Shown one piece after another: positions 1 to 64,000 of a stretch of 64,000 nt of DNA (position 1 is its first letter; every line of letters starts with the position of its first letter). The position numbers were made by a program, and so were the translations under genes. The stretch comes from Nitrospirota bacterium (GTDB taxonomy: Bacteria; Nitrospinota_A; UBA7883): assembly GCA_024275315.1 (NCBI GenBank), contig JAJRZK010000009.1, positions 62,001-126,000 on the forward strand. The letters are read 5' to 3'. The notes beneath the pieces were generated by a model. It did not search any database and had not been told where the DNA came from. It saw only the letters and a list, made by a program, of their open reading frames with translations.

Positions 1-11
1 TTTTGGGGAAA

Positions 12-518
12 ATGAAGTACGCAACCTTTTATTTGGTGGCAGTTTGTGTTTTGACACTTGGGTCGACCGGTCCTGTGTCGGCCATGGCGGACATGCCGGA
101 TCACGGCATGGGCAAGCGCCATTGCGTAACCACCGGAGAGAAGGCCGGACCTGCCGTCGCCACACGGGCCGCATCCGCAGATTATCAGCGCGAAGACACG
201 GCCGATGAGAGAATCCGGAGAATATTGGAGATAATAAAACATAAATCCGGATCGGCCATGTGTATGATGCGCCGTAATTGCAAAATCTGTCCATTGAAAA
301 TCATGCCTGGCAAGGGAAGGATGGGCTGTTGTTTGCGAAAATGCGGCGGCTTCACCCCTGACAACACCAACGTCGTGTCCACAATCAAAATGGACCCGGC
401 CCGGCCCGTGGGCTTTATATTTCCCGTAATCGCAGGTACGCTCTGCGAATATTTAGGTCCTGACTTTTTTTCCGACCGCACTGACCGTCCCAATCCTCAC
501 CCTCCCCGGCGAGTCTAG
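12..518 (+). CDS. Small secreted Cys/Met/His-rich protein, probable metal binding
   Basis: A 168-residue protein read from the ATG at 12; an in-frame TTG at 3 lies on the window edge and is less likely. Residues 1-24 look like a signal peptide ending near PVSA. The mature part is rich in Met, His and Cys, including an MCMMRRNCKIC cluster (83-93) and a CCLRKCGG motif (106-113). A closely similar CCGKCGG motif begins the mature part of the barrel protein encoded next. I do not recognise a named family. The residues and the neighbours (barrel, cytochrome, thioredoxin, copper-storage protein) suggest periplasmic handling of a soft metal, probably copper; this is inference. Anything upstream lies outside the window. 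Confidence 0.6.
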   Translation: MKYATFYLVAVCVLTLGSTGPVSAMADMPDHGMGKRHCVTTGEKAGPAVATRAASADYQREDTADERIRRILEIIKHKSGSAMCMMRRNCKICPLKIMPGKGRMGCCLRKCGGFTPDNTNVVSTIKMDPARPVGFIFPVIAGTLCEYLGPDFFSDRTDRPNPHPPRRV

Positions 519-682
519 ATTTATCTTCCTTCAATCACGGCCATAGGGCTTGTTGCGCCTTTAAACGGGGAACCTGCGTGATAAAGCGGGGTTTTCGAGC
601 CGTGATTACCAGAGATTCACATGTGGAACGGCGCTTTGCGTCTTGCTCCACTATTATTCAGGGAGTGATGAGGATAATGAGG

Positions 683-1876
683 ATGAAGAAAACAATCACA
701 GCGCTAGTAGCGATGTATGTTTCACTGTATCCGGCTTTTGCCGGAGCGTATGTGGGGCTGTGTTGCGGCAAGTGCGGCGGGAACATGCCGATGAATATTC
801 CCGGCGCCGGAGTGCCGGAAACCCACGAATTCCGTTTCAAGATCAGCCCCATGATCATGAACATGAGCGGACTGCGTGACGGAACCGATTCCGTCAGTTC
901 AGACAGCCTGCTCAGCCCTCAGGATATGGGCATGATGGGCGGAGGCATGGACACCTCTTCGGGGGGAGATTTCATGGCCGTCCCGGAGAGCATGGATATG
1001 AACATGCTGAACATGGCCATGGGATACAGCTTTACCGACAACTTTTTCGGTGGGCTGATGTTCATGTGGAAAAACAACACAATGCCGATGAAATTCAACT
1101 CCATGATGGAGTCGATGACCGGCAAGAGCGGATTCAACATGGAGTCGTCCGGCATGGCCGACACCATGCTGATGACCAAATACCGGTTATACGCGGACGA
1201 TCCGCTGATCCCCACCAAGCAGGTTTCTCTTTTTATGGGCTTAAGCCTCCCCACCGGCTCCATCGACGAAAAGAACGAAACCCATCCCGTATCGGCCAGG
1301 AGGTCGGAGCTGTTGCCCTATTCGATGCAACTGGGTTCCGGAACGTTCGACCCGATGCTCGGCGTGGTATACCAGGGGTCCGCGTCTCCATGGTGGTGGG
1401 GGGCGAACCTGATATACACGTTCAGGCCTTTTGAAAACGCCAGGGGTTACAGCCTGGGCGACGAGTTGAGCCTGGATTTTTACAGTATGTACCAGGTGCG
1501 GTATGACATTGTGGTTCAATTCCAGTTGAACGGCAGGATCAAGAACTCCATCAGCGGCGAGATGGATGAGGCCGTGTCGGGCGAGTCTGGAATGACGACC
1601 CGGGGCGACGCCTCTTCGGGCTATATGAGCCCTTTGTGGAATCCGGATAACTATGGGGGGACGAGCCTGTTCGCCACAGTCGGTGCGCAATGGCAACCGC
1701 TCCCGTTGCATATAATCGACCTGAGCTTCGGCTTGCCAATATACCAGAACCTGAACGGACCTCAACTCGAGGAGAACTACCGCGTGATGTTGACGTGGTA
1801 CATGGAAGTTCCAACTCCATCGAGCGTTCGGTATACAGGGAAGGACAAACAGGGCAAAAGCCGGCTTGGATTCTAA
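683..1876 (+). CDS. Met-rich outer-membrane beta-barrel 'transporter' (metal-associated)
   Basis: A 397-residue protein from the ATG at 683, preceded by AGGAT at 670-674; upstream in-frame starts (578, 668, 677) only lengthen the tail ahead of the signal peptide. Residues 1-21 are a signal peptide. The mature N-terminus holds CCGKCGG (27-33), then long Met-rich stretches (MGMMGGGMD, MDMNMLNMAMGY). Alternating hydrophobic strands and the motifs FMGLSLPTG and LPYSMQLGSGTFDP resemble the MetA-pathway/'transporter' barrels that accompany copper-resistance genes. The C-terminus continues in barrel-like strands. Role inferred: outer-membrane passage or sensing of metal. It is followed after 19 bases by the cytochrome lipoprotein and is probably in one operon with the genes on either side. 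Confidence 0.7.
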   Translation: MKKTITALVAMYVSLYPAFAGAYVGLCCGKCGGNMPMNIPGAGVPETHEFRFKISPMIMNMSGLRDGTDSVSSDSLLSPQDMGMMGGGMDTSSGGDFMAVPESMDMNMLNMAMGYSFTDNFFGGLMFMWKNNTMPMKFNSMMESMTGKSGFNMESSGMADTMLMTKYRLYADDPLIPTKQVSLFMGLSLPTGSIDEKNETHPVSARRSELLPYSMQLGSGTFDPMLGVVYQGSASPWWWGANLIYTFRPFENARGYSLGDELSLDFYSMYQVRYDIVVQFQLNGRIKNSISGEMDEAVSGESGMTTRGDASSGYMSPLWNPDNYGGTSLFATVGAQWQPLPLHIIDLSFGLPIYQNLNGPQLEENYRVMLTWYMEVPTPSSVRYTGKDKQGKSRLGF

Positions 1877-1895
1877 TTGACAGGAGATTGTAACA

Positions 1896-2171
1896 ATGAA
1901 AAAGACAATAGTCTTTTTAGCGTTTTCTTTTATCGCCGCCTGCGCGGCCAGGCAAACCCCCATACCGGACCCCGGGTCCGGCGCGGCGAAGCTATTCGCG
2001 GATAAATGCGGCGTATGCCATTCCCTGCCCCATCCAAAACGCCATACCGCAAACCAGTGGGAACACATGGTGACGGTCATGGACAAGGAGAGGGATCACA
2101 GAGGCGTAAAGCCGCTTTCCGACGATGAAAGAGTGATGATCCTGGAATATCTCAAGAAACATTCCAGGTAA
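1896..2171 (+). CDS. Small monohaem c-type cytochrome lipoprotein
   Basis: A 91-residue protein. It has a short hydrophobic leader with a lipobox-like IAAC near residues 13-16, one CxxCH haem-binding motif (CGVCH), and a C-terminal helix ending in ILEYLKKHSR, as in minimal class I cytochromes c. A good Shine-Dalgarno (AGGAGA, 1882-1887) precedes the ATG. Very short cytochromes of this type are electron carriers or haem-based redox partners in the periplasm. Spacing to the barrel gene (19 bases) and to the thioredoxin gene (13 bases) supports co-transcription. Which partner it serves is not visible; a role in keeping copper or thiols in the right redox state is inference. Confidence 0.75.
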   Translation: MKKTIVFLAFSFIAACAARQTPIPDPGSGAAKLFADKCGVCHSLPHPKRHTANQWEHMVTVMDKERDHRGVKPLSDDERVMILEYLKKHSR

Positions 2172-2184
2172 AAAGGAGCGAATC

Positions 2185-2742
2185 GTGAGGCGACTAAGCG
2201 TAAGTGGACGTAAGACGATGATGGCCGCCATGGCTCTCGTCATTCTTGCGTTCTCCGACTCCGCCGCCATCGAGACAAACCCTTTTGAGACACTGGGAAT
2301 CGTAAAACCGAAAACGAGGGTGGAAGCGCCTGCTTTCACTCTTGCCGCCATCGACGGAACAAATGTGAGCCTCAAGGATTTCAGGGGGAAGATTATCTTT
2401 CTGAATTTCTGGGCGACATGGTGCGTCCCCTGCCAAAAGGAGATGCCCGGAATGGAGAAGTTATGGTCGACATACGGAGATCATGATTTCGTGATTATCG
2501 CCGTGGCCGCCGACAAGGGGTCGCCCGATAATGTGCGTCGCTTCGCGAATCGGCTAGGTGTCAGTTTCCCGGTGCTTCTCGACCCTGAAGGGGGTGTCAG
2601 AAACAGCTATGAAGTCTCCGCCCTGCCGACTACATACATAATCGGCATGGACGGGAAAATAAGCGGTAGAATTATCGGAGCCATCGACTGGGATATGGCG
2701 ATGTTCCGCGAATTGATTGACACGTTGTCGAGCGATGATTGA
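2185..2742 (+). CDS. TlpA/ResA-type periplasmic thioredoxin-like oxidoreductase
   Basis: A 185-residue protein starting at GTG 2185 behind AAGGAG (2173-2178). A hydrophobic export segment (about residues 12-30) precedes an AhpC/TSA-Redoxin fold. The active site is WATWCVPCQKEMP (CxxC = CVPC), and the cis-proline region SALPTTYIIG is intact. This is the TlpA/ResA group, which reduces or oxidises periplasmic disulfides, for example in apocytochrome c maturation or CuA loading. Next to a cytochrome and a Cys-rich copper-storage protein, it may keep cysteines reduced for metal binding; that link is inferred from position only. Confidence 0.85.
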   Translation: MRRLSVSGRKTMMAAMALVILAFSDSAAIETNPFETLGIVKPKTRVEAPAFTLAAIDGTNVSLKDFRGKIIFLNFWATWCVPCQKEMPGMEKLWSTYGDHDFVIIAVAADKGSPDNVRRFANRLGVSFPVLLDPEGGVRNSYEVSALPTTYIIGMDGKISGRIIGAIDWDMAMFRELIDTLSSDD

Positions 2743-2851
2743 CACGGTGACATGGACAGGGTGGCGGTTACGGCGTTTTGTCGGCGCGCCCTATCGTTAT
2801 TAATTACAACAAACAGACGATTTATATCGTTTTTGATTCAGGAGACGAACA

Positions 2852-3292
2852 ATGAACAGAAGAGAAATGCTTGTGAATATGGGAACTTTGGCGGCGGCGG
2901 TTTCGGTCGGAGCGAGCCAGGTGGCGCATGCCACGCAGGGCGCAGGACATGACGGCCACGGATCCAGAAAAAATCAACCGCTTATCGACTCGGCCATGGA
3001 TTGCGTCCAGCGGGGCAAAGAATGCGTCCAGCACCTCATTGAGAATTTTGGCGACGCCAACTTGCGGGATTGCGCCAAAAGCGTCTCGGAGCTGGTGGCG
3101 GCGTGCGGTTTTCTCGCCGAGGTGGCGATCTATGACTCCGAACGGCTCAAAAAAGCGGCGGCGCTGGCAATTGATGTTTGCAACAGTTGCGAGGCGGAAT
3201 GCCGCAAGCACGAGAAAAAACACCAGCCGTGCAAGGATTGCGCAGATGCATGCGTAAAATGTGTCGAGGAGTGCAAAAAGATAATGGCGTAA
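2852..3292 (+). CDS. csp: Tat-exported four-helix copper-storage protein (Csp1-like)
   Basis: A 146-residue protein with a twin-arginine leader (MNRREMLVNMG..., cleavage near AHA-T, residues 26-28). The mature part has 12 cysteines spaced at three- and four-residue steps in helices (CVQRGKEC, CNSCEAEC, CKDCADACVKCVEEC). This is the pattern of the DUF326/Csp four-helix bundles that fill their core with Cu(I) thiolates. The methanotroph Csp1 proteins are likewise Tat-exported, while Csp3 is cytosolic; this one is the exported type. It has its own AGGAG site just before the ATG and a 109-base gap from the thioredoxin gene, so it may have its own promoter. Copper specificity is known for the family, not shown here. 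Confidence 0.85.
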   Translation: MNRREMLVNMGTLAAAVSVGASQVAHATQGAGHDGHGSRKNQPLIDSAMDCVQRGKECVQHLIENFGDANLRDCAKSVSELVAACGFLAEVAIYDSERLKKAAALAIDVCNSCEAECRKHEKKHQPCKDCADACVKCVEECKKIMA

Positions 3293-3423
3293 CGCCGATG
3301 GGACACGGCTGAATCCTGCCGCGAAAAAGGTTTGCGGAATGTCATACGCCTGTTTGACCTTATGGATTGGTCTAACACAGGTCCGTTGACCATTTCCCGC
3401 CAATAGCGGCTGGTATGATTGGT

Positions 3424-3456
3424 GCGGCTCTTTTCCAAGGAGCCGCGCTTTTTTTT
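3424..3456 (+). terminator. Rho-independent terminator after the copper module
   Basis: A perfect 7-bp stem, GCGGCTC (3424-3430) with GAGCCGC (3440-3446), a 9-base loop, then GC and a run of eight T (3449-3456). It lies 132 bases after the csp stop and ahead of the cytidylate-kinase-like gene. It argues against the longer in-frame start of that gene at 3419, which would put the terminator inside coding sequence. Confidence 0.85.
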
Positions 3457-3553
3457 GCAAACCATTTCAATTTTGATATTTAACCTTTATAATACGACCC
3501 CTGCGGCCAATAACGGACGCCGGACAACAATAACGTGGAGACTGCTATACAAC

Positions 3554-4285
3554 ATGACCAATCCTCTGATAAAAGAAGCCTCTCTTAATCTAAGCTTCTA
3601 CCGTGATTGGGCGGCGCGACGCGAGCAGGTACTGGAAAAGGACAAGAAAAAAGCGGCTTTTTTCGTGACGATTTCAAGAGAATACGGATGCGAGGGGTAC
3701 GATCTGGCCAGGGGTCTTGTTGAAAAGCTTAACGACCAATCCAAAGAGACATGGAGCCTTTTCACCCGGTCGATGATCAACGAAATGATCGCAGATAAGG
3801 ATATTTCCGCTGATATGGTACAGAGCATATCAGAAAAACGATGGTCGTTTTCAGACTGGTTTGTTGACGCGCTGGTACCGGACTATCTGAAATCACAGTC
3901 ATCCCAGGTTTTCGAGAAGATGCGAAACCTGATCCTCAACCTGGTAAACAGCGGCAATTGCGTAATCCTGGGCGCAGGGTCGCAAATCATATCCCAACGT
4001 CTGGACCCCGGGAAATTTCATGGTGTCCATATCAGGGTTACCGCGCCCAGGGAGTGGAAGCTGGCCCGAATCCAACGCATATGCAACGTTGGCCGGGCCG
4101 AAGCGGAAAACATCCTGAACTCTCAGCAGGACTTGCGGGACAAGTTCATAGCTGATTTCACCGGACGAAACGCGACGGATCCATCGCTTTATAATATCAG
4201 CTTCAACAACGCGAAGAACACGCCTGATCATATGGCGACCATGATTGTCGAGTATCTGAAAATGAAAGGGGCGTTTAAACAATAA
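3554..4285 (+). CDS. Cytidylate kinase-like family protein
   Basis: A 243-residue protein from the ATG at 3554; longer in-frame starts run through the terminator at 3424-3456 and are rejected. The N-terminal ISREYGCEGYDLARGL is the nucleotide-binding region of the cytidylate-kinase-like family (PF13189), and ATDPSLYNISFNN near the C-terminus is its other hallmark. Family members are small P-loop-fold proteins of mostly unknown substrate, often fused to or near sensor and transport genes. Here it stands alone after a terminator, and its 3' end overlaps the convergent glycosyltransferase gene by 11 bases. Substrate cannot be assigned. Confidence 0.75.
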   Translation: MTNPLIKEASLNLSFYRDWAARREQVLEKDKKKAAFFVTISREYGCEGYDLARGLVEKLNDQSKETWSLFTRSMINEMIADKDISADMVQSISEKRWSFSDWFVDALVPDYLKSQSSQVFEKMRNLILNLVNSGNCVILGAGSQIISQRLDPGKFHGVHIRVTAPREWKLARIQRICNVGRAEAENILNSQQDLRDKFIADFTGRNATDPSLYNISFNNAKNTPDHMATMIVEYLKMKGAFKQ

Positions 4286-5183
4286 GCGGGGATCGCTCCT
4301 TAGTCTCGTCCAACCTGGCGACCGCCAGCCGGGATTTGGACCGCCATTTATCGGCTTCTTCGATCCGGCCCCTTTTCGCCGCTCCTGCGGCCACTATCCC
4401 CGTCTTCTTTATTATTTCTTCCAGCGCCACTTTCTTTCGCTCCGGCGACAGCGATTCTTCTTCGGCCAACTTTTCCAAAGCGTAAACCCGGTATCTGTCC
4501 ATCCCCCAGACAGACGCCGAAAGCTGTTTTGCAATACAATTCCCGCCGGTTCCATTCTGTTTTATCGTCAGTTTCTCATCCAAATAGTGGATCGGATATC
4601 GCGTCATGATTCTCAGCCACATGTCATAGTCCTCGCAGACGGGCAAATCCTCGTCGAACAGGCCTACATTGTCGAAGACTTCCCTGTGTATCACCACCGA
4701 TGACGGCGACACCAGGCACATGCCGACAGACCGGCGAAAAAGCTCGTCGTCATTTTCAAAGCTTCCGGTTTTGCGATGCTTTTTGTGAGGGTTAACCCTT
4801 CGCCCGTTCCGCCTCCAGATTTCATCCGTATGAAGCGCCCGGACAGAAGGGTCGGCGAGAATAAAATCGTGTTGTCGCTCAAGCTTGTTACGTGTCCACA
4901 GGTCGTCGCTGTCCAGAAACGCCAACCACCTGGCGCCGGCCATGCGTATACCTGCGTTTCGGGCAGCGCTCACCCCTCTGTTGGTCTGCGTTATCAATCG
5001 CATTTTCGGGTATCGGTCATTTATCAGCCTGGCCGATTCATCCGTTGAGCCATCATCCACCACGAGAATTTCATACGACGTAAACGACTGGGCCAGGACC
5101 GATTCTATCGCCTCACCGACAAGCGGCCACCTGTTATAGGTGGGGATTATTACAGAAAAAAATGGCGCCGGAGTTTTCTTCAT
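4275..5183 (-). CDS. Family 2 glycosyltransferase
   Basis: A 302-residue GT-A fold enzyme: FFSVIIPTYNRWP at the N-terminus, EILVVDDGSTDES for the nucleotide-sugar site, and the metal-binding acidic motif LDSDDLW about 95 residues in. It has no membrane segment, so it is a cytoplasmic or peripheral sugar transferase acting on a lipid-linked or polysaccharide acceptor. The C-terminal 60 residues are charged and helical. It follows the membrane methyltransferase gene by 13 bases on the same strand. No other polysaccharide genes are adjacent, so the acceptor is unknown. Confidence 0.85.
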   Translation of the reverse strand: MKKTPAPFFSVIIPTYNRWPLVGEAIESVLAQSFTSYEILVVDDGSTDESARLINDRYPKMRLITQTNRGVSAARNAGIRMAGARWLAFLDSDDLWTRNKLERQHDFILADPSVRALHTDEIWRRNGRRVNPHKKHRKTGSFENDDELFRRSVGMCLVSPSSVVIHREVFDNVGLFDEDLPVCEDYDMWLRIMTRYPIHYLDEKLTIKQNGTGGNCIAKQLSASVWGMDRYRVYALEKLAEEESLSPERKKVALEEIIKKTGIVAAGAAKRGRIEEADKWRSKSRLAVARLDETKERSPLIV

Positions 5184-5196
5184 TTATCGACGGGCC

Positions 5197-5793
5197 TCAT
5201 GATCGCCAAAACCAACCCCATGGGAAATAGGCCGGTGTCGTTTTTTTATACGCCTGATACCGGTCACCGAACCTCGCCGTGAGTTTTCGCTCTTCGAGCC
5301 ATGTCCCTGCTAACAGGTAAAGAGTCAGAATCACAGAGGAGACAATAGCCGTGTCGCTAAGCGGCCTGGTCCACAGCAGGATAAAAGCAAGGCTATACAA
5401 AGGATGCCTAACCACCGAGAGAGGGCCGCTTGTAACCAGGCTTTCATACATAGCCTTGTCAGCATCGCCCAGGCTCCTGATCCCGGCCAAGTCGCCAAGG
5501 TCGTATGACAATACAATCCAAGCCAACGCGGCCGCCGCGCCCCAGAAAAAAAACAGCCTTAAAACCTCCAGACCGCCCCAGTCAACCACAAGCCCGGTGG
5601 CGCGGGTCTTCTCCAGGGTCACTACCGGAATTATGGAAATTATCGCAAAAAGATTGTATAAGAGCCGATACCATCCACCACGCTCGCCCAGCATGGTCTT
5701 CAACGCGCGTTCGACCCCGCGAGCGGCCAGAAAGCTGTGAAAAAAACACCAGGCGACCCATCCCCCACCGACCAGGAAGTATTCCGGGCGCAT
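5197..5793 (-). CDS. Integral membrane methyltransferase, NnrU/ICMT-PEMT type
   Basis: A 198-residue protein with about five hydrophobic segments. The C-terminal signature VRHPLYSLAFILLW followed by EERKLTARFGDRYQAYKKTTPAYFPW is typical of isoprenylcysteine carboxyl methyltransferase / phospholipid methyltransferase-like proteins and of NnrU. The Arg-His pair and the final Glu/Tyr residues are the expected SAM-binding region. The methyl acceptor in bacterial homologues is mostly unknown (lipid or prenylated compound). It is transcribed with the glycosyltransferase downstream. Confidence 0.75.
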   Translation of the reverse strand: MRPEYFLVGGGWVAWCFFHSFLAARGVERALKTMLGERGGWYRLLYNLFAIISIIPVVTLEKTRATGLVVDWGGLEVLRLFFFWGAAAALAWIVLSYDLGDLAGIRSLGDADKAMYESLVTSGPLSVVRHPLYSLAFILLWTRPLSDTAIVSSVILTLYLLAGTWLEERKLTARFGDRYQAYKKTTPAYFPWGWFWRS

Positions 5794-5817
5794 AAAAAAA
5801 CAGCCTGTGATCCTGTG

Positions 5818-6144
5818 TTATAAAGGGGACTGATCCCCGCCGCTTTCCAGTTTCGCCAGTTTCGCTTCCAGCTCGTTTATCCTTTCACGAAGCTCGTCCA
5901 CTTCTTTTTTAGGCGCCAGGCCCGCCGAATCGAGCGACTTTTTGACCACCGACTCAACCTGCTCGCCCAGTTTTTTCTTGTATTCCTCGCTGGACTTGTC
6001 AAACTCTCTGAACAGCCTCTCTCCTTCTTCCTTGCTCACTTTTCCCATTTCAGCCAGATCGTCAGTCAGCTTTTTCAGGTTCTCCTTGGAAAGCCAGATG
6101 GCCCCCATTCCGATTTTAGCGGCGTCGCGTATCGCTTCAAACAT
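5818..6144 (-). CDS. Phasin-like coiled-coil protein next to ubiB
   Basis: A 108-residue protein read from the ATG at 6144, which sits six bases after AGGAG; the ATG two codons upstream abuts the ribosome site. The N-terminus (FEAIRDAAKIGMGAIWLSKENLKKL) is amphipathic. The rest is charged helix ending in a heptad-like segment (KKEVDELRERINELEAKLAKLE), as in phasins and polyhydroxyalkanoate-granule proteins. I see no PHA synthase gene in the window. The gene directly follows ubiB (30-base gap), so a role at the membrane surface with the UbiB kinase is the more likely reading; this is inference. Confidence 0.6.
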   Translation of the reverse strand: MFEAIRDAAKIGMGAIWLSKENLKKLTDDLAEMGKVSKEEGERLFREFDKSSEEYKKKLGEQVESVVKKSLDSAGLAPKKEVDELRERINELEAKLAKLESGGDQSPL

Positions 6145-6173
6145 GATCATCTCCTGATATTGTTTCTATTGAA

Positions 6174-7829
6174 TCATTCCAACCGTCCGGAAACCATAAT
6201 CGCCCAGAGTATCCTTATTCCCATGAACATGGAAACTACATAGCCAACCACGCCCAAAGCCGAATACCCGTATATGACAGGAGGCGCCTTAAAACTCAGC
6301 AACATAGTCGAGCCCAGGAACATGGCCGCGGTGAGAATCCCGAAAACCAGCCGGTTGGCGGAATGCTCCAGACCGCGATGCTCCATGTGTATCTCCAGCG
6401 CTCCCCTGCGAAACCGCTCGATGATGTCGGCCAGCGCCGGCGGCACTGTTTCGACAAAACTCTCAAGCTCCTCGTAAAACCGACCCATCCTGGCCACTCT
6501 TCTGCCAATGGCGAAATTCATCACGTTCATCCGCTCATGGTAGGGTTCCAGCAAGGAAAGCATGTTGAACTCCGGCGACAAGGATTTGGCCGTTCCTTCC
6601 AGCGTGATCAATGTTTTGATCAGCATCATTATTTCTGTCGGCAACACTATGTGGTAGCGGTGGATTATGGATACAATCTCGTTGAGAGCGGCGAACAGCC
6701 TGATTTTCGAGACAGGCATGCTACCGTAATAGGAGATAAAATCCGCCACATCCGATCCCAGGCCGATTTCATCAAGCTCCGGCGGGGCGGAGCCGGCCTT
6801 GGTGATAATTCTCGCCAGTTTGTCGCTGTCCTTGGCCATCACCGCAACGGTCATATCCTCGATATGCTCGCGCATCCTCGCCGAAAGACGCCCCATCATC
6901 CCGAAATCGAGCAGACCGATCCGGTTGCCCTGGCACACCATGAGATTGCCGGGGTGAGGGTCTGCGTGATAATAGCCATCAACAAAAATCATCTTCAAAA
7001 AAAGCACCGCACCCATACGCGCCAGCTCCTGTATATCCTCGGGCGATTCGGTGTCCTGTGTGATTTTGTTAAACGGCGTCCCGTCGATCCACTCCATGAC
7101 CAGCACCCGGTGGGTGGTCATATCTTCATACACGAAAGGGATTTTCACCGTTTTGTCATCCGCCAGATCCTCCCCAAGGTTCTGGATGTGCCGCGCTTCG
7201 CGGTTGAAATCCATCTCCCTGCCGATCGCCCTGGAGAACTGTTCCACGGTTTCTTTCGGTCTGTAATACCGGGCTTCCTCGACATAATCCTCGAGTAGCC
7301 CGGCCAGGTCATTGAGAATATCGATATCCGTTTCCACGACTTTCTCGATCCCCTTGTGGCGCACCTTGACAGCCACCTTCTCCCCCTTTTCCAGCCAGGC
7401 CAGATGGACCTGCCCGATGGACGCAGACGCGACCGGGTGAGGCCCGAACTTTGTGAAAAGATCGTCTACCCCCCGGCCCAGCTCGTTTTCTATTATTTCC
7501 CTGACGATTTCAGGCTGATCGGGCTCCACGTTGGACTGGAGCTTTTTCAGCTCGTTGGACAACTCGACGCCGACCAGGTCCGGCCGAACCGAAAGAACCT
7601 GGCCGAACTTGATGAACGTGGGACCAAGTTCCATCAGGGCCAGGCGAACCCTTTGCTCCGTGGACAAGTCCAAAAGGTCCGGAGACGCCTGGCGTGTCAC
7701 TATCTCCTTGACGAAATCGAGGTCGATCCGATGGGCCCAGTCGGCTAATCCGTACCTCACAAGGATGGTGAATATCTCCCTGTAACGGGCCAGATAACGG
7801 GATGCGCGCCTTAGTTTTCCCAGTCCCAT
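6174..7829 (-). CDS. ubiB: UbiB/ABC1/AarF atypical kinase family protein
   Basis: A 551-residue protein with every UbiB hallmark: the KFGQ motif in the N-terminal extension (residues 74-77), the Ala-rich nucleotide loop ASASIGQVH (134-142), the lysine in VAVKVRHKG, catalytic HADPHPGN (288-295), and DFG (308-310). Two hydrophobic segments near residues 490-545 form the C-terminal membrane anchor. Family members are ATPases/kinases needed for ubiquinone synthesis or lipid homeostasis and do not phosphorylate proteins in the usual way. The gene heads a minus-strand unit running into the phasin-like gene. Other quinone genes are not in the window, so the quinone link rests on the family. Confidence 0.9.
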   Translation of the reverse strand: MGLGKLRRASRYLARYREIFTILVRYGLADWAHRIDLDFVKEIVTRQASPDLLDLSTEQRVRLALMELGPTFIKFGQVLSVRPDLVGVELSNELKKLQSNVEPDQPEIVREIIENELGRGVDDLFTKFGPHPVASASIGQVHLAWLEKGEKVAVKVRHKGIEKVVETDIDILNDLAGLLEDYVEEARYYRPKETVEQFSRAIGREMDFNREARHIQNLGEDLADDKTVKIPFVYEDMTTHRVLVMEWIDGTPFNKITQDTESPEDIQELARMGAVLFLKMIFVDGYYHADPHPGNLMVCQGNRIGLLDFGMMGRLSARMREHIEDMTVAVMAKDSDKLARIITKAGSAPPELDEIGLGSDVADFISYYGSMPVSKIRLFAALNEIVSIIHRYHIVLPTEIMMLIKTLITLEGTAKSLSPEFNMLSLLEPYHERMNVMNFAIGRRVARMGRFYEELESFVETVPPALADIIERFRRGALEIHMEHRGLEHSANRLVFGILTAAMFLGSTMLLSFKAPPVIYGYSALGVVGYVVSMFMGIRILWAIMVSGRLE

Positions 7830-7863
7830 CTTCTTACCGAAAAATATTGTATCTACGTACAGT

Positions 7864-8487
7864 TTACACCATTAACGCGGTTATGCGCCGGGCTATCGTT
7901 TCTATCGCGTCATGGTCGCGCCTGTTCCAGTCGAGGATGAAATCCGCCGTTTTACGTGTGGGAAACATATATTTTTCGTACCCCGGCTCTACAGTGTCGA
8001 AAAACCGCCTGACGACCGATTCTGAACTGCGGCCCCGCTCCGCCACATCCCTGGCGATTCGTCGTCTCAGCCTCTCCTCCCGTTCGGCTTCGATAAAAAT
8101 CTTGTAATCGAGCATGGTCTGGATATCCGGAGGATAAAACAGGAGAATTCCTTCAACTATGATCAGGGACGAAGATTCGATCGGGTCGGCTTTGGGCCGG
8201 GAGCTATGGGAGGCGTAGTCATAGATCGGTAGAAACGCCTGGCTACCCTCCCTGAGCGATTTCAGATCCCGACCGAGTTGCCTAAAATCGAGCGCCGCCG
8301 GGGTATCGTAATTTATACTCTCCCGTTCTTCGGCCGAGAGACCGCTCCTGTCCAGAAAATACCTGTCCACCTCGATCAGGGCTGGATGAAACTCCGCAAG
8401 CCGCTCCGACAACAGGCGCGCCACGGTGGTTTTCCCGGAGGCCGACCCTCCGGATATACCCACTACGAACGATGATTCTCTCGTCAT
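7864..8487 (-). CDS. udk: Uridine kinase family protein
   Basis: A 207-residue P-loop kinase: Walker A GGSASGKTTVAR (residues 12-23), the substrate segment NYDTPAALDF, the Walker B-like IIVEGILLF, and the lid IEAEREERLRRRIARDVAERGRS. These match uridine kinase / phosphoribulokinase-family enzymes that make UMP and CMP in pyrimidine salvage. YDTPAALDF replaces the more usual FDHPDAFD, so a related nucleoside or sugar substrate cannot be excluded. It lies 34 bases upstream of ubiB on the same strand and diverges from the ferredoxin gene across a 65-base gap. Confidence 0.8.
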   Translation of the reverse strand: MTRESSFVVGISGGSASGKTTVARLLSERLAEFHPALIEVDRYFLDRSGLSAEERESINYDTPAALDFRQLGRDLKSLREGSQAFLPIYDYASHSSRPKADPIESSSLIIVEGILLFYPPDIQTMLDYKIFIEAEREERLRRRIARDVAERGRSSESVVRRFFDTVEPGYEKYMFPTRKTADFILDWNRRDHDAIETIARRITALMV

Positions 8488-8552
8488 GTTTCCCGTGTCG
8501 CAACCTCAAAATGGCGGTTGTTGAGCTATCCGCTCCTATCATAATGTAAAAT

Positions 8553-9182
8553 ATGAAGATGAGACACAACAAGCAGGTAAATCGCCGAGGACTCCTTATT
8601 GAAGGAGCGGATTTTATAAGCAGAGCCTTTGGCCAGTTCATGGCGGCGGCTCACGGTATTGACCCGGCGGATCCCGTCACCCGACAGCAAAACACCTTTG
8701 AGCCAAGAATGGGGCTGTTGCGCCCCCCAGGCGCTGTTCCGGAGCAAGAGTTCGCCGATCTTTGCGACCGTTGTGACGAGTGCATAAAAGTATGCCCGGA
8801 GAAGACTCTTTTCGCCGCGCCGGAGGAGTATGGCGCCGCCAGAGGAACACCTGTTTTCAGTCCGGACCGAAAACCGTGCTTCTTGTGTTCGGAGCTTTAC
8901 TGCATAAAAGCCTGCTCGACCGGCGCATTGCAACCTGTGGACCATGTTCTCGATCTGAAGATGGGAACCGCCAGGATCGACGCTGATAAATGCCGCGTGT
9001 TTGAAGGAGAGGAATGCCGGCGGTGTCTGGACTTTTGCCCCCACCCGGGAGTGGCCATCATCCAGAAGGATGGACATCCTGTTATCAATCCGGTTGAATG
9101 TGTTGGGTGCGGCCTGTGCCAATACCATTGCCTGCACGACGCGCAAAGACAGGCGATCGTCACACTGGCCCCACCAGCGTAG
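8553..9182 (+). CDS. NapF-like ferredoxin with four Fe-S cysteine clusters
   Basis: A 209-residue cytoplasmic protein with no export signal. Cysteine clusters, in order: CDRCDECIKVCP, CFLCSELYCIKAC, CRRCLDFCP and CVGCGLCQYHC. This is the arrangement of NapF/MauM-type polyferredoxins that pass electrons to or help assemble periplasmic reductases. No napA, mauA or other reductase gene is nearby, so its partner is unknown. Start chosen at ATG 8553; an ATG two codons later is equally possible, and neither has a strong ribosome site. A weak promoter-like pair (TTGTTG 8518, CATAAT 8540) would place transcription initiation almost at the start codon. Confidence 0.8.
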   Translation: MKMRHNKQVNRRGLLIEGADFISRAFGQFMAAAHGIDPADPVTRQQNTFEPRMGLLRPPGAVPEQEFADLCDRCDECIKVCPEKTLFAAPEEYGAARGTPVFSPDRKPCFLCSELYCIKACSTGALQPVDHVLDLKMGTARIDADKCRVFEGEECRRCLDFCPHPGVAIIQKDGHPVINPVECVGCGLCQYHCLHDAQRQAIVTLAPPA

Positions 9183-9298
9183 CGACGTCTGGGCCAGGGG
9201 CTTGATCACAATAAAACACCCCCTTTCCATCCCGGCGGGGCAATTGTCCGGCGCTTAAATTAAATGTATTATAATCAGATAACCTATGGAGCTGACCT

Positions 9299-10849
9299 TT
9301 GTCCGAAAAAATAATCGTAGTGGAAGATGATATCGACCAGCGTATGAATATCGGCAAGGCTTTTGAAAAAGCGGCGAGTTCAGCCCCCACGCTGGATTTC
9401 TGCTCCTGCATGGAGGCGCTTAAAATACCATTTGAATATCACGCCTACAACCTTGCCATAGTCGATTTCGGACCGAACCCGGAACTCGCCTCGCTGGCGG
9501 CCAAAACCATGAAAGCCGTCCGGAGCGAACTGGATATTATCATCCTCGCTCCCACCCACGAGTTTTCCATTCCAGCCGAAATTATGGAGATGGAGCTGGG
9601 TCCTCTTATATTAAGTGACGAGACGGGGCTTGCGGGGTTGCCTGGATTGGCTATTGACATTATTGAATCAGGGCAAAAACGATCCAGGGACAAAGTTCAT
9701 AATGAAGACCTGGAAAAAAGAAACAGGGAGCTTCGGAAGATAACAGACGCGCTCGCCCGGCAGAGTGTGAACCTTCTTCACCTGAGAAACGAGCTTTCAG
9801 CCGAGAAGAGCAAAATTGAAACCGTTATCAACGGGATGGGAGACGGGATGATGTTTTTTTCCGTTGATGGCTCCCTGGAGGTAATAAACCCAGTGGCCAT
9901 GAAGATTGCCCCAGGATACAGCAAAGGAAAAAACCTGACCCTCGACAAGTTTATCAGTCAGCTGAACGCCAAGCCTGTAAACGACGGCGCCCCTTCGGAC
10001 AAGAATGATATCGTTTATGAGGCGGTGATTGGCGGAAAAATATATAAAATCAGATCCACCAATGTCTCCAATGCAGACGGGGTCGCCGCAGGCACTTTGT
10101 TGTTGCTGACGAATATTACCAAGGAAAAGGAATACGAACTTTTAAAAAATGATTTTTCCAGCATGATTTCCCACGAGCTTCGAACACCGTTGACTTCCAT
10201 CAGCGCCGCTGTGGACAATTTGGCTAGGGGCAACCTTGGGTTGGTGACACCCGATCAAAAAAAGTTCCTGGATATTATAGCGAGGAATGTCAAGCGCCAG
10301 CAGGCGATGATAGACGATCTGCTGGACCTGTCCAAGCTGGAAACAGGCCAGATGAAGCTTGATGTGATAAAAACCGATATATCAAAGCTGATCCTGCAGG
10401 GGGTGGAGCAATTCTCCCTTGCTTTTAAAGACAAAAACGTGGAATTGATCGCCACGCACGAAATTAGCCATGAGGAAATTGAAGCAGACCCCAACCTGCT
10501 GACACAGGTGTTGAACAACCTGCTTTCCAACGCGCTGAAGTTCACCGAATCCGGTGGTAGCGTAGAGGTGTTGTCTGACATGGTTGAAAGGAACGGGGAA
10601 AAGTGGTGCAGGATAATCGTGTCCGACACGGGGATAGGGGTGGACAGCGACCAGGCGGACCGCATATTTGACAAATATATTCAAGCCGACAGCTCCACCC
10701 GGCGCCGCTACCCCGGCACGGGGCTGGGTCTTGCCATATGCAAGGAGATAGTAGAGGCGCATCACGGGCGTATCACTCTTGAAAGCAAGCTCGGCGAGGG
10801 GAGCAGGTTTACAATTCTGATACCCGCGAAGTGGGATGCGGGGCCATGA
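9299..10849 (+). CDS. Hybrid sensor histidine kinase with N-terminal receiver-like domain
   Basis: A 516-residue soluble protein starting at TTG 9299 with GGAG seven bases upstream. Order: receiver-like domain (acidic residues 9-11, possible phospho-Asp D56, but no recognisable Lys-Pro switch motif), coiled-coil linker, PAS-like domain (about 175-280), HisKA with SHELRTPLTS (His292), and HATPase with NNLLSNALKF, DTGIGV and GTGLGLAICK. It lacks membrane segments, so it senses a cytoplasmic signal or takes phosphate from another protein. Its stop overlaps the next start (ATGA), which couples it to the diguanylate cyclase regulator; the pair is probably a phosphorelay controlling c-di-GMP. Confidence 0.88.
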   Translation: MSEKIIVVEDDIDQRMNIGKAFEKAASSAPTLDFCSCMEALKIPFEYHAYNLAIVDFGPNPELASLAAKTMKAVRSELDIIILAPTHEFSIPAEIMEMELGPLILSDETGLAGLPGLAIDIIESGQKRSRDKVHNEDLEKRNRELRKITDALARQSVNLLHLRNELSAEKSKIETVINGMGDGMMFFSVDGSLEVINPVAMKIAPGYSKGKNLTLDKFISQLNAKPVNDGAPSDKNDIVYEAVIGGKIYKIRSTNVSNADGVAAGTLLLLTNITKEKEYELLKNDFSSMISHELRTPLTSISAAVDNLARGNLGLVTPDQKKFLDIIARNVKRQQAMIDDLLDLSKLETGQMKLDVIKTDISKLILQGVEQFSLAFKDKNVELIATHEISHEEIEADPNLLTQVLNNLLSNALKFTESGGSVEVLSDMVERNGEKWCRIIVSDTGIGVDSDQADRIFDKYIQADSSTRRRYPGTGLGLAICKEIVEAHHGRITLESKLGEGSRFTILIPAKWDAGP

Positions 10850-12234
10850 CACGCAAACCTTATATTCTTATTGTTGACGATGAGGAGGACATCCGTCTGA
10901 CACTGGAAGCGGTGTTGCGGACGGAAGGATATCGGGTCACCACCGCGGCGTTCGGCAATGATGCGCTTGAGATGATAAAAAAAGACCCCCCCGACCTGAT
11001 GCTTCTGGACATCATGATGCCGGATATAGACGGATACGAGGTGTGCCGTCAGGTGAAGGGAAACGATGATACAAAAAACATAGTGGTGGTTTTCGCCACG
11101 GCGTTGCGCAAAACAAAGGACAAGGTGGAAGGGCTGGATATTGGCGCGGACGATTACATAACCAAGCCGTTTAACATGCCGGAGCTTTTGGCGAAACTGA
11201 GGGTTCATTTTCGGATCAAGGATTATCAGAACAAACTCGAGAGTCTTGTCGATTTCGCCCACAACGCGAACGCCTTGGATTTAAATGATATCGCCGCCGC
11301 CATCAGGAGGGACTTCGAGGAATTCATCACCGCCGACAGGTATTCCGTATTTGTCGTGGATGATGAAAATGAATGTTTTCGCCTCCTGGCCCACAACCAT
11401 GAGGAAGGCGGGATGGACCGCCACGAGTTGCCGTTTGACCAATCACCGATAATGAATGAAGCCAGGCTGGGCAAAGGAAAGGTTATAGAAACAAGATTTT
11501 CCTCGTCTCCATTCTCCTCAGATGTCAAACGGCGCAAATATAACGATGATTTCGCCCTGTGCCTGCCTCTTAAGATGGGGTCGAAAATCCTGGGCGCGTT
11601 GAATCTTAATGGAAACTCGAAGGGTTTTTTCGACAGGCTCGATTTTAGCCTGGTGGCGCTTATCGCGGAAATTCTCTCCGCCTCACTGAACAACGTGCAT
11701 CAACTCGAAAAACTCAAAAAGCTGGCTACAACGGACGGTCTTACAGAACTGTTAAACCACAGAAGTTTTCACGAGCGCCTGCATTCGGAGTTTGAACGCG
11801 CGAAACGCTTTGGCCAGGCGTTGTCCTGCGTTATGCTTGACATAGATTATTTCAAGAAATTCAATGACACTCACGGCCACCCGACCGGCGACACCATACT
11901 AAAGGAGATAGCAGTCAGACTGAAACGTCATTTGCGCAAGATCGACACCGTAGCCAGGTACGGCGGCGAGGAGTTCGCCATGTTACTGCCCCAGACCGGC
12001 GCCCACGACGCCCAGATTGTCACCGAGAGGATCAGGCTCGATATCGCCAGCCGTCCATTCGAAACCGACAAGGGACCGCTAAACGTAACGGTCTCTATGG
12101 GTATCTGCGACAGCGACATGATGGGCTTTCAAACCGGGAGCGCGTTGCTTGCCAAGTCCGATCAGGCCCTGTATATGGCCAAGGAGGGCGGACGTAACCA
12201 GACGGCAATATGTAATCCGGAAGCGGCTTCATGA
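10846..12234 (+). CDS. Response regulator with GAF and GGDEF (diguanylate cyclase)
   Basis: A 462-residue protein starting at ATG 10846 within an ATGA overlap with the kinase stop; an in-frame GTG at 10831 is less likely. Domains: receiver (VDDEED, phospho-Asp in LLDIMMPD, Lys in ITKPF) over residues 1-125, a GAF domain (about 130-280), and GGDEF (about 290-455). The active site RYGGEEF is intact (GGEEF from residue 373), and an RKID motif five residues ahead is a complete inhibitory I-site. It should therefore make c-di-GMP under phosphorylation and product control. Genetic coupling to the kinase upstream and to plsY downstream is tight. Confidence 0.92.
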   Translation: MTRKPYILIVDDEEDIRLTLEAVLRTEGYRVTTAAFGNDALEMIKKDPPDLMLLDIMMPDIDGYEVCRQVKGNDDTKNIVVVFATALRKTKDKVEGLDIGADDYITKPFNMPELLAKLRVHFRIKDYQNKLESLVDFAHNANALDLNDIAAAIRRDFEEFITADRYSVFVVDDENECFRLLAHNHEEGGMDRHELPFDQSPIMNEARLGKGKVIETRFSSSPFSSDVKRRKYNDDFALCLPLKMGSKILGALNLNGNSKGFFDRLDFSLVALIAEILSASLNNVHQLEKLKKLATTDGLTELLNHRSFHERLHSEFERAKRFGQALSCVMLDIDYFKKFNDTHGHPTGDTILKEIAVRLKRHLRKIDTVARYGGEEFAMLLPQTGAHDAQIVTERIRLDIASRPFETDKGPLNVTVSMGICDSDMMGFQTGSALLAKSDQALYMAKEGGRNQTAICNPEAAS

Positions 12235-12860
12235 GCGTATTTGTCATAGCTTTGGTTTTTTGCTATATGCTCGGGTCGATACCTACAGCTATTATTGTCG
12301 GGCGTGTTGTCGGCGGGGTTGACATCCGGGAGCACGGAAGCGGTAACGCCGGAGCCACCAATGTGTACAGGATGTTCGGCCTGGGACCATACATGGTGAC
12401 GCTTACCGCGGATATTTTCAAAGGATACGCCGCGGTGGTGTTTATATCCCCCATGGGCGCGGCCTATCTTTCGGATCAGCGCACAGCCGTTTATTGCGGG
12501 GCCGCGGCGGTAGTCGGACATATATGGACACTGTTCGCCGGTTTTAAAGGGGGTAAGGGAGTGGCGACGGCTGGTGGTGTGATGCTCGGGCTCATGCCTT
12601 ACGCGGCCCTGGCGGCGGTGGGAGTATATCTGCTGGTTACGATGACGACCAAATATGTTTCCCTGGGTTCGATGACCGCGGCGATAAGCGTTCCCCTGGT
12701 AATGCTGGCGGGAAGGGATGTGTATGAACCCGAGCTTTGGATCGTCACCATCGCCTTGTCGGCGCTTATCATATTCACGCACAGAAAAAACATATCCCAA
12801 CTGTTAAAAGGCGAAGAGAAAAAAACGGATTTTCTCGCCAAACTGAAGCGCCCAAGGTAG
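12231..12860 (+). CDS. plsY: Acyl-phosphate:glycerol-3-phosphate acyltransferase PlsY
   Basis: A 209-residue inner-membrane protein with five to six hydrophobic helices. Family motifs are present: LGSIPTAIIVGR, HGSGNAGATNVYR and the glycine-rich FKGGKGVATAGG. PlsY transfers an acyl group from acyl-phosphate to glycerol-3-phosphate, the first step of phospholipid synthesis. Its partner PlsX is not in this window. It overlaps the diguanylate cyclase stop by four bases (ATGA), which is unusual company for plsY and ties its translation to the signalling genes. Confidence 0.93.
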   Translation: MSVFVIALVFCYMLGSIPTAIIVGRVVGGVDIREHGSGNAGATNVYRMFGLGPYMVTLTADIFKGYAAVVFISPMGAAYLSDQRTAVYCGAAAVVGHIWTLFAGFKGGKGVATAGGVMLGLMPYAALAAVGVYLLVTMTTKYVSLGSMTAAISVPLVMLAGRDVYEPELWIVTIALSALIIFTHRKNISQLLKGEEKKTDFLAKLKRPR

Positions 12861-12942
12861 GTTGGCGGGGGAGCGCTGAATATTTCAGGCGCTACAAGGT
12901 AAAGCCGAGCTATAACGTTTTGTCATGCCCGAAGGTTTAAAT

Positions 12943-14151
12943 ATGAACAAACGCCCATGCGTACGCCCCATTGAGGCGATCAATGTCGAGTTCGAAAACC
13001 AGCTCATGATGTCACTCAACGATCCGGAAAGGCTGGTGGAAAACTCGCTACTCGTATCACTTCCCGCGTTTTTTCTCGTCACACTGATGGATGGCCATAG
13101 GGGGGTGGACCAGATATGCGAGGAGTTTTATAACCAGTTTCGCCAGAGAGTGCGACCGGAGGATGTGCTTGGCCTTATTGAACAGCTCGATAACGCCTTT
13201 TTGCTCGATAACGAACGATATTCCCTGCACAGGAAATCGATCAGGAATGACTTTGTATCCAGTCCGCAGAGGCCGCCGTTTTTCGCAGGGAAAAGTTATA
13301 CCGATAACGTGGAGGAGCTCATATCCAATATCGATGCGTTGCTGGAAAGCGGGGAGCCGGCCGCCGGGAAAGCGGCGGAATCCGTGGTGGCGCCGCATAT
13401 CGATTTTCAGGTAGGGTCGGACATGATGGGGGCTGGATGGAGAGCGTTAAAAAATTCCGATGCGGAGCTGTTTATCATACTTGGAGTGGGACATACCCTG
13501 ACGGAGGATTTTTTCTCCTGTATTGACAAGGATTTTTCCACCCCGGCCGGAACCATGAAGGTGGATCGGGATTTTTTACGAGCTTTTGAGATCAATTTTG
13601 GCGAAAAAATCTTCAACCACATGGATGCGCACAGAAACGAGCATTCAATAGAATTCCAGTCACTTTTTCTTGCCAGGCTGGCCAGGGATAACCCCAATAT
13701 TTCGTCGGTCCCCGTCCTTTTGTCTTTTCCCGAGATTATTTGGAGCCTGGACCATCCGGTTTTTAATGGCGGGCGAATTGAGAAGTTTATCGAGTCGTTG
13801 AAAAAAACAGTAGCCGAGGATGGGCGAAAAACGTGTTACGTTGCAAGTGTCGATTTTTCCCATGTGGGAGCCAGGTTCGGTGACAGCGAAAAACTGGACG
13901 ACGCAACGCTGACGCGTATCAGGCGGGATGACCATGAATTGATCGATTGTATCAGGCGGGTCGACCCGGCCGGTTTTGTGCAAAAAATCGCAGAAACAAA
14001 CCAGTCGAATAGGGTGTGTGGTTTTCCTGCGTTGTATGCTCTGCTAAAGTTGACACAGTCCAATAGGGGCGAGCTGATTGAATATCGGCAAAATATCGAA
14101 GGCGACAACGACAGCGTCGTCAGTTTCGCGACTATGGCATTGTACGCTTGA
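12943..14151 (+). CDS. amrB: AmmeMemoRadiSam system protein B (MEMO1 family) with N-terminal extension
   Basis: A 402-residue protein from ATG 12943, preceded by GAAGG at 12931-12935; the ATG at 12925 has no such site. Residues about 1-95 form a small helical, PqqD/winged-helix-like region (VSLPAFFLVTLMDGHRGVDQI..., EQLDNAFLLD). From about residue 115 it is a MEMO domain: APHIDFQVG, GVGHT, HRNEHSIEFQ, ASVDFSHVG and CGFPALYALL, with the histidines expected of the family's metal site. The AMMECR1 and radical SAM partners (AmrA, AmrS) are not in the window. Biochemical function of the bacterial system is unknown. Confidence 0.82.
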   Translation: MNKRPCVRPIEAINVEFENQLMMSLNDPERLVENSLLVSLPAFFLVTLMDGHRGVDQICEEFYNQFRQRVRPEDVLGLIEQLDNAFLLDNERYSLHRKSIRNDFVSSPQRPPFFAGKSYTDNVEELISNIDALLESGEPAAGKAAESVVAPHIDFQVGSDMMGAGWRALKNSDAELFIILGVGHTLTEDFFSCIDKDFSTPAGTMKVDRDFLRAFEINFGEKIFNHMDAHRNEHSIEFQSLFLARLARDNPNISSVPVLLSFPEIIWSLDHPVFNGGRIEKFIESLKKTVAEDGRKTCYVASVDFSHVGARFGDSEKLDDATLTRIRRDDHELIDCIRRVDPAGFVQKIAETNQSNRVCGFPALYALLKLTQSNRGELIEYRQNIEGDNDSVVSFATMALYA

Positions 14152-14193
14152 TGTGAGATAATAATAGAAAATTTTCTAGTTGGGAGAAAAGAC

Positions 14194-14709
14194 GTGGCTG
14201 AAAGCAACATTAGTGAAACTGACGCCGTAATTACAGCGATTATAAACGAGAAAATGGCGATCGACCATTACAAGAATCTGTCCGGCCTGTGCCGAAAAGT
14301 TGGAAACTACGGTGTCGCCGATTTTTTCGCGGAACAATCCAAAAGAGAAGAAGGGCACTACAACAGCTTAGTAAAATACAGGGAAAACCATCCAGCGGGT
14401 TCGGGGCAGGCTCCGGGCGAGATGGTCAAATGGATCACAAAAGAAACCGGAGCCGGAACGCAGACTCCCGCCGGGCTGGATATCGAGGCCGCTTTGTTGC
14501 AAGTGGAAAACGCAGAGCGAAACGCCCAACAGTTCTATAATCAAGCGTCGGAAAGCGCCAGCTCCACAGGCACAGGCGCCAAAGCGCTCTTCGCCAAGCT
14601 TGCCGAAGACGAGGGGCTTCATCTGTACCTGGTGCAAACAATACGGTCCAAACTGGAGCGGGGAGGAGTGATCGGGCTTACCGACTATGAGGACATGGGC
14701 GCGGGATAG
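14194..14709 (+). CDS. Rubrerythrin/ferritin-like di-iron protein
   Basis: A 171-residue helical protein starting at GTG 14194 with GGGAG seven bases upstream. Helix motifs EKMAIDHYKNL, FAEQSKREEGHYNSL, VENAERNAQQFY and LAEDEGLHLYLVQ supply the paired Glu and ExxH residues of a ferritin-like di-iron site. It lacks the C-terminal rubredoxin domain of classical rubrerythrin. Such proteins reduce peroxide or handle iron under oxidative stress. It follows the MEMO-family gene after 42 bases; a functional link is possible but not shown. Confidence 0.78.
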   Translation: MAESNISETDAVITAIINEKMAIDHYKNLSGLCRKVGNYGVADFFAEQSKREEGHYNSLVKYRENHPAGSGQAPGEMVKWITKETGAGTQTPAGLDIEAALLQVENAERNAQQFYNQASESASSTGTGAKALFAKLAEDEGLHLYLVQTIRSKLERGGVIGLTDYEDMGAG

Positions 14710-14817
14710 GAGGATACCCTATCACGCTTCGCGCGTATCCCGGGCGAGAGCCAGCCAATTTGTTCCGCATTGAAAAAGGCGGAATTCAAAAGTTTAACCT
14801 TTTCAGAGGTAGAATTG

Positions 14818-15396
14818 ATGAGTTACTTTCGCACCGTGACAATTATTTTTGCTTTTATCCTTTTTGCCACATCCATATCAGAAGCCGACGATGTGACCGA
14901 CCAGATTGACGAGGCTCTTAAGGCGTATAACAAGCAGGACTATTCCACGGCGGCCACAGCTCTCGACGCGGCGGCCACATTGATACGGCAGGCCAGGGCG
15001 GATTCTTTATCCAAGCTTCTGCCAAAGCCGTTACCTGGCTGGAAAACAAAAAAACAGAGCAACACCGCCGCCAGCCTTTTTGGTGGAGGTGTCAACGCCC
15101 AAAAAACATATATCAACGGCAAGCAAAGAATCAAAATCGCTCTAACTTCTGACTCACCCATGCTTCAGGCCATAGCGATGATGTTCGCCAATCCCCAGAT
15201 AGCCGGAGCCAACGCCAAGCTAGTGGTGGTAGACGGGCGGAAGGTAATATATAACAAGAAAAAGAATTCTTTTCAGGTCATGGTGGCCAACCGGGTTCTT
15301 GTTTCTGTCGAAGGCGATCGAAACACGGATGAATCGGCGGTCAAGGAATATTTGAAGGCCATAGATTTCGATGGTGTGGAGAAATTCGCGAAATAA
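14818..15396 (+). CDS. Secreted protein of unknown function
   Basis: A 192-residue protein from ATG 14818, preceded by AGAGG (14805-14809); a TTG at 14770 would put 16 extra residues before the signal peptide. Residues 1-22 are a clear signal peptide ending SISEA. The mature part has an Ala-rich helix (DEALKAYNKQDYSTAATALDAAA), then LLPKPLPGWK and a likely beta-rich domain containing KIALTSDSPMLQAIAMMF and KVIYNKKKNSFQVMVANRVLVSVEG. I recognise the overall type (periplasmic proteins with an LPxPLPGW motif) but no assigned function. No lipobox and no catalytic motif are evident. Confidence 0.6.
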   Translation: MSYFRTVTIIFAFILFATSISEADDVTDQIDEALKAYNKQDYSTAATALDAAATLIRQARADSLSKLLPKPLPGWKTKKQSNTAASLFGGGVNAQKTYINGKQRIKIALTSDSPMLQAIAMMFANPQIAGANAKLVVVDGRKVIYNKKKNSFQVMVANRVLVSVEGDRNTDESAVKEYLKAIDFDGVEKFAK

Positions 15397-15659
15397 AAAG
15401 CATAGTGGATTATAGGTCACATTTCATGTAATTTCCCGCCGGTTTCATGGATTGGAGCCTTGTCTCCTGCGAGTGCGAACCCGGATAGCTCCAAAGGAGC
15501 CGGACTTCAGCTTTTGGGTCCGATCCGTTAGATTGCCAGAAGCTACTGGCTCTCAAGCATGGGCATGTCCGGCGTGCATACGCATGAATCCCGACCTCTC
15601 TGACTCTCTACATAAACTATTACTGTGATCTGTCGCCGATTTTGGATCAATCACCATTT
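15397..15659. other. Non-coding stretch with consecutive hairpins
   Basis: No convincing gene lies between the secreted-protein gene and rpiB. The stretch contains three short inverted repeats in a row: TTGGAGC (15452-15458) with GCTCCAA (15488-15494), CGGAC (15501-15505) with GTCCG (15518-15522), and GCCAG (15535-15539) with CTGGC (15546-15550). No T-run follows, so it is not an intrinsic terminator as it stands. It could be a structured leader, a small RNA or a decayed sequence; nothing in the sequence decides between them. Confidence 0.3.
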
Positions 15660-15689
15660 TTGACACTTTAACAGCCTCTTCTATATAAT
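15660..15689 (+). promoter_or_regulatory. Near-consensus sigma-70 promoter for the rpiB-glyA-hem unit
   Basis: TTGACA at 15660-15665, an 18-base spacer, and TATAAT at 15684-15689. Both hexamers are perfect matches. Transcription would start near 15696-15698, giving a leader of about 40 bases before the rpiB ATG at 15737. The genes that follow are closely packed to 22191, so this may drive the whole unit. Confidence 0.8.
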
Positions 15690-15736
15690 AATAAGGTTGT
15701 GGGTATTAATTTGTCTAACCTTGTGAAAATTGATCT

Positions 15737-16210
15737 ATGAAAACTAAAATAGCGATCGCATCCGATCATGGTGCGTTGGAGCTAAAAAATAAGGTGGTAA
15801 ATCGGCTGGTAGAGCTTGGTTATGAACCGGAGGACATGGGAGTTCATGAGGATACCTCGGTGGATTACCCCGATTATGCGGCCAAAGTGGCTGAATCAGT
15901 AAGCTCCAAACGTTTTAAAAAGGGAATTCTCTTGTGTGGCACCGGCATAGGAATGTCCATCACAGCCAACAAATTCCCCGGGGTGCGGGCTACTTTGGCT
16001 TACGACAACTACACCGCCAAAATGAGCAGACTTCATAACGACTCGAACATACTTGTAATGGGCGGCCGCACAACCAGCGAGGAAGCAGCGTACGACATCC
16101 TCGAAGCCTGGCTGAACACACCATACGAAGGTGGCCGACATGACGAGAGAATCAGGAAGATTTCAGAGCTTGAAAACAACTTCCCCATCACAGGAGAAAA
16201 GCGTCAATGA
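15737..16210 (+). CDS. rpiB: Ribose-5-phosphate isomerase B
   Basis: A 157-residue enzyme with the RpiB/LacA/LacB signature: [11 protein letters not shown] at the N-terminus, VDYPDYA, and the active-site segment [23 protein letters not shown] with its catalytic Cys. It interconverts ribose-5-phosphate and ribulose-5-phosphate in the cytoplasm (pentose phosphate pathway). It is the first gene after a near-consensus promoter, and its TGA overlaps the glyA ATG. The order rpiB-glyA-nrdR is found in several deltaproteobacteria-like genomes. Confidence 0.95.
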
Positions 16211-17472
16211 TTATTGGTTCTAGCGAATCCCGGCTTAAAACGTGCGATCCGGAAATATGGGAGGCGATCCAGGGTGAATCGGAGCGGGAGGCTTCCACAC
16301 TGGAGCTTATCGCCTCTGAGAATTTCACCAGCGAGGCCGTGCTCGAGGCTCAGGGATCGGTTATGACCAACAAATACGCCGAGGGGTATCCTGGACGGAG
16401 ATATTACGGTGGATGCGCCAACGTCGATATAGCCGAGGAGTTGGCTGTAAAGAGGGCCAAAAAGCTTTTCGGGGCTGAACACGCCAATGTCCAGCCTCAC
16501 TCCGGCTCACAGGCCAACCAATCCGTGTTTTTTACCGTGCTCAAGCCCGGCGACACGATAATGGGTCTTAACCTGGCGCATGGCGGCCACCTGACCCATG
16601 GTCATCCCCTGAACATGTCCGGCAAATGGTTCAAAGTAGTCCCCTACAACGTAAACCGCGAAACCGAGCTGATAGATTTCGTCGAGATGCGCAGGCTGGC
16701 GCTGGAACATAAGCCAAAACTCATCATAGCTGGCGCTTCGGCCTATGCGCGGATCATTCCATGGGAGCCTTTTCGGGAAGTAGCCGACGAGATAGGGGCC
16801 GTTTTCATGGTAGACATGGCCCACATAGCGGGCCTTGTGGCGGCCGGGCTCCACCCAAACCCCACACCCATAGCCGACTTTGTCACCACCACCACCCACA
16901 AGACCCTGCGAGGACCCCGTTCCGGCCTGGTGCTTTGCAAAGAGAAATACGCAACAGACCTTAACCGATCCGTTTTTCCCGGTTTGCAGGGGGGGCCGTT
17001 GATGCATGTTATCGCCGCCAAGGCCGTGGCGCTGAAAGAGGCGGCCACCGGCGAGTTCAAGGAGTATCAGCGCCAGGTCGTTGCAAATTGCAAACGGCTG
17101 GCGGACAGGCTCGCATCCAACGGGCTCCGGCTGGTGTCCGGAGGCACGGACACGCACCTCGCCCTGGTCGACTTGAGAGGCAAGAAGCTGACAGGCAAAG
17201 TGGCCGAGAAAGGGCTGGAAAAAGCGGGGATAACCGTGAATAAAAACGCAATTCCGTTCGATCCTGAAAAACCTTTCATAGCCTCCGGTGTGCGGGTCGG
17301 AACACCAGCCGTAACCACCCGGGGAATGAAAGAGGATCAGATGGATACGATTGGAAACTGGATGTGCGAGGCGCTGGACAATATCGAGGATACCGGCGCA
17401 CTCGACCGGATCAGGGAGGAAGTCCGTGCTCTATGCGGCGAGTTTCCGTTGTACGGACATAACAGTTGTTAA
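16207..17472 (+). CDS. glyA: Serine hydroxymethyltransferase
   Basis: A 421-residue PLP enzyme of standard length. Motifs: [16 protein letters not shown], the [17 protein letters not shown] substrate region, [14 protein letters not shown], and the PLP-lysine in [14 protein letters not shown]. It converts serine and tetrahydrofolate to glycine and 5,10-methylene-THF in the cytoplasm, supplying one-carbon units and, through glycine and thymidylate, the nucleotide pool. It overlaps rpiB by four bases (ATGA) and precedes nrdR by 12 bases. Confidence 0.97.
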
Positions 17473-17484
17473 TATGGCCGGTCG

Positions 17485-17943
17485 ATGAAATGCCCATCTT
17501 GCGGTGACCAGGAAAACAAGGTCATAGACTCCCGACTCTCGAAAGAGGGAGATATGATAAGGCGCAGGAGAGAGTGCGGGGGATGTCAGAGGCGGTTTAC
17601 CACTTATGAAAGAATAGAAGAAAATCTTCCTCTCATAATAAAAAAGAACGGCGGCAGGCAGGCGCTGAGCAGGGGAAAAATCATGGCCGGTATAGAAAAA
17701 GCCTGCCACAAACGCCCCGTGTCCGCCGAAGACCGTGAAGAGATAGTGGAAAAAGCTGTCCGGGAAGCCATGAAAACAGGAGAGACAGAAGTGCCGGGCT
17801 CCGTGATAGGGGAAGTGGTGATGAAAGGGTTGCAACAGCTCGATGACGTCGCCTATGTCCGATACGCCTCTGTTTATCGCGAGTTCAGGGACCTGACACA
17901 GTTTGTAGAAGAACTTAACAACCTGGTCAAAAACCGGAAATGA
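17485..17943 (+). CDS. nrdR: Transcriptional repressor NrdR
   Basis: A 152-residue protein with the NrdR zinc ribbon (MKCPSCGDQENKVIDSR with a second pair in ECGGCQRRFTTYERIEE) and an ATP-cone domain (IIKKNGGRQALSRGKIMAGIEKAC). NrdR senses ATP/dATP and represses ribonucleotide reductase genes through NrdR boxes. No nrd genes are in this window. Its stop overlaps the next start (ATGA), placing this regulator in the glyA/haem unit. Confidence 0.95.
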   Translation: MKCPSCGDQENKVIDSRLSKEGDMIRRRRECGGCQRRFTTYERIEENLPLIIKKNGGRQALSRGKIMAGIEKACHKRPVSAEDREEIVEKAVREAMKTGETEVPGSVIGEVVMKGLQQLDDVAYVRYASVYREFRDLTQFVEELNNLVKNRK

Positions 17944-18572
17944 GCCTCTACTACCCCATACTTCTGAACCTGGACAGCCAAAAATGTTTGATAGTGGGAG
18001 GCGGCCAGGTCGCCAGCCGCAAGGCGGCGTCTGTTCTGGAAGTGGGAGCTGTGGTAAAGCTGGTGTCCCCGAAGATAACCGGCCCGTTGAAAGATCTTGC
18101 AAAAGAGGGGAAAATTGAATGGGTGCGCGATGTTTTCTCCCCTCCGCACATGGACGGGGCTTGTCTTGTCATCGCATCCACGGACGATGAAACGGTAAAC
18201 AGGGAAATATACGAAGAGGCCAGAAAACGGGGGATCCCGGTAAACGTTGTGGATCAGCCGGAGTTGTGTACTTTTATCGTGCCGTCGGTGATACGAAGAG
18301 GCGACCTGGTGATAGCCGTCAGCACTTCCGGCAAAAGCCCCGCTGTTTCCAAAAGGGTGCGTAAAATATTGGAAAAAGAATTCGGCCCGGCGTGGGGAAC
18401 CTACCTGGAAATGATGGGCGCGGCGCGGCGCCATACCCTGAAAAACATAGACGACCAAAAACGCCGAGAAGAGATTTTTACACGTCTGGCCGGATCTGAC
18501 CTGCTGGAGCTGATACAGCAAGGAGACTTGCAGGGCGCGAGAAACCTGGTGGAGGAAATCGCCGAGCTATGA
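17940..18572 (+). CDS. Precorrin-2 dehydrogenase (siroheme synthase N-terminal domain)
   Basis: A 210-residue single-domain protein homologous to the NAD-binding half of CysG, Met8 or SirC: YYPILLNLDSQKCLIVGGGQVASRKAASVLE (Rossmann GGGxVA), ASTDDETVNREIYEEARKRGIPVNVVDQPELCTFIVPS, and VSTSGKSPAVSKRVRK. It oxidises precorrin-2 to sirohydrochlorin and may also insert iron. The methyltransferase half is absent and would be encoded elsewhere. Coupled by ATGA overlaps to nrdR before and the CcsA/HemX-like gene after. Its presence with hemA and hemC indicates siroheme, or a siroheme-derived haem route, branching here. Confidence 0.9.
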   Translation: MSLYYPILLNLDSQKCLIVGGGQVASRKAASVLEVGAVVKLVSPKITGPLKDLAKEGKIEWVRDVFSPPHMDGACLVIASTDDETVNREIYEEARKRGIPVNVVDQPELCTFIVPSVIRRGDLVIAVSTSGKSPAVSKRVRKILEKEFGPAWGTYLEMMGAARRHTLKNIDDQKRREEIFTRLAGSDLLELIQQGDLQGARNLVEEIAEL

Positions 18573-19351
18573 ACTTTTTGTTTGCTGTAGCTACTTTTCT
18601 CTATTTTCTGGGGATGATCAAATATCTTCTCTACCTGGCTCTTCGCAACAAGATTCTGTTCGTCCTGGCCACGGTCATGATCTTTTCCGGGTTCGTGTTC
18701 GAAACAGCCGCGCTGGCGCAGCGGTCCATGGTCACCGGCCATGGGCCCTATACGAACATTTTCGAGTATTGCGTTTTTTCAGGCTGGATTACATTCGGTG
18801 TTTTCCTTATCGCAGAAGGTTATTTCCGCATAAAGCAATTAGGGGCGTTTATGGTGCCGATAGGTTTCGCGCTGATGCTTTTCTCGCTTCCGTTTTCCCA
18901 GTCCGCCGGATCGGATTTGCCCGTAACGGCGTATTGGCTGACTTTGCACAGGACCATGTCTTTCCTGGGTTTCGGCGCGTTTACACTGATATTCGCCGCC
19001 GGCCTGATGTACCTTATCCAGGAGCGGCAGCTAAAATCGAAGCATATCGGGGGCTGGTACCACAGGCTTCCGTCGCTGGATATACTAGATAACGTAAACC
19101 GTACGGGGCTGATATTCGGATTTCCCATGCTCACGATAGGCGCCATGGCCGCAGGGGTATGGTCATCCCAGAATTACGGTACAATTGTAGAATTTAAATT
19201 GTCGAACACGTTGCTCCTTTTGGGCTGGTTGGTCTACGCTGTCGTCAGCGTCGGCCGTTTTCGCTTCGGGTGGCGGGGGCGCAGGGCCGCGACACTGGGG
19301 ATCGCCGGTTTTGGTATAGTGGCGGCGGCTTTGCTGGTGCATATAAGTTGA
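18569..19351 (+). CDS. CcsA/HemX-like cytochrome c assembly membrane protein
   Basis: A 260-residue inner-membrane protein with about eight hydrophobic helices and conserved histidines and tryptophans, including YWLTLHRTMSFLGFGAFTLIFAAGLMYLIQERQLKSK. This is the CcsA/CcmC/HemX superfamily (PF01578), which moves or holds haem for c-type cytochrome maturation. The HemX subgroup is found directly upstream of hemA, as here (4-base gap). HemX is reported in some bacteria to affect GluTR levels, whereas CcsA works with CcsB, and no ccsB is seen. The window's cytochromes c require such a system. Confidence 0.85.
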   Translation: MNFLFAVATFLYFLGMIKYLLYLALRNKILFVLATVMIFSGFVFETAALAQRSMVTGHGPYTNIFEYCVFSGWITFGVFLIAEGYFRIKQLGAFMVPIGFALMLFSLPFSQSAGSDLPVTAYWLTLHRTMSFLGFGAFTLIFAAGLMYLIQERQLKSKHIGGWYHRLPSLDILDNVNRTGLIFGFPMLTIGAMAAGVWSSQNYGTIVEFKLSNTLLLLGWLVYAVVSVGRFRFGWRGRRAATLGIAGFGIVAAALLVHIS

Positions 19352-19355
19352 TAAA

Positions 19356-20624
19356 ATGAATTTAATAGTATTTGGCGTAAACCATAAAACAGCCCCTGTA
19401 GAAATCAGGGAAAAGCTTTCCATATCCGACAAGCTGGTCAAGGAGCATCTGCGTATGCTCAACAGCCACGCTCCTGACATTCACGAAAAGGTCATCCTGT
19501 CCACATGCAACAGGACTGAAATATACGCCAGGGTCTCTGATGTGAAAAAGGGAGTGGAATCGCTGAAGCGGTTTCTTTGCAACTACCACGAGATAGAAGC
19601 GGACACGCTGAAAAAATATACATACCTGCTGGTGCTCGAAGAGGCGGTGGAGCATCTTTTCAAGGTGGCCGCCTCCCTCGACTCGATGATAGTGGGAGAG
19701 CCGCAGATCCTCGGTCAGGTGAAAGTGGCGTACAAGGCCGCGCGGGAGCTGGAATCCACCGGAACGGTGCTCAACCGTCTGTTCGAGCAGAGTTTTACCG
19801 TGGCCAAACGTGTTAGAAGCGAGACCGGCATAGCGGAAAACGCGGTTTCCATCTCATACGCCGCGGTGGAGCTGGCCAAGAAAATTTTCGGCGATCTCGA
19901 AAATAAAACGGTGTTGCTCATTGGCGCCGGGGAAATGATAGAGCTTGCGGCGCGTCATCTCGTCTCCCAGGGTGTGGAGACGATTCTCGTCTCCAACCGG
20001 ACCTACGAAAGAGCTGTGGATCTGGCGACAGAGTTTAACGGCGAGGCCGTAAAGTTCGACAAACTGCATGATGAGCTGAAGCGATGCGATATCGTCATAA
20101 GCTCCACCGGCGCGCCACATTTCGTGGTGCGCAAGGATTTGGCTGTAAAAGTCATAGCCGAACGAAATAACCGGCCCATGTTCTTTATTGACATAGCTGT
20201 GCCTCGTGACATAGAACCGTCCGTCAACGATATCGACAACTGCTACCTTTATGATATCGACGATCTTCGCAACGTTGTGGAGGCCAACCTCGTAGAACGC
20301 GCCCGCGAGGCGAAAAGTGCGGAGGAAATTGTAGTCAGCGAAGTGTCGCAGTTTTTCATATGGCTTGACCATCTGGAAGTGGCTCCGGCTATTGTGTCGC
20401 TACGGAGACATGTGGAGTCTATCCGGCGTAAAGAGCTGGACAAGACCCTGCGCAGGCTGGAAGGCGTCTCTGAAAAGGACAAGGAGCTTATAGAAAAAAT
20501 GACCGTCTCGATGATCAACAAGGTGATCCACGCGCCTGTGGTGAACCTGAAGAAAAAAGCGGAAACCGAAGAGGGACACACATACCTCAAGGCCCTGCGG
20601 TACCTGTTCGGCCTTAAGGATTAA
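19356..20624 (+). CDS. hemA: Glutamyl-tRNA reductase
   Basis: A 422-residue enzyme of normal length. The N-terminal signature FGVNHKTAPVEIREKLS and the catalytic cysteine in ILSTCNRTEIYA are present, followed by the NADPH domain (TVLLIGAGEMIELAARHL, VSNRTYERA) and a C-terminal dimerisation helix. It reduces Glu-tRNA to glutamate-1-semialdehyde, the first committed step of C5-pathway tetrapyrrole synthesis. Placed between the HemX-like gene and hemC. Confidence 0.97.
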   Translation: MNLIVFGVNHKTAPVEIREKLSISDKLVKEHLRMLNSHAPDIHEKVILSTCNRTEIYARVSDVKKGVESLKRFLCNYHEIEADTLKKYTYLLVLEEAVEHLFKVAASLDSMIVGEPQILGQVKVAYKAARELESTGTVLNRLFEQSFTVAKRVRSETGIAENAVSISYAAVELAKKIFGDLENKTVLLIGAGEMIELAARHLVSQGVETILVSNRTYERAVDLATEFNGEAVKFDKLHDELKRCDIVISSTGAPHFVVRKDLAVKVIAERNNRPMFFIDIAVPRDIEPSVNDIDNCYLYDIDDLRNVVEANLVERAREAKSAEEIVVSEVSQFFIWLDHLEVAPAIVSLRRHVESIRRKELDKTLRRLEGVSEKDKELIEKMTVSMINKVIHAPVVNLKKKAETEEGHTYLKALRYLFGLKD

Positions 20625-20689
20625 CCACCCTTTGCGCAGGCTCGGCGCCGGGTTCGCCAATCTTTTATTATCTTGGGAGATTTTGTCAG

Positions 20690-21613
20690 TTGGGAATTAT
20701 TCATATCGGAACAAGGGGCAGTCCGCTGGCGCTGTGGCAGGCCAACTGGGTGCGGGACAGGATTGAAAAAAACAACCGGGACGTATCCGTATCCATAAAG
20801 GTTATCCAAACAAAGGGAGACAAGATCCTCGACACGCCGCTTGCCATGGTCGGCGGCAAGGGGCTTTTCGTCAAGGAGATCGAAACAGAGCTGATCTCGG
20901 GCGGGGTGGACATCGCCGTGCACTCCATGAAAGATGTCCCTACCGTACTGCCGGATAAGCTGGAGATATCCGTCGTCTGCAAACGCGAGGACCCCAGGGA
21001 CGCCCTCATAGCGCAAAAAGCCGAATCGTTCGACCGGTTGCCTCATGGGGCGAAGTTGGGGACATCTTCACTTCGAAGATCGACGCAGATATTGAACAAA
21101 AGACCTGACATAAAAATAGTCCCGCTTAGAGGGAATATCGGTACGCGTATACGCAAGCTTACCGAGGAGAATCTGGACGCCATCATGCTGGCCGCGGCCG
21201 GACTCAAACGGATGGAGCAGGACAATCTGGTGACCCAATACCTGAGCGTCGAGGAATCGCTTCCCGCTGTCGCCCAAGGCGCCCTTGGAATAGAAACCAG
21301 AAAGGGAGACGACGCGACCCTGAGCCTCATAGGATTTCTTAACCATGATGAAACACGGATCGCCATTGAATCGGAAAGGGCCGCTCTTACCAGGCTGGAG
21401 GGGGGATGCCAGGTGCCCATCGCTGCGCACGCCGAGGTGACAAGGGGCATTGTCCGCCTGGATGGGCTTGTGGGCGCGGTGGACGGATCGGTGTTGTACA
21501 GGGACAAAATGGAAGCCCCCATCGGCGAGCACAAAAAACTTGGCGTCGAACTGGCCGAACGTCTGCTTCAAATGGGCGCCGGGGAAATACTAAAAGAAGC
21601 GTACGGGAATTGA
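20690..21613 (+). CDS. hemC: Porphobilinogen deaminase (hydroxymethylbilane synthase)
   Basis: A 307-residue enzyme starting at TTG 20690, with GGGAG about ten bases upstream. Motifs: IIHIGTRGSPLALWQANW, AVHSMKDVPT, PLRGNIGTRIRKL, and GGCQVPIAAHA, where the Cys binds the dipyrromethane cofactor. It joins four porphobilinogens into hydroxymethylbilane. The usual next gene, hemD or a cobA-hemD fusion, is not found; a nitroreductase-family gene overlaps its stop instead. Confidence 0.96.
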   Translation: MGIIHIGTRGSPLALWQANWVRDRIEKNNRDVSVSIKVIQTKGDKILDTPLAMVGGKGLFVKEIETELISGGVDIAVHSMKDVPTVLPDKLEISVVCKREDPRDALIAQKAESFDRLPHGAKLGTSSLRRSTQILNKRPDIKIVPLRGNIGTRIRKLTEENLDAIMLAAAGLKRMEQDNLVTQYLSVEESLPAVAQGALGIETRKGDDATLSLIGFLNHDETRIAIESERAALTRLEGGCQVPIAAHAEVTRGIVRLDGLVGAVDGSVLYRDKMEAPIGEHKKLGVELAERLLQMGAGEILKEAYGN

Positions 21614-22191
21614 AAGTATCCGAGCTTGTCCGGCGCGCCAGGAGCGTCCGAAGATTCCACCAGGACAGAAAAGTTCCCTGCGATACATTAAAGGATCTGG
21701 TGGACCTGGCCAGGCTTTCGGCCTCCGCTTCCAACCTTCAGCCGTTAAAATATCTCCTATCGTGTGATCCCGATAACAATCGCCTGGTTTTCCCCTGCCT
21801 CGGATGGGCGGGATACCTGGCAAACTGGCATGGCCCGGCGGAAGGTGAACGGCCGGCGGCGTATATAGTCGCGCTGGGTGACACAACCATTTCGCAAAGT
21901 TTTGACCGTGATTTGGGAATCGCCGTCCAAAGCGTAATGCTTGGAGCGACGGAGAAAAAGCTGAGTGGCTGTATCATAGGCTCGGTCAACCGGGAAGACC
22001 TGCAAGAAGCGCTGAATATCCCTAAGCGGTTCGAGATACTTGTCGTGATCGCCATGGGTTACCCGAAGGAAAAGGTAATACTTGAATCCGTGGGGTCTGA
22101 CGGAAACGTCAGGTATTGGCGGGACGACGATGGGAATCACCATGTGCCAAAACGCCGGCTTGAGGATATTATCGTCACCACATCCCCCTAA
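21610..22191 (+). CDS. Nitroreductase family protein
   Basis: A 193-residue FMN-type protein read from the TTG at 21610, which overlaps the hemC stop (TTGA); upstream in-frame codons lie inside hemC. The N-terminal RRARSVRRFHQD and SASASNLQPLKYL are the FMN-binding residues of the family. The fold continues through AVQSVMLGATEKKLSGCIIGSVNRE, and ILVVIAMGYPKE near the end is also typical. Substrates range widely (flavins, nitroaromatics, quinones, thiazoline oxidation). Position at the end of the haem unit may reflect simple co-expression. Confidence 0.8.
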   Translation: MKVSELVRRARSVRRFHQDRKVPCDTLKDLVDLARLSASASNLQPLKYLLSCDPDNNRLVFPCLGWAGYLANWHGPAEGERPAAYIVALGDTTISQSFDRDLGIAVQSVMLGATEKKLSGCIIGSVNREDLQEALNIPKRFEILVVIAMGYPKEKVILESVGSDGNVRYWRDDDGNHHVPKRRLEDIIVTTSP

Positions 22192-22316
22192 CCCCCGCAA
22201 GACCGGTTATTTACCTCCCCGGGTGTCACAATGTTTCCTTTCGGTGATGATTACAATTTGCAATCCACCGGCAAGTGGTATACTCGATAGCAAACAGACT
22301 TTGAGCCGCTTTTGAA

Positions 22317-23468
22317 ATGATCCATTGTTCAACGCGAAAACCGATCCTTTTGATAGGGGCCAACATCCGTTTCCTTGCGGAGAACGCCGTCCGGCACGGT
22401 CATAACGTGTCTACCATCGATTATTACGGCGATACGGACACACAAAAACTCTGCCCCAACAAATCATCGCTTCGTGACGGGGACGGCCAGTTCAGCCTGA
22501 TGTCGCTGGTCGACCTGGCCCGTGGCGTTGACAACTGCGCAGTAGTGTTCGGTCCCGGATTTGAAAACGATTCGGAGGCGAGGTCAAACCTGAAAAAGAT
22601 CGGCCCTGTTTTTGGGTGCGATGATGAGTCAATCCGAATGGTCAGAAACCCCGACGAGCTTTCCAAAGCGGCCGCTTCATGGGATTTTGGATATCCCGGG
22701 CACAGGACGACCAGGCCGGAGCCAACCGGGGCTGTGCGTTGGCTGGTCAAACCATTGGCCGGTATGGGCGGGGAAGGCGTACACTTTTTAGATGATATGG
22801 GCTCCGACATACCCAACGTATATTACCAGGAGTTTGTGGAGGGGTTGCCATCTTCGGCCGCGGTTGTCTCCAACGGGTCGGACGCGGCGGTGCTGGGCGT
22901 AATGACACAGATCGTGGGGGACAAATCTTTCGGCGCCTCCGGGTTCCGGTTTGTGGGAAATGTTTTTCCACACCCGTTTTCTGATGAAATCCACAAAGAT
23001 GTCACCGCCATAGCGGAATCACTTACGCTGGAGTTCAGTCTCAGGGGGTTGTGGAGTTTTGATTTCATTTACCATCAGCAACTGAGCCTGGTAGAAGTAA
23101 ATCCACGTCTATCGGCTGGCATGGGGCTTTTGGGCGTTGTAACTATGAACGACCTTCTGGGAATGCACATGGACGGGGTGACCCGGACCAAGTCATCGCT
23201 GATAATCGACCCTGGCTCCAGCGATGGATACCATGCTCACGCAAGGGTTTTCGCCGAGAAGGACGGAGTCTTTTCCGGAGCGAAACTGTGGAAAGAAAGG
23301 GGAGCGAGGGATATCCCCCATGATGGTGACGTTATAGTGGCAGGCTCGCCGATCCTCACCATTTCGGAGTTTGGCCTGAGTTACAGGGAGGTTATGTCCC
23401 GTCTGAAGGATAAAGCCAAAACAGTCCAGACAAGCCTTTGTGAAAAGAAAACGCTGGTGTCGATATAG
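22317..23468 (+). CDS. ATP-grasp domain protein, ligase of unknown substrate
   Basis: A 383-residue protein. The N-terminus (ILLIGANIRFLAENAVRHGHNVSTIDYYGD) is a pre-ATP-grasp Rossmann-like fold. The central region RWLVKPLAGMGGEGVHFL, then YYQEFVEGLPSSAAVV and SLVEVNPRLSAGMGLLG, are ATP-binding and Mg-binding elements of ATP-grasp carboxylate-amine ligases. This type resembles the ligases of methanofuran/tetrahydromethanopterin-like cofactor synthesis (MfnD and related proteins), but I cannot assign a substrate and no such cofactor genes are adjacent. A 125-base gap separates it from the haem unit; the Fe-alcohol dehydrogenase gene follows closely. Confidence 0.7.
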   Translation: MIHCSTRKPILLIGANIRFLAENAVRHGHNVSTIDYYGDTDTQKLCPNKSSLRDGDGQFSLMSLVDLARGVDNCAVVFGPGFENDSEARSNLKKIGPVFGCDDESIRMVRNPDELSKAAASWDFGYPGHRTTRPEPTGAVRWLVKPLAGMGGEGVHFLDDMGSDIPNVYYQEFVEGLPSSAAVVSNGSDAAVLGVMTQIVGDKSFGASGFRFVGNVFPHPFSDEIHKDVTAIAESLTLEFSLRGLWSFDFIYHQQLSLVEVNPRLSAGMGLLGVVTMNDLLGMHMDGVTRTKSSLIIDPGSSDGYHAHARVFAEKDGVFSGAKLWKERGARDIPHDGDVIVAGSPILTISEFGLSYREVMSRLKDKAKTVQTSLCEKKTLVSI

Positions 23469-23483
23469 CATGCTCGTGTGATC

Positions 23484-24653
23484 ATGAAAAATTTCGTTTT
23501 CCATAACACTACAAAAGTCATTTTCGGCAAGGGCCAGGTGGAAACCGTGGGTGAACAGGTCGCGGCCATAGGGGGGAAAATCCTGCTGGTCACCGGTGAG
23601 GTCAGTGTAAAAAAAACCGGCCTGCTTGATCGTGTAAAAGAGAAGATGACGATGGCCGGAGTCGAATTTGTGGAACTTTCCGGGATAAAGCCGAACCCGG
23701 AGATCGATTCTGTCCGTCGTGGCGCGGCCATATGCAAGGAGTCGGGGGTAGACGCGGTACTCGCGTTGGGCGGCGGCAGTGTGATAGACGCATCGAAGGT
23801 CATGGCCGCGGGGGCTGTGTATGATGGCGATCCATGGGATTTTTTTGAAAAAAAAATCAAACCCGCAAACCCACTCCCGGTGGGTGTTGTTTTGACGATT
23901 TCCGCCACCGGGTCCGAAGCGAACGGTAACGCGGTGGTAACCAATCCCGCCGTTGCGCAAAAGCGGGCCATGTACCACCCCCTGTGGTATCCAAGATTTT
24001 CCATCCTGGACCCCGAGTTGACATACACGGTACCCGCCGATCAGACCGCTTTTGGCGCGGTGGACATTCTGTCTCATGTGTTCGAGCAATATTTTCACGA
24101 TGTCGACGGGACCGATTTGCAAGACGGCTTCGCCGAAACTATCATGCGCTCGGTTATACAGGGCGCAAAAACCGCGCTGGATGACCCGGACGATTACGGG
24201 TCCCGCGCCAATTTAATGTGGGGCTCCACCCTGGCGCTAAATGGCGTTATTGGAGCTGGCGCGCAGGGAGACTGGACATGTCACATGCTGGGGCATGAGC
24301 TGTCCGCCAAGTACGGCTTGTCTCATGGAGCGGCTCTTGCCGTGGTTTTCCCCGGATGGATGAAATTCATGGCTGAAAGGAAAACCTCCCGGTTCGTAAA
24401 ATTCGCCAAAGCCGTATGGAACGTCGACCCGAAGGGGAAAAACGAACTGCAAACCGCGCTGGAAGGAATAGAGGCGACTGTTCGCTTTTTCAGAGACACT
24501 TTAAAGGTCGGAGTGACCTTGGAGGACTACGGAATCGGCGGTGAGAAAATTGAACTGATGGCGGACGCTGTAATCGCGCACAAGGGGGTCGACGCTTTGG
24601 GCGGATTGAAAAGAAACGACCTGATCGCGATCTACAAATCCGCTATGGGATAG
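23484..24653 (+). CDS. Iron-containing alcohol dehydrogenase (butanol-dehydrogenase/YqhD type)
   Basis: A 389-residue protein from ATG 23484; a GTG two codons earlier is the alternative and neither has a strong ribosome site. FVFHNTTKVIFGKGQVETVG and LALGGGSVIDASKVMAAG mark a group III Fe-ADH, closest to YqhD/BdhA-like NADPH-dependent aldehyde reductases. Metal ligand regions include AFGAVDILSHVFEQYF and the histidines in TCHMLGHELSAKYGLSHGAAL. It reduces aldehydes or oxidises short alcohols in the cytoplasm. The 15-base spacing suggests co-transcription with the ATP-grasp gene; their joint pathway is unknown. Confidence 0.88.
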   Translation: MKNFVFHNTTKVIFGKGQVETVGEQVAAIGGKILLVTGEVSVKKTGLLDRVKEKMTMAGVEFVELSGIKPNPEIDSVRRGAAICKESGVDAVLALGGGSVIDASKVMAAGAVYDGDPWDFFEKKIKPANPLPVGVVLTISATGSEANGNAVVTNPAVAQKRAMYHPLWYPRFSILDPELTYTVPADQTAFGAVDILSHVFEQYFHDVDGTDLQDGFAETIMRSVIQGAKTALDDPDDYGSRANLMWGSTLALNGVIGAGAQGDWTCHMLGHELSAKYGLSHGAALAVVFPGWMKFMAERKTSRFVKFAKAVWNVDPKGKNELQTALEGIEATVRFFRDTLKVGVTLEDYGIGGEKIELMADAVIAHKGVDALGGLKRNDLIAIYKSAMG

Positions 24654-24666
24654 AGCATAGGAGCCG

Positions 24667-25755
24667 TTACTGATTGTCTGTCAGGAGCATATATAACCCT
24701 ATCATGGCGAAAACCGAGTGCGCCCCATACGCGGAAAGGGTCGGCGGAAGCCTGCCTGCCTCTCCAAACGCCAGGCTTGTCGAGAACGAAAACCAGAACC
24801 CGACCCCGATTATGACGGAAATGCTGATCCCGACCATAATCCCCCCGCCCCTGCTGGACCTGGCGCCCAGCGGTATGGCCAGAAGCGGCATCACCAGGCT
24901 GATGAGGGGAAAACCGATTTTCGAATGCATTTTCACGATATACTTGGTGGCGTCGTATCCTTTTGATTTAATGTCATGGATGTAGGTTCGTATCTGATCC
25001 AGGTTCATCTCATCAGGATCGAGCTGTACCTTGGTCAAATCCGCGATGGGCACCGCGCTTTTTGGAAGCGTTTTCTCCTTGTAATATTTTTCCGTGAATT
25101 TCCCGCCTTCTGAAAATGTCCGCTCCAGGTAGTCCGAAAGAATCCACTTGCCATCGGCGTAGCGGCCCTTGCTGGCGTTTACCCGGCTGACAATGTGAGT
25201 TTTGCTTTTGTCGAACCTGAATATGGACAGCTCCCGCAAAACGCCCTTTTTCGTGTCTATGTGGCCAATGTTCCAGATGTCTCCATCGTCCGCCTTGTAC
25301 CAGAACTTGTCGTTGCTGAAAAGCCCTTTCCTGGGTTGTTTTTTAATCTCGTCATAGTAAATCCTGTTGGTCTCTTTTGCGGCGAGATGGAACAGGTATT
25401 CGCTGTCCAAAAATGACAGGACACTGATGGCGCCAGCGGCTAAGATGATGGGCATGGCTATGCGCAACAGGCTCACACCCGCCGATTTCATGGCCACCAG
25501 CTCGCTGAAACGTGACATGGAGCTTATCGTCAACACCGACGCGAGCAACACGCAGATTGGTGTCACATGGAAAAGACCCATGGGAACCTTGAACAGCATG
25601 AATCTGAAAATCATGTCGAACGTGGCCTTGAACTTGAAAAAGTATCCAGCCATGTCGATAAACGAGACCATCTCGTAGAACGCGATCATCACTATCATGG
25701 ACAGGAGAAATACTCTGAAAAACTCTGTCAGGATATACCGGTCGAAAGTTTTCAT
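24667..25755 (-). CDS. lptG: LptF/LptG family permease of the LPS export machine
   Basis: A 362-residue inner-membrane protein: three N-terminal helices (YILTEFFRVFLLSMIVMIAFYE; MGLFHVTPICVLLASVLTI), a periplasmic beta-jellyroll-like domain (about 110-265), and three C-terminal helices (FPLISLVMPLLAIPLGARSSRGGG...). With its partner permease and LptB it extracts LPS from the inner membrane. The sequence fits LptG slightly better than LptF, but only one copy is in the window. Its start overlaps the GIY-YIG stop by one base (TAATG), so the two are translationally linked. It converges with the alcohol dehydrogenase gene. Confidence 0.85.
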   Translation of the reverse strand: MKTFDRYILTEFFRVFLLSMIVMIAFYEMVSFIDMAGYFFKFKATFDMIFRFMLFKVPMGLFHVTPICVLLASVLTISSMSRFSELVAMKSAGVSLLRIAMPIILAAGAISVLSFLDSEYLFHLAAKETNRIYYDEIKKQPRKGLFSNDKFWYKADDGDIWNIGHIDTKKGVLRELSIFRFDKSKTHIVSRVNASKGRYADGKWILSDYLERTFSEGGKFTEKYYKEKTLPKSAVPIADLTKVQLDPDEMNLDQIRTYIHDIKSKGYDATKYIVKMHSKIGFPLISLVMPLLAIPLGARSSRGGGIMVGISISVIIGVGFWFSFSTSLAFGEAGRLPPTLSAYGAHSVFAMIGLYMLLTDNQ

Positions 25756-26255
25756 TAAACCCGACCTCCCCCGTAGTGTCGGAGTTTTGGATCGCTCCGG
25801 CCGGGTTTGTGTGACAGCGCATATTCCATGATTCGCAACTTGTCTATTGTTTCTAAGGTGGCGCTAATTTTTTCCGGCTTTTGGCGGGTGAATATCAGGT
25901 GACCGCGGCATCGGCAGTCCGAAGAGCCGAACCCCTCGTGGGTTAGAAAGCCTCCAACGGCTTTCATCACATTATTCGCCAGCGAACATTCGTCCGTTTC
26001 GCCCGAATAAGTTACATACCCGACCCACCGGGACACCTTGCGCAGATAATCGATGTGCCATCTTGATGGCTTGCGCGGTTTTGCGTGTCTGCCGATCCTT
26101 TTTGAAAGAGACCTGCGCGCGCTCCCGACATAAAGGTATACCCCGGGCTCAAAACCTAGAACACCCAAAGCCCCTACCCTGACACGTGTTGGTTTGCCAA
26201 GGGAAATGATGATTATGTACAGGCCAGAATCGGCCACATCAGTATTCGCATCCAT
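25755..26255 (-). CDS. GIY-YIG nuclease family protein (DUF123 type)
   Basis: A 166-residue protein. GLYIIIISLGKPTRVRVGALGVLGFEPGVYLYVGSA carries the GIY...YVG core; Arg in RRSLSKRIGRHAK and WHIDYLRK complete the DUF123 version, common in archaea and scattered bacteria. A Cys-rich segment SSDCRCRGHL follows. The family fold is a single-domain nuclease, but substrate and role of DUF123 proteins are unknown. It lies between the AsmA-like gene (5-base gap) and lptG (TAATG overlap), which is odd company for a nuclease. Confidence 0.8.
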   Translation of the reverse strand: MDANTDVADSGLYIIIISLGKPTRVRVGALGVLGFEPGVYLYVGSARRSLSKRIGRHAKPRKPSRWHIDYLRKVSRWVGYVTYSGETDECSLANNVMKAVGGFLTHEGFGSSDCRCRGHLIFTRQKPEKISATLETIDKLRIMEYALSHKPGRSDPKLRHYGGGRV

Positions 26256-26260
26256 GACGA

Positions 26261-29200
26261 TTACCTTAACGACATCTGCCCATCGTTATCAACCCTTAAA
26301 CGTGAAGCCGCGACCAACCGCATCACCTCGGTCATGGATGAAAGCTTGCGAAGATATGCGCGAATGGCCTCAAAATTCACCAGGCTATGGATGGGAAGCC
26401 GTTTTATTACAGGCATGGTCACTATTTGCCCGCCGATCAAAAGGTCATACTCAACGTCAATACTCAGGGTGAGTGCGCCGTGACGGGCTATCAAATCGAC
26501 CCGAACGGGTTTGGCGTATTTCAGCGCCACCCTGGCGTTCATGACAGAAGGCGAGCTTTCTTGCGGGTCGAGGAATTTTAATATCCTGTCCAGCGCTTTC
26601 GGACCGATTCGTGATATGTGCACGGCCATTTCGATCCTGGATATATCGATTTCCTCCCTGGTCTCCCCGGGTTCAAGCGATATCTCCATTGTGACATCTC
26701 CGTCCACCTGGCTCTCTTTCTGGCTGAGACCAAGATCACGGTGCAAAAGCGCGGCCAGGTCGATCCCCGAAAAGACCTCCGTCATACGCATGGTGTAGGC
26801 TTCCGGCTCCCCTTTTATACGCGCAGACCCCGTGATCACGCCTCCGGCAAGGGCGCCCTTGAAATAATCGACACCAAACCTGTTTTCCTTGAATCTCAAA
26901 TCAAATTTCGTGTCACTTAGGGTGAACGGTCCTGCATTAATAAAGTCCGCCGCCAAATTTTCCTTGTGGGCGGACTGGCCTCTCAAATCCTCGAAAAACG
27001 TAGTGTCCCGGACGCCCTGGCTACCACCGGATCGAGTATTGATGATTCCCTCGTTTTTATCTCCTTCACCGACGTAGGCGATAGTCTTTGAAAACGGGAA
27101 TACCCCATTGAGACCCTCGATCAACCGCTTTTGGCCGAGCCTGACAGACAGCTCCTTGAACTCGCCCCGCCCCACTACACTGAACCCTGTTCCCGGGTTT
27201 GACCGCATGGTGGCGACTCCCTCAACGCTTCCGGAAAGAAGGGCATCGGAAAAAAACCGCCTGCTCTTGTCCAGAGACAACGCGGAATAATTCTCCAGAT
27301 CGATATCAAGTCCGGTCAAAACCTGGACCGGGTTTTCAAAAAGCTTTTTCATACCGCCTGGATCAACCCCCCCGACGGAGCCGGAAAGCCACTGGACAAA
27401 CCCAAGCTCGCTGATATCGAACACGAACCGGTCGATATACAAAATATCGCGGTCCTCCAGGCGTATGTTGAACTCCAGGTTCGGGTCAATTATGGAATCC
27501 GCGAATACATCCTTTACGAGAGCCTGCCCGGCCCATGCGCTTACATCTGCGGACAACCTCTCTTTGGATAGCGCGGCGTGAATATCGATATCCATTTCGC
27601 TGGTTACGATTTTCCCGTCATCGTACGACACGCCACCATCGGTAAGCCCGATCGAGGTCTCCAGATCGAATCCGGGCGGATATGACATGTTCGAAAATTT
27701 TTCCGGCCATATGCCGTGACCTTTCAGATAACCGGCAAGGACACCGTGGGCGGACTTTATCTTGAGTGATTTTTTCAAACCCGGAGGGATCATGGCGAAG
27801 AAAAATCCCACGTCAATCCTGTCGGAAGTCATTTTAATGTCAAATTGCCTGGTCCCGGCTTCGACCGATCCTGAGCCTTCCATGGAGGCCGATTCTCCCA
27901 GATCCAGGCTGGCCGATTCTATGTTGTATATACCCTTGCCGATGTCGAACTCCCCGACCAGGCCAAAAGAGGCGCGCGTCGGTTCGGATGTCCCGTTTTT
28001 TCCCGGGTAGAGCATGATTTTATCGATATCAGAATTAATATTTGTTTTAATCACCCCGTCCAAGGTGGACGCCGCAAGCATAGACGCGTCCAGTGTAAAC
28101 CGCTCGACACGTCCCGCGCCCGGGATATCCGCGCCGGATGATTCCGCTTTCAGGTTTGCGCTAATTCCGGACAACTTAAACTCCGGCCCTACGTGAGCCG
28201 TCATATCCATGGTTATGTCCGTCGATTCAAGCCGCCCCTCGCCGTTTTCCAATTCCCCGCGCACCCCATGGGCGCTGACCCTCGCTTTTGCTTCCAGGTT
28301 CGTATTTCTCCATCCCTCTCCAGCGGCGCCTTCCACGGAAAAATGAATATCCATCCTGGTCTCGGCAGGCTCCGGCGTGAAAATTTTTGTGACACCTGTT
28401 TTTTCCAGCAGGCTGAACGGAACCGTCGCGTCGCCTTCTATACGAAGCTTTTTCCTGCCAAAATCCTCCGCCGATCCGAATATCGTGGCCCTCGATCCGC
28501 CTGGAAGGGTGACATCGGCTTTTATCCAGTTTATATCCCCCACCCCCACAACCAGGTTTGAGCTTATCGTGGCGTTAAGAGCGGCTCCGTCGATTGTCCT
28601 CTCGCCTTTTTGCGCCTGACCAACGGACGCTGAAACATAAATCCTGGGAAATTTCGTATCGAGCAGCTTCAGCTCAATATCGGCGTTCAAGTTTTTGAAG
28701 GAATAATCACCAGCGTTGACAGATGGCAGTTTCAGTTTCGCCAGAACCTTCCCGCCCGGTTTTACGCCGGTTATTCCCGCTCTGTCCACATGAAAACTGA
28801 TTTCCGCGCCGGAACCCGTGACATCGTCTCTAAACGCATATTCCAACAACCTGACGATCCCCTTGCCAGACACCATATGTTCGGATTTTGACTCTTCGTC
28901 CGCGAAGACGCCATGAAACTCCAGGGGACCAAAGTATACCAGGCCCGTTGCGCGCATATCCTTCAGCGCAGGAACCATGGCCATTTTGTCCGCCGTAAAA
29001 CGAAACTTGTCGAGCCTCGCCTTATATTCCCAACCCTTTTTTTTCCTTTTCAACTCGGAAACCATCTCCATCGTCGGCTCACCATACGCCGTGACAGCTA
29101 TCGTGGAATAGATATCAAGCCCCTTACCGCGGCTCACGAAGTTTTCCATCGTGATATCTATCTTGCCCGGCTTGATTCCGTAAGGTGACTTGGCAGAGGC

Positions 29201-29968
29201 GACATCGAGCGAGAACAAGCTTTTGGCGGTGGTTTTATAGACCCCGTCGCTTTTTACGCTGATATCAATATCGTGAGAGCCTTGAATGGCAATGTCGTTC
29301 CATTCACAGGAAAACCCGGCTTTCGGATTTGAATAAATACGCGCCCGTCCCTCGATACCATAATAGCCAGCTTTACCGTTGGCGGAGATGTTCACGCCTT
29401 GTTGGTCGCATCGGGTCCGGGATGTGTTATAGATAATGGAAACGTCGCGGGCTTCGGCCGACCTGATATTGACCCGCACCGGCAGGACGGGGAGCGATAT
29501 CCATCTGGTTTTATCCTGCGGCGCAAGGATATCGGAGACATCCTGATCATGTTTGTTTTCGATTTTCTTTTTTTGCGAGACCGGATTGTACGACACTTTC
29601 AACCCGTCCACGACAAGACGTTCTATATCGATTCTCAACGTCAACAGGGCCAGGGGGTCTATACGGATATCGACGGATCGGGCTTCAAGCGCCACCCCAT
29701 CCGGCAGAGCCATCCTGACACCTCCGGCTCTCAACACACCTCCGAGGCCAGCCTCGATTTCACCAAATTCCGCTTTTACGCCGGTACGGGACAAAAGCTC
29801 CTTTTCCAGCGCCGTGGCGATATCCGCGGACCGGAGCCGGTATTCGGCCACAACACCCAAGACGGCTAACACACAAAGCGACACAACCGCCAGCGCCAGG
29901 AACCATTTGAGCGACCGGAGCCATGATCGCCCCGGGATCTGTTGTCGGGGAGGTTTATTGGAAGTCAC
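26261..29968 (-). CDS. Giant AsmA/YhdP-like envelope lipid-transport protein
   Basis: A 1235-residue protein starting at GTG 29968. One N-terminal membrane helix (SLKWFLALAVVSLCVLAVLGVV, residues about 19-40) is followed by AsmA-type repeats such as GEIEAGLGGVLRAGGVRMALPDGVALEARSVDIRIDPLALL. The rest is an almost continuous series of amphipathic beta strands with no further membrane segment, as in AsmA, YhdP and TamB. These form hydrophobic grooves that carry phospholipids across the periplasm. The C-terminal part (SGIDLAALLHRDLGLSQKESQVDGDVTME) resembles the AsmA C-terminal domain. Upstream of the GIY-YIG and lptG genes, it makes an envelope-lipid unit. Confidence 0.82.
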   Translation of the reverse strand: MTSNKPPRQQIPGRSWLRSLKWFLALAVVSLCVLAVLGVVAEYRLRSADIATALEKELLSRTGVKAEFGEIEAGLGGVLRAGGVRMALPDGVALEARSVDIRIDPLALLTLRIDIERLVVDGLKVSYNPVSQKKKIENKHDQDVSDILAPQDKTRWISLPVLPVRVNIRSAEARDVSIIYNTSRTRCDQQGVNISANGKAGYYGIEGRARIYSNPKAGFSCEWNDIAIQGSHDIDISVKSDGVYKTTAKSLFSLDVASAKSPYGIKPGKIDITMENFVSRGKGLDIYSTIAVTAYGEPTMEMVSELKRKKKGWEYKARLDKFRFTADKMAMVPALKDMRATGLVYFGPLEFHGVFADEESKSEHMVSGKGIVRLLEYAFRDDVTGSGAEISFHVDRAGITGVKPGGKVLAKLKLPSVNAGDYSFKNLNADIELKLLDTKFPRIYVSASVGQAQKGERTIDGAALNATISSNLVVGVGDINWIKADVTLPGGSRATIFGSAEDFGRKKLRIEGDATVPFSLLEKTGVTKIFTPEPAETRMDIHFSVEGAAGEGWRNTNLEAKARVSAHGVRGELENGEGRLESTDITMDMTAHVGPEFKLSGISANLKAESSGADIPGAGRVERFTLDASMLAASTLDGVIKTNINSDIDKIMLYPGKNGTSEPTRASFGLVGEFDIGKGIYNIESASLDLGESASMEGSGSVEAGTRQFDIKMTSDRIDVGFFFAMIPPGLKKSLKIKSAHGVLAGYLKGHGIWPEKFSNMSYPPGFDLETSIGLTDGGVSYDDGKIVTSEMDIDIHAALSKERLSADVSAWAGQALVKDVFADSIIDPNLEFNIRLEDRDILYIDRFVFDISELGFVQWLSGSVGGVDPGGMKKLFENPVQVLTGLDIDLENYSALSLDKSRRFFSDALLSGSVEGVATMRSNPGTGFSVVGRGEFKELSVRLGQKRLIEGLNGVFPFSKTIAYVGEGDKNEGIINTRSGGSQGVRDTTFFEDLRGQSAHKENLAADFINAGPFTLSDTKFDLRFKENRFGVDYFKGALAGGVITGSARIKGEPEAYTMRMTEVFSGIDLAALLHRDLGLSQKESQVDGDVTMEISLEPGETREEIDISRIEMAVHISRIGPKALDRILKFLDPQESSPSVMNARVALKYAKPVRVDLIARHGALTLSIDVEYDLLIGGQIVTMPVIKRLPIHSLVNFEAIRAYLRKLSSMTEVMRLVAASRLRVDNDGQMSLR

Positions 29969-30168
29969 AGTCCTGAAAATGCGGAAGTAAATGAAAGTTC
30001 TTTTGCCATTCCGGCCTTTCCTCAGCGAAGATTCCGTTGCGATTATCGCGTTCGGATCATTTTATCGCGACCGGTACGTCTGCTGTTGAACAATCCTTGC
30101 GCATAACACAAAATATCGCACGGTACCGGCGGCGCAGGGCCGGGTTAAACCAGGATCAGCCAGGGCGA

Positions 30169-30798
30169 CTAGCTGATAAAATATTTTATTACAACAAAAC
30201 CGCCCACCAGCATCGCGGCGAAAGCCCATGACAAATGGACCATGTACCTTTCGATAAAATCCTTGATAGGCTCGCCATAAAAATATATGAGCGCGCCCTC
30301 CACATAAAAGCGCACTCCACGTCCCACAAGAGAAGCCAGGATAAAAACAACGAATGATACCTTGAAAGCTCCCGCGGCTATGGTAAAAACCTTGTAAGGT
30401 ATCGGGGAAACTCCGGCGACGAGGACAACGACGGCGTTCCATCGCTCATAGAGCGTCTGGATATCTGCGTATCTTGAAGCCAATCCATAGAACTCTATTA
30501 TCCTCATGCCTATTGATTCGATAAAGAAATAACCGATCATATATCCTATGGCTCCCCCAATCACAGAGCCTGCCGTGCACAAAGTGGCGTACCAAAGAGC
30601 TTTTTTTGGCCTGGAAACGCCCAGCGCCAGTAACAACGGATCCGGAGGGATGGGGAAAAAAGACGACTCCACAACCGCCAGAACAAAAAGAGCGGGGGCT
30701 CCGTATGGGGTGTGGGCCCAATGGAGAACCCAACCATATACCCGTTTCATCGGGCCTGAGCCCTGGCCTGGAGTGGTTCCCTTTGTGTTGTCTGGCAT
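30169..30798 (-). CDS. DedA/YqaA-type VTT-domain membrane protein
   Basis: A 209-residue membrane protein with the VTT signature: AVVESSFFPIPPDPLLLALG (re-entrant helix with acidic residue and prolines), TAGSVIGGAIGYMIGYF, and the second re-entrant element VAGVSPIPYKVFTIAAGAFKV. DedA/VTT proteins act as lipid flippases or scramblases, for example for polyprenyl phosphate or phosphatidylethanolamine, or in antimicrobial resistance. It lies upstream of the AsmA-like gene with a 200-base gap; shared regulation is not shown. Confidence 0.85.
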   Translation of the reverse strand: MPDNTKGTTPGQGSGPMKRVYGWVLHWAHTPYGAPALFVLAVVESSFFPIPPDPLLLALGVSRPKKALWYATLCTAGSVIGGAIGYMIGYFFIESIGMRIIEFYGLASRYADIQTLYERWNAVVVLVAGVSPIPYKVFTIAAGAFKVSFVVFILASLVGRGVRFYVEGALIYFYGEPIKDFIERYMVHLSWAFAAMLVGGFVVIKYFIS

Positions 30799-30906
30799 AA
30801 GTTATACCTTGATAGTTTTAGTGGATATGGATTCATCAAATTTGCAAGGTAAACGCTGGTTTTGCCCGCTTGCTGGTAATCGGCGGCAATACCATTGATC
30901 ACTGTT

Positions 30907-32028
30907 TCATGAGAACCCTAGGATTGACAGAAACCGGCGAAACATCCCCTGTTTTTTTCCGTCTATAACCGGATCTCCGTGCAGATGGGCGAACGACCTG
31001 AGAAGCCTTCGCTCTTTTTCTGTGAGGCGCGACGGGACATCGATAATAATCTTGTTGTACTGGTCTCCGACGCCATTGACACCGCGTCCCTTTAGACGGA
31101 GGATCGTGTGTCCATTCGTGTTTGGCGGCACGGTCATTTTCACCGGACCATCTATGGTTTGGACAATTGTAGCTCCCCCTAAAACCGCGGTGGTGAAAGG
31201 CACCGCGGCATTATAATAGATATCGTCTCCTTTGCGGGAAAAATATGGATGCTCCGCCACTGATACGGTGATTATCATATCTCCGGCCGGCCCGTTTAAT
31301 TTCCCCGCGTTCCCCTTGCCCCGGACAACGAACCTGGCGTTGTTCTCCACATTTGGAGGGATCTTTACCTTTACGCTGTTAATCCCTTTTATCCGACCAT
31401 CCCCCCTGCACCTGCGGCACCTGGTCTTGATCACGCTTCCACCCCCGAGACACCTGGGGCAGAACTCCCTGATGAGATACCCCCCGCTACCCTCCAGGAC
31501 GTGACCTACGCCCCTGCATTTTGGGCAGGTGGAAAAAGCCGACCCGCCTTCAGCGGCCGTGCCATCGCAATGGACACAAGGCGTATAAGCATCTGTATGC
31601 AGATCCAGGGTTGTCCCTTTCACCGCGTCCGTGAAGCTGATCCGCACGGTTCTCTCTATGTCCTCGCCGCGAGCGCCGCCCATGTCATGGTCCCTGGAAT
31701 CAGACCGGAAAAAACCGGCGATCCTGGACCCGAAACGGCTCTGCGACCTTGAACGCAGGAACCCGGCGGCCCTTCCGGTTTCACTTTCCCTTGGTAAGCG
31801 GGCTCCCTTTCTTTGCAGGCTCACAATGGTGTCGTAGGCGTTGTTGAGCTCCTTAAACCTCTCTTCTGACACAGGATTGTCCCCGTTCTGGTCCGGGTGA
31901 TATTTTTTGGCGAGACGCCTGAACGCCTGCTTGATTTCCAGGTCCGAGGCGTATGGATTAACACCTAGCACCTGGAACGGATTCCGGGCGGGAAACCTGC
32001 CCCCTGTTTGTCTATGTTTCCGGCTCAC
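30907..32028 (-). CDS. dnaJ: Chaperone DnaJ
   Basis: A 373-residue class I J protein from GTG 32028. J domain with HPD at 44-46; four zinc-binding repeats (CVHCDG, CPKCRGVG, CPRCLGGG, CRRCRGDG) near 150-215; C-terminal substrate domains. Two oddities: the linker after the J domain is Arg/Ser-rich (RSRSQSRFGSRIAGFFRSDSRD) instead of a Gly/Phe-rich region, and the first zinc repeat reads CDGTA rather than CxGxG. It starts within grpE (17-base overlap) where dnaK would usually lie between. Works with DnaK and GrpE in folding; dnaK must be elsewhere. Confidence 0.9.
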   Translation of the reverse strand: MSRKHRQTGGRFPARNPFQVLGVNPYASDLEIKQAFRRLAKKYHPDQNGDNPVSEERFKELNNAYDTIVSLQRKGARLPRESETGRAAGFLRSRSQSRFGSRIAGFFRSDSRDHDMGGARGEDIERTVRISFTDAVKGTTLDLHTDAYTPCVHCDGTAAEGGSAFSTCPKCRGVGHVLEGSGGYLIREFCPRCLGGGSVIKTRCRRCRGDGRIKGINSVKVKIPPNVENNARFVVRGKGNAGKLNGPAGDMIITVSVAEHPYFSRKGDDIYYNAAVPFTTAVLGGATIVQTIDGPVKMTVPPNTNGHTILRLKGRGVNGVGDQYNKIIIDVPSRLTEKERRLLRSFAHLHGDPVIDGKKQGMFRRFLSILGFS

Positions 32029-32674
32029 CGGGGCTGTTCCTAGCTACGCATACTTTCGCCGCTCGTATTACTCTTCCATTGAAACTGTACCCCGGAGCTA
32101 ATTCACGGGTCACCGTTCCGTCCTCGTTGTCACTAGTTTGCTCTACATGGACAGCTTCGCACAAAGTCGGGTCAAAAGGCTTGCCGACCACATCCAGCTT
32201 CTCGAGCCCCTGTCCCCCGAGTATATCAACAAATTGCTGATGAGTCATCCGGACTCCTTCACCGAGTTGATCCAGGCTCCCGGAGCCTTCCTCTATGGCC
32301 TGCCTAGCCTTCTCCAGGTTATCCAAAACCGGCAAAATAGACTCTATCAACGACAACGCGGCAAAACGCGATTTCTCGTTGTATTCGCGAGTCAGCCGTT
32401 TGCTGTAGTTTTCCGAGTCCGCAACCGCCCTTAGAGCCCTCTCTTCGGCGATGACCAGCTCTGATTCGCGTTTTTCCAGCTTTTCTGTCAGGTTGCTGAT
32501 AATAGATTTGAGCTTGTTGATCTCGTCTTTTTTCTTTTTTGGGAGTTCTTTTTTCTCCAGCTTCCCGCTTTTGCGCTTGATCTCCTTACCGGGAATATCC
32601 CGCTCCTTCACAGAACCGGGCCCCTCCCGGTCCCCGGATGTTGGAGTGTCATTGTCCTGAATTGGCACTTTCAA
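32012..32674 (-). CDS. grpE: Nucleotide exchange factor GrpE
   Basis: A 220-residue protein. The first 65 residues are disordered, Lys/Glu-rich and Pro-containing; a long coiled coil follows (LKSIISNLTEKLEKRESELVIAEE), then the GrpE core LLPVLDNLEKA-like segment (SILPVLDNLEKARQA) and the beta domain ending PGYSFNGRVIRAAKVCVA. GrpE exchanges ADP for ATP on DnaK. It overlaps hrcA by four bases and dnaJ by 17, so the three are one unit. Confidence 0.95.
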   Translation of the reverse strand: MKVPIQDNDTPTSGDREGPGSVKERDIPGKEIKRKSGKLEKKELPKKKKDEINKLKSIISNLTEKLEKRESELVIAEERALRAVADSENYSKRLTREYNEKSRFAALSLIESILPVLDNLEKARQAIEEGSGSLDQLGEGVRMTHQQFVDILGGQGLEKLDVVGKPFDPTLCEAVHVEQTSDNEDGTVTRELAPGYSFNGRVIRAAKVCVARNSPGEPET

Positions 32675-33738
32675 TTTTCTTCCCCGATGCTTTGACAGGT
32701 CAACCTCCCGCTTACTGATCTTGCGGTGTACGCCACCAGCGCCATGACATGGCCGTAGTTCATGCGCTTATTCCCGATGATACCGACAGCTCCGGCCATC
32801 CCGCTTAGTCCTGAAAAGGGGTGCGCTACGACCGTATAGTCGGCCAGCTCACCTATTTCAGATTCCGACCCTATCACAAGATATATTCCGTCGCTCTTCA
32901 GGCAATCATCCAAAAGCTCCGCCAACATGCTTTTCTCATCTATGGCGGCGAACAGAGCCTTGATTCCCGCCAAGTCCGCGGGGTTTTCCGTGTTGTTCAA
33001 GAGGTTGCTCGCGCCGTCCAGATATATCTTCCCCGCCCCGGCGGCTTGTTGCTGTTTCACCAGCTTTTCCGCCACCTCAAGCGCCGCCGTTCTCAAGGCG
33101 TCGAGGCAGTTTTCCTCCCGTTGCAACTTTTTCATAAGCAATCTCCTGGCCTGCGCCAGGTTTAGGTAGGTGAACTTCTCGTTATAATAATTTGTAATTT
33201 TGTCCAGGACATCCTGGGTGAACACGTCCCTGGTCTTGATGACGTATCTCTGGATTTCACCGTTGGTCGCTACCACCACCGCAAGAGTCATGTCATTTGA
33301 TATCTTTACAAACTGAACCTTCCTGATGGGGGCCGACCCGGACGTGGCCACTCCCGCCAGCCCCGCTTGCGCGGAGAGGTTGGAAAGCGTTCTGGAAACC
33401 GACCCCAGGAAATCCGCCAATTCCAGAAAATCATCGCCGACGGTGGCGCGCTTGATATCCCTGGCCTGGTTTTCCGGCAACTCGATCCTTTCCACCAACG
33501 ACTGGGCGTAATATCGAAACCCCTTGTCCGAGGGGACACGTCCGGCCGAGATATGGGGTTGTGTCAGGTAACCCCGCGATTCCAGGTCTCCGAGCACATT
33601 TCGTATGGAAGCCGCGCATAGACCGAAGTTATATTGGCTTGATATGACTTCGGCTCCAATCGGCTCCGATTTTTCTATATAACCCTCGACCACAGCCTTG
33701 AGAACCGCGCTGGCGCGATCGCTGATTTTACACTCCAT
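32671..33738 (-). CDS. hrcA: Heat-inducible transcription repressor HrcA
   Basis: A 355-residue protein with an N-terminal winged helix (RASAVLKAVVEGYIEKSEPIGAEVISSQY... IRNVLGDLESRGYLTQPHISAGRVPSDKGFRYY), a GAF-like middle and a C-terminal inserted dimerisation domain. HrcA represses chaperone genes by binding CIRCE. I find no CIRCE element in the 197 bases upstream of hrcA, so its own operon may not be its target. First gene of hrcA-grpE-dnaJ. Confidence 0.93.
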   Translation of the reverse strand: MECKISDRASAVLKAVVEGYIEKSEPIGAEVISSQYNFGLCAASIRNVLGDLESRGYLTQPHISAGRVPSDKGFRYYAQSLVERIELPENQARDIKRATVGDDFLELADFLGSVSRTLSNLSAQAGLAGVATSGSAPIRKVQFVKISNDMTLAVVVATNGEIQRYVIKTRDVFTQDVLDKITNYYNEKFTYLNLAQARRLLMKKLQREENCLDALRTAALEVAEKLVKQQQAAGAGKIYLDGASNLLNNTENPADLAGIKALFAAIDEKSMLAELLDDCLKSDGIYLVIGSESEIGELADYTVVAHPFSGLSGMAGAVGIIGNKRMNYGHVMALVAYTARSVSGRLTCQSIGEEN

Positions 33739-33789
33739 TTGCCTGATATCTTAACTGTTGAATGAAGGAGTCGATTTGAATATTGTTTC

Positions 33790-33817
33790 ATTATAAAATT
33801 GGGGGCATGTATGTCAA
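33790..33817 (-). promoter_or_regulatory. Sigma-70 promoter of hrcA-grpE-dnaJ
   Basis: On the minus strand: TTGACA (33817-33812), a 16-base spacer, and TATAAT (33795-33790). Both hexamers are perfect. Transcription would begin about 45 bases before the hrcA ATG at 33738. No CIRCE repeat overlaps it. Confidence 0.78.
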
Positions 33818-33854
33818 GGAGTACCGGTGCCGATCTCTGCGCGGTATGGTTTAC

Positions 33855-33884
33855 CTTGACTTTCACGATTTGTGATCCCATATT
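33855..33884 (+). promoter_or_regulatory. Candidate heat-shock (RpoH-type) or sigma-70 promoter of the second J protein
   Basis: CTTGAC (33855-33860), 15 bases, then TCCCATAT (33876-33883) is close to the RpoH pattern CTTGAA-N13-15-CCCCATNT. The same bases also read as TTGACT-N17-CATATT, an acceptable sigma-70 promoter. It lies 52 bases before the J-protein ATG. Confidence 0.45.
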
Positions 33885-33935
33885 TCGGCAAGGCGAAGCG
33901 GGGGCTTTTCAGGTGATTCGGAAAGGACTATAAAA

Positions 33936-34880
33936 ATGGCCAAAGATTATTATGAACTCCTTGGGATAAGCAAGGACGCGTCAGACGCTCAAATCAAAAA
34001 AGCGTACCGCAAAATGGCCAAAAAATACCATCCCGATAAAAATCCCGACGACAAGAGCGCCGAAGAGATGTTCAAGCAAGTCAGCGAGGCTTACGCGGTT
34101 TTGAGCGATCCCGAAAAGAAAAGTCAATACGACCAGTTCGGCCATGACATGTTTCACCAGAGATTCAGCCGTGACGATATTTTCAACAGCGCGAACATGG
34201 AGGATATTTTCAGGGAGTTTGGTATCGGTGGAGACATATTCGGACAGTTTTTCCGGGGAGGCCACGGTCGATCGCACATCCGCTTCGGTGGCGCCGGTGG
34301 CAGAGGCTCGATGAACGGGTTCGGATTTGACGACATATTCGGCCAGGCGCCCGGGCCTATGCAGGGCCAGGACCTGACGGCGGAGATGACCATATCATTC
34401 CGCGAAGCCGTAGAGGGTTGTGAAAAAACCATGACAGCCAGGGTTTCAGGGGGGACCAAAACCTTGACGGTGAAAATACCCGCCGGCATCGACACCGGTA
34501 AAAAGCTTCGAATGAAGGGGGAAGGTGGTCCTGGGGTGAACGGTGGTCCCGCCGGTGACTTGTACATAGCTATTACCGTAGCAGATGACCCTGTGTTCAA
34601 ACGGGAAGGGGCGGACCTTTATGTGGAAGCTCAGGCGCCTTATTCCACCCTTATTTTGGGCGGAACCATCACCGTCCCTTCGCTCGATGGTCACAAATCG
34701 ATCAAAATCGCACCCGGGTCTGATCCGTCGAAAAAAGTGCGCATAAAAAACGCGGGAGCGCCAAAGCTGAGGGGCGCCGGGCGAGGCAATCTGTACGTCT
34801 CGTTAAAGGTGAAGGTGCCACGCAAAATCACGGAGAACCAGAAAAGGGTTGCCGCCTGGCTGGCCGACGCCGGTCTTTGA
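33936..34880 (+). CDS. CbpA-like class II J protein (no zinc finger)
   Basis: A 314-residue protein: J domain (YYELLGISKDASDAQIKKAYRKMAKKYHPDKNP, HPD near 32-34), a Gly/Phe-rich linker (GGDIFGQFFRGGHGRSHIRFGGAGGRG), then the two C-terminal beta domains (DLTAEMTISFREAVEGCEK, VKIPAGIDTGKKLRMKGEGGPG) without zinc repeats. This is the CbpA/class II DnaJ layout, a DnaK co-chaperone. It is divergent from hrcA-grpE-dnaJ across a shared 197-base promoter region, so two J proteins of different class flank one control region. Confidence 0.9.
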   Translation: MAKDYYELLGISKDASDAQIKKAYRKMAKKYHPDKNPDDKSAEEMFKQVSEAYAVLSDPEKKSQYDQFGHDMFHQRFSRDDIFNSANMEDIFREFGIGGDIFGQFFRGGHGRSHIRFGGAGGRGSMNGFGFDDIFGQAPGPMQGQDLTAEMTISFREAVEGCEKTMTARVSGGTKTLTVKIPAGIDTGKKLRMKGEGGPGVNGGPAGDLYIAITVADDPVFKREGADLYVEAQAPYSTLILGGTITVPSLDGHKSIKIAPGSDPSKKVRIKNAGAPKLRGAGRGNLYVSLKVKVPRKITENQKRVAAWLADAGL

Positions 34881-34939
34881 TCACGCCGCTTTGCCAACAG
34901 CCCCCTGATATCGCCTAAACCCGCGTTGAACTATAGTTG

Positions 34940-34968
34940 TTGAAAAATACGGTGTAAATCCTTACATT
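34940..34968 (+). promoter_or_regulatory. Possible sigma-70 promoter of the sigma-54 activator gene
   Basis: TTGAAA (34940-34945), a 17-base spacer, then TACATT (34963-34968), with transcription expected near 34975, just before the GTG at 34991. Hexamers match four to five of six positions. No other element is seen in this 110-base gap. Confidence 0.4.
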
Positions 34969-34990
34969 AACAGCTGACGCCCAGATTATT

Positions 34991-36493
34991 GTGGCGCGGG
35001 ATAAGACTTATGTTATGACTTCACAACAGATGGACATTTTCAAAAATTTGACCAGCATGGTCGATTCCGTGGCCGACCTGGACAACCTGCTGGGCCTTAT
35101 TGTGCTTGCCGCCATGCGTGTTATGAACGCAAAAGCCTCTTCTCTGCTATTGACGAGTAAAAGAAGCGACAAGCTTTATTTCCACACATGCGTAGGTGAC
35201 AAGGGGGACCAGGTCAAAAAATTCGAGCTGGACGAGGGCGAGGGGATAGCTGGATGGGCGGTTCAACAAGGCAGACCTGTGCTGGTCACCGATGTCGCCA
35301 ACGATCCCAGGTGGTCGCCGAAAATCGCGGACGCGATTAATGTGGACACCAAATCAATAGCGTGCGCCCCGTTAACGTATGACAACAATGTGTTGGGCGC
35401 GCTGGAAATAATAGACCGAAAGGATGAGAAACCGCTGACCCAGGACGATCTGGACAGGCTTGTTGTCTTTTCGGACCTTGCGGCGGGGTTGCTGGTCAAG
35501 GCTCGCGAATATAACGAGGTAAACCGTGAAAACAAGTTGCTGAGAAAAGAACTGGCTGGCAGACATGAGATAATCGGCAAATCCAAACCATTGCTTAAGG
35601 CCATGGAGGATTGCGCCAAAGTCGCCTCATCCAAGGCTACGGCGCTGATCACCGGAGAGTCCGGAACCGGCAAGGAACTGTTCGCCAGGCTCATACACGA
35701 TCTTTCCCCGCGCCGCGACAGGAGGCTTGTTTCTGTAAACTGTGGCGCTTTGGCGGAGACACTTCTGGAACGGGAGCTGTTCGGTCACGAGAAAGGAGCC
35801 TTCACCGGAGCCGACACACAGAAGCCGGGGCTGTTCGAGGCCGCTGATTCTGGCACGATATTCCTCGATGAAATAGCGGAGACATCACCTGCCATGCAGA
35901 TAAAATTGCTTCGTGTTTTACAGGAAGAGTCGTTTTTCAGGGTTGGAGGACAGTCCCAGGTAACCGTCGATATAAGGGTCATCGCGGCGACAAACAAAAA
36001 GCTGGAAAAATTGGTGGAAGAAAAAAAATTTCGTGATGACCTATTCTACAGGCTGAACGTGATTAATATAGCTCTCCCACCATTGCGGGAGCGCGAGGGT
36101 GACATCATTATTCTGGCGGAGCATTTTCTTAGGAAATTCTCCAGAGATATGAAACGGGACGTCAGAGGGTTCACGGAAGAATCTAAACGAGCCATGCTGG
36201 CGTATCCATGGCCAGGTAATATTCGCCAGCTTGAAAATACCGTGGAAAGAGCCATCATCATGGCGGAATCGGATATGATCGGTATATCCGACCTGCCTCC
36301 GGAGATGACCGGATTCGGGAAAAGCCCCATCAGCGTGGGGCTTTCGTTAAAGGAGGCGCAAGATCATTTCCGGGCCGAGTTTGTGCGAAAGTCACTCGAT
36401 CGTTGCGATGGCAACAAAACAAACACCGCCAAGATGCTCAATATCCAGCGCACATACCTTAGCCGTTTGATCAAGGAATACAACATACAATGA
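34991..36493 (+). CDS. GAF-domain sigma-54-dependent transcriptional activator
   Basis: A 500-residue protein from GTG 34991; an ATG at 35015 is an alternative and neither has a clear ribosome site. Domains: GAF (about 15-170), linker helix, AAA+ with Walker A GESGTGKE (near 222-229), intact sigma-54 loop GAFTGA, Walker B GTIFLDEIAE and arginine-finger region, and a Fis-type C-terminal helix (NKTNTAKMLNIQRTYLSRLIKEY). It binds enhancers and remodels sigma-54 polymerase in response to a small-molecule signal bound by GAF. Target unknown; the next gene is a plausible one. Compare the degenerate paralogue at 47377. Confidence 0.92.
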   Translation: MARDKTYVMTSQQMDIFKNLTSMVDSVADLDNLLGLIVLAAMRVMNAKASSLLLTSKRSDKLYFHTCVGDKGDQVKKFELDEGEGIAGWAVQQGRPVLVTDVANDPRWSPKIADAINVDTKSIACAPLTYDNNVLGALEIIDRKDEKPLTQDDLDRLVVFSDLAAGLLVKAREYNEVNRENKLLRKELAGRHEIIGKSKPLLKAMEDCAKVASSKATALITGESGTGKELFARLIHDLSPRRDRRLVSVNCGALAETLLERELFGHEKGAFTGADTQKPGLFEAADSGTIFLDEIAETSPAMQIKLLRVLQEESFFRVGGQSQVTVDIRVIAATNKKLEKLVEEKKFRDDLFYRLNVINIALPPLREREGDIIILAEHFLRKFSRDMKRDVRGFTEESKRAMLAYPWPGNIRQLENTVERAIIMAESDMIGISDLPPEMTGFGKSPISVGLSLKEAQDHFRAEFVRKSLDRCDGNKTNTAKMLNIQRTYLSRLIKEYNIQ

Positions 36494-36526
36494 GACAACG
36501 TTCGCACAGAACAGAACCGGTGTTGC

Positions 36527-37342
36527 ATGGATAGCCTTGTGTGGGTGGCCATGGGCGTGTTTCTGGCCCTGGCGATAAGCATGAGATTGCGTGAGGAGTC
36601 GAAGCTTGAGCCTCTGGCCCAATTTCCAAAACCTGCCGCCAAACACCCCGGTTTCAAATCAGGGACCGACGGCATATTCAAGGTCAGGGTCATCGCGATG
36701 GAATTCGACGAAATCGGCCCGGTGATATACATCAACGGTGAATTCGCCCTGGGACCGGAGAGGGTGGACATAGACATAGTGACAGCCGAAGTGCACATCG
36801 GGGGGAAGGTGGAAAATTTCGTCTCGTTCGATCCTTCCACAGACGACGATCCCGGCGAAAAAACAATAGGGGACCTGGTCAACCTGATCAGCCCCGTCTG
36901 GCTTGTTCCTGAGCAAAGGGGAAAGTTCCGGACCCCCATGTTCGCCCCGGATTCGGAGGACCGTCTTAACATAATTATGGACCAGCTCGACTCGGCCGCT
37001 TTGCGCATGGTTGAAAAGCTCGACATGGAATTCGGGGACTATCCCCTCGAGGGTGAATTCCTGGAGCGGATCGAGTCTGATTTTCTGAACGATTTCGTGG
37101 TGAAGGAACTGGCGTCCGATATAAAAAGGGAGTTGATCTGGCGAGCGGGTCACATGGTGGTGATCGTGAGGTTCATGAACTCCTATGACGAGGTTGTTGA
37201 GGAATCGCGGTTGGAACTTGATCTGGCCGCCAAAGACGCGGAGGCTCTGGATGGAAACACCGATAATATAATCCTGAACGCCTTTCGAGCCCAACTGGAT
37301 CTTGAAACCATAAACTACAGCACAGTAGTCTACGAATCATAA
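36527..37342 (+). CDS. Membrane-anchored protein of unknown function
   Basis: A 271-residue protein starting 33 bases after the sigma-54 activator. One N-terminal hydrophobic segment (LVWVAMGVFLALAISMRL, residues 3-20) is followed by a large soluble part rich in acidic residues and beta strands (FKVRVIAMEFDEIGPVIYINGEFALG, VDIDIVTAEVHIGGKVENFVSFD). I recognise no domain and no catalytic motif. The single anchor suggests the bulk faces one side of the inner membrane. Tight linkage to the regulator suggests a shared role. Confidence 0.6.
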   Translation: MDSLVWVAMGVFLALAISMRLREESKLEPLAQFPKPAAKHPGFKSGTDGIFKVRVIAMEFDEIGPVIYINGEFALGPERVDIDIVTAEVHIGGKVENFVSFDPSTDDDPGEKTIGDLVNLISPVWLVPEQRGKFRTPMFAPDSEDRLNIIMDQLDSAALRMVEKLDMEFGDYPLEGEFLERIESDFLNDFVVKELASDIKRELIWRAGHMVVIVRFMNSYDEVVEESRLELDLAAKDAEALDGNTDNIILNAFRAQLDLETINYSTVVYES

Positions 37343-37462
37343 ACCAACATCTCTCCAGACCTCGACGCCCCTCCCCAACAATCTGTCACAGCCGATCTCC
37401 GGCCCCTGATGGAGCTTGCGAGGCGTGTTCTTGCCGCCACGAACGGGAGTCTTTGCGAATAC

Positions 37463-37502
37463 AAAAAAACCCTTGGGCAGATCTTATGATCGAGCCCAAG
37501 GG
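37463..37502 (-). terminator. Rho-independent terminator of the small cytochrome gene
   Basis: Minus strand: 9-bp perfect stem with arms at 37494-37502 and 37470-37478 (GCCCAAGGG on the plus strand with CCCTTGGGC), a 15-base loop, then seven T (complement of A at 37463-37469). It lies 29 bases past the stop of the cytochrome gene at 37531. Confidence 0.87.
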
Positions 37503-37530
37503 GATTGGGTTATAGAATCCGCGGGTCGGC

Positions 37531-37899
37531 TCAGCCCCCGTTGGCTTTCATATACGCGATAAGCTCCTTAGCTTCGGCTTCGGATATTTTCGGCGTTTTC
37601 ATCTTGGTCTTTTTGCGTTTATCGGCGCCTTTCGCCCATTTTTTCAGCTCCTGGGTTTCAGCGTCGTTAGCGGCCCATGTCCCCTGGGGATCCTGCAACC
37701 ATTTGAGCAACCAGGCTTCGCTACGTCTTTTTGTCACGCCGGCTAGACCAGGACCGACTTTTTTCTTTGCGGTCATTTTGTGGCAGTTCTTGCATTTTTT
37801 CGACTTCCACAGCGAGGCTCCGTCAGCGGAAGCTACTCCTGTAGAAGCGAATGAAATCGCAAGGATAAACGCGAAGACTACCCCGAGATACTTGCTCAT
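37531..37899 (-). CDS. Small periplasmic c-type cytochrome
   Basis: A 122-residue protein from the ATG at 37899, with GGAGG upstream; an in-frame TTG at 37914 overlaps that ribosome site and is rejected. Signal peptide MSKYLGVVFAFILAISFASTGVASA; haem motif CKNCH; a likely axial Met in KTKMKTPKISEAEAKELIAYM, typical of class I cytochrome c. It is monocistronic, with its own terminator. A soluble electron carrier of the respiratory chain is the likely role. Confidence 0.88.
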   Translation of the reverse strand: MSKYLGVVFAFILAISFASTGVASADGASLWKSKKCKNCHKMTAKKKVGPGLAGVTKRRSEAWLLKWLQDPQGTWAANDAETQELKKWAKGADKRKKTKMKTPKISEAEAKELIAYMKANGG

Positions 37900-38163
37900 A
37901 AAATCTTCCTCCAATTATTTCCTGTCTCTAAATTTACCATGTAACCCTTGAAAGTCCCACTTTTCAGAGCGATATAAACTCTGCTGAGGCCCTTCCAATC
38001 ATCGTCAATCATCGTCCCAAGGTCAAGAAGATTTTTCCGGACACAATTTCGCCATTGGAAGCCGTGTATATAAAAATCCCTGACAACCCCTGTCAACTCA
38101 AATCCGCAGAACCCGCCGAAGCGCCATCTGACGGTTTTGCTGTAAAAACTGTCACGATATATC

Positions 38164-39576
38164 CTAAATATCGTAGTACATGGTGAACTCGTACGGATGC
38201 GGCCGTTTGCGCAACTCGCCTATTTCATTTTCACGTTTGTAATCTATCCAGGTGTCGATTACATCCTGGGTAAACACATCACCCTTCATGAGAAAATCGT
38301 GATCCTCCTCCAGAGCTTCCAGGGCCTCTTCAAGGCTTGCCGGCATAGATGGTATTTCCGCAAGTTCTTCGGGAGTCAGGCCATAAATATTCTTGTCCAG
38401 CGGTTGGCCGGGATCGATTTTGTTCTGTATTCCATCCAAGCCCGCCATCAGCATTGCGGAAAAAGCCAGGTACGCATTGCAACTGGGGTCGGGGAAACGC
38501 AGTTCGACACGTTTGGCCTTCGGGCTGGGGGAATACATCGGGATCCTGATGGCGGCGGACCTGTTGCTGGAGGAATACGCCAGGTTCACAGGAGCCTCGA
38601 ATCCAGGCACCAGCCTCTTGTACGAGTTGGTCGTGGGCGCCACCAGGGCCGCCAGGGACTTGGCGTGCTTTAACACACCTCCTATGTAATGCAGGCCAAG
38701 CTCTGAAAGTCCGCCATATTTGTCTCCGGCGAACAGCGGTTTCCCGTCTTTCCAGATGGATTGGTGCACATGCATTCCGGAACCGTTGTCGTTCCAGATA
38801 GGCTTGGGCATGAACGTGGCGGTTTTGTTATTGCGCCGGGCCACGTTTTTAATGATGTATTTAAACAGCATGAGGTTGTCCGCCATGGTAAGTAGCGGCG
38901 AATAACGCATGTCTATCTCACCCTGGCCGGCCGTTGCAACTTCATGATGCTGGGCTTCGATCTCGATGCCGCACTCCTGCATGACGATTACCATTTCAGA
39001 CCGCAGGTCCATCAACGAATCGGTTGGAGGACAGGGGAAATAGCCCTCTTTGTATCGCGGTTTGTATCCCAGGTTGGGGTTTTCCTCGGCCCCTGTGTTC
39101 CACTGGGCCTCACTGGAATCCACCTGGTAAAATGCGCCGGACTCGTCAGAGTGATACCGTATGTCGTCAAAAATGAAAAACTCCGCTTCAGGGCCAAAAT
39201 AAGCCGTGTCGCCAATACCTGTCGATTTTAAATAGGCCTCCGCTTTCTGGGCGATGGCGCGCGGGTCCCGGTTATACGCTTCTTTGGTGATAGGATCAAA
39301 AATGTTCGCCACAAGCGACAGTGTCGGATATTTTGTGAACGGATCCATAATGGCCGTGGCGGGATCGGGTATAACCAGCATGTCCGACGCGTTGATAGCC
39401 TTCCATCCCCGGATCGAAGATCCGTCAAAACCCAACCCGTCCCTGAAAATATCCTCTGTCAGTTCGGACATCGGAAACGAAAAATGCTGCCACAAACCCG
39501 GCAGGTCCATGAACTTGATATCGAACAACTTGCTCTTGTTTTTTTTTGCGAACTCCAATACCTGTGTAGGTGTCAT
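38164..39576 (-). CDS. glnA: Glutamine synthetase type I
   Basis: A 470-residue enzyme of normal GSI length. Motifs: [28 protein letters not shown], the metal-site [23 protein letters not shown], and the arginine/glutamate region [30 protein letters not shown]. The tyrosine in [10 protein letters not shown] corresponds to the adenylylation site of GSI-beta enzymes. It makes glutamine from glutamate and ammonium. With amtB and glnK upstream on the same strand it forms a nitrogen-assimilation cluster, presumably under PII control. Confidence 0.97.
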
Positions 39577-39680
39577 TCTATAATGCCTCCTTAAAATAAA
39601 TGAGAATATACCCGCTAATCGCCGAGTGTACTTACCCTGTCCAATGGAAATTACAAGCCCGAATGTGACTGTTCCGCAAT

Positions 39681-40898
39681 TTAGCCGAGTGCGTCTTCGG
39701 GATAGGCCTCGACTTTATGAACAGCCAGATCCGACCCGTGAAACTCTTCTTCCTCATCCAGCCTTATGCCTGAAACAGATTTTATAGCGGAGTATACAAT
39801 AAAACCTGCAAAAAGAGCCATAGCTGTTCCGGCCAGGGTACCTATTATTTGTGCGACCAGGCTGACTCCACCCATTCCGCCAAGGAATTCTTGGCCGAAG
39901 ATTCCGCAAGCCACACCACCCCACGCTCCGCAAAGGCCGTGCAACGGCCATACGCCCAGCACATCATCAATTTTTAGTTTCTCTTGTTCCCATGCAAACG
40001 TTTTTACAAAAACAGCTCCGGCGATCGCCCCCACAAGCAGAGCCCCCAGCGGATGGAACTTGTCCGACCCGGCGCATACCGCCACCAGCCCCGCCAGGGC
40101 TCCATTGTGGACAAAGCCGGGGTCCGCCTTTGATAACACCAAGGCCATAAGAATACCACCTACCATGGCCATGAGCGAGTTTACCGCCACCAAGCCTGTT
40201 ATCCCTGATATTTCCTGGGCGCTCATGACGTTGAACCCGAACCAGCCGATGCAAAGCATCCAGCTTCCCAGCGCAAGCATGGGGATGTTGCTGACGGGAA
40301 TAGGTCTGGACTGACCATTTACCCATCTGCCTTTTCGTGGACCGAGTTTTATGACCGCCACAAGCGCGAGCCATCCCCCCATGGCGTGTACCACCACAGA
40401 ACCTGCGTAATCATGAAAACCAGCTCCGGCAAAGGAAGCCAGCCACGAGCCATCCTGACCCAAAAGAGAGATGCGGCCCCATACCATCCCTTCAAACAGT
40501 GGGTATACTATCCCGACAAATATCGCTCCTGCAAATACCTGCGGCCAGAACCGCGCCCTTTCGGCTATGCCGCCTGAAATAATGGCAGGCACGGCCGCCG
40601 CGAATGTCATAAGGAAAAAATATCTCACAAGGTCGTAGCCGCTGTTTGTCCCAACCAGCTCTTGCGCCGAAGACAGGAACATCATTCCGTATGCCAGCGG
40701 AAACCCAATGAGCAGGTATACCACCGCAGAAACCCCGAAATCGGATATTATTTTTACCAAGGCGTTTACCTGGTTCTTCTTGCGGACAGTCCCCACTTCA
40801 AGAAAGGCGAAACCACCATGCATAGCGAAAACCATAACGGCCCCCAACATCAGAAATAGTACGTTCGCGCTCTCTTTCAGCGCCTCTGCTTCACTCAT
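39681..40898 (-). CDS. amtB: Ammonium transporter
   Basis: A 405-residue inner-membrane protein with about eleven helices. Signatures: [21 protein letters not shown], the conserved [20 protein letters not shown], and [25 protein letters not shown], with the two pore histidines (VHAMGG, PLHGLCG). It carries ammonium or ammonia and is gated by the PII protein encoded 134 bases upstream. The C-terminal tail (about 35 residues after the last helix) is the PII contact region in homologues. Confidence 0.95.
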
Positions 40899-41032
40899 AA
40901 TTCCCCTTTACTCATTTAAAATCAATGGTATTGCACACACAAGCCCCGCAGATCCCTTGGCGTCCCTAAAAAAAACAGGAACGCCTGCGGCTTTCGGGGG
41001 GCATCCTCTTCCAGATGAAACATCGGTTTTTC

Positions 41033-41771
<739 letters not shown>

Positions 41772-43967
41772 ATGAAACCTTCCATCAGTGGCAAAGATAT
41801 AGCCAAAATAATCAACGCCAATCATCACGACCCCTATTCGATTTTGGGAATCCATGAAATCCCGGGGGGGGTGGCCGTGCGTGCTTTTGCGCCGGAAGCG
41901 GCGGAGATCGCGGTGATAGACATTCATGATCGTGATCTGCAATACCCCATGACAAGAATCAATGACGATGGATTTTTCGATACGATTATCCCGGACAGGG
42001 GCATATTCGCCTACGATCTGCACATCGTCACCTATAAAGGTATCCATAGCGTCCAGCGTGATCCTTACAGCTTTATGCCGTTTGTCGGGGAGATGGATCT
42101 GTATCTTTTCAACGAGGGGAATCATTATGAAATACACAAAAAACTGGGCGCTCACATAATAAATGTGGATGGCGCAGATGGGGTGCGGTTCGCCGTCTGG
42201 GCTCCGAACGCCGCCAGGGTGTCGGTGGTGGGGGACTTTTGCAATTGGGACGGCAGACGGTACCAGATGAGGTTGCTGGGGGTTTCCGGCGTATGGGAAA
42301 TATTCATTCCCGGGCTTGGCACTGGGGCGCTTTACAAGTTCGAGATCAGATCGAAAAGCGGGGATGTCTTCAGCAAGGCCGACCCGTTCGCCTATGCCAG
42401 CGAACTTCGGCCTAACACAGCCAGTGTGGTCTGGGACGCGCTCCGGTACCAATGGAGCGATGAAAAGTGGATGACAAAACGCCGCACAAGGGAGTTGCTC
42501 GACAGACCAATGAACATTTACGAGGCGCATCTCGGCTCGTGGGCCAGGAGCCCGGAGCGCAACGAGTGGTTGACATACCGGGAACTGGCTCCTTTGCTGG
42601 TAGAGTATTGCAAACAGCAACGATATACAGATATCGAGCTTATGCCCATAACGGAGTTTCCATACGATCCTTCATGGGGATACCAGGTAACCGGATATTT
42701 TTCCCCCACATCCCGGTTCGGCGCCCCGGACGATTTCAAGTATTTTGTCGAGTATTTTCATAACCACGATATTGGGGTGATAATCGACTGGGTGCCTGCG
42801 CATTTTCCCAAAGATGATTTCGGCTTGCGTCGATTTGACGGGACTGCTCTGTACGAGCATGAGGACTGGCGGCAGGGGGAGCACAAGGATTGGGGAACGC
42901 TGATTTTCAATTACGGCCGCCATGAGGTAAGAAATTTCCTTTTGTCCTCCGTTTTATTCATGCTGGAGTATTATCACATTGACGGCATACGGGTCGACGC
43001 TGTGGCGTCGATGCTGTACCTCGATTATTCAAGGGAGCCCGGCGAATGGACCCCAAACCGGTTCGGCGGCAACGAGAACCTGGACGCCATAAAGTTTTTG
43101 CAACAGTTAAACGTGGTGGTACACGAAAAATTTCCCGGTGTGGTCACGCTGGCCGAAGAATCTACGTCGTGGGCCGGAGTGTCCCGGCCAGCATACCTGG
43201 GCGGGTTGGGGTTTACGATGAAATGGAACATGGGTTGGATGAACGATATCCTGGGCTATTTCAGGGTGGACCCGGTGTTCAGGAAATATCATCACGGCGC
43301 CCTGACATTCGCCATGCTGTACGCTTTTCACGAGAACTTCGTGCTGACACTGAGCCATGACGAAGTGGTTCATGGCAAAGGTTCGCTTTTAAACAAGATG
43401 CCTGGGGACACCTGGCGAAAATTCGCTAACCTACGGCTTTTATTCGGATATATGTACGCCCATCCCGGGAAAAAAATGATATTCCAGGGTAGCGACCTGG
43501 GGCAATGGGCGGAGTGGGATCATGAAAAATCAGTGGATTGGGATCTTCTTAAATACGCCCCCCACTCCAGGTTGCAACGGTATATGGCCGATCTTGGCGA
43601 GATGTACTTGCAAAACCGGTGCATGTGGGAGGTTGATTTTAGCCATGAAGGGTTCGAATGGGTGGATTTTAATGATTCGGAGTCGTCGGTGGTGTCATTC
43701 ATGCGTAAAGCCCGAGACTCGTCGGATTACATGATATTCGTTTTTAACTTTACACCAGTGCCAAGACACGGATACAAGATTGGAGCTCCCGAACATGTCT
43801 TCTACCGGGAGATATTAAATTCGGACTCGGACATTTATTACGGATCGAACACCGGCAACGCAGGTGGTGTCTGGGCGGAGCGCGTACCCTTTCACAAATG
43901 GCCATGCTCCATAACCGCCACTTTGCCTCCATTGGGGATGCTTGCGCTCAAACCTTGTAGGGAATAA
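41772..43967 (+). CDS. glgB: 1,4-alpha-glucan branching enzyme
   Basis: A 731-residue GH13 enzyme from ATG 41772, five bases after GGAG; the TTG one codon earlier is unlikely. N-terminal [12 protein letters not shown] and a CBM48 domain ([29 protein letters not shown]) precede the catalytic barrel. Nucleophile Asp409 is in [17 protein letters not shown], the acid Glu462 in LAEEST, and [13 protein letters not shown] holds the third acidic residue; the 53-residue spacing equals that in the E. coli enzyme. It makes alpha-1,6 branches in glycogen. No other glg gene is in the window. Confidence 0.96.
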
Positions 43968-44039
43968 TCACACCGGTTTGGCGTGACGTAGCGGGCGGAA
44001 GCCATACGCCACCCATGGCACAATCGCCTAAAGACTGAT

Positions 44040-44067
44040 TTGACTTAACAGCGATTGAACGTATAAT
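44040..44067 (+). promoter_or_regulatory. Sigma-70 promoter of the DUF4390-NtrY-LpxC unit
   Basis: TTGACT (44040-44045), a 16-base spacer, and TATAAT (44062-44067). Transcription would start near 44075, about 20 bases before the TTG start of the DUF4390 gene. It is the only strong promoter-like site seen ahead of the kinase and LpxC-fusion genes. Confidence 0.68.
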
Positions 44068-44096
44068 TTACTCATCGATCGAAGCTGATTAACATA

Positions 44097-44867
44097 TTGA
44101 AATTGCGGATATATATCTTTTTGGGCTCAATTTTTCGTAGCGTTTCCATCTATAAACCGCTTTTGCTGTTGGCGGCGCTCGCCCCGGCCATATCAACCGC
44201 CTCTCCCGCCATTGCGCTGGATGACGCGTTTATGGTTGATGTTGTCCGGTCCGGATCCTATGACAAGGTAAGCGTATCCGCCACACTCAAAGGCGCCTTT
44301 ACACCCCAGATCAGGGAATCGGTGTCAAGCGGCGCCCCGGTGATATTCACCTATTTCATCCAGCTAAAACAGTGGAGACCGTTTATATGGAACGAGACCG
44401 TAAAAGAGCTGGTGATCAAGAAGATGGTTAAATACGACACGCTCAAGAAGCAATACATGGTGTGGGAGAAAAAGGGGGAGGATGAGGACGACATAAGCTT
44501 TGAAATCGAGTTGGCAAGCGTTAATTACGATGAGGAGAAGAAAAAAAACGCCAGGAAAAAGGAAAAACGAATAAGGAAACATACAACGGAGCCTGTCATG
44601 GAGCCTATATTCATTGAAGACAGCGTTGCGTTCGAAAAATGGATGACACACATCGACAACGTTACGATAAGCGATGCAAAAGATCTTAAAGCGTTATCCA
44701 GATATTATGTTCGCGCGCGATGCAAAATGAAATCAGTCAGGCTGATCCCTCCATTTAACTACATCCTTTTTTTCGTCTCCCTGTGGGATTTCGACACGGA
44801 CTGGACCAATTCGACAACATTTACCATAAACAGCAATGGAACAGAAAATAAAAAGCCTCCCAACTAG
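44097..44867 (+). CDS. DUF4390 exported protein
   Basis: A 256-residue protein with a long N-terminal hydrophobic leader (SIYKPLLLLAALAPAISTASPAIA) read from TTG 44097; no later start would keep the signal. The mature part is beta-rich (KVSVSATLKGAFTPQIRESVSSGAPVIFTYFIQLKQWRPF) with a Lys-rich insert (EEKKKNARKKEKRIRK) and ends in the family's aromatic motif PPFNYILFFVSLWDFDTDW. DUF4390 proteins regularly lie beside NtrY-type kinases, as here (33 bases). A periplasmic accessory or signal-input role for the kinase is inferred from that association. Confidence 0.75.
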   Translation: MKLRIYIFLGSIFRSVSIYKPLLLLAALAPAISTASPAIALDDAFMVDVVRSGSYDKVSVSATLKGAFTPQIRESVSSGAPVIFTYFIQLKQWRPFIWNETVKELVIKKMVKYDTLKKQYMVWEKKGEDEDDISFEIELASVNYDEEKKKNARKKEKRIRKHTTEPVMEPIFIEDSVAFEKWMTHIDNVTISDAKDLKALSRYYVRARCKMKSVRLIPPFNYILFFVSLWDFDTDWTNSTTFTINSNGTENKKPPN

Positions 44868-44900
44868 GCGGGCTCGATCAACGGCAGAAGCGTTCCAGCC

Positions 44901-47234
44901 ATGGATATAAGGCTTCTCGCCAGGCGAGCTTTCAACCTGCTCAAATGGCTGGCCATACCAGGCTCGTATAACGAGCTCGATCCCAACGATATCATCGAGC
45001 GAAGGAAAAGAAAAACCCGAGCGGTGATGTTCGGTGTGATCATCTTGTTCATACTGATGACTCTTGCGGCCATCATCCTGCAAGACTCCAGTGTCGACGC
45101 TCCGATCTCGAACGATATAGCCGTTGCGCTGGTGTTCAACCTGGACCTTATCCTGCTGGTTGTCATCGTTCTGCTGGTGTTCCGGAACCTGGTCAAGCTC
45201 TATTTTGAAAAAAGGGGAGGAAAAGCAGGCTCGCGTTTTCAGACCAAACTGATTTTCGCTTTCCTGGGGTTGACCCTGATTCCCTCGGCGTTGATGTTCG
45301 CCGTTGCGTCGGAGCTGATAGGAGACACCGTTGACAAGTGGATCAACTCGCGCATCGAGCATACGTTGCAACAGTCCCTGCAAGTGGCCGATTCGCTCTA
45401 CAAACAGTCCGAAGACGAAACCAACGCATACGCCTATTATCTTTCCGGCCTCATAGACAAACGCGGCTGGCTGAAGAAAAAATATGTAAACCAGCTTGCG
45501 CTTCTGGCGCGTCAAAAGGTGCTGGAATACAATATGGACATAATCCAGATATACAGCGGAGATTTCGAGCTGATCGCCGAGGCCAAGCACTCCCGTGCGG
45601 AAAACCTCGATTTCAAGCTCGATTCCAAGCCGGACATGCTGGCCAAAGTCGCCATGGGGGAAAGCGTTACCAGCGTTGAGGATCTGAGCGGGACAAACAT
45701 GGTGGTAACCCTGGCGCCCATTCCAAGAAAGCTGAAAAAAGGGCAGATAAAAGGCCTTGTTGTTGTTGTAAAAATGGTTTCCAGGCAACTTATCAAAAAG
45801 ATTCACTCCATAGTCGCGGCTTTTGAGGATTACAAGCAACTAAGCCTTAAAAAGGAGATAATCAAGGCCTCATACCAGGTCACTCTGACCATGGTCACGC
45901 TGGTGATTGTTTTTTCTGCGATCTGGTTCGGTTTTTACATCGCCAAGGGGATCACGGTACCACTGAAGATGCTTGCCGAAGCCACGGAATCGGTCGCCAA
46001 GGGAAACCTTCATGTCAGGATCAACCTGCCCAGGCAAAACGATGAAGTCGGCCATCTGATAAACGCGTTTAACAAGATGACAGAGGATCTGGAAAACTTC
46101 AAGGAGCAAATCGAGCAATCCAACAAGGACCTGTCCGAGTCCAACATCGAGCTGTACCATTGGGGGCAATACATAGAAGCGGTGCTCGAAAACGTTGTCG
46201 GCGGAATAATATCGATAGACAAAACCGGCTCCGTCACCACCATCAACGATTCCGCCGCGAGAACTTTCGGCGTCTCCGCTTCCTACGCCAGGGGACGCGA
46301 TTACAGAAAGCTGTTTCAAGCCGCTTACCTAGACCCTATCCGCCGCATGATCCGGGATATGAGTGAGGAGAAAAAAACCATAGATAAAGAATTGATCCTC
46401 CATGTAAACGGCCAGCGAAGGATCATAAAAACCAGCGTCTCGGTCCTCAGCGACCACAACGGACAATATATGGGAATGGTGTTCGTGTTCGACGATGTAA
46501 CGGACCTCATATCGGCGCAGTTGGCCATAGCCTGGCGCGAAATGGCCAGAACAATAGCCCACGAAATTAAAAATCCGCTTACACCGATTCAGTTGAACGC
46601 CCAGCGGATGCGGCGCAAATTCGAGCAGAATTCCGAGGATTTCGCCAAAGTGTTCGACGATGCGACCAACATAATAATTGAAGAGGTCGAGCGGCTCAAA
46701 TCCCTGGTAAACAAGTTCTCCATGCTGGCCAAGCAGTCCGAAGCGGAACTGGGCGCAAAAAAAGAATCGCCGGTCGAGGGGCTTGAGCTGAACCCGGAGC
46801 CGAGCATGCTGCACGACATCGTTTTTGATATCGTAAAATTATACAAGGGCACTTTCCCCGGTGTGACCCTGGAAACGGCGCTCGACCCATCCATCCTGCT
46901 TGTGAACATAGACGCAGAGCAAATACGCCGTGTCATAATAAATCTTGTTGAAAACGCCATAGACGCGGTGAACGGAGATGGCCTTATATCCATAAGGACA
47001 AAAGCCGACTGGGACAGGGGCAAACTGACCCTCGAGGTCGCCGACACCGGGCATGGTGTGACCGAAGATATAAAGAGCAGGATATTCCAGCCCTATTTTT
47101 CCACCAAGGAAAAGGGGACTGGTCTGGGGCTGGCTATAGTAAGCCGTGTCATAGAAGATCACGGGGGAGTTATATCAGTCAATAACGCGGAGGGTGGGGG
47201 CTCTGTGTTTAGCATCGAACTTGATATCGATTAA
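44901..47234 (+). CDS. NtrY-like transmembrane sensor histidine kinase
   Basis: A 777-residue protein. Three N-terminal membrane helices (VMFGVIILFILMTLAAIIL; LVFNLDLILLVVIVLLVF; LIFAFLGLTLIPSALMFAV), a periplasmic sensor region (about 150-325), a fourth helix, HAMP (KGITVPLKMLAEATESVAKGNL), PAS (about 430-530), HisKA with AHEIKNPLTPIQ (His554), and HATPase with NLVENAIDA, DTGHGV and GTGLGLAI. This is the NtrY architecture. The protein encoded 142 bases downstream has a full receiver and no DNA-binding domain and is the probable phosphorylation target. The stimulus is unknown; an envelope signal is plausible. Confidence 0.92.
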   Translation: MDIRLLARRAFNLLKWLAIPGSYNELDPNDIIERRKRKTRAVMFGVIILFILMTLAAIILQDSSVDAPISNDIAVALVFNLDLILLVVIVLLVFRNLVKLYFEKRGGKAGSRFQTKLIFAFLGLTLIPSALMFAVASELIGDTVDKWINSRIEHTLQQSLQVADSLYKQSEDETNAYAYYLSGLIDKRGWLKKKYVNQLALLARQKVLEYNMDIIQIYSGDFELIAEAKHSRAENLDFKLDSKPDMLAKVAMGESVTSVEDLSGTNMVVTLAPIPRKLKKGQIKGLVVVVKMVSRQLIKKIHSIVAAFEDYKQLSLKKEIIKASYQVTLTMVTLVIVFSAIWFGFYIAKGITVPLKMLAEATESVAKGNLHVRINLPRQNDEVGHLINAFNKMTEDLENFKEQIEQSNKDLSESNIELYHWGQYIEAVLENVVGGIISIDKTGSVTTINDSAARTFGVSASYARGRDYRKLFQAAYLDPIRRMIRDMSEEKKTIDKELILHVNGQRRIIKTSVSVLSDHNGQYMGMVFVFDDVTDLISAQLAIAWREMARTIAHEIKNPLTPIQLNAQRMRRKFEQNSEDFAKVFDDATNIIIEEVERLKSLVNKFSMLAKQSEAELGAKKESPVEGLELNPEPSMLHDIVFDIVKLYKGTFPGVTLETALDPSILLVNIDAEQIRRVIINLVENAIDAVNGDGLISIRTKADWDRGKLTLEVADTGHGVTEDIKSRIFQPYFSTKEKGTGLGLAIVSRVIEDHGGVISVNNAEGGGSVFSIELDID

Positions 47235-47376
47235 TGCTAGAATGCCAAATGAACCCCGGGTTTCCTGAAACGAACAACCTCCGTGGATAACCTCTGGTAA
47301 TTAGTGTTTTTATGCTCGGCTATGGCAGGAAGCCTGGCGACAAACCCTGATTTTTGAACAAAGGACGCACGCTCGA

Positions 47377-49500
47377 ATGACAAAAGGCAAAATCCTTGTC
47401 GTGGACGACGAAGAGAACATTCGAGGTTCCCTGAAGGAAATACTCGTTGACGAAGGTTATGAGGTCTCCATCGCCGAGGACGGGGAAACAGCCCTGCGCA
47501 TGATACAGTCTGAAGCTCCGGATCTGGTTTTGCTTGATGTCTGGATTCCCGGAATAGACGGCATACAGACACTTAAACTGTTAAAAAAAATGGATTCCAA
47601 CACAGAAGTGGTCATGATGAGCGGCCATGGCGCCGTTGATACCGCTGTCAAGGCCACGAAGCTTGGGGCGTACGATTTTATCGAAAAACCGTTTTCCCTT
47701 GATACGGTTCTTCGCAAAGCTTCCGAGGCGCTCCAAAACAAGCGCGGCAGGGCACAGGGAGGTGGAGCGGTCGGTGAAGAGGTTTTTACCGAAAACTGGT
47801 TTATCGGATCGTCGGAAAATGCCGCACAGGTAAACGCGTTTCTGCGAAAAGCTTCTAATAGCGTTGAACCGGCCCTGATTTGTGGCGAATCCGGTCTCGG
47901 CAAAAGATTCGCCGCTCGCCTGATCCACGAGCGGTCAAAACGGCGGAATGAACCTTTCACTGAAATTTCCTGCGACACTACCAGCGTCCAGGATTTTGAC
48001 GCGCTACTGTTCGGAAAACACTCGGAAAACAGTGATGATAATCACATGTCGGATTCAAGGAGAACAACGCTGGCTGGCAGCGGGACGATATTTTTTGACA
48101 AGCTCGACAGCCTGTCCATTAAATCGCAACGCAAGCTCTTCAAGGCTTTGGACAGGGGCATAAGGGACCCCAAAAGTAGCGGTGGCTCTCTAAACGCGAG
48201 GATAATCGCATCTTCAGACTCGATTATCCGAAGCGACTCGGTTGAAAATAATATAATCAAGGGTTTTGTAGGCCTTTTTTCCGGCATGACGATAAACATC
48301 ACTCCTCTACGCCAGCGCAGAGAGGACATCAAGGATCTTGTGTCCAAGTTTGTGGGCGACTTCGGCGTAGTTTACGGCAAACACATAGAAACCATTGACA
48401 AGAAGTTTTTGGACGTTATTTCAAGCTCTCCTCTTCCCGGCAACACAGTGGAACTATACAACATTGTCGAGATGGCTATCCTTTCATGCCAAGGCGCAAC
48501 GCTGACCCTGGATCATCTTGCGCCGACCGACCATGAAAAGCAAACCGGATACGCAAAATCCTCCAAAAACACCGCCATAGCAGAGGTTTCCGGAACGGCC
48601 GACAAAACCGCCCGCACCAGGAAAGCGGCGCGGCGCACAAGCAAGAACACCGTGTATCAACGCACTTTGAGAAACTCCGTGGTACTGTGCGGCCAGGGAC
48701 TGCACTCCGGGATAAAAACGGGGATAATTCTTTCACCCTTGCCGCCGAATTCCGGAATCGTCTTCTGGGATATCAGCTCCGGCGGGAAAGTGTCCGGGCT
48801 ACTGGATTTCGTCCGCTCCACCGAATACGCCACAACGCTTTCCCATGGTGACGTTACGATCAAAACGGTCGAACACCTGATGTCCGCGTTGCACAGCTAC
48901 CATATAGCCAATCTTCTCGTGAAAATAGGAGACGAAGCTCCTATTATGGATGGGTCGTCCCTTGATTTCTGCAAAATCATTGAAGATGGCGGGATAAAGG
49001 AGCAGGACGCGGTCGTAGAGCGTATTGCGCTGGACAAGGTTATCAGCGTCGGTGACCCGGACGATGGGCCATACCTGGCCGTGGAGCCTACGGACAATTT
49101 TTCAATAAGCTATTTTCTGGACTATCCCCCTCCCATCGGAAAGCAGGAACACGTCTATACCCACAAATCGGGGGAACATTACAGAAGGACAATAGCCCCG
49201 GCCAGAACGTTTGGATTTTTAAAGGACATCAAGAAGCTGGAAGAGGCGGGCCTTGCCAGCGGGGGGAAACTTTCCAACGTCATCCTTATAGACAACGAGA
49301 AAGTCGTCAACACGCCGCTGAGGTTTCCAAACGAACCTGCGCGTCATAAAATCCTCGATCTGATAGGTGACCTGTATCTGCTGGGCCGCCCGATCAATGG
49401 ACATTTTATCGCAAAGCGAAGCGGGCACACCCAAAACATCGCCCTGATAAAAAAGATAAGCAAGCATATAAACTCCGGAAAACATGAACCAGAATCATAA
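47377..49500 (+). CDS. lpxC: Fusion: response-regulator receiver + degenerate sigma-54 AAA+ domain + LpxC deacetylase
   Basis: A 707-residue fusion. Residues 1-120: receiver with Asp10/Asp11, phospho-Asp54, Ser82 and Lys104 all present. Residues about 140-385: AAA+ domain of NtrC/NtrX type but degenerate; Walker A GESGLGKR (170-177) is kept, the GAFTGA loop is replaced by an unrelated KHSENSDDNH stretch, and Walker B reads GTIFFDKLD with Lys in place of the catalytic Glu. No Fis-type helix follows. Residues about 424-700: complete LpxC with Glu499-His500 (EHLMSALH), His657, Asp661 (HKILD) and His684, spaced as in E. coli LpxC. It should deacetylate UDP-acyl-GlcNAc, the committed step of lipid A synthesis, likely under control of the NtrY-like kinase upstream. 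Confidence 0.93.
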   Translation: MTKGKILVVDDEENIRGSLKEILVDEGYEVSIAEDGETALRMIQSEAPDLVLLDVWIPGIDGIQTLKLLKKMDSNTEVVMMSGHGAVDTAVKATKLGAYDFIEKPFSLDTVLRKASEALQNKRGRAQGGGAVGEEVFTENWFIGSSENAAQVNAFLRKASNSVEPALICGESGLGKRFAARLIHERSKRRNEPFTEISCDTTSVQDFDALLFGKHSENSDDNHMSDSRRTTLAGSGTIFFDKLDSLSIKSQRKLFKALDRGIRDPKSSGGSLNARIIASSDSIIRSDSVENNIIKGFVGLFSGMTINITPLRQRREDIKDLVSKFVGDFGVVYGKHIETIDKKFLDVISSSPLPGNTVELYNIVEMAILSCQGATLTLDHLAPTDHEKQTGYAKSSKNTAIAEVSGTADKTARTRKAARRTSKNTVYQRTLRNSVVLCGQGLHSGIKTGIILSPLPPNSGIVFWDISSGGKVSGLLDFVRSTEYATTLSHGDVTIKTVEHLMSALHSYHIANLLVKIGDEAPIMDGSSLDFCKIIEDGGIKEQDAVVERIALDKVISVGDPDDGPYLAVEPTDNFSISYFLDYPPPIGKQEHVYTHKSGEHYRRTIAPARTFGFLKDIKKLEEAGLASGGKLSNVILIDNEKVVNTPLRFPNEPARHKILDLIGDLYLLGRPINGHFIAKRSGHTQNIALIKKISKHINSGKHEPES

Positions 49501-50086
49501 GTTGCGCGTTGCGGTTTTGGCTTCCGGAAGAGGGTCGAACCTGCAGGCGCTGATAGACTCGTGCCGGTCGGGCGAGGTGGATGCGCGGGTGATTCTCGTG
49601 ATATCCGACAATCCGGCCGCCAGGGCTCTCGAACTCGCCAGAAAAAACTCCATCCCCGCCACCGTGATCGAAGCGAAAGGATACCACTCCCGTCACGAGT
49701 TCAACACCGCCCTTGCCGACGCGGTGGAACGGTCCGGGGCGGATCTTGTCTGTCTGGCAGGTTTTATGCGTGTGTTATCAGAGGCTTTTCTTGAACGGTT
49801 CAACGGGATGATAATAAACATCCATCCATCCCTGCTCCCTTCCTTCCCCGGCCTTAACGCGCAAAAACAGGCGCTGGAGCACGGGGTGAAGGTGACCGGC
49901 TGTACTGTCCATTGGGTGGACAGGGGGGTCGACACCGGTTCGATAATCCTGCAGGATTGTGTAAAAGTCGAACCGGACGATACGGTCGAAACATTAAGCC
50001 AGAGGATTTTAAAACAGGAGCACGTCATATATCCCAAAGCCGTGCAACTGATAGCTTCGGGCGCTGTAAAGGCTCCCGTGCGGTAA
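49484..50086 (+). CDS. purN: Phosphoribosylglycinamide formyltransferase
   Basis: A 200-residue enzyme with LRVAVLASGRGSNLQALID (phosphate loop), LAGFMRVLSEAFLERF, and the catalytic NIHPSLLPSFPGLNAQKQALEHGVKVTGCTVHWVD, including Asn-His and the HPSLLP signature. It formylates GAR with 10-formyl-THF in purine synthesis. It starts inside the lpxC fusion (17-base overlap), so translation is linked to it, and ends 17 bases before lolA. Confidence 0.96.
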   Translation: MNQNHKLRVAVLASGRGSNLQALIDSCRSGEVDARVILVISDNPAARALELARKNSIPATVIEAKGYHSRHEFNTALADAVERSGADLVCLAGFMRVLSEAFLERFNGMIINIHPSLLPSFPGLNAQKQALEHGVKVTGCTVHWVDRGVDTGSIILQDCVKVEPDDTVETLSQRILKQEHVIYPKAVQLIASGAVKAPVR

Positions 50087-50103
50087 ACCTGCCTGCCGAT
50101 AAC

Positions 50104-50814
50104 ATGACAAGTTTCACTAGTCTCATTTCCCGGCAAAAAACGCTTGGGGCGATTCTCCTTTTCGCCATTTGCGCTGTCTGCCTCCCGGCACAGGCCAGCG
50201 CGGCGCCGGCGGAGCTTGACGACCTTATAGCCAAAACCCAGGCGTCTTTTAACAAGACAAAAACGCTGACTGCGGATTTTACCCAGGAGACGGTAAACAA
50301 AGGATTCGGGCGTGTTACAAAATCAAATGGGCGCTTGTATCTTTTGAAACCGGCGATGATGCGATGGGAATATGAGACACCAAAAGGGCTTTTATTGCTG
50401 ATCGACGGAAAGAAACTCTGGTATTACGACCCGGAGGACAATACAGCCTATTTTGACAAGCTGGAAGGATATTTGCACCCAAAATCCCCCGCCATGTTCC
50501 TGGCTGGCGAGGAACCACTGACCAGCCTGTTTACAATCGAATTGGCGCCGACGTCAAAAGAGGATAAACTTGATACCAGGGCAATGAAGCTGACCCCGAA
50601 AGAGCCGCAACCTGGCGTTCGGGCGATGTTGCTCAAGGTCGATGCAAAGACTTATACAATCCGCGAGCTGATTGTGGTGGATCATCTCGGAAATCGAAAC
50701 AGGCTGATGTTTAGCAATGTCAGACAGCCGGACAGGATTGACCCGGATTTTTTTAAATTTAATATTCCGGAAGGGGCGAGCGCGCGGGCGATGCCAAATC
50801 CCGGGATAAAATAA
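50104..50814 (+). CDS. lolA: Outer-membrane lipoprotein carrier protein LolA
   Basis: A 236-residue protein from ATG 50104; longer in-frame starts lie within purN. Signal peptide ends near QASA-AP. The mature LolA fold is recognisable: KTLTADFTQETVNKGFGRVTKSNGRLYLLKPAMMRWEYETPKGLLLLIDGKKLWYYDPEDN, with the hydrophobic half-barrel and ENTAYFDKL-like segment. It ferries lipoproteins from LolCDE to LolB across the periplasm. No lolCDE is in the window. Lies between purN and rseP in an envelope-themed unit. Confidence 0.93.
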   Translation: MTSFTSLISRQKTLGAILLFAICAVCLPAQASAAPAELDDLIAKTQASFNKTKTLTADFTQETVNKGFGRVTKSNGRLYLLKPAMMRWEYETPKGLLLLIDGKKLWYYDPEDNTAYFDKLEGYLHPKSPAMFLAGEEPLTSLFTIELAPTSKEDKLDTRAMKLTPKEPQPGVRAMLLKVDAKTYTIRELIVVDHLGNRNRLMFSNVRQPDRIDPDFFKFNIPEGASARAMPNPGIK

Positions 50815-50836
50815 TATTGAATGAAAGATAGAGGCA

Positions 50837-51952
50837 ATGAACATATTTGGCGTCATGACTTTTATTGAAACATTGACACCTGAACGGCTGGTCGGATGGG
50901 TGGAGTTCGGCTTGTCCGCGATTATAGTTCTGGGTATGCTAATTGTTGTGCACGAGTGCGGCCATTTTATAACCGGCAGGCTTGTGGGGGTGCGGGTCGA
51001 AAAGTTTTCCATCGGGTTCGGGCCCCGGGCGTGGGGCAAGACCATAGGTTCCACCGAATATCTGATTTCCTGGATTCCTCTCGGAGGGTACGTAAAATTT
51101 TACGGAGACGATCCGGACGCGGAGGTGGAGGACCAGGATGAATCGTTTTTTAACCAGGTGGTCTGGAAAAGACTGCTGATTGTGGCCGCAGGCCCATTTT
51201 CCAACCTCGCTTTCGCCATTGTCATTGTCGCCCTTGCGGCCATGATAGGGTTGCCGGAGGGCTCCAGGATAATCGACGAAGTAATGAAAGACTCACCGGC
51301 CCAGCAGGGGGGGCTGTTACCCGGAGACAGGATTGACGCCATTAATGGGCTTAAGATGGCCACCTGGAAAGATGTCCAGACAACCATCCAGAAATCGCCG
51401 GGCGAAAACCTCAGCATTGATGTGTACCGTGAATCGGGCGAGCGGGTGGAGCTTACAATCACACCGAGAGAACACAAGGGAGTCACCATCGACGGCAAAG
51501 AGATAACCATCGGCCAGATCGGTGTAATGCCCAGGCAGATAACAAAACAATACCCGCCCCACCTGGCCGTGGTCAAGGGTGTCACATGGACATGGGATGT
51601 GACGGTTCTCACCTTTTGGGCGATCTCGAAGCTGATCACCCGCGAGATTCCGGCGGATCAGATAGCGGGTCCCATAGGAATCATGAAAATGGCCGGTCAG
51701 GCGGCAAAGACGGGATTCGAAAGCCTGTTGCTATTTATAGGATTAATCTCGGTCAACCTGGGCATATTGAACCTGCTACCCATACCGGTTCTGGACGGGG
51801 GGCATATATTGTTTTTCTCGATTGAAGCCGCGCTTGGCAAACCGTTGAAACTCAAACACCAGGAGCTGGCCCAGCAGGTGGGTATATTCATGCTCATCAG
51901 CCTTATGGCCCTGGCTTTTTACAACGATATAGCGCGGATGATAAATGGTTGA
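50837..51952 (+). CDS. rseP: RIP site-2 protease RseP
   Basis: A 371-residue inner-membrane zinc protease: HECGH at 39-43 in the first helix, a PDZ domain (about 115-205; LPEGSRIIDEVMKDSPAQQGGLLPGDRIDAINGL), and NLLPIPVLDGGHILFF with the third metal ligand in the penultimate membrane region. It cleaves anti-sigma factors and remnant signal peptides within the membrane. Here it ends the kinase-LpxC unit. A possible substrate is the anti-sigma-like protein encoded at 62736, but that is only inference. Confidence 0.95.
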   Translation: MNIFGVMTFIETLTPERLVGWVEFGLSAIIVLGMLIVVHECGHFITGRLVGVRVEKFSIGFGPRAWGKTIGSTEYLISWIPLGGYVKFYGDDPDAEVEDQDESFFNQVVWKRLLIVAAGPFSNLAFAIVIVALAAMIGLPEGSRIIDEVMKDSPAQQGGLLPGDRIDAINGLKMATWKDVQTTIQKSPGENLSIDVYRESGERVELTITPREHKGVTIDGKEITIGQIGVMPRQITKQYPPHLAVVKGVTWTWDVTVLTFWAISKLITREIPADQIAGPIGIMKMAGQAAKTGFESLLLFIGLISVNLGILNLLPIPVLDGGHILFFSIEAALGKPLKLKHQELAQQVGIFMLISLMALAFYNDIARMING

Positions 51953-51961
51953 CTTTAAAAA

Positions 51962-52609
51962 TTAAACACCACGAGCGTCGGGTCGCCAGATAAATTTGTG
52001 CAGTTGCAGGTTCAGTCTCGCCCGAACACCTGACTCCAAAAGCCATTTCGCTAATGTTTTTGGCTCCACTATACCGCTGGCCGGGGAAAAAAGAAGCGTG
52101 CAACGCTCCTCCAGGCCACGATCCCTGACCATCCCCACGGCCCAGTCAAAGTCTTCCCTGGACGTGATTACGAATTTTATCTGGTCTGATCGCTTTACAT
52201 GATTAAAATTCGATTCGAAAAAGGAATCAGCCGCGCCTGATCCCGGGGTTTTTATATCGACAATATATATGGCCCGATTGTCGAACGATCCGATATCCAC
52301 GGCGCCGTTGGTCTCCACCAACGTTTCAAATCCGCTTTCGACCAGCCTTGCGATCAACTCTCCGGCAACGCTTTGAGCAAGCGGCTCGCCGCCGGTTATT
52401 TCCACAAGTTTTACACCAAAACCTTTCACACGGCTTATGATATCCTCAACTTCCGCAGGTTCGCCGGCGCTTTTCGCGGCGTAAACCGTATCGCAATAGA
52501 CACAATCCAGGTTGCACCCGGCAAGACGGATAAACACGCACGGCAACCCGGCGAAGGTCGATTCACCCTGGATTGAAAGAAAAATCTCTGAAAGCTTTAC
52601 GGCGCCCAT
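51962..52609 (-). CDS. queE: 7-carboxy-7-deazaguanine synthase (radical SAM)
   Basis: A 215-residue radical SAM enzyme: LSEIFLSIQGESTFAGLPCVFIRLAGCNLDCVYCDT with the CxxxCxxC cluster at Cys32, Cys36 and Cys39, then VEITGGEPLAQ for SAM binding. QueE contracts 6-carboxytetrahydropterin to CDG in queuosine synthesis. No other que gene is nearby. Last gene of the fab-rnc strand, converging with rseP after nine bases. Confidence 0.93.
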   Translation of the reverse strand: MGAVKLSEIFLSIQGESTFAGLPCVFIRLAGCNLDCVYCDTVYAAKSAGEPAEVEDIISRVKGFGVKLVEITGGEPLAQSVAGELIARLVESGFETLVETNGAVDIGSFDNRAIYIVDIKTPGSGAADSFFESNFNHVKRSDQIKFVITSREDFDWAVGMVRDRGLEERCTLLFSPASGIVEPKTLAKWLLESGVRARLNLQLHKFIWRPDARGV

Positions 52610-52639
52610 AAGCCGTTGGAAAACCCCGAAGTCCGCTTT

Positions 52640-53368
52640 TCAGACACGTTGTTTCTGGCGAGCCATCAGCATTTCATAGCTTTGTTTGGCCGCATATTGC
52701 TCTGCTTCCTTCTTTGTCCTGCCAATCCCGACACCGTAGGGTTCTCCAAGAATGAAGACCCGCACTTTAAACTTTTTCGCATGATCCGGCCCGGATTCGC
52801 AGATGAGGTGATATTGAGGATTTGAAAGGATATGAGCCTGGCAATGTTTCTGGATATGCCCTTTATAGTCGACAATCCGCTTTTCGGTGGTCAATCCGTC
52901 TATTGGCTCTTTGTAGCGCCCCAGGAATATTTCGTACACTTTGTCAAATGACGAGTCCAGAAACAGGGCCGCGACAACAGCTTCAAAGGCGTTGGCCAGC
53001 AGAGAGCTTTTCTCCCTGCCGCCGCTTCCCTCTTCCCCTTTTCCCAGCAAAAGATATGATCCGATGTCGAGTTCCCTGGCGAATTGCGCCAGGGATTGCT
53101 CGTTTACCACCTGCGCGCGTATTTTGGAAAGCTCGCCTTCGGTCATGTCACCATCACGTGTCATAAGGTAGCGGGACACCACAAGATCAATAACAGAATC
53201 ACCCAGAAATTCGAACCGCTCGTTGTTCTTGATGCAACAACCCTGGTTTTCGTTGGTGTAAGACTTGTGAGTAAGGGCTTTGTTCAACAGCTCCGGGTTC
53301 TTGAAAACATAACCGAACTTGCAGGCCAAAGCTTTCAGTTTTTCAAGTCGATTTACATCAAACATCAT
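52640..53368 (-). CDS. rnc: Ribonuclease III
   Basis: A 242-residue enzyme. Catalytic domain with ALTHKSYTNE and the signature NERFEFLGDSVIDLVVSRYLM (49-69), EGELSKIRAQVVNEQSLA, and DAFEAVVAALFLD-like NAFEAVVAALFLDSSF; a double-stranded RNA-binding domain follows (KGHIQKHCQAHILSNPQYHLICESGPDHAKKF... AKQSYEMLMA). It processes rRNA precursors and double-stranded RNA. Thirteen bases after fabF, a common arrangement. Confidence 0.96.
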   Translation of the reverse strand: MMFDVNRLEKLKALACKFGYVFKNPELLNKALTHKSYTNENQGCCIKNNERFEFLGDSVIDLVVSRYLMTRDGDMTEGELSKIRAQVVNEQSLAQFARELDIGSYLLLGKGEEGSGGREKSSLLANAFEAVVAALFLDSSFDKVYEIFLGRYKEPIDGLTTEKRIVDYKGHIQKHCQAHILSNPQYHLICESGPDHAKKFKVRVFILGEPYGVGIGRTKKEAEQYAAKQSYEMLMARQKQRV

Positions 53369-53380
53369 TAAAGAGATCAG

Positions 53381-54625
53381 TTATTCCTCGAACTTCTTAA
53401 ACACCAGGGACCCGTTCACCCCTCCGAATCCGAAGGAGTTCGACATCGAATATTCCACCTGGCGATGAACCGCCTTGTTGGGGGCGTAAAACAAGTCACA
53501 AGCCGGATCCTGATTATCCAGATTTATTGTAGGTGGAATCACACCGGTCTCAAGCGCTTTAACGGCGAAGATGGCCTCGATACCCCCCGCGGCTCCCAGC
53601 AGATGACCGGTCATAGATTTTGTGGAGGAAACCGCCAGGTTATGCGCATGCTCTCCAAAAGCCCTCTTGATCGCCTTGGTCTCGATAGAGTCCGCCTTTG
53701 TGGAGGTGGCGTGCGCGTTGATATACCCGACCTGCTCCGGCATAATCCCGGCTTCTTTAATGGCCAGATTCATGCACGCCACAGCGCCATCGCCATTTTC
53801 CGGGGGCGCCGTGATATGATAAGCGTCTCCGTTCATTCCATATCCGACAACCTGGGCGTAAATCCGCGCCCCCCTGGCCTTGGCTGATTCCATGTTTTCA
53901 AGAACCATCACACCGCACCCCTCGCCCATAACAAAGCCGTCCCTGTCCTTGTCAAATGGACGGCACGCCTTTTCCGGCTCGTCGTTACGTCTGGACAAGG
54001 CCTTGGCCGCGGCGAATCCCGCCACACCAAGCCCGGTGATGGCGGCTTCTGTTCCGCCGGCGATCACGGCGTCCGCCTCGCCACGCTCGATGATCCGGGC
54101 GGCGTCCCCCAATGCGGAAGACCCCGTGGAGCATGCGGTGACCGGACACGAATGCGGACCTTTTAGCCCGAAATGGATGGAAACCTGACCCGCGGCAAGG
54201 TTGGCGAGAACCGCAGGAATGAAAAACGGGGAAATCCTGCGCGGCCCCCGCTCCCTCAGGATGCCGGCGGTACGCTCTATTTCCGGAAGCCCCCCGATGC
54301 CGGTTCCCAATACCACACCAAACCTGCTCTTGCGCTCTTCTGACATCGAGGAGAAATCTATCCCCGCGTCTTTCAGGGCGAACTGGACACAGGCCAGGGC
54401 AAAGTGGATAAACCTGTCCATCTTCTTGACTTCTTTCCCGTCGATATAATCGCGCGGGTCAAATCCTTTTACCTCACCGGCTATTTGGACAGGATAACTT
54501 GAAGCGTCAAAACTGGAAATAACCCCGATGCCGGACCGCCCCTCGACAATACCTTTCCATGTCTCCCCTACCCCGATACCCAGGGGAGTGATCATTCCCA
54601 TGCCAGTGACTGCGATATTTTTCAT
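53381..54625 (-). CDS. fabF: Beta-ketoacyl-ACP synthase II
   Basis: A 414-residue condensing enzyme of standard length. The catalytic Cys is in VTACSTGSSALGDAARII, followed by the two histidines in NAHATSTKADSIETKAI and STKSMTGHLLGAAGGIEAIFA, completing the Cys-His-His triad. It elongates acyl-ACP with malonyl-ACP. In the order fabD-fabG-acpP-fabF. Confidence 0.97.
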   Translation of the reverse strand: MKNIAVTGMGMITPLGIGVGETWKGIVEGRSGIGVISSFDASSYPVQIAGEVKGFDPRDYIDGKEVKKMDRFIHFALACVQFALKDAGIDFSSMSEERKSRFGVVLGTGIGGLPEIERTAGILRERGPRRISPFFIPAVLANLAAGQVSIHFGLKGPHSCPVTACSTGSSALGDAARIIERGEADAVIAGGTEAAITGLGVAGFAAAKALSRRNDEPEKACRPFDKDRDGFVMGEGCGVMVLENMESAKARGARIYAQVVGYGMNGDAYHITAPPENGDGAVACMNLAIKEAGIMPEQVGYINAHATSTKADSIETKAIKRAFGEHAHNLAVSSTKSMTGHLLGAAGGIEAIFAVKALETGVIPPTINLDNQDPACDLFYAPNKAVHRQVEYSMSNSFGFGGVNGSLVFKKFEE

Positions 54626-54715
54626 GACAATCCGATGGAACCAAGAAAGATACCAGTATCTCCTACACCCAACCCGGATGGGGAAAACAACATACTTGAA
54701 ATAAAACCGAACAGC

Positions 54716-54955
54716 CTAATCCTGCTTGGCCGTGGCTGTTATATAATCGATAGCCTGTTGGACTGTCAAAATCTTCTCTGCTTCTTCGTCGGGGATTTCA
54801 ATATCGAAAGCTTCCTCGAAAGCCATAACCAGTTCCACAACGTCCAGAGAATCGGCGTCCAGGTCACTGTCGAATTTCGCTTCAGGCGTCACCTGCTCAG
54901 CGTCGACTTCCAGTTGTTCGACAATGATCGATTTGACTTTCTCTTCGACCGACAT
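54716..54955 (-). CDS. acpP: Acyl carrier protein
   Basis: A 79-residue acidic protein with the phosphopantetheine serine in [30 protein letters not shown] (Ser36). It carries the growing acyl chain for fatty acid and lipid A synthesis. Placed between fabG and fabF with short gaps (64 and 90 bases). Confidence 0.98.
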
Positions 54956-55019
54956 AAGTTTTTCTCCTGAAAAATCGTTATTCTATTTTAGTTCAAAACT
55001 GTGAAAATCCAAGCTTTAA

Positions 55020-55760
55020 TCACATCGCCATACCGCCGTTTACCGACAGCGTCTGCCCGGTTATATACCCTGCCTCGTCCGAAGCCAGGAACACAGCCGC
55101 CGCCGCCACGTCTTCGATAGAGCCGAATCGGCCCAACGGAATCGATTTTAGCAGTTGATCCTTGGCCGAGTCAGTTAAAACTTCGGTCATGGCGGTTACA
55201 ATATAGCCAGGCGCAATCGAATTGACGGTCACCGACCTGCTGGCCAGCTCCTTTGCGGCCGACTTCGTCAATCCTATCAGTCCAGCCTTCGAGGCGGCAT
55301 AGTTGGCCTGGCCTGCGTTTCCAATCTGTCCGACAACGGAGGTAATGTTTATTATCCTGCCGCCACGGCATTTTATCATCACCCGGGCCGCCGCCCGCAT
55401 TAAATTGAAAGACCCGGTCAGGTTCACCTTGATAACTTCCTCGAAGTCTTTGTCTTTCATCCGGACAAAAAGTCCGTCCCGGGTTATGCCTGCATTGTTT
55501 ACAAGTATATCTATTCCACCAAATGTTTCAATGTGCTTGTCAAAAGAATTCTTCGCCGCTACCGGGTCTGACACGTCCACCGTCATTCCTTCCGCGCGCG
55601 CGCCGAGCTTGCGGCATATTTCAAGTGTCTCGTCCAGGGAGGTCGACCTGGTCAACAACGACAGGTTGGCGCCTTCTTTTGCAAACCGTTCCGCGATGCC
55701 TTTGCCTATGCCCCTAGCGGCGCCTGTTATGATGGCGGTTTTACCTTCAAGCCTGCCCAT
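55020..55760 (-). CDS. fabG: 3-oxoacyl-ACP reductase
   Basis: A 246-residue short-chain reductase from ATG 55760, which follows GGGGAG at good spacing; a longer in-frame start would extend 18 residues into fabD. TGAARGIGKGIAERFAKEGA binds NADPH, NNAGITRDGLFVRM is the family motif, and the Ser-Tyr-Lys set is in NITSVVGQIGNAGQANYAASKAG. It reduces beta-ketoacyl-ACP. Its start overlaps the fabD end by 14 bases. Confidence 0.96.
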   Translation of the reverse strand: MGRLEGKTAIITGAARGIGKGIAERFAKEGANLSLLTRSTSLDETLEICRKLGARAEGMTVDVSDPVAAKNSFDKHIETFGGIDILVNNAGITRDGLFVRMKDKDFEEVIKVNLTGSFNLMRAAARVMIKCRGGRIINITSVVGQIGNAGQANYAASKAGLIGLTKSAAKELASRSVTVNSIAPGYIVTAMTEVLTDSAKDQLLKSIPLGRFGSIEDVAAAAVFLASDEAGYITGQTLSVNGGMAM

Positions 55761-56688
55761 TTGTTTCTCCCCGCATTTTTGCAATATCCTCCACAGACCC
55801 GACCCTGGCAACATCGATGGACCTGTCGATACGCTTCATAAGCCCCCCCAGCACCTTGCCGGGCCCTATTTCGATTACTCTTGAAACACCCATTTGTTTC
55901 AGCCGCCGCATCGACTCCACCCAGCGCACACACCCGGTGACCTGCCTGATCAATCCATTGGATACATCCTCGGCGGTCCGGCTTAGTCCAGCGTCAACGT
56001 TTCGAACGACAGGAATAGCGGGGTTTAGAAACTTTATGGATTCCATGAACTCCGCCAGCCCGTCCCGGGCGGGTTTCATCATCATCGTATGGAAAGGCGC
56101 GCTTACCTGCAGTTCCACCACCTTTTTGGCTCCTCTTGACTTTGCAATCGACATTGCGTTTCGAACATCCTCGGTCTTTCCGGCTATTACGGTCTGCTCC
56201 GGGCTGTTAAAATTAGCGGGAGCCACTTCGCCTCCGGCTTCATGGCAAATCTGTATGACCGAATCCGCGTCCAGCCCTATGATCGCCCCCATGGCGCCCA
56301 CGCCGACAGGCGCCGCTGATTGCATCAGCTCCCCCCTTTTGCGCACAAGCCTGATCGCGTCGGAGAATGCAAGGGAGCCGGCGCAAAAACAGGCCGAAAA
56401 CTCCCCCAGGCTGTGCCCGGCCACCGCGACCGGTTCAATATCACAGCTGTCCCGAAGGGCTTGTAAAGCGATGACCGACACCAGCAGTATAGCAGGTTGC
56501 GTGTTGGCTGTAAGCTGAAGCTCGTCGTCGGGCCCTTCACATATCAGCCTGCCCAGGGAGAACCCGAGAATTTCGTCCGCCTCTTCCACAAGGCGCCTGG
56601 CTTTCGGGCTGGATTCTATCAACGACGAACCCATACCGACAAATTGCGACCCCTGACCGGGAAACAGAAAAGCTGTTGTTTTACTCAT
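55747..56688 (-). CDS. fabD: Malonyl-CoA:ACP transacylase
   Basis: A 313-residue enzyme from ATG 56688; a TTG four codons upstream is the alternative. FLFPGQGSQFVGMG, the nucleophile in AVAGHSLGEFSACF (Ser93), LVRKRGELMQSAAP and the His in SAPFHTMMM are the family signatures. It loads malonyl groups on ACP. It is the first gene of this fab unit; fabH and plsX, which often precede it, are missing here. Confidence 0.96.
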   Translation of the reverse strand: MSKTTAFLFPGQGSQFVGMGSSLIESSPKARRLVEEADEILGFSLGRLICEGPDDELQLTANTQPAILLVSVIALQALRDSCDIEPVAVAGHSLGEFSACFCAGSLAFSDAIRLVRKRGELMQSAAPVGVGAMGAIIGLDADSVIQICHEAGGEVAPANFNSPEQTVIAGKTEDVRNAMSIAKSRGAKKVVELQVSAPFHTMMMKPARDGLAEFMESIKFLNPAIPVVRNVDAGLSRTAEDVSNGLIRQVTGCVRWVESMRRLKQMGVSRVIEIGPGKVLGGLMKRIDRSIDVARVGSVEDIAKMRGETNGQA

Positions 56689-56865
56689 GCTTTGTGTCAA
56701 GATCTGAAGAAACGAGGTAAGCTAACTTCCCTGACACGATCTGTCAAGCTCGAATTTCGCGGACAAAACCCCTGAATTGACCCAACCGGAGAATGAAAAA
56801 GCGACACTGATTACACCCCGGTCTCAGGGGATGACGGCTGTAGCGATGATCCTATTTTCAACATT

Positions 56866-57597
56866 TTACTTTGGCGCCTTGGGGAGGTTTTCCGCAAACC
56901 CGCCGAAAATTCGCGACAGGACCTGTTTCGTGTTCGGCATGTCGGGATATTTCCTTGTGCGGCTATATCGGCCTGGCCGTATCTGGTACAAGTTGGAATT
57001 GCTCACGGTTTTGTTAACGGAACCTCCCCATACGGATTTCCCCATATCCAGGTCATATATATACAGAGAAACGCTGGCCTTTCTTCTGGAGTAGTAGGTT
57101 ATGTCATAACCTTTTTTGACCTTTATCTTTTTCCCGTTCGGCATTTTTTTTGTCTCATAGATATCCCTCGTTTTAATATTCCTCTCGGTTTCGTTCTTTT
57201 CAATCCTGGCGAAGATGACATAGCGAACACCTTTGAATTTCGACCTTACGACGCCCAGCGATGAAGAGCTTAGCGCCCCCGTCTCCCGGTGTTCAGACAT
57301 CAATCTGTCGTACTTTTTCCTCCCCAGCTTGCTGACAAGCTTTCTGGAGGAGACGACGTTGAGCTCTTTTCTTTGTTTGGTGAACTGGCTCCGGAGGATA
57401 TCCGAATAGGCTATGGTCGTGGTGGCGCTAATGTTGTTCACGATGGAGGCCACACCGCCCACCATTATTTTTGATGAGACAATCGTATCGTATGTGAAGC
57501 TGGGATCGTGCGTAAGCCCGGCTATCTTGGTGGCGCAGGACGTCGCCAACATGCAAAAAACGGCAAGACAAATGTACGCGCTGGTTCTTTTGTACAT
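56866..57597 (-). CDS. Putative lipoprotein of unknown function
   Basis: A 243-residue protein with a hydrophobic leader and lipobox LATSC (residues 17-21), so lipid-anchored at the outer face of a membrane. The mature part includes MVGGVASIVNNISATTTIAYSDILRSQF, YVIFARIEKNE and a VSLYIYDLDMGKSVWGGSVNKTV segment. This layout recalls small lipoproteins of the CsgG/GNA1162-like type, which bind peptidoglycan or assemble at the outer membrane, but I cannot name it. It stands between fabD (177-base gap) and pit (80-base gap) on the same strand. Confidence 0.62.
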   Translation of the reverse strand: MYKRTSAYICLAVFCMLATSCATKIAGLTHDPSFTYDTIVSSKIMVGGVASIVNNISATTTIAYSDILRSQFTKQRKELNVVSSRKLVSKLGRKKYDRLMSEHRETGALSSSSLGVVRSKFKGVRYVIFARIEKNETERNIKTRDIYETKKMPNGKKIKVKKGYDITYYSRRKASVSLYIYDLDMGKSVWGGSVNKTVSNSNLYQIRPGRYSRTRKYPDMPNTKQVLSRIFGGFAENLPKAPK

Positions 57598-57696
57598 GCA
57601 AGACCCCCTTTCGATTTTCAGCTTTGCCCTTGATAAACTAAAGTATTCCCGTTTTCCGGGCTGGTTGTCAATACGGGCCAGGCGCAGGCGTGGTTC

Positions 57697-58785
57697 TTAT
57701 TTTCTGTACAAATCATAAACAAACAACGCAAGCCCCAGAGCTGTCGCGAGGCTGAACACCAGCATCCCCGTTTTTATCACGATTAGATACGCAACCCCGG
57801 CCACGGCCGCTGTAACCGGTATGGTGAGCGCCCATGCGTTCAGTATGGACCCTACAACCGCGCCGGGGGATTTACCAAAGGTTTTCGAAGCTCCCACACC
57901 TACCACGGATGAGACCGTGACATGAGTTGTGGACACGGGCATCCCGAGAAAAGTGGCCGCAAACATGACCGCCGCCGCCCCCGATTCCGCGCTGAACCCG
58001 TGGACCGGCTGCAAGTCGGTGATTTTTTTCGCTACGGTTTTGATGATCCGCATTCCTCCCACCATCGTCCCGGCGCTGATGGATACGGCGCAAATGACAG
58101 TTACCCACAGCGGCACATGGAACCTTTCTGTCGCACCCGCCTGGTACAGCGCCAGAGCTATCAGCCCCATGGTTTTTTGCGCGTCGTTGGATCCGTGGGC
58201 GAAGCTCATCATCCCGGCGGACAACACCTGCATCCTAGCGAAAAACCGGTTGCCGCGCTGGACCGCCATGCCGGAAAACAGCCCCCTGGCCGTTCCGGCC
58301 AGCAGTCTGAACAATACGTATCCCGCCGCGAAACCGAATATTGGTGAGGTAAACAGCGCCACTATGATTTTTATCAGCATGCTCCACCTGAAAACGTCAA
58401 CTCCCGCTCCGTTGATCAGCGCTTTTACAAAAACCGCCCCGAACAGGGCGGAAACAAGAGCGTGGGACGAACTGGATGGAACTCCGTATTTCCATGTAGT
58501 GAGGTTCCAGGCGATGGCGGTGGATACCGCCGCGGTTATCACGCCAGTGTCCATGTACACCGGATCAGCGACACCTGTGGCTAGAGTATACGCCACCTTG
58601 TGGGAGATCAGCGCTCCGGCAAAATTGAACAAGGCGGCCAGAGCCAGGGCGGCGGGGACAGTTAGCGCGCGGGTCGCGATCGACGTGGCGATGGTGTTGG
58701 CGGCGTCGTTGAACCCGTTTATAAAGTTAAACACCACCGAAAGCAGGACAACCAGGGCAAGAACGACAAGGGTGTGTTCAGGCAT
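57697..58785 (-). CDS. pit: Pit-type inorganic phosphate transporter
   Basis: A 362-residue membrane protein with two inverted repeats, each with the Pit signature: NGFNDAANTIATSIATRAL near the N-terminus and SFAHGSNDAQKTMGLIALAL in the second half. About ten helices. Pit proteins import metal-phosphate by proton or sodium coupling. The DUF47 partner gene overlaps its start by eight bases, the classic pair. Confidence 0.95.
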   Translation of the reverse strand: MPEHTLVVLALVVLLSVVFNFINGFNDAANTIATSIATRALTVPAALALAALFNFAGALISHKVAYTLATGVADPVYMDTGVITAAVSTAIAWNLTTWKYGVPSSSSHALVSALFGAVFVKALINGAGVDVFRWSMLIKIIVALFTSPIFGFAAGYVLFRLLAGTARGLFSGMAVQRGNRFFARMQVLSAGMMSFAHGSNDAQKTMGLIALALYQAGATERFHVPLWVTVICAVSISAGTMVGGMRIIKTVAKKITDLQPVHGFSAESGAAAVMFAATFLGMPVSTTHVTVSSVVGVGASKTFGKSPGAVVGSILNAWALTIPVTAAVAGVAYLIVIKTGMLVFSLATALGLALFVYDLYRK

Positions 58786-59458
58786 GTTCTATTATCATAC
58801 TCTGGATGACTTTCATGATCTCCACCAGCGTGTCGACTATCTCCTCGAGCTGGTCGAGAGTTTTTTCGTCCATTACCAGGCGGCGATAATCTGACAGCCT
58901 GTTCTCTTTGGCCGCGGCGTTTATCTGGCTGGAAAGCTTTTGCTTGTTTGGCCAGTATATCCTGTCTCCCTCCGCCTCGATCACGCTAATGTCCGAAAGA
59001 ATTCCGGAGAGCTTTGCGGTGTTTCGTCTTGGGTCACGCAGAAGCTCCACGGTTTTGCCCGCCTGTTCCACGCCCCTGGCAAACACCTTGAGCTGATCTT
59101 TTACGAATGGAGGAAAATCGGGCCTGTAATCCGCGTGGACGCTCATTTTGGCCGATTCGTCCAGCCTGTCCAGAGCGTCGTCCAGGTTTTTAAAAAGCCG
59201 GATCAACTCTGCCGGTGAATATGGCGGAGTGAACGTGCGTTTGAGCTCTGCGTTTATTTCACGTATGATTTTGTCTCCATCCCTTTCCAGCGTCTTAAGC
59301 CGCGCCAGCAGACTCTCTTTTTCTTCCGGCGACAACGCCCCCCTGTAGACGGCGGCGAGGTACACTTTCACGCTTTGGGAAATGAGGTCGTACATTTTCG
59401 ACATGGGAGAAAAAAAGTCCACCTCTTCCGGGAAGAACAGGCTTAAAAAATTTTTCAT
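58778..59458 (-). CDS. DUF47/PhoU-like partner of the phosphate transporter
   Basis: A 226-residue, nearly all-helical protein from ATG 59458; a TTG six codons upstream is less likely. LARLKTLERDGDKIIREINAELKRTFTPPYSPAELIRLFKNLDDALDRLDE is the DUF47 signature with its acidic E/D clusters, and the end KTLDQLEEIVDTLVEIMKVIQSM fits too. DUF47 proteins bind metals and tune Pit activity in a PhoU-like way. It overlaps pit by eight bases, so the two are co-translated. Confidence 0.92.
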   Translation of the reverse strand: MKNFLSLFFPEEVDFFSPMSKMYDLISQSVKVYLAAVYRGALSPEEKESLLARLKTLERDGDKIIREINAELKRTFTPPYSPAELIRLFKNLDDALDRLDESAKMSVHADYRPDFPPFVKDQLKVFARGVEQAGKTVELLRDPRRNTAKLSGILSDISVIEAEGDRIYWPNKQKLSSQINAAAKENRLSDYRRLVMDEKTLDQLEEIVDTLVEIMKVIQSMIIEHA

Positions 59459-59533
59459 GTTACCGTTTCCCGTCAATCAGACGAACTGTGTCCCAGGCTT
59501 TTGATATAGTTGTATAATATTGCAAAATATATC

Positions 59534-61291
59534 ATGGCATCAGAAATCTTTCGCGCAACTTTAGCCGCAAACCTGTCGTCGCTCAAACGCGGTTCAGCCG
59601 ATCTGGCCATGCTCCTGTCATCGCTTCAGCATGAAAAACTCTGGGATCGTCTCATACCGGCTAAAATCACGGGGTATACATGCAAGGTTGCGGTGGACGG
59701 GCGAATCAAGCATGTAAACTCCACCTATGATCCATGGAAAGAAGCGGATAAACAGCTCCTGTCAACGCTGGGCGCAAGGAGGCTCAACGACTTGTCTACG
59801 GCCTATTATTTCGGCGCGGGCCTGGGATATCACCTGAAACTGTTGCTTGAAACCCTGGGCGACCGGGTGCGCGTTGCGCTATATGAAAAAGATCCCGATT
59901 GGCTTGTTCTGGCGCTTTCATTGCACGATTTCACGGCAGAAATCGAATCGGGCAGGTTGCGCGTGCGCCTGGATAGGGTGACGGACAATCCTGAACCGAT
60001 ACGGTTGGCGTTTAACGATATAAGCTGGGCGCATCCGGTTCTCTGGGACCGGTATTGCTCCTATTACAACGGATTGATCAGAGAAAGCTTCACCACCTGC
60101 GAACCCCGGGAAAAAACGACGGTGTTGACCGTGATTATCTACCCTTATTCCGCCTATCTGAATCTTTCCGACTCCGTGTCGGAACGGTTCAGAGCTCTTG
60201 GATTCGATGTGGTCAAGCGCCCTAACATCCCCGGTGAAATCAGGAGCGCCGTACTGGAGAGCCGGCCAAGTCTGATTTTTTCCATGTCGTTCTCATCCTC
60301 GCTTGCAAAGCTTTCCAGCGAACTTGAAATCACCTACATATGCTGGGAGCTGGACAAGGTAATGAACCAGGATTACATACCATGCGGCAGGTATCCCTAC
60401 AGCAAAGTGTTTACAACGTATCTCGGTGATGTAGCCAGGTTCGACGAGGCGGGACACGAGGCGTTCTATCTTCCAGCGGCTCCGGACACTCTCCTGGAAG
60501 ACGATTTTGACCTTACCGAGGATGAGTCAAACAAGTACTCATGCGATATCTCTTTTGTAGGATCACCCCTGCTTTCAATAAACAACGACTATCTTGCGCT
60601 GTTGTCCTCCATAAAAGGCGCCATGGACCGCCATGGCCTGGTGGACGAGGGGCAAAGGTTAATCAACGCCATGGAAAAATCCATCGCAAGACAAAAAGAG
60701 TTTTCGATGAAAAACCGGTATGAGCTCCCCGGGCTGTTGCGGGACGAAATCGAGAAAGCCGGGGTGACCGAGCTGTTTACGTTTTCCATCGAGAGACTGG
60801 GCAATATCATCGCCAAACAGTGCTGTAAAATCCAGCGGCTTGGTTATCTTATGGAGCTGGCGCCGACCACCGTGGCCGTATACGGCGCCAGGGACTGGCT
60901 GGATGTGAAAGCCGACCATCTTCTGTATAAGGGCATGGCGGATTTTGACCGTGAAAGCGGGATGATATACAGGGCGTCGAAAATTAATCTGGATATCACA
61001 AGGATCTATCAGCTCGACGGATTCAGCGACAGGGTTTTCAATATCCTTTGGGCGGGGGGGTTTCTGATGATGAACCGCACAAAAACCATAGAACGCTCGT
61101 TCGAAATTGGAAAAGAACTGGTGGTGTTTGACACGCCCGGGGAAATGAAACAGTTGTGCGAACACTACCTGAACGAGGAAACCGAACGAAGGGACATCGC
61201 CCAACGGGGCCGGGTCCACGTGCGGGAGAGCCATTCAGTGGCACACAGAGTGGATGAAATGCTCTCCCGCGTTCCGGATATCGTTAATTAA
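59534..61291 (+). CDS. CgeB/Maf-like glycosyltransferase
   Basis: A 585-residue protein from ATG 59534; an in-frame TTG at 59510 overlaps a TATAAT (59513-59518) and is unlikely. The N-terminal 200 residues (LSTAYYFGAGLGYHLKLLLETLGDRVRVALYEKDP) resemble the Maf motility-associated N-domain. The C-terminal half (ISFVGSPL..., SKINLDITRIYQLDGFSDRVFNILWAGGFLMMNRTKTIERSF, and HVRESHSVAHRVDEML) is the CgeB/DUF3880 GT-B fold. Such enzymes glycosylate flagellin or spore/cell-surface proteins. The convergent neighbour has a FliA-type promoter, which fits a flagellar role, but acceptor and sugar are not shown. Confidence 0.75.
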   Translation: MASEIFRATLAANLSSLKRGSADLAMLLSSLQHEKLWDRLIPAKITGYTCKVAVDGRIKHVNSTYDPWKEADKQLLSTLGARRLNDLSTAYYFGAGLGYHLKLLLETLGDRVRVALYEKDPDWLVLALSLHDFTAEIESGRLRVRLDRVTDNPEPIRLAFNDISWAHPVLWDRYCSYYNGLIRESFTTCEPREKTTVLTVIIYPYSAYLNLSDSVSERFRALGFDVVKRPNIPGEIRSAVLESRPSLIFSMSFSSSLAKLSSELEITYICWELDKVMNQDYIPCGRYPYSKVFTTYLGDVARFDEAGHEAFYLPAAPDTLLEDDFDLTEDESNKYSCDISFVGSPLLSINNDYLALLSSIKGAMDRHGLVDEGQRLINAMEKSIARQKEFSMKNRYELPGLLRDEIEKAGVTELFTFSIERLGNIIAKQCCKIQRLGYLMELAPTTVAVYGARDWLDVKADHLLYKGMADFDRESGMIYRASKINLDITRIYQLDGFSDRVFNILWAGGFLMMNRTKTIERSFEIGKELVVFDTPGEMKQLCEHYLNEETERRDIAQRGRVHVRESHSVAHRVDEMLSRVPDIVN

Positions 61292-62063
61292 CGCCGGTTC
61301 CCGCCGGAACCTGTGACCCGAAAAAGTTTTTCACATATTCCGCCCAGCCCCCTTCATCGGCCGCCTTTTTACCCTCATCGGCTCCATCGCCTTTCAGATG
61401 GCTGAAAAATGCGTCGAGCTTGCCCTGTATCAGGCTCTTGGTCTCTTTTATTCCATCCGAGACCTGGGAAGGGAGATTACCCAGAATCGCCATCGCTTCT
61501 TTAAAACCGTTATCAATGGCTCCTTCGACCATCTTCTTGAACGCGTCAACCTGCTCTTCATAAGTCATATCCGGATTGTCCGCCGCGAACATGGGGAAAA
61601 AACCGAGCGCAAAATCGACGATCCTCGACGCCGTGGCTTCCGGGCCGAACGGGTTTCCATCGATAGCGGCGATATGGGCGTTGACTATATTCTCCGCCTC
61701 ACCGGCTCGCTGGGAAGCGAAGGTGTCACCACCTTTTTGATCAGCGTAGGCCGCAAGCTTTTCCGCCATGGTCCCCGCCGGGGGCTGGGACTTTTCGAAA
61801 CTCATCCTGATATAGCGCATACTGGATGATTCGGCTACTATCTGCCCGAAAGAACCCTCGCCGCCGCGCTGTACTGTTATGGCGCTGTCCACCCGCTGAA
61901 GCATCTCAACGGAAAGCGAACCAAAAAAGTTTTTCAACTCCACCTGGTCCGACCTGTCCACTCGGGCGCCATTGCCGTCTTGCTGTGGTTTTACAGGTGT
62001 GTTTAAGTTGCCTGTCCTGAATTCAGGACGGATTCCTGATATTAACGTTTCCACTCCGCTCAT
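61284..62063 (-). CDS. DUF5610-like protein, probably flagellum-associated
   Basis: A 259-residue protein without signal or membrane segment, starting at ATG 62063 five bases after GAGG. A Pro/Gln-rich N-terminus leads into helical sequence; ATASRIVDFALGFFPMFAADNPDMTYEEQVDAFKKMVEGAIDNGFKEAMAILG matches the DUF5610 pattern as I know it. Function unknown; homologues are seen near flagellar genes. The promoter ahead (62100-62127) fits sigma-28, supporting late flagellar expression. Converges with the glycosyltransferase gene (8-base overlap). Confidence 0.68.
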   Translation of the reverse strand: MSGVETLISGIRPEFRTGNLNTPVKPQQDGNGARVDRSDQVELKNFFGSLSVEMLQRVDSAITVQRGGEGSFGQIVAESSSMRYIRMSFEKSQPPAGTMAEKLAAYADQKGGDTFASQRAGEAENIVNAHIAAIDGNPFGPEATASRIVDFALGFFPMFAADNPDMTYEEQVDAFKKMVEGAIDNGFKEAMAILGNLPSQVSDGIKETKSLIQGKLDAFFSHLKGDGADEGKKAADEGGWAEYVKNFFGSQVPAGTGVN

Positions 62064-62099
62064 TTTAACCTCGGGATTGAAGTTTTGTAGGTAACTCAG

Positions 62100-62127
62100 T
62101 TATCGGCTTGCGGAGATTTTTCCATTA
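62100..62127 (-). promoter_or_regulatory. FliA (sigma-28)-type promoter of the DUF5610-like gene
   Basis: Minus strand: TAAT (62127-62124), 16 bases, then a perfect GCCGATAA (62107-62100), compared with the sigma-28 pattern TAAA-N15-GCCGATAA. It lies 37 bases before the ATG at 62063. The -10 is exact; the -35 is one base off in sequence and spacing. Confidence 0.62.
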
Positions 62128-62200
62128 GTCCTTTTTATTTGAGCGACCCTTCCTATATCACATATATACAATAAGTTATATCCTCTCCCCTTCCGCGCAG

Positions 62201-62250
62201 AAAAAAAAGCCCATAAACTCCCCTTTCGGTCGGGGGAGCTTGCGGGCTTG
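62201..62250 (-). terminator. Rho-independent terminator after the ECF/Spy unit
   Basis: Minus strand: a long imperfect hairpin whose outer arms are AGCCCGCAAGCTCCCC and GGGGAGTTTATGGGCT, followed by eight T (complement of A at 62201-62208). It lies 23 bases beyond the Spy/CpxP-like stop at 62273. Confidence 0.85.
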
Positions 62251-62272
62251 TGGCTTTAATCCGGACCAGTAA

Positions 62273-62743
62273 TCAGAAATCATCCCCATGACGCCTGGAG
62301 CCGCCCCTGTCCCGGTCGTTTGGGCGCCTGTCATGTCCACCGAAAGCCGACGCGTCCATACGCTCGAGTATTTTTTGCTTTTGTTCCGGTGTCAATATTC
62401 CCGTCATTTTCACCTGCATTCCCAGCTTCGTTCGTGTCATCTCGGCTTGCAATTCAGCTATTTCGTTTATCAGCTTGTCCAGTTTTGCTTTGTCCGGCTT
62501 GTCCTTGTGGAGCTCTTCTTGAAAATCGATTTGTACCAGACCGATTTCGCTCTTCGTTTTGATCATCCGCTTCCGCGTTTCGCTACGGAATTTCCTGACC
62601 TGTTTGAGCTGGTTGCTATCCAGGTTGATATCTTCCATCAGGACTTTTCTGCCACCGCCACGGCCTTTGTAGTCATCGTGGGCGGCCAGGGAAACCGTGG
62701 GAACAAGAGACGCAACCGCTATCGCGATAATTAGTCTACGCAT
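62273..62743 (-). CDS. Spy/CpxP-family periplasmic protein
   Basis: A 156-residue protein from ATG 62743 behind GGAGG; an ATG four codons upstream overlaps that site. Signal peptide ends near SLAA. The mature protein is helical and basic with the Spy/CpxP pattern: LDSNQLKQVRKFRSETRKRM, IDFQEELHKDKPDKAKLDKLINEIAELQAEMTRTKL, then LTPEQKQKI. The tail is Arg/Asp/Gly/His-rich. Family members are envelope-stress chaperones or metal sensors (CpxP, Spy, ZraP, CnrX). It overlaps the anti-sigma-like gene by eight bases and is the likely effector or sensor of this sigma system. Confidence 0.82.
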   Translation of the reverse strand: MRRLIIAIAVASLVPTVSLAAHDDYKGRGGGRKVLMEDINLDSNQLKQVRKFRSETRKRMIKTKSEIGLVQIDFQEELHKDKPDKAKLDKLINEIAELQAEMTRTKLGMQVKMTGILTPEQKQKILERMDASAFGGHDRRPNDRDRGGSRRHGDDF

Positions 62744-63158
62744 CGTAACCTCCATTTATCCAAAAGATTTCGCTTAACTGATCAGCAATATATGTATCGA
62801 GATTTTCGGACTCGTCCAGGCTGTCGTCTGAAAAGTTCGTCGTGACGCCAAACACTGGAACAAGCATCTCGTCAACAAATTCGGCTATGTCCGTATCGGT
62901 CGAAACGTCCGGCGGCTTAACAACTTCCGGTTGAGGAGCCGGAGCCAGCCTGATGGCGACAACCAGCGCCACCGTCACCACCGCCATCGACCAGGAGGCC
63001 GCGTGTCTGGTGGATAAGTGTGTCCAGAGCCTGCCCCAAAGCGATGTATGGCGATCTTCCGCCATTTCATCGCTGTTGATCCGCTCCATTACTTTTCCTC
63101 GCAGTGATTCAGGGGGCCGCATTCTGTGAGCCTTGCGGAAAAGATCGTCCGGTTTCAT
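62736..63158 (-). CDS. Anti-sigma-factor-like single-pass membrane protein
   Basis: A 140-residue protein. A basic cytoplasmic N-terminus (MKPDDLFRKAHRMRPPESLRGKVMERI) leads to one membrane helix (ASWSMAVVTVALVVAIRLA, about 54-72) and an acidic periplasmic tail (STDTDIAEFVDEMLVPVFG). It has no CHCC zinc motif, so it is not a classical ZAS protein. Position directly after an ECF sigma gene with an ATGA overlap, and before a Spy/CpxP-like gene, argues for the anti-sigma role. I infer this from position and topology, not sequence similarity. Confidence 0.72.
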   Translation of the reverse strand: MKPDDLFRKAHRMRPPESLRGKVMERINSDEMAEDRHTSLWGRLWTHLSTRHAASWSMAVVTVALVVAIRLAPAPQPEVVKPPDVSTDTDIAEFVDEMLVPVFGVTTNFSDDSLDESENLDTYIADQLSEIFWINGGYDA

Positions 63159-63796
63159 TTCAAATCCTCCATTTGGGCCGCGAACCTGGCCAGGTCTTCG
63201 CGCGCGCGGGCTATCCGCGATTTCACCGTGCCCACCGGCACATCCATGGCGCCGGATATCTGTTCATAACTAAGTCCTTCAATCTCTCTTAGCACCACAG
63301 CCATTCTCCGGTCCGGGTCGAGTCTTTCTAGCAATTTCGACAAAGCCTGTTCCACCTCGCAAGATTCCACTCCCGCTCCGGGGTTTTGTCTCATGAATAT
63401 CTCCTTGTCGACAACTCCGAAAACCCTCTCGTCGGTTTTACAGCCAGCGGGGCTCCTTCTTCTAAGCGTGTTCAGGGTTTTGTTCACGGTTATCCTGTAC
63501 AACCACGTTGAAAAACTGGAACGGCCCTTGAAAGAGCCAAGCGCTTTCCACGCCGATACGAACACTTCCTGAGTAAGATCTTCGGATTCCTCGAAGCTAC
63601 AGGTCATCCGGTAGGCCACATTCCACACAAAACTTTTATATTTGTCGAAAAGCTCTTCAAACGCCGCTGTGTCGCCGGCTCTGGCTCGGTTAACGGTGAT
63701 TGTCTCGTTAATAATCGTGTTTGCGATACCATCCATCCGGTCGGTGTTTGTTTGAACCTGAACCGGCCATTGCGCCTCAACGTTGCCGGGATTCAT
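63155..63796 (-). CDS. ECF RNA polymerase sigma factor (RpoE-like)
   Basis: A 213-residue sigma factor. Region 2: FEELFDKYKSFVWNVAYRMTCSFEESEDLTQEVFVSAWKALGSFKGRSSFSTWLYRITVNKTLN (about 39-105). Region 4: RMAVVLREIEGLSYEQISGAMDVPVGTVKSRIARAREDLARF. No domain beyond sigma2 and sigma4. Start ATG 63796; a second in-frame ATG 20 codons later is possible. It overlaps the anti-sigma-like gene (ATGA), and a sigma-E-type site lies 92-119 bases upstream, so it probably drives its own transcription. Confidence 0.93.
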   Translation of the reverse strand: MNPGNVEAQWPVQVQTNTDRMDGIANTIINETITVNRARAGDTAAFEELFDKYKSFVWNVAYRMTCSFEESEDLTQEVFVSAWKALGSFKGRSSFSTWLYRITVNKTLNTLRRRSPAGCKTDERVFGVVDKEIFMRQNPGAGVESCEVEQALSKLLERLDPDRRMAVVLREIEGLSYEQISGAMDVPVGTVKSRIARAREDLARFAAQMEDLK

Positions 63797-63887
63797 ATTT
63801 TGCGCCTTACTGCAACGAAAGGTTGTTTTCCCGCCATTCCATGAATTTCGCCAAAACGGCTGTCATTTATGTATGTTCTCATATTTA

Positions 63888-63915
63888 TTGGACACGCACG
63901 GTTCAATAAAGTTCC
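63888..63915 (-). promoter_or_regulatory. Sigma-E/ECF-type autoregulatory promoter
   Basis: Minus strand: GGAACTT (63915-63909), 15 bases, then GTCCAA (63893-63888). The -35 is identical to the RpoE consensus and the -10 differs from GTCTAA at one base. It points to the sigma-factor ATG at 63796 with a leader of about 85 bases. The 85 bases from 63916 to the window end show no gene. Confidence 0.75.
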
Positions 63916-64000
63916 CAAATCAGGGCAAAATCAGGGAAAATAACAAAAACAATTTCAACTTCAGGGGAACCGCCGCCATGGCAGGTGTTGGCAGACTCAA

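Follow-up and report, generated by a model that had tools for sequence, protein, structure and literature searches.

The committed step of lipid A synthesis, which also controls the flux, is catalysed by LpxC, a target of antibiotics. LpxC is known to be controlled by proteolysis involving FtsH, LapB and YejM, by the binding of proteins such as MurA, and at the level of transcription. Response regulators with an enzyme as output are also well known, for example CheB, the PleD-type GGDEF proteins and the HD-GYP proteins, and these outputs are mostly signalling enzymes. The protein described here resembles them in having a receiver attached to an enzyme but differs from them in that this enzyme commits a precursor to a biosynthetic pathway. 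Response regulators of this general type are already known, but an output that catalyses the committed step of lipid A synthesis is unusual for them. Fusions of LpxC that have become fixed in whole lineages are also known, namely LpxC-FabZ (NF009667, PRK13188). In LpxC-FabZ, however, a second biosynthetic enzyme is located at the C-terminus, whereas the fusion described here carries a signalling receiver at the N-terminus.

Two-component regulators that affect lpxC have been described in Desulfovibrio and in the alphaproteobacteria. In D. vulgaris, the single mapped target of the regulator DVU2934 is lpxC, and in Syntrophobacter fumaroxidans lpxC is located directly upstream of the operon that is orthologous to that of DVU2934 (PMC3333781). 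DVU2934 carries the GAFTGA motif (PMC4641369). In R. sphaeroides, loss of NtrYX results in an 8.8-fold increase of the lpxC transcript and an approximately 2-fold increase of LPS, through an indirect effect (PMC7240162). Both systems act via transcription, whereas in the fusion the regulator and the enzyme are part of one polypeptide. A 2025 review of LpxC regulation covers proteolysis, protein partners and transcription; the parts consulted describe no built-in receiver, and the word 'fusion' is absent from the review (PMC12444477). In agreement with the earlier note on this DNA, whose author knew of no published description, no description of a receiver-LpxC fusion was found in the open-licence PMC papers that were searched, which is not proof of absence.

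Architecture of the fusion protein

The window, which is the whole stretch of 64,000 nucleotides that was analysed, contains at 47377..49500 an open reading frame for a protein of 707 aa, consisting of a receiver, a decayed sigma-54-type AAA+ domain and LpxC. All features given here are on the forward strand. The earlier note had described this as one uninterrupted frame with a complete receiver (Asp54, Ser82, Lys104), a degenerate AAA+ domain and a complete LpxC, and this description was confirmed at each of the residues that it named; the frame has no internal stops. The receiver domain (47389..47721, aa 5-115) contains D10, D11, D54, S82 and K104 and matches Pfam Response_reg at aa 6-113 with 108 bits. 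It is followed by the AAA+ core (47794..48312, aa 140-312), which matches Sigma54_activat at aa 143-284 with 70 bits. The core has kept a Walker-A-like GESGLGKR motif, has lost GAFTGA and has Lys242 at the position of the Walker-B Glu. The AAA+ lid (48313..48546, aa 313-390) matches AAA_lid_14 at aa 312-393. The Fis-type helix-turn-helix (HTH) that is expected after the lid is absent from the protein, and a linker and LpxC are found in its place. In the AlphaFold2 model, the pLDDT is below 50 at aa 391-421, just before LpxC, and the linker (48547..48648, aa 391-424), which is also poorly conserved, is probably disordered. Confidently modelled, folded domains with a disordered linker between them are predicted for both the long and the short forms of the fusion.

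The LpxC deacetylase domain (48649..49467, aa 425-697) is complete. It matches PF03331 at aa 428-695 with 275.7 bits (cut-off 27) and passes TIGR00325, the NCBIfam LpxC equivalog, with 251.2 bits (cut-off 187.25). The zinc ligands and catalytic residues E499, H500, H657, D661 and H684 are all present, and Foldseek matches this part to the LpxCs of Aquifex and Pseudomonas with rmsd values of mostly 1.5-2.3 Å. The fusion therefore shares the whole fold and all catalytic residues with stand-alone LpxC and differs from it in its N-terminal receiver and in its position in the LpxC tree. Production of a free LpxC from an internal start was considered and rejected: in a start-codon scan the linker contains no in-frame ATG, and the only GTG and TTG codons are those at aa 426, 431 and 435, which lie within the LpxC domain or at its border.

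The earlier note had raised the possibility of a second, stand-alone lpxC. A genome search found none in the assembly (2.9 Mb, 63 contigs, 100% complete), so that the fusion is its sole lpxC. LpxB is also encoded. Since this is the only LpxC of the genome and LpxB is present, the fusion must be the working LpxC if lipid A is made, and deacetylase activity is expected.

Distribution and phylogeny

The lineage survey of LpxC homologues with N-terminal receiver and AAA+ domains that the earlier note had proposed was carried out and resulted in a single clade spread over several phyla. A protein search of 97 genomes found the continuous fusion across the order and class of the window's genome and in genomes of other phyla. 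When a profile of the fused LpxCs was run against 385 genomes, 40 genomes scored 370-455 bits and the next score was 271 bits; all 40 have long open frames. The receiver is present in all 39 clade members whose N-terminus is complete, and the 40th is cut by a contig end. In a maximum-likelihood LpxC tree, one branch with 100/100 support splits 53 fused from 51 stand-alone sequences. The simplest reading is a single fusion event, although the data do not fix the position of the root. A tree of the receivers, with an alignment of 111 columns, is too short to show one origin of the receivers.

Three architectures occur in the clade: receiver-AAA-HTH-LpxC, receiver-AAA-LpxC as in the window, and receiver-LpxC without AAA+. 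In a scan of named genomes, most of the records with long forms bore the label Nitrospinota, Nitrospina sp. LS_NOB among them. Forms without AAA+, of about 430 aa, came from records assigned to Acidobacteriota, Binatota, Nitrospirota (Thermodesulfovibrionia) and several 'Deltaproteobacteria'. These are the labels of the depositors, mostly on metagenome assemblies. One compact receiver-LpxC (L044) is only 426 aa long. The HTH-bearing forms are scattered over the LpxC tree and look basal. Loss of the HTH and loss of the AAA+ domain each need several changes on this tree, and AAA+ loss appears to have been reached more than once, with some of the forks weakly supported. In five fusions (L020-L024) a Fis-like HTH could be aligned in the stretch from the lid to LpxC, and in two others (L037, L043) it was deduced from linker length. 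The recognition-helix region of the HTH-bearing fusions differs from that of stand-alone NtrX.

Conservation of the receiver and decay of the AAA+ domain

D54 of the receiver is present in 68 of 68 aligned fusions and K104 in 67, and the LpxC catalytic residues are conserved in all 68. GAFTGA has been lost in all 37 long fusions and the Walker-B Glu in 36 of them. The exception (L151 in G210) is the only long fusion with an intact Walker-B DE; it also lacks GAFTGA and may still hydrolyze ATP. Within the order, the receiver has a mean identity of 74% and LpxC one of 71%, against 31% in the AAA+ domain and 14% in the linker. The dN/dS values of five close pairs range from 0.02-0.10 in the receiver and 0.04-0.13 in LpxC to 0.13-0.24 in the AAA+ domain, and in each pair the value for the receiver is below that for LpxC. 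Loss of the receiver was never seen in the clade, while separate branches have lost the AAA+ domain and the HTH. These patterns suggest that selection keeps the receiver and LpxC and lets the region between them decay.

The earlier note had proposed that a decayed NtrX serves as a control module on LpxC, with the AAA+ part as an allosteric or oligomerising domain. Comparative evidence supports this proposal for the receiver but not for the AAA+ part. It is unlikely that the main control lies in the AAA+ domain, because it is far less conserved and has been deleted in the receiver-LpxC branches, whereas the receiver is never lost. The receiver is most likely the control element, and the AAA+ domain is best read as a relic. 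It may retain some role in the lineage of the window, since residual purifying selection on it is indicated by its dN/dS and the Walker-A-like motif has been kept.

The NtrY kinase and the origin from NtrX

A gene for an NtrY-type membrane histidine kinase with NtrY_N, HAMP, PAS, HisKA and HATPase domains (Pfam) is located at 44901..47234 and ends approximately 140 bp upstream of the fusion. It is preceded by a DUF4390 gene (44097..44867, PF14334), and a promoter-like TTGACT-16-TATAAT sequence, identified by consensus match only, is found before the DUF4390-ntrY-fusion genes at 44040..44067. Downstream are purN (49484..50086), which overlaps the stop of the fusion by 17 bp, lolA for the outer-membrane lipoprotein carrier (50104..50814; named from sequence, with its start set by ORF inspection) and a gene for an rseP-type M50 site-2 protease (50837..51952; Pfam). 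The six genes from DUF4390 to rseP (44097-51952) are co-oriented with short gaps and look like an operon for envelope functions with a purine gene among them. The order fusion-purN-lolA-rseP is conserved.

The earlier note had pointed to the kinase at 44901 for phosphorylation of the fusion. Comparative evidence supports this adjacent NtrY as the cognate kinase, as ntrY adjoins the fusion in the window's order and in several other lineages, and the order DUF4390-ntrY-fusion is also found at L032, L033, L042 and L044 and in G297. A recognisable NtrY is encoded in about 36 of the 40 clade genomes, with some matches partial and one divergent. In five fusion-clade genomes in which ntrY is unlinked from the fusion, no regulator gene was found beside it. 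NtrY is therefore presumed to be the partner kinase of the fusion receiver. As a phosphodonor it is only inferred, because it is unlinked from the fusion in many clade members and missing in a few: a full-length NtrY was not found in three genomes of family f101 (G117, G255, G384), which keep the fusion. Of the four receivers that deviate, two belong to this family (L172 in G117 and L175 in G384), in a small sample. They carry K104R and D11S, the latter together with further changes, and possibly reflect early receiver decay. DUF4390 remains next to ntrY in four of the five unlinked cases (L201, L202, L203, L204), and its protein is possibly an accessory of the NtrY sensor.

The derivation of the regulator part from NtrX, as claimed in the earlier note, is supported by the receiver signature ISGHGxIxTAVKATKLGAxDFIEKP, the order of AAA+ and lid, and the NtrY gene next door. 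NtrX is also the best full-length regulator match of the fusion in NCBIfam, and Foldseek matches the fusion to Brucella NtrX (5m7p). The fusion differs from NtrX in lacking the HTH and GAFTGA and in having LpxC as output, and it scores 235 bits against the NtrX equivalog, below the cut-off of 600. It also lacks two features of a sigma-54 activator (bEBP), the GAFTGA contact loop and the Walker-B catalytic Glu. Separate lpxC-(DUF4390)-ntrY-ntrX clusters were observed at eight loci of Desulfobacterota type and Methylomirabilota (L066, L072, L077, L079, L081, L084, L099, L105). The Desulfobacterota-type clusters encode an ordinary LpxC, often with DUF4390, and their ntrX mostly has an intact GAFTGA. 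Judged from these sequences, the separate cluster is a plausible and likely ancestral state, and an NtrX-type ancestor may once have regulated lpxC as a gene.

Proposed mechanism and alternative explanations

It is probable, on the comparative sequence evidence, that the NtrX receiver has become a phosphorylation switch on LpxC, with NtrY phosphorylating Asp54 and the output of LpxC being altered directly. In the ancestor, lpxC, ntrY and ntrX would have been separate genes side by side, and a fusion that probably happened a single time would have placed ntrX in frame before lpxC. Decay would then have affected what was no longer needed, namely the loop that contacts sigma-54, the ATPase, the helix for DNA binding and, in several branches, the AAA+ domain as a whole, and selection would have retained the phosphorylatable receiver, the flexible linker and LpxC. 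The membrane kinase NtrY may sense the envelope or redox state and phosphorylate Asp54, and the altered conformation or dimerisation of the receiver would change LpxC output, so that lipid A flux is set without transcription. The predicted combination of folded domains and a disordered linker fits dimerisation or docking of the receiver more than a rigid relay. Phosphorylation, NtrY as donor and action on LpxC activity are inferred here, and an effect on activity is favoured over one on stability or location. We lean slightly towards activation, by analogy, because this is the polarity expected of a GAFTGA-bearing lpxC regulator such as DVU2934; the alphaproteobacterial NtrYX lowers lpxC expression (PMC7240162), which is the opposite polarity and was counted against activation. 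The apparent role of LpxC as the output of a two-component receiver, as put forward in the earlier note, is supported by the clade and by the conservation of receiver and catalytic site. That a phosphorelay acts directly on LpxC throughout this multi-phylum clade, which would also preserve a stepwise record of a transcription factor stripped to a switch, is considered fairly probable.

The receiver could instead govern regulated turnover, with phosphorylation exposing the protein to, or hiding it from, FtsH/LapB, Lon or ClpXP and in this way setting LpxC abundance rather than the rate of catalysis. This is rather unlikely, as no degron is directly evident and the C-terminal tail in the clade is short and variable. 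According to the 2025 review, however, abundance is the control point of LpxC in E. coli (PMC12444477). In addition, of two PF18073 matches in the genome, one is LapB (L186, on contig C31 of G000), and protein turnover may therefore still matter; the other (L185) looks like RadA. An absence of LapB, considered as an argument for a new type of control, was rejected on this match. Even with control through turnover, LpxC would be governed by a two-component system. Quite unlikely is membrane tethering, in which the receiver docks on NtrY, brings LpxC near the lipid A machinery and is released by phosphorylation. NtrY is a membrane kinase by its Pfam domains, the predicted flexible linker would suit a tether, and the same review describes a neisserial LpxC localised to the membrane through Ght (PMC12444477), but the fusion is kept in the three f101 genomes without NtrY, and a mere tether would not need a conserved phosphorylation site.

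That the fusion arose by accidental read-through, with the receiver as an inert passenger without effect on LpxC, is very unlikely. Although fusion of adjacent genes is common, such a passenger is hard to reconcile with the conservation of the receiver, whose phosphorylation residues are near-invariant across several phyla, whose dN/dS is as low as that of LpxC, and which persists where the neighbouring AAA+ and HTH were lost. It is also highly improbable that the protein is a bifunctional trigger enzyme, still a DNA-binding transcription regulator that carries LpxC. The persistence of a Fis-like HTH in the L020-L024 type would allow this, but the lineage of the window has neither HTH nor GAFTGA, the short forms also lack AAA+, and even where the HTH is present its recognition-helix region is unlike that of stand-alone NtrX. 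The chance that two genes were joined by an assembly or annotation artefact is negligible and this explanation was rejected. Many members are metagenome assemblies, but the same uninterrupted frame and domain order recur in about 40 sampled genomes, near-complete ones and assemblies of four contigs and of a single contig among them, so that a sequencing accident does not account for the open junction, and the fused LpxCs have a coherent phylogeny. The reading favoured here thus remains a phosphorylation switch acting on LpxC activity.

Implications

If this reading is true, a built-in receiver would add a further and direct mode to the controls of LpxC. A sensor kinase in the membrane can then probably act on lipid A synthesis itself and not via gene expression. 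The short form of 426 aa offers a compact protein for in vitro work on the control of LpxC by phosphorylation. The clustering of lpxC, ntrY and ntrX outside the fusion clade suggests that the link of NtrYX to lipid A synthesis and the cell envelope is old, and the fusion clade shows how a regulator of genes can end up as a domain of an enzyme.
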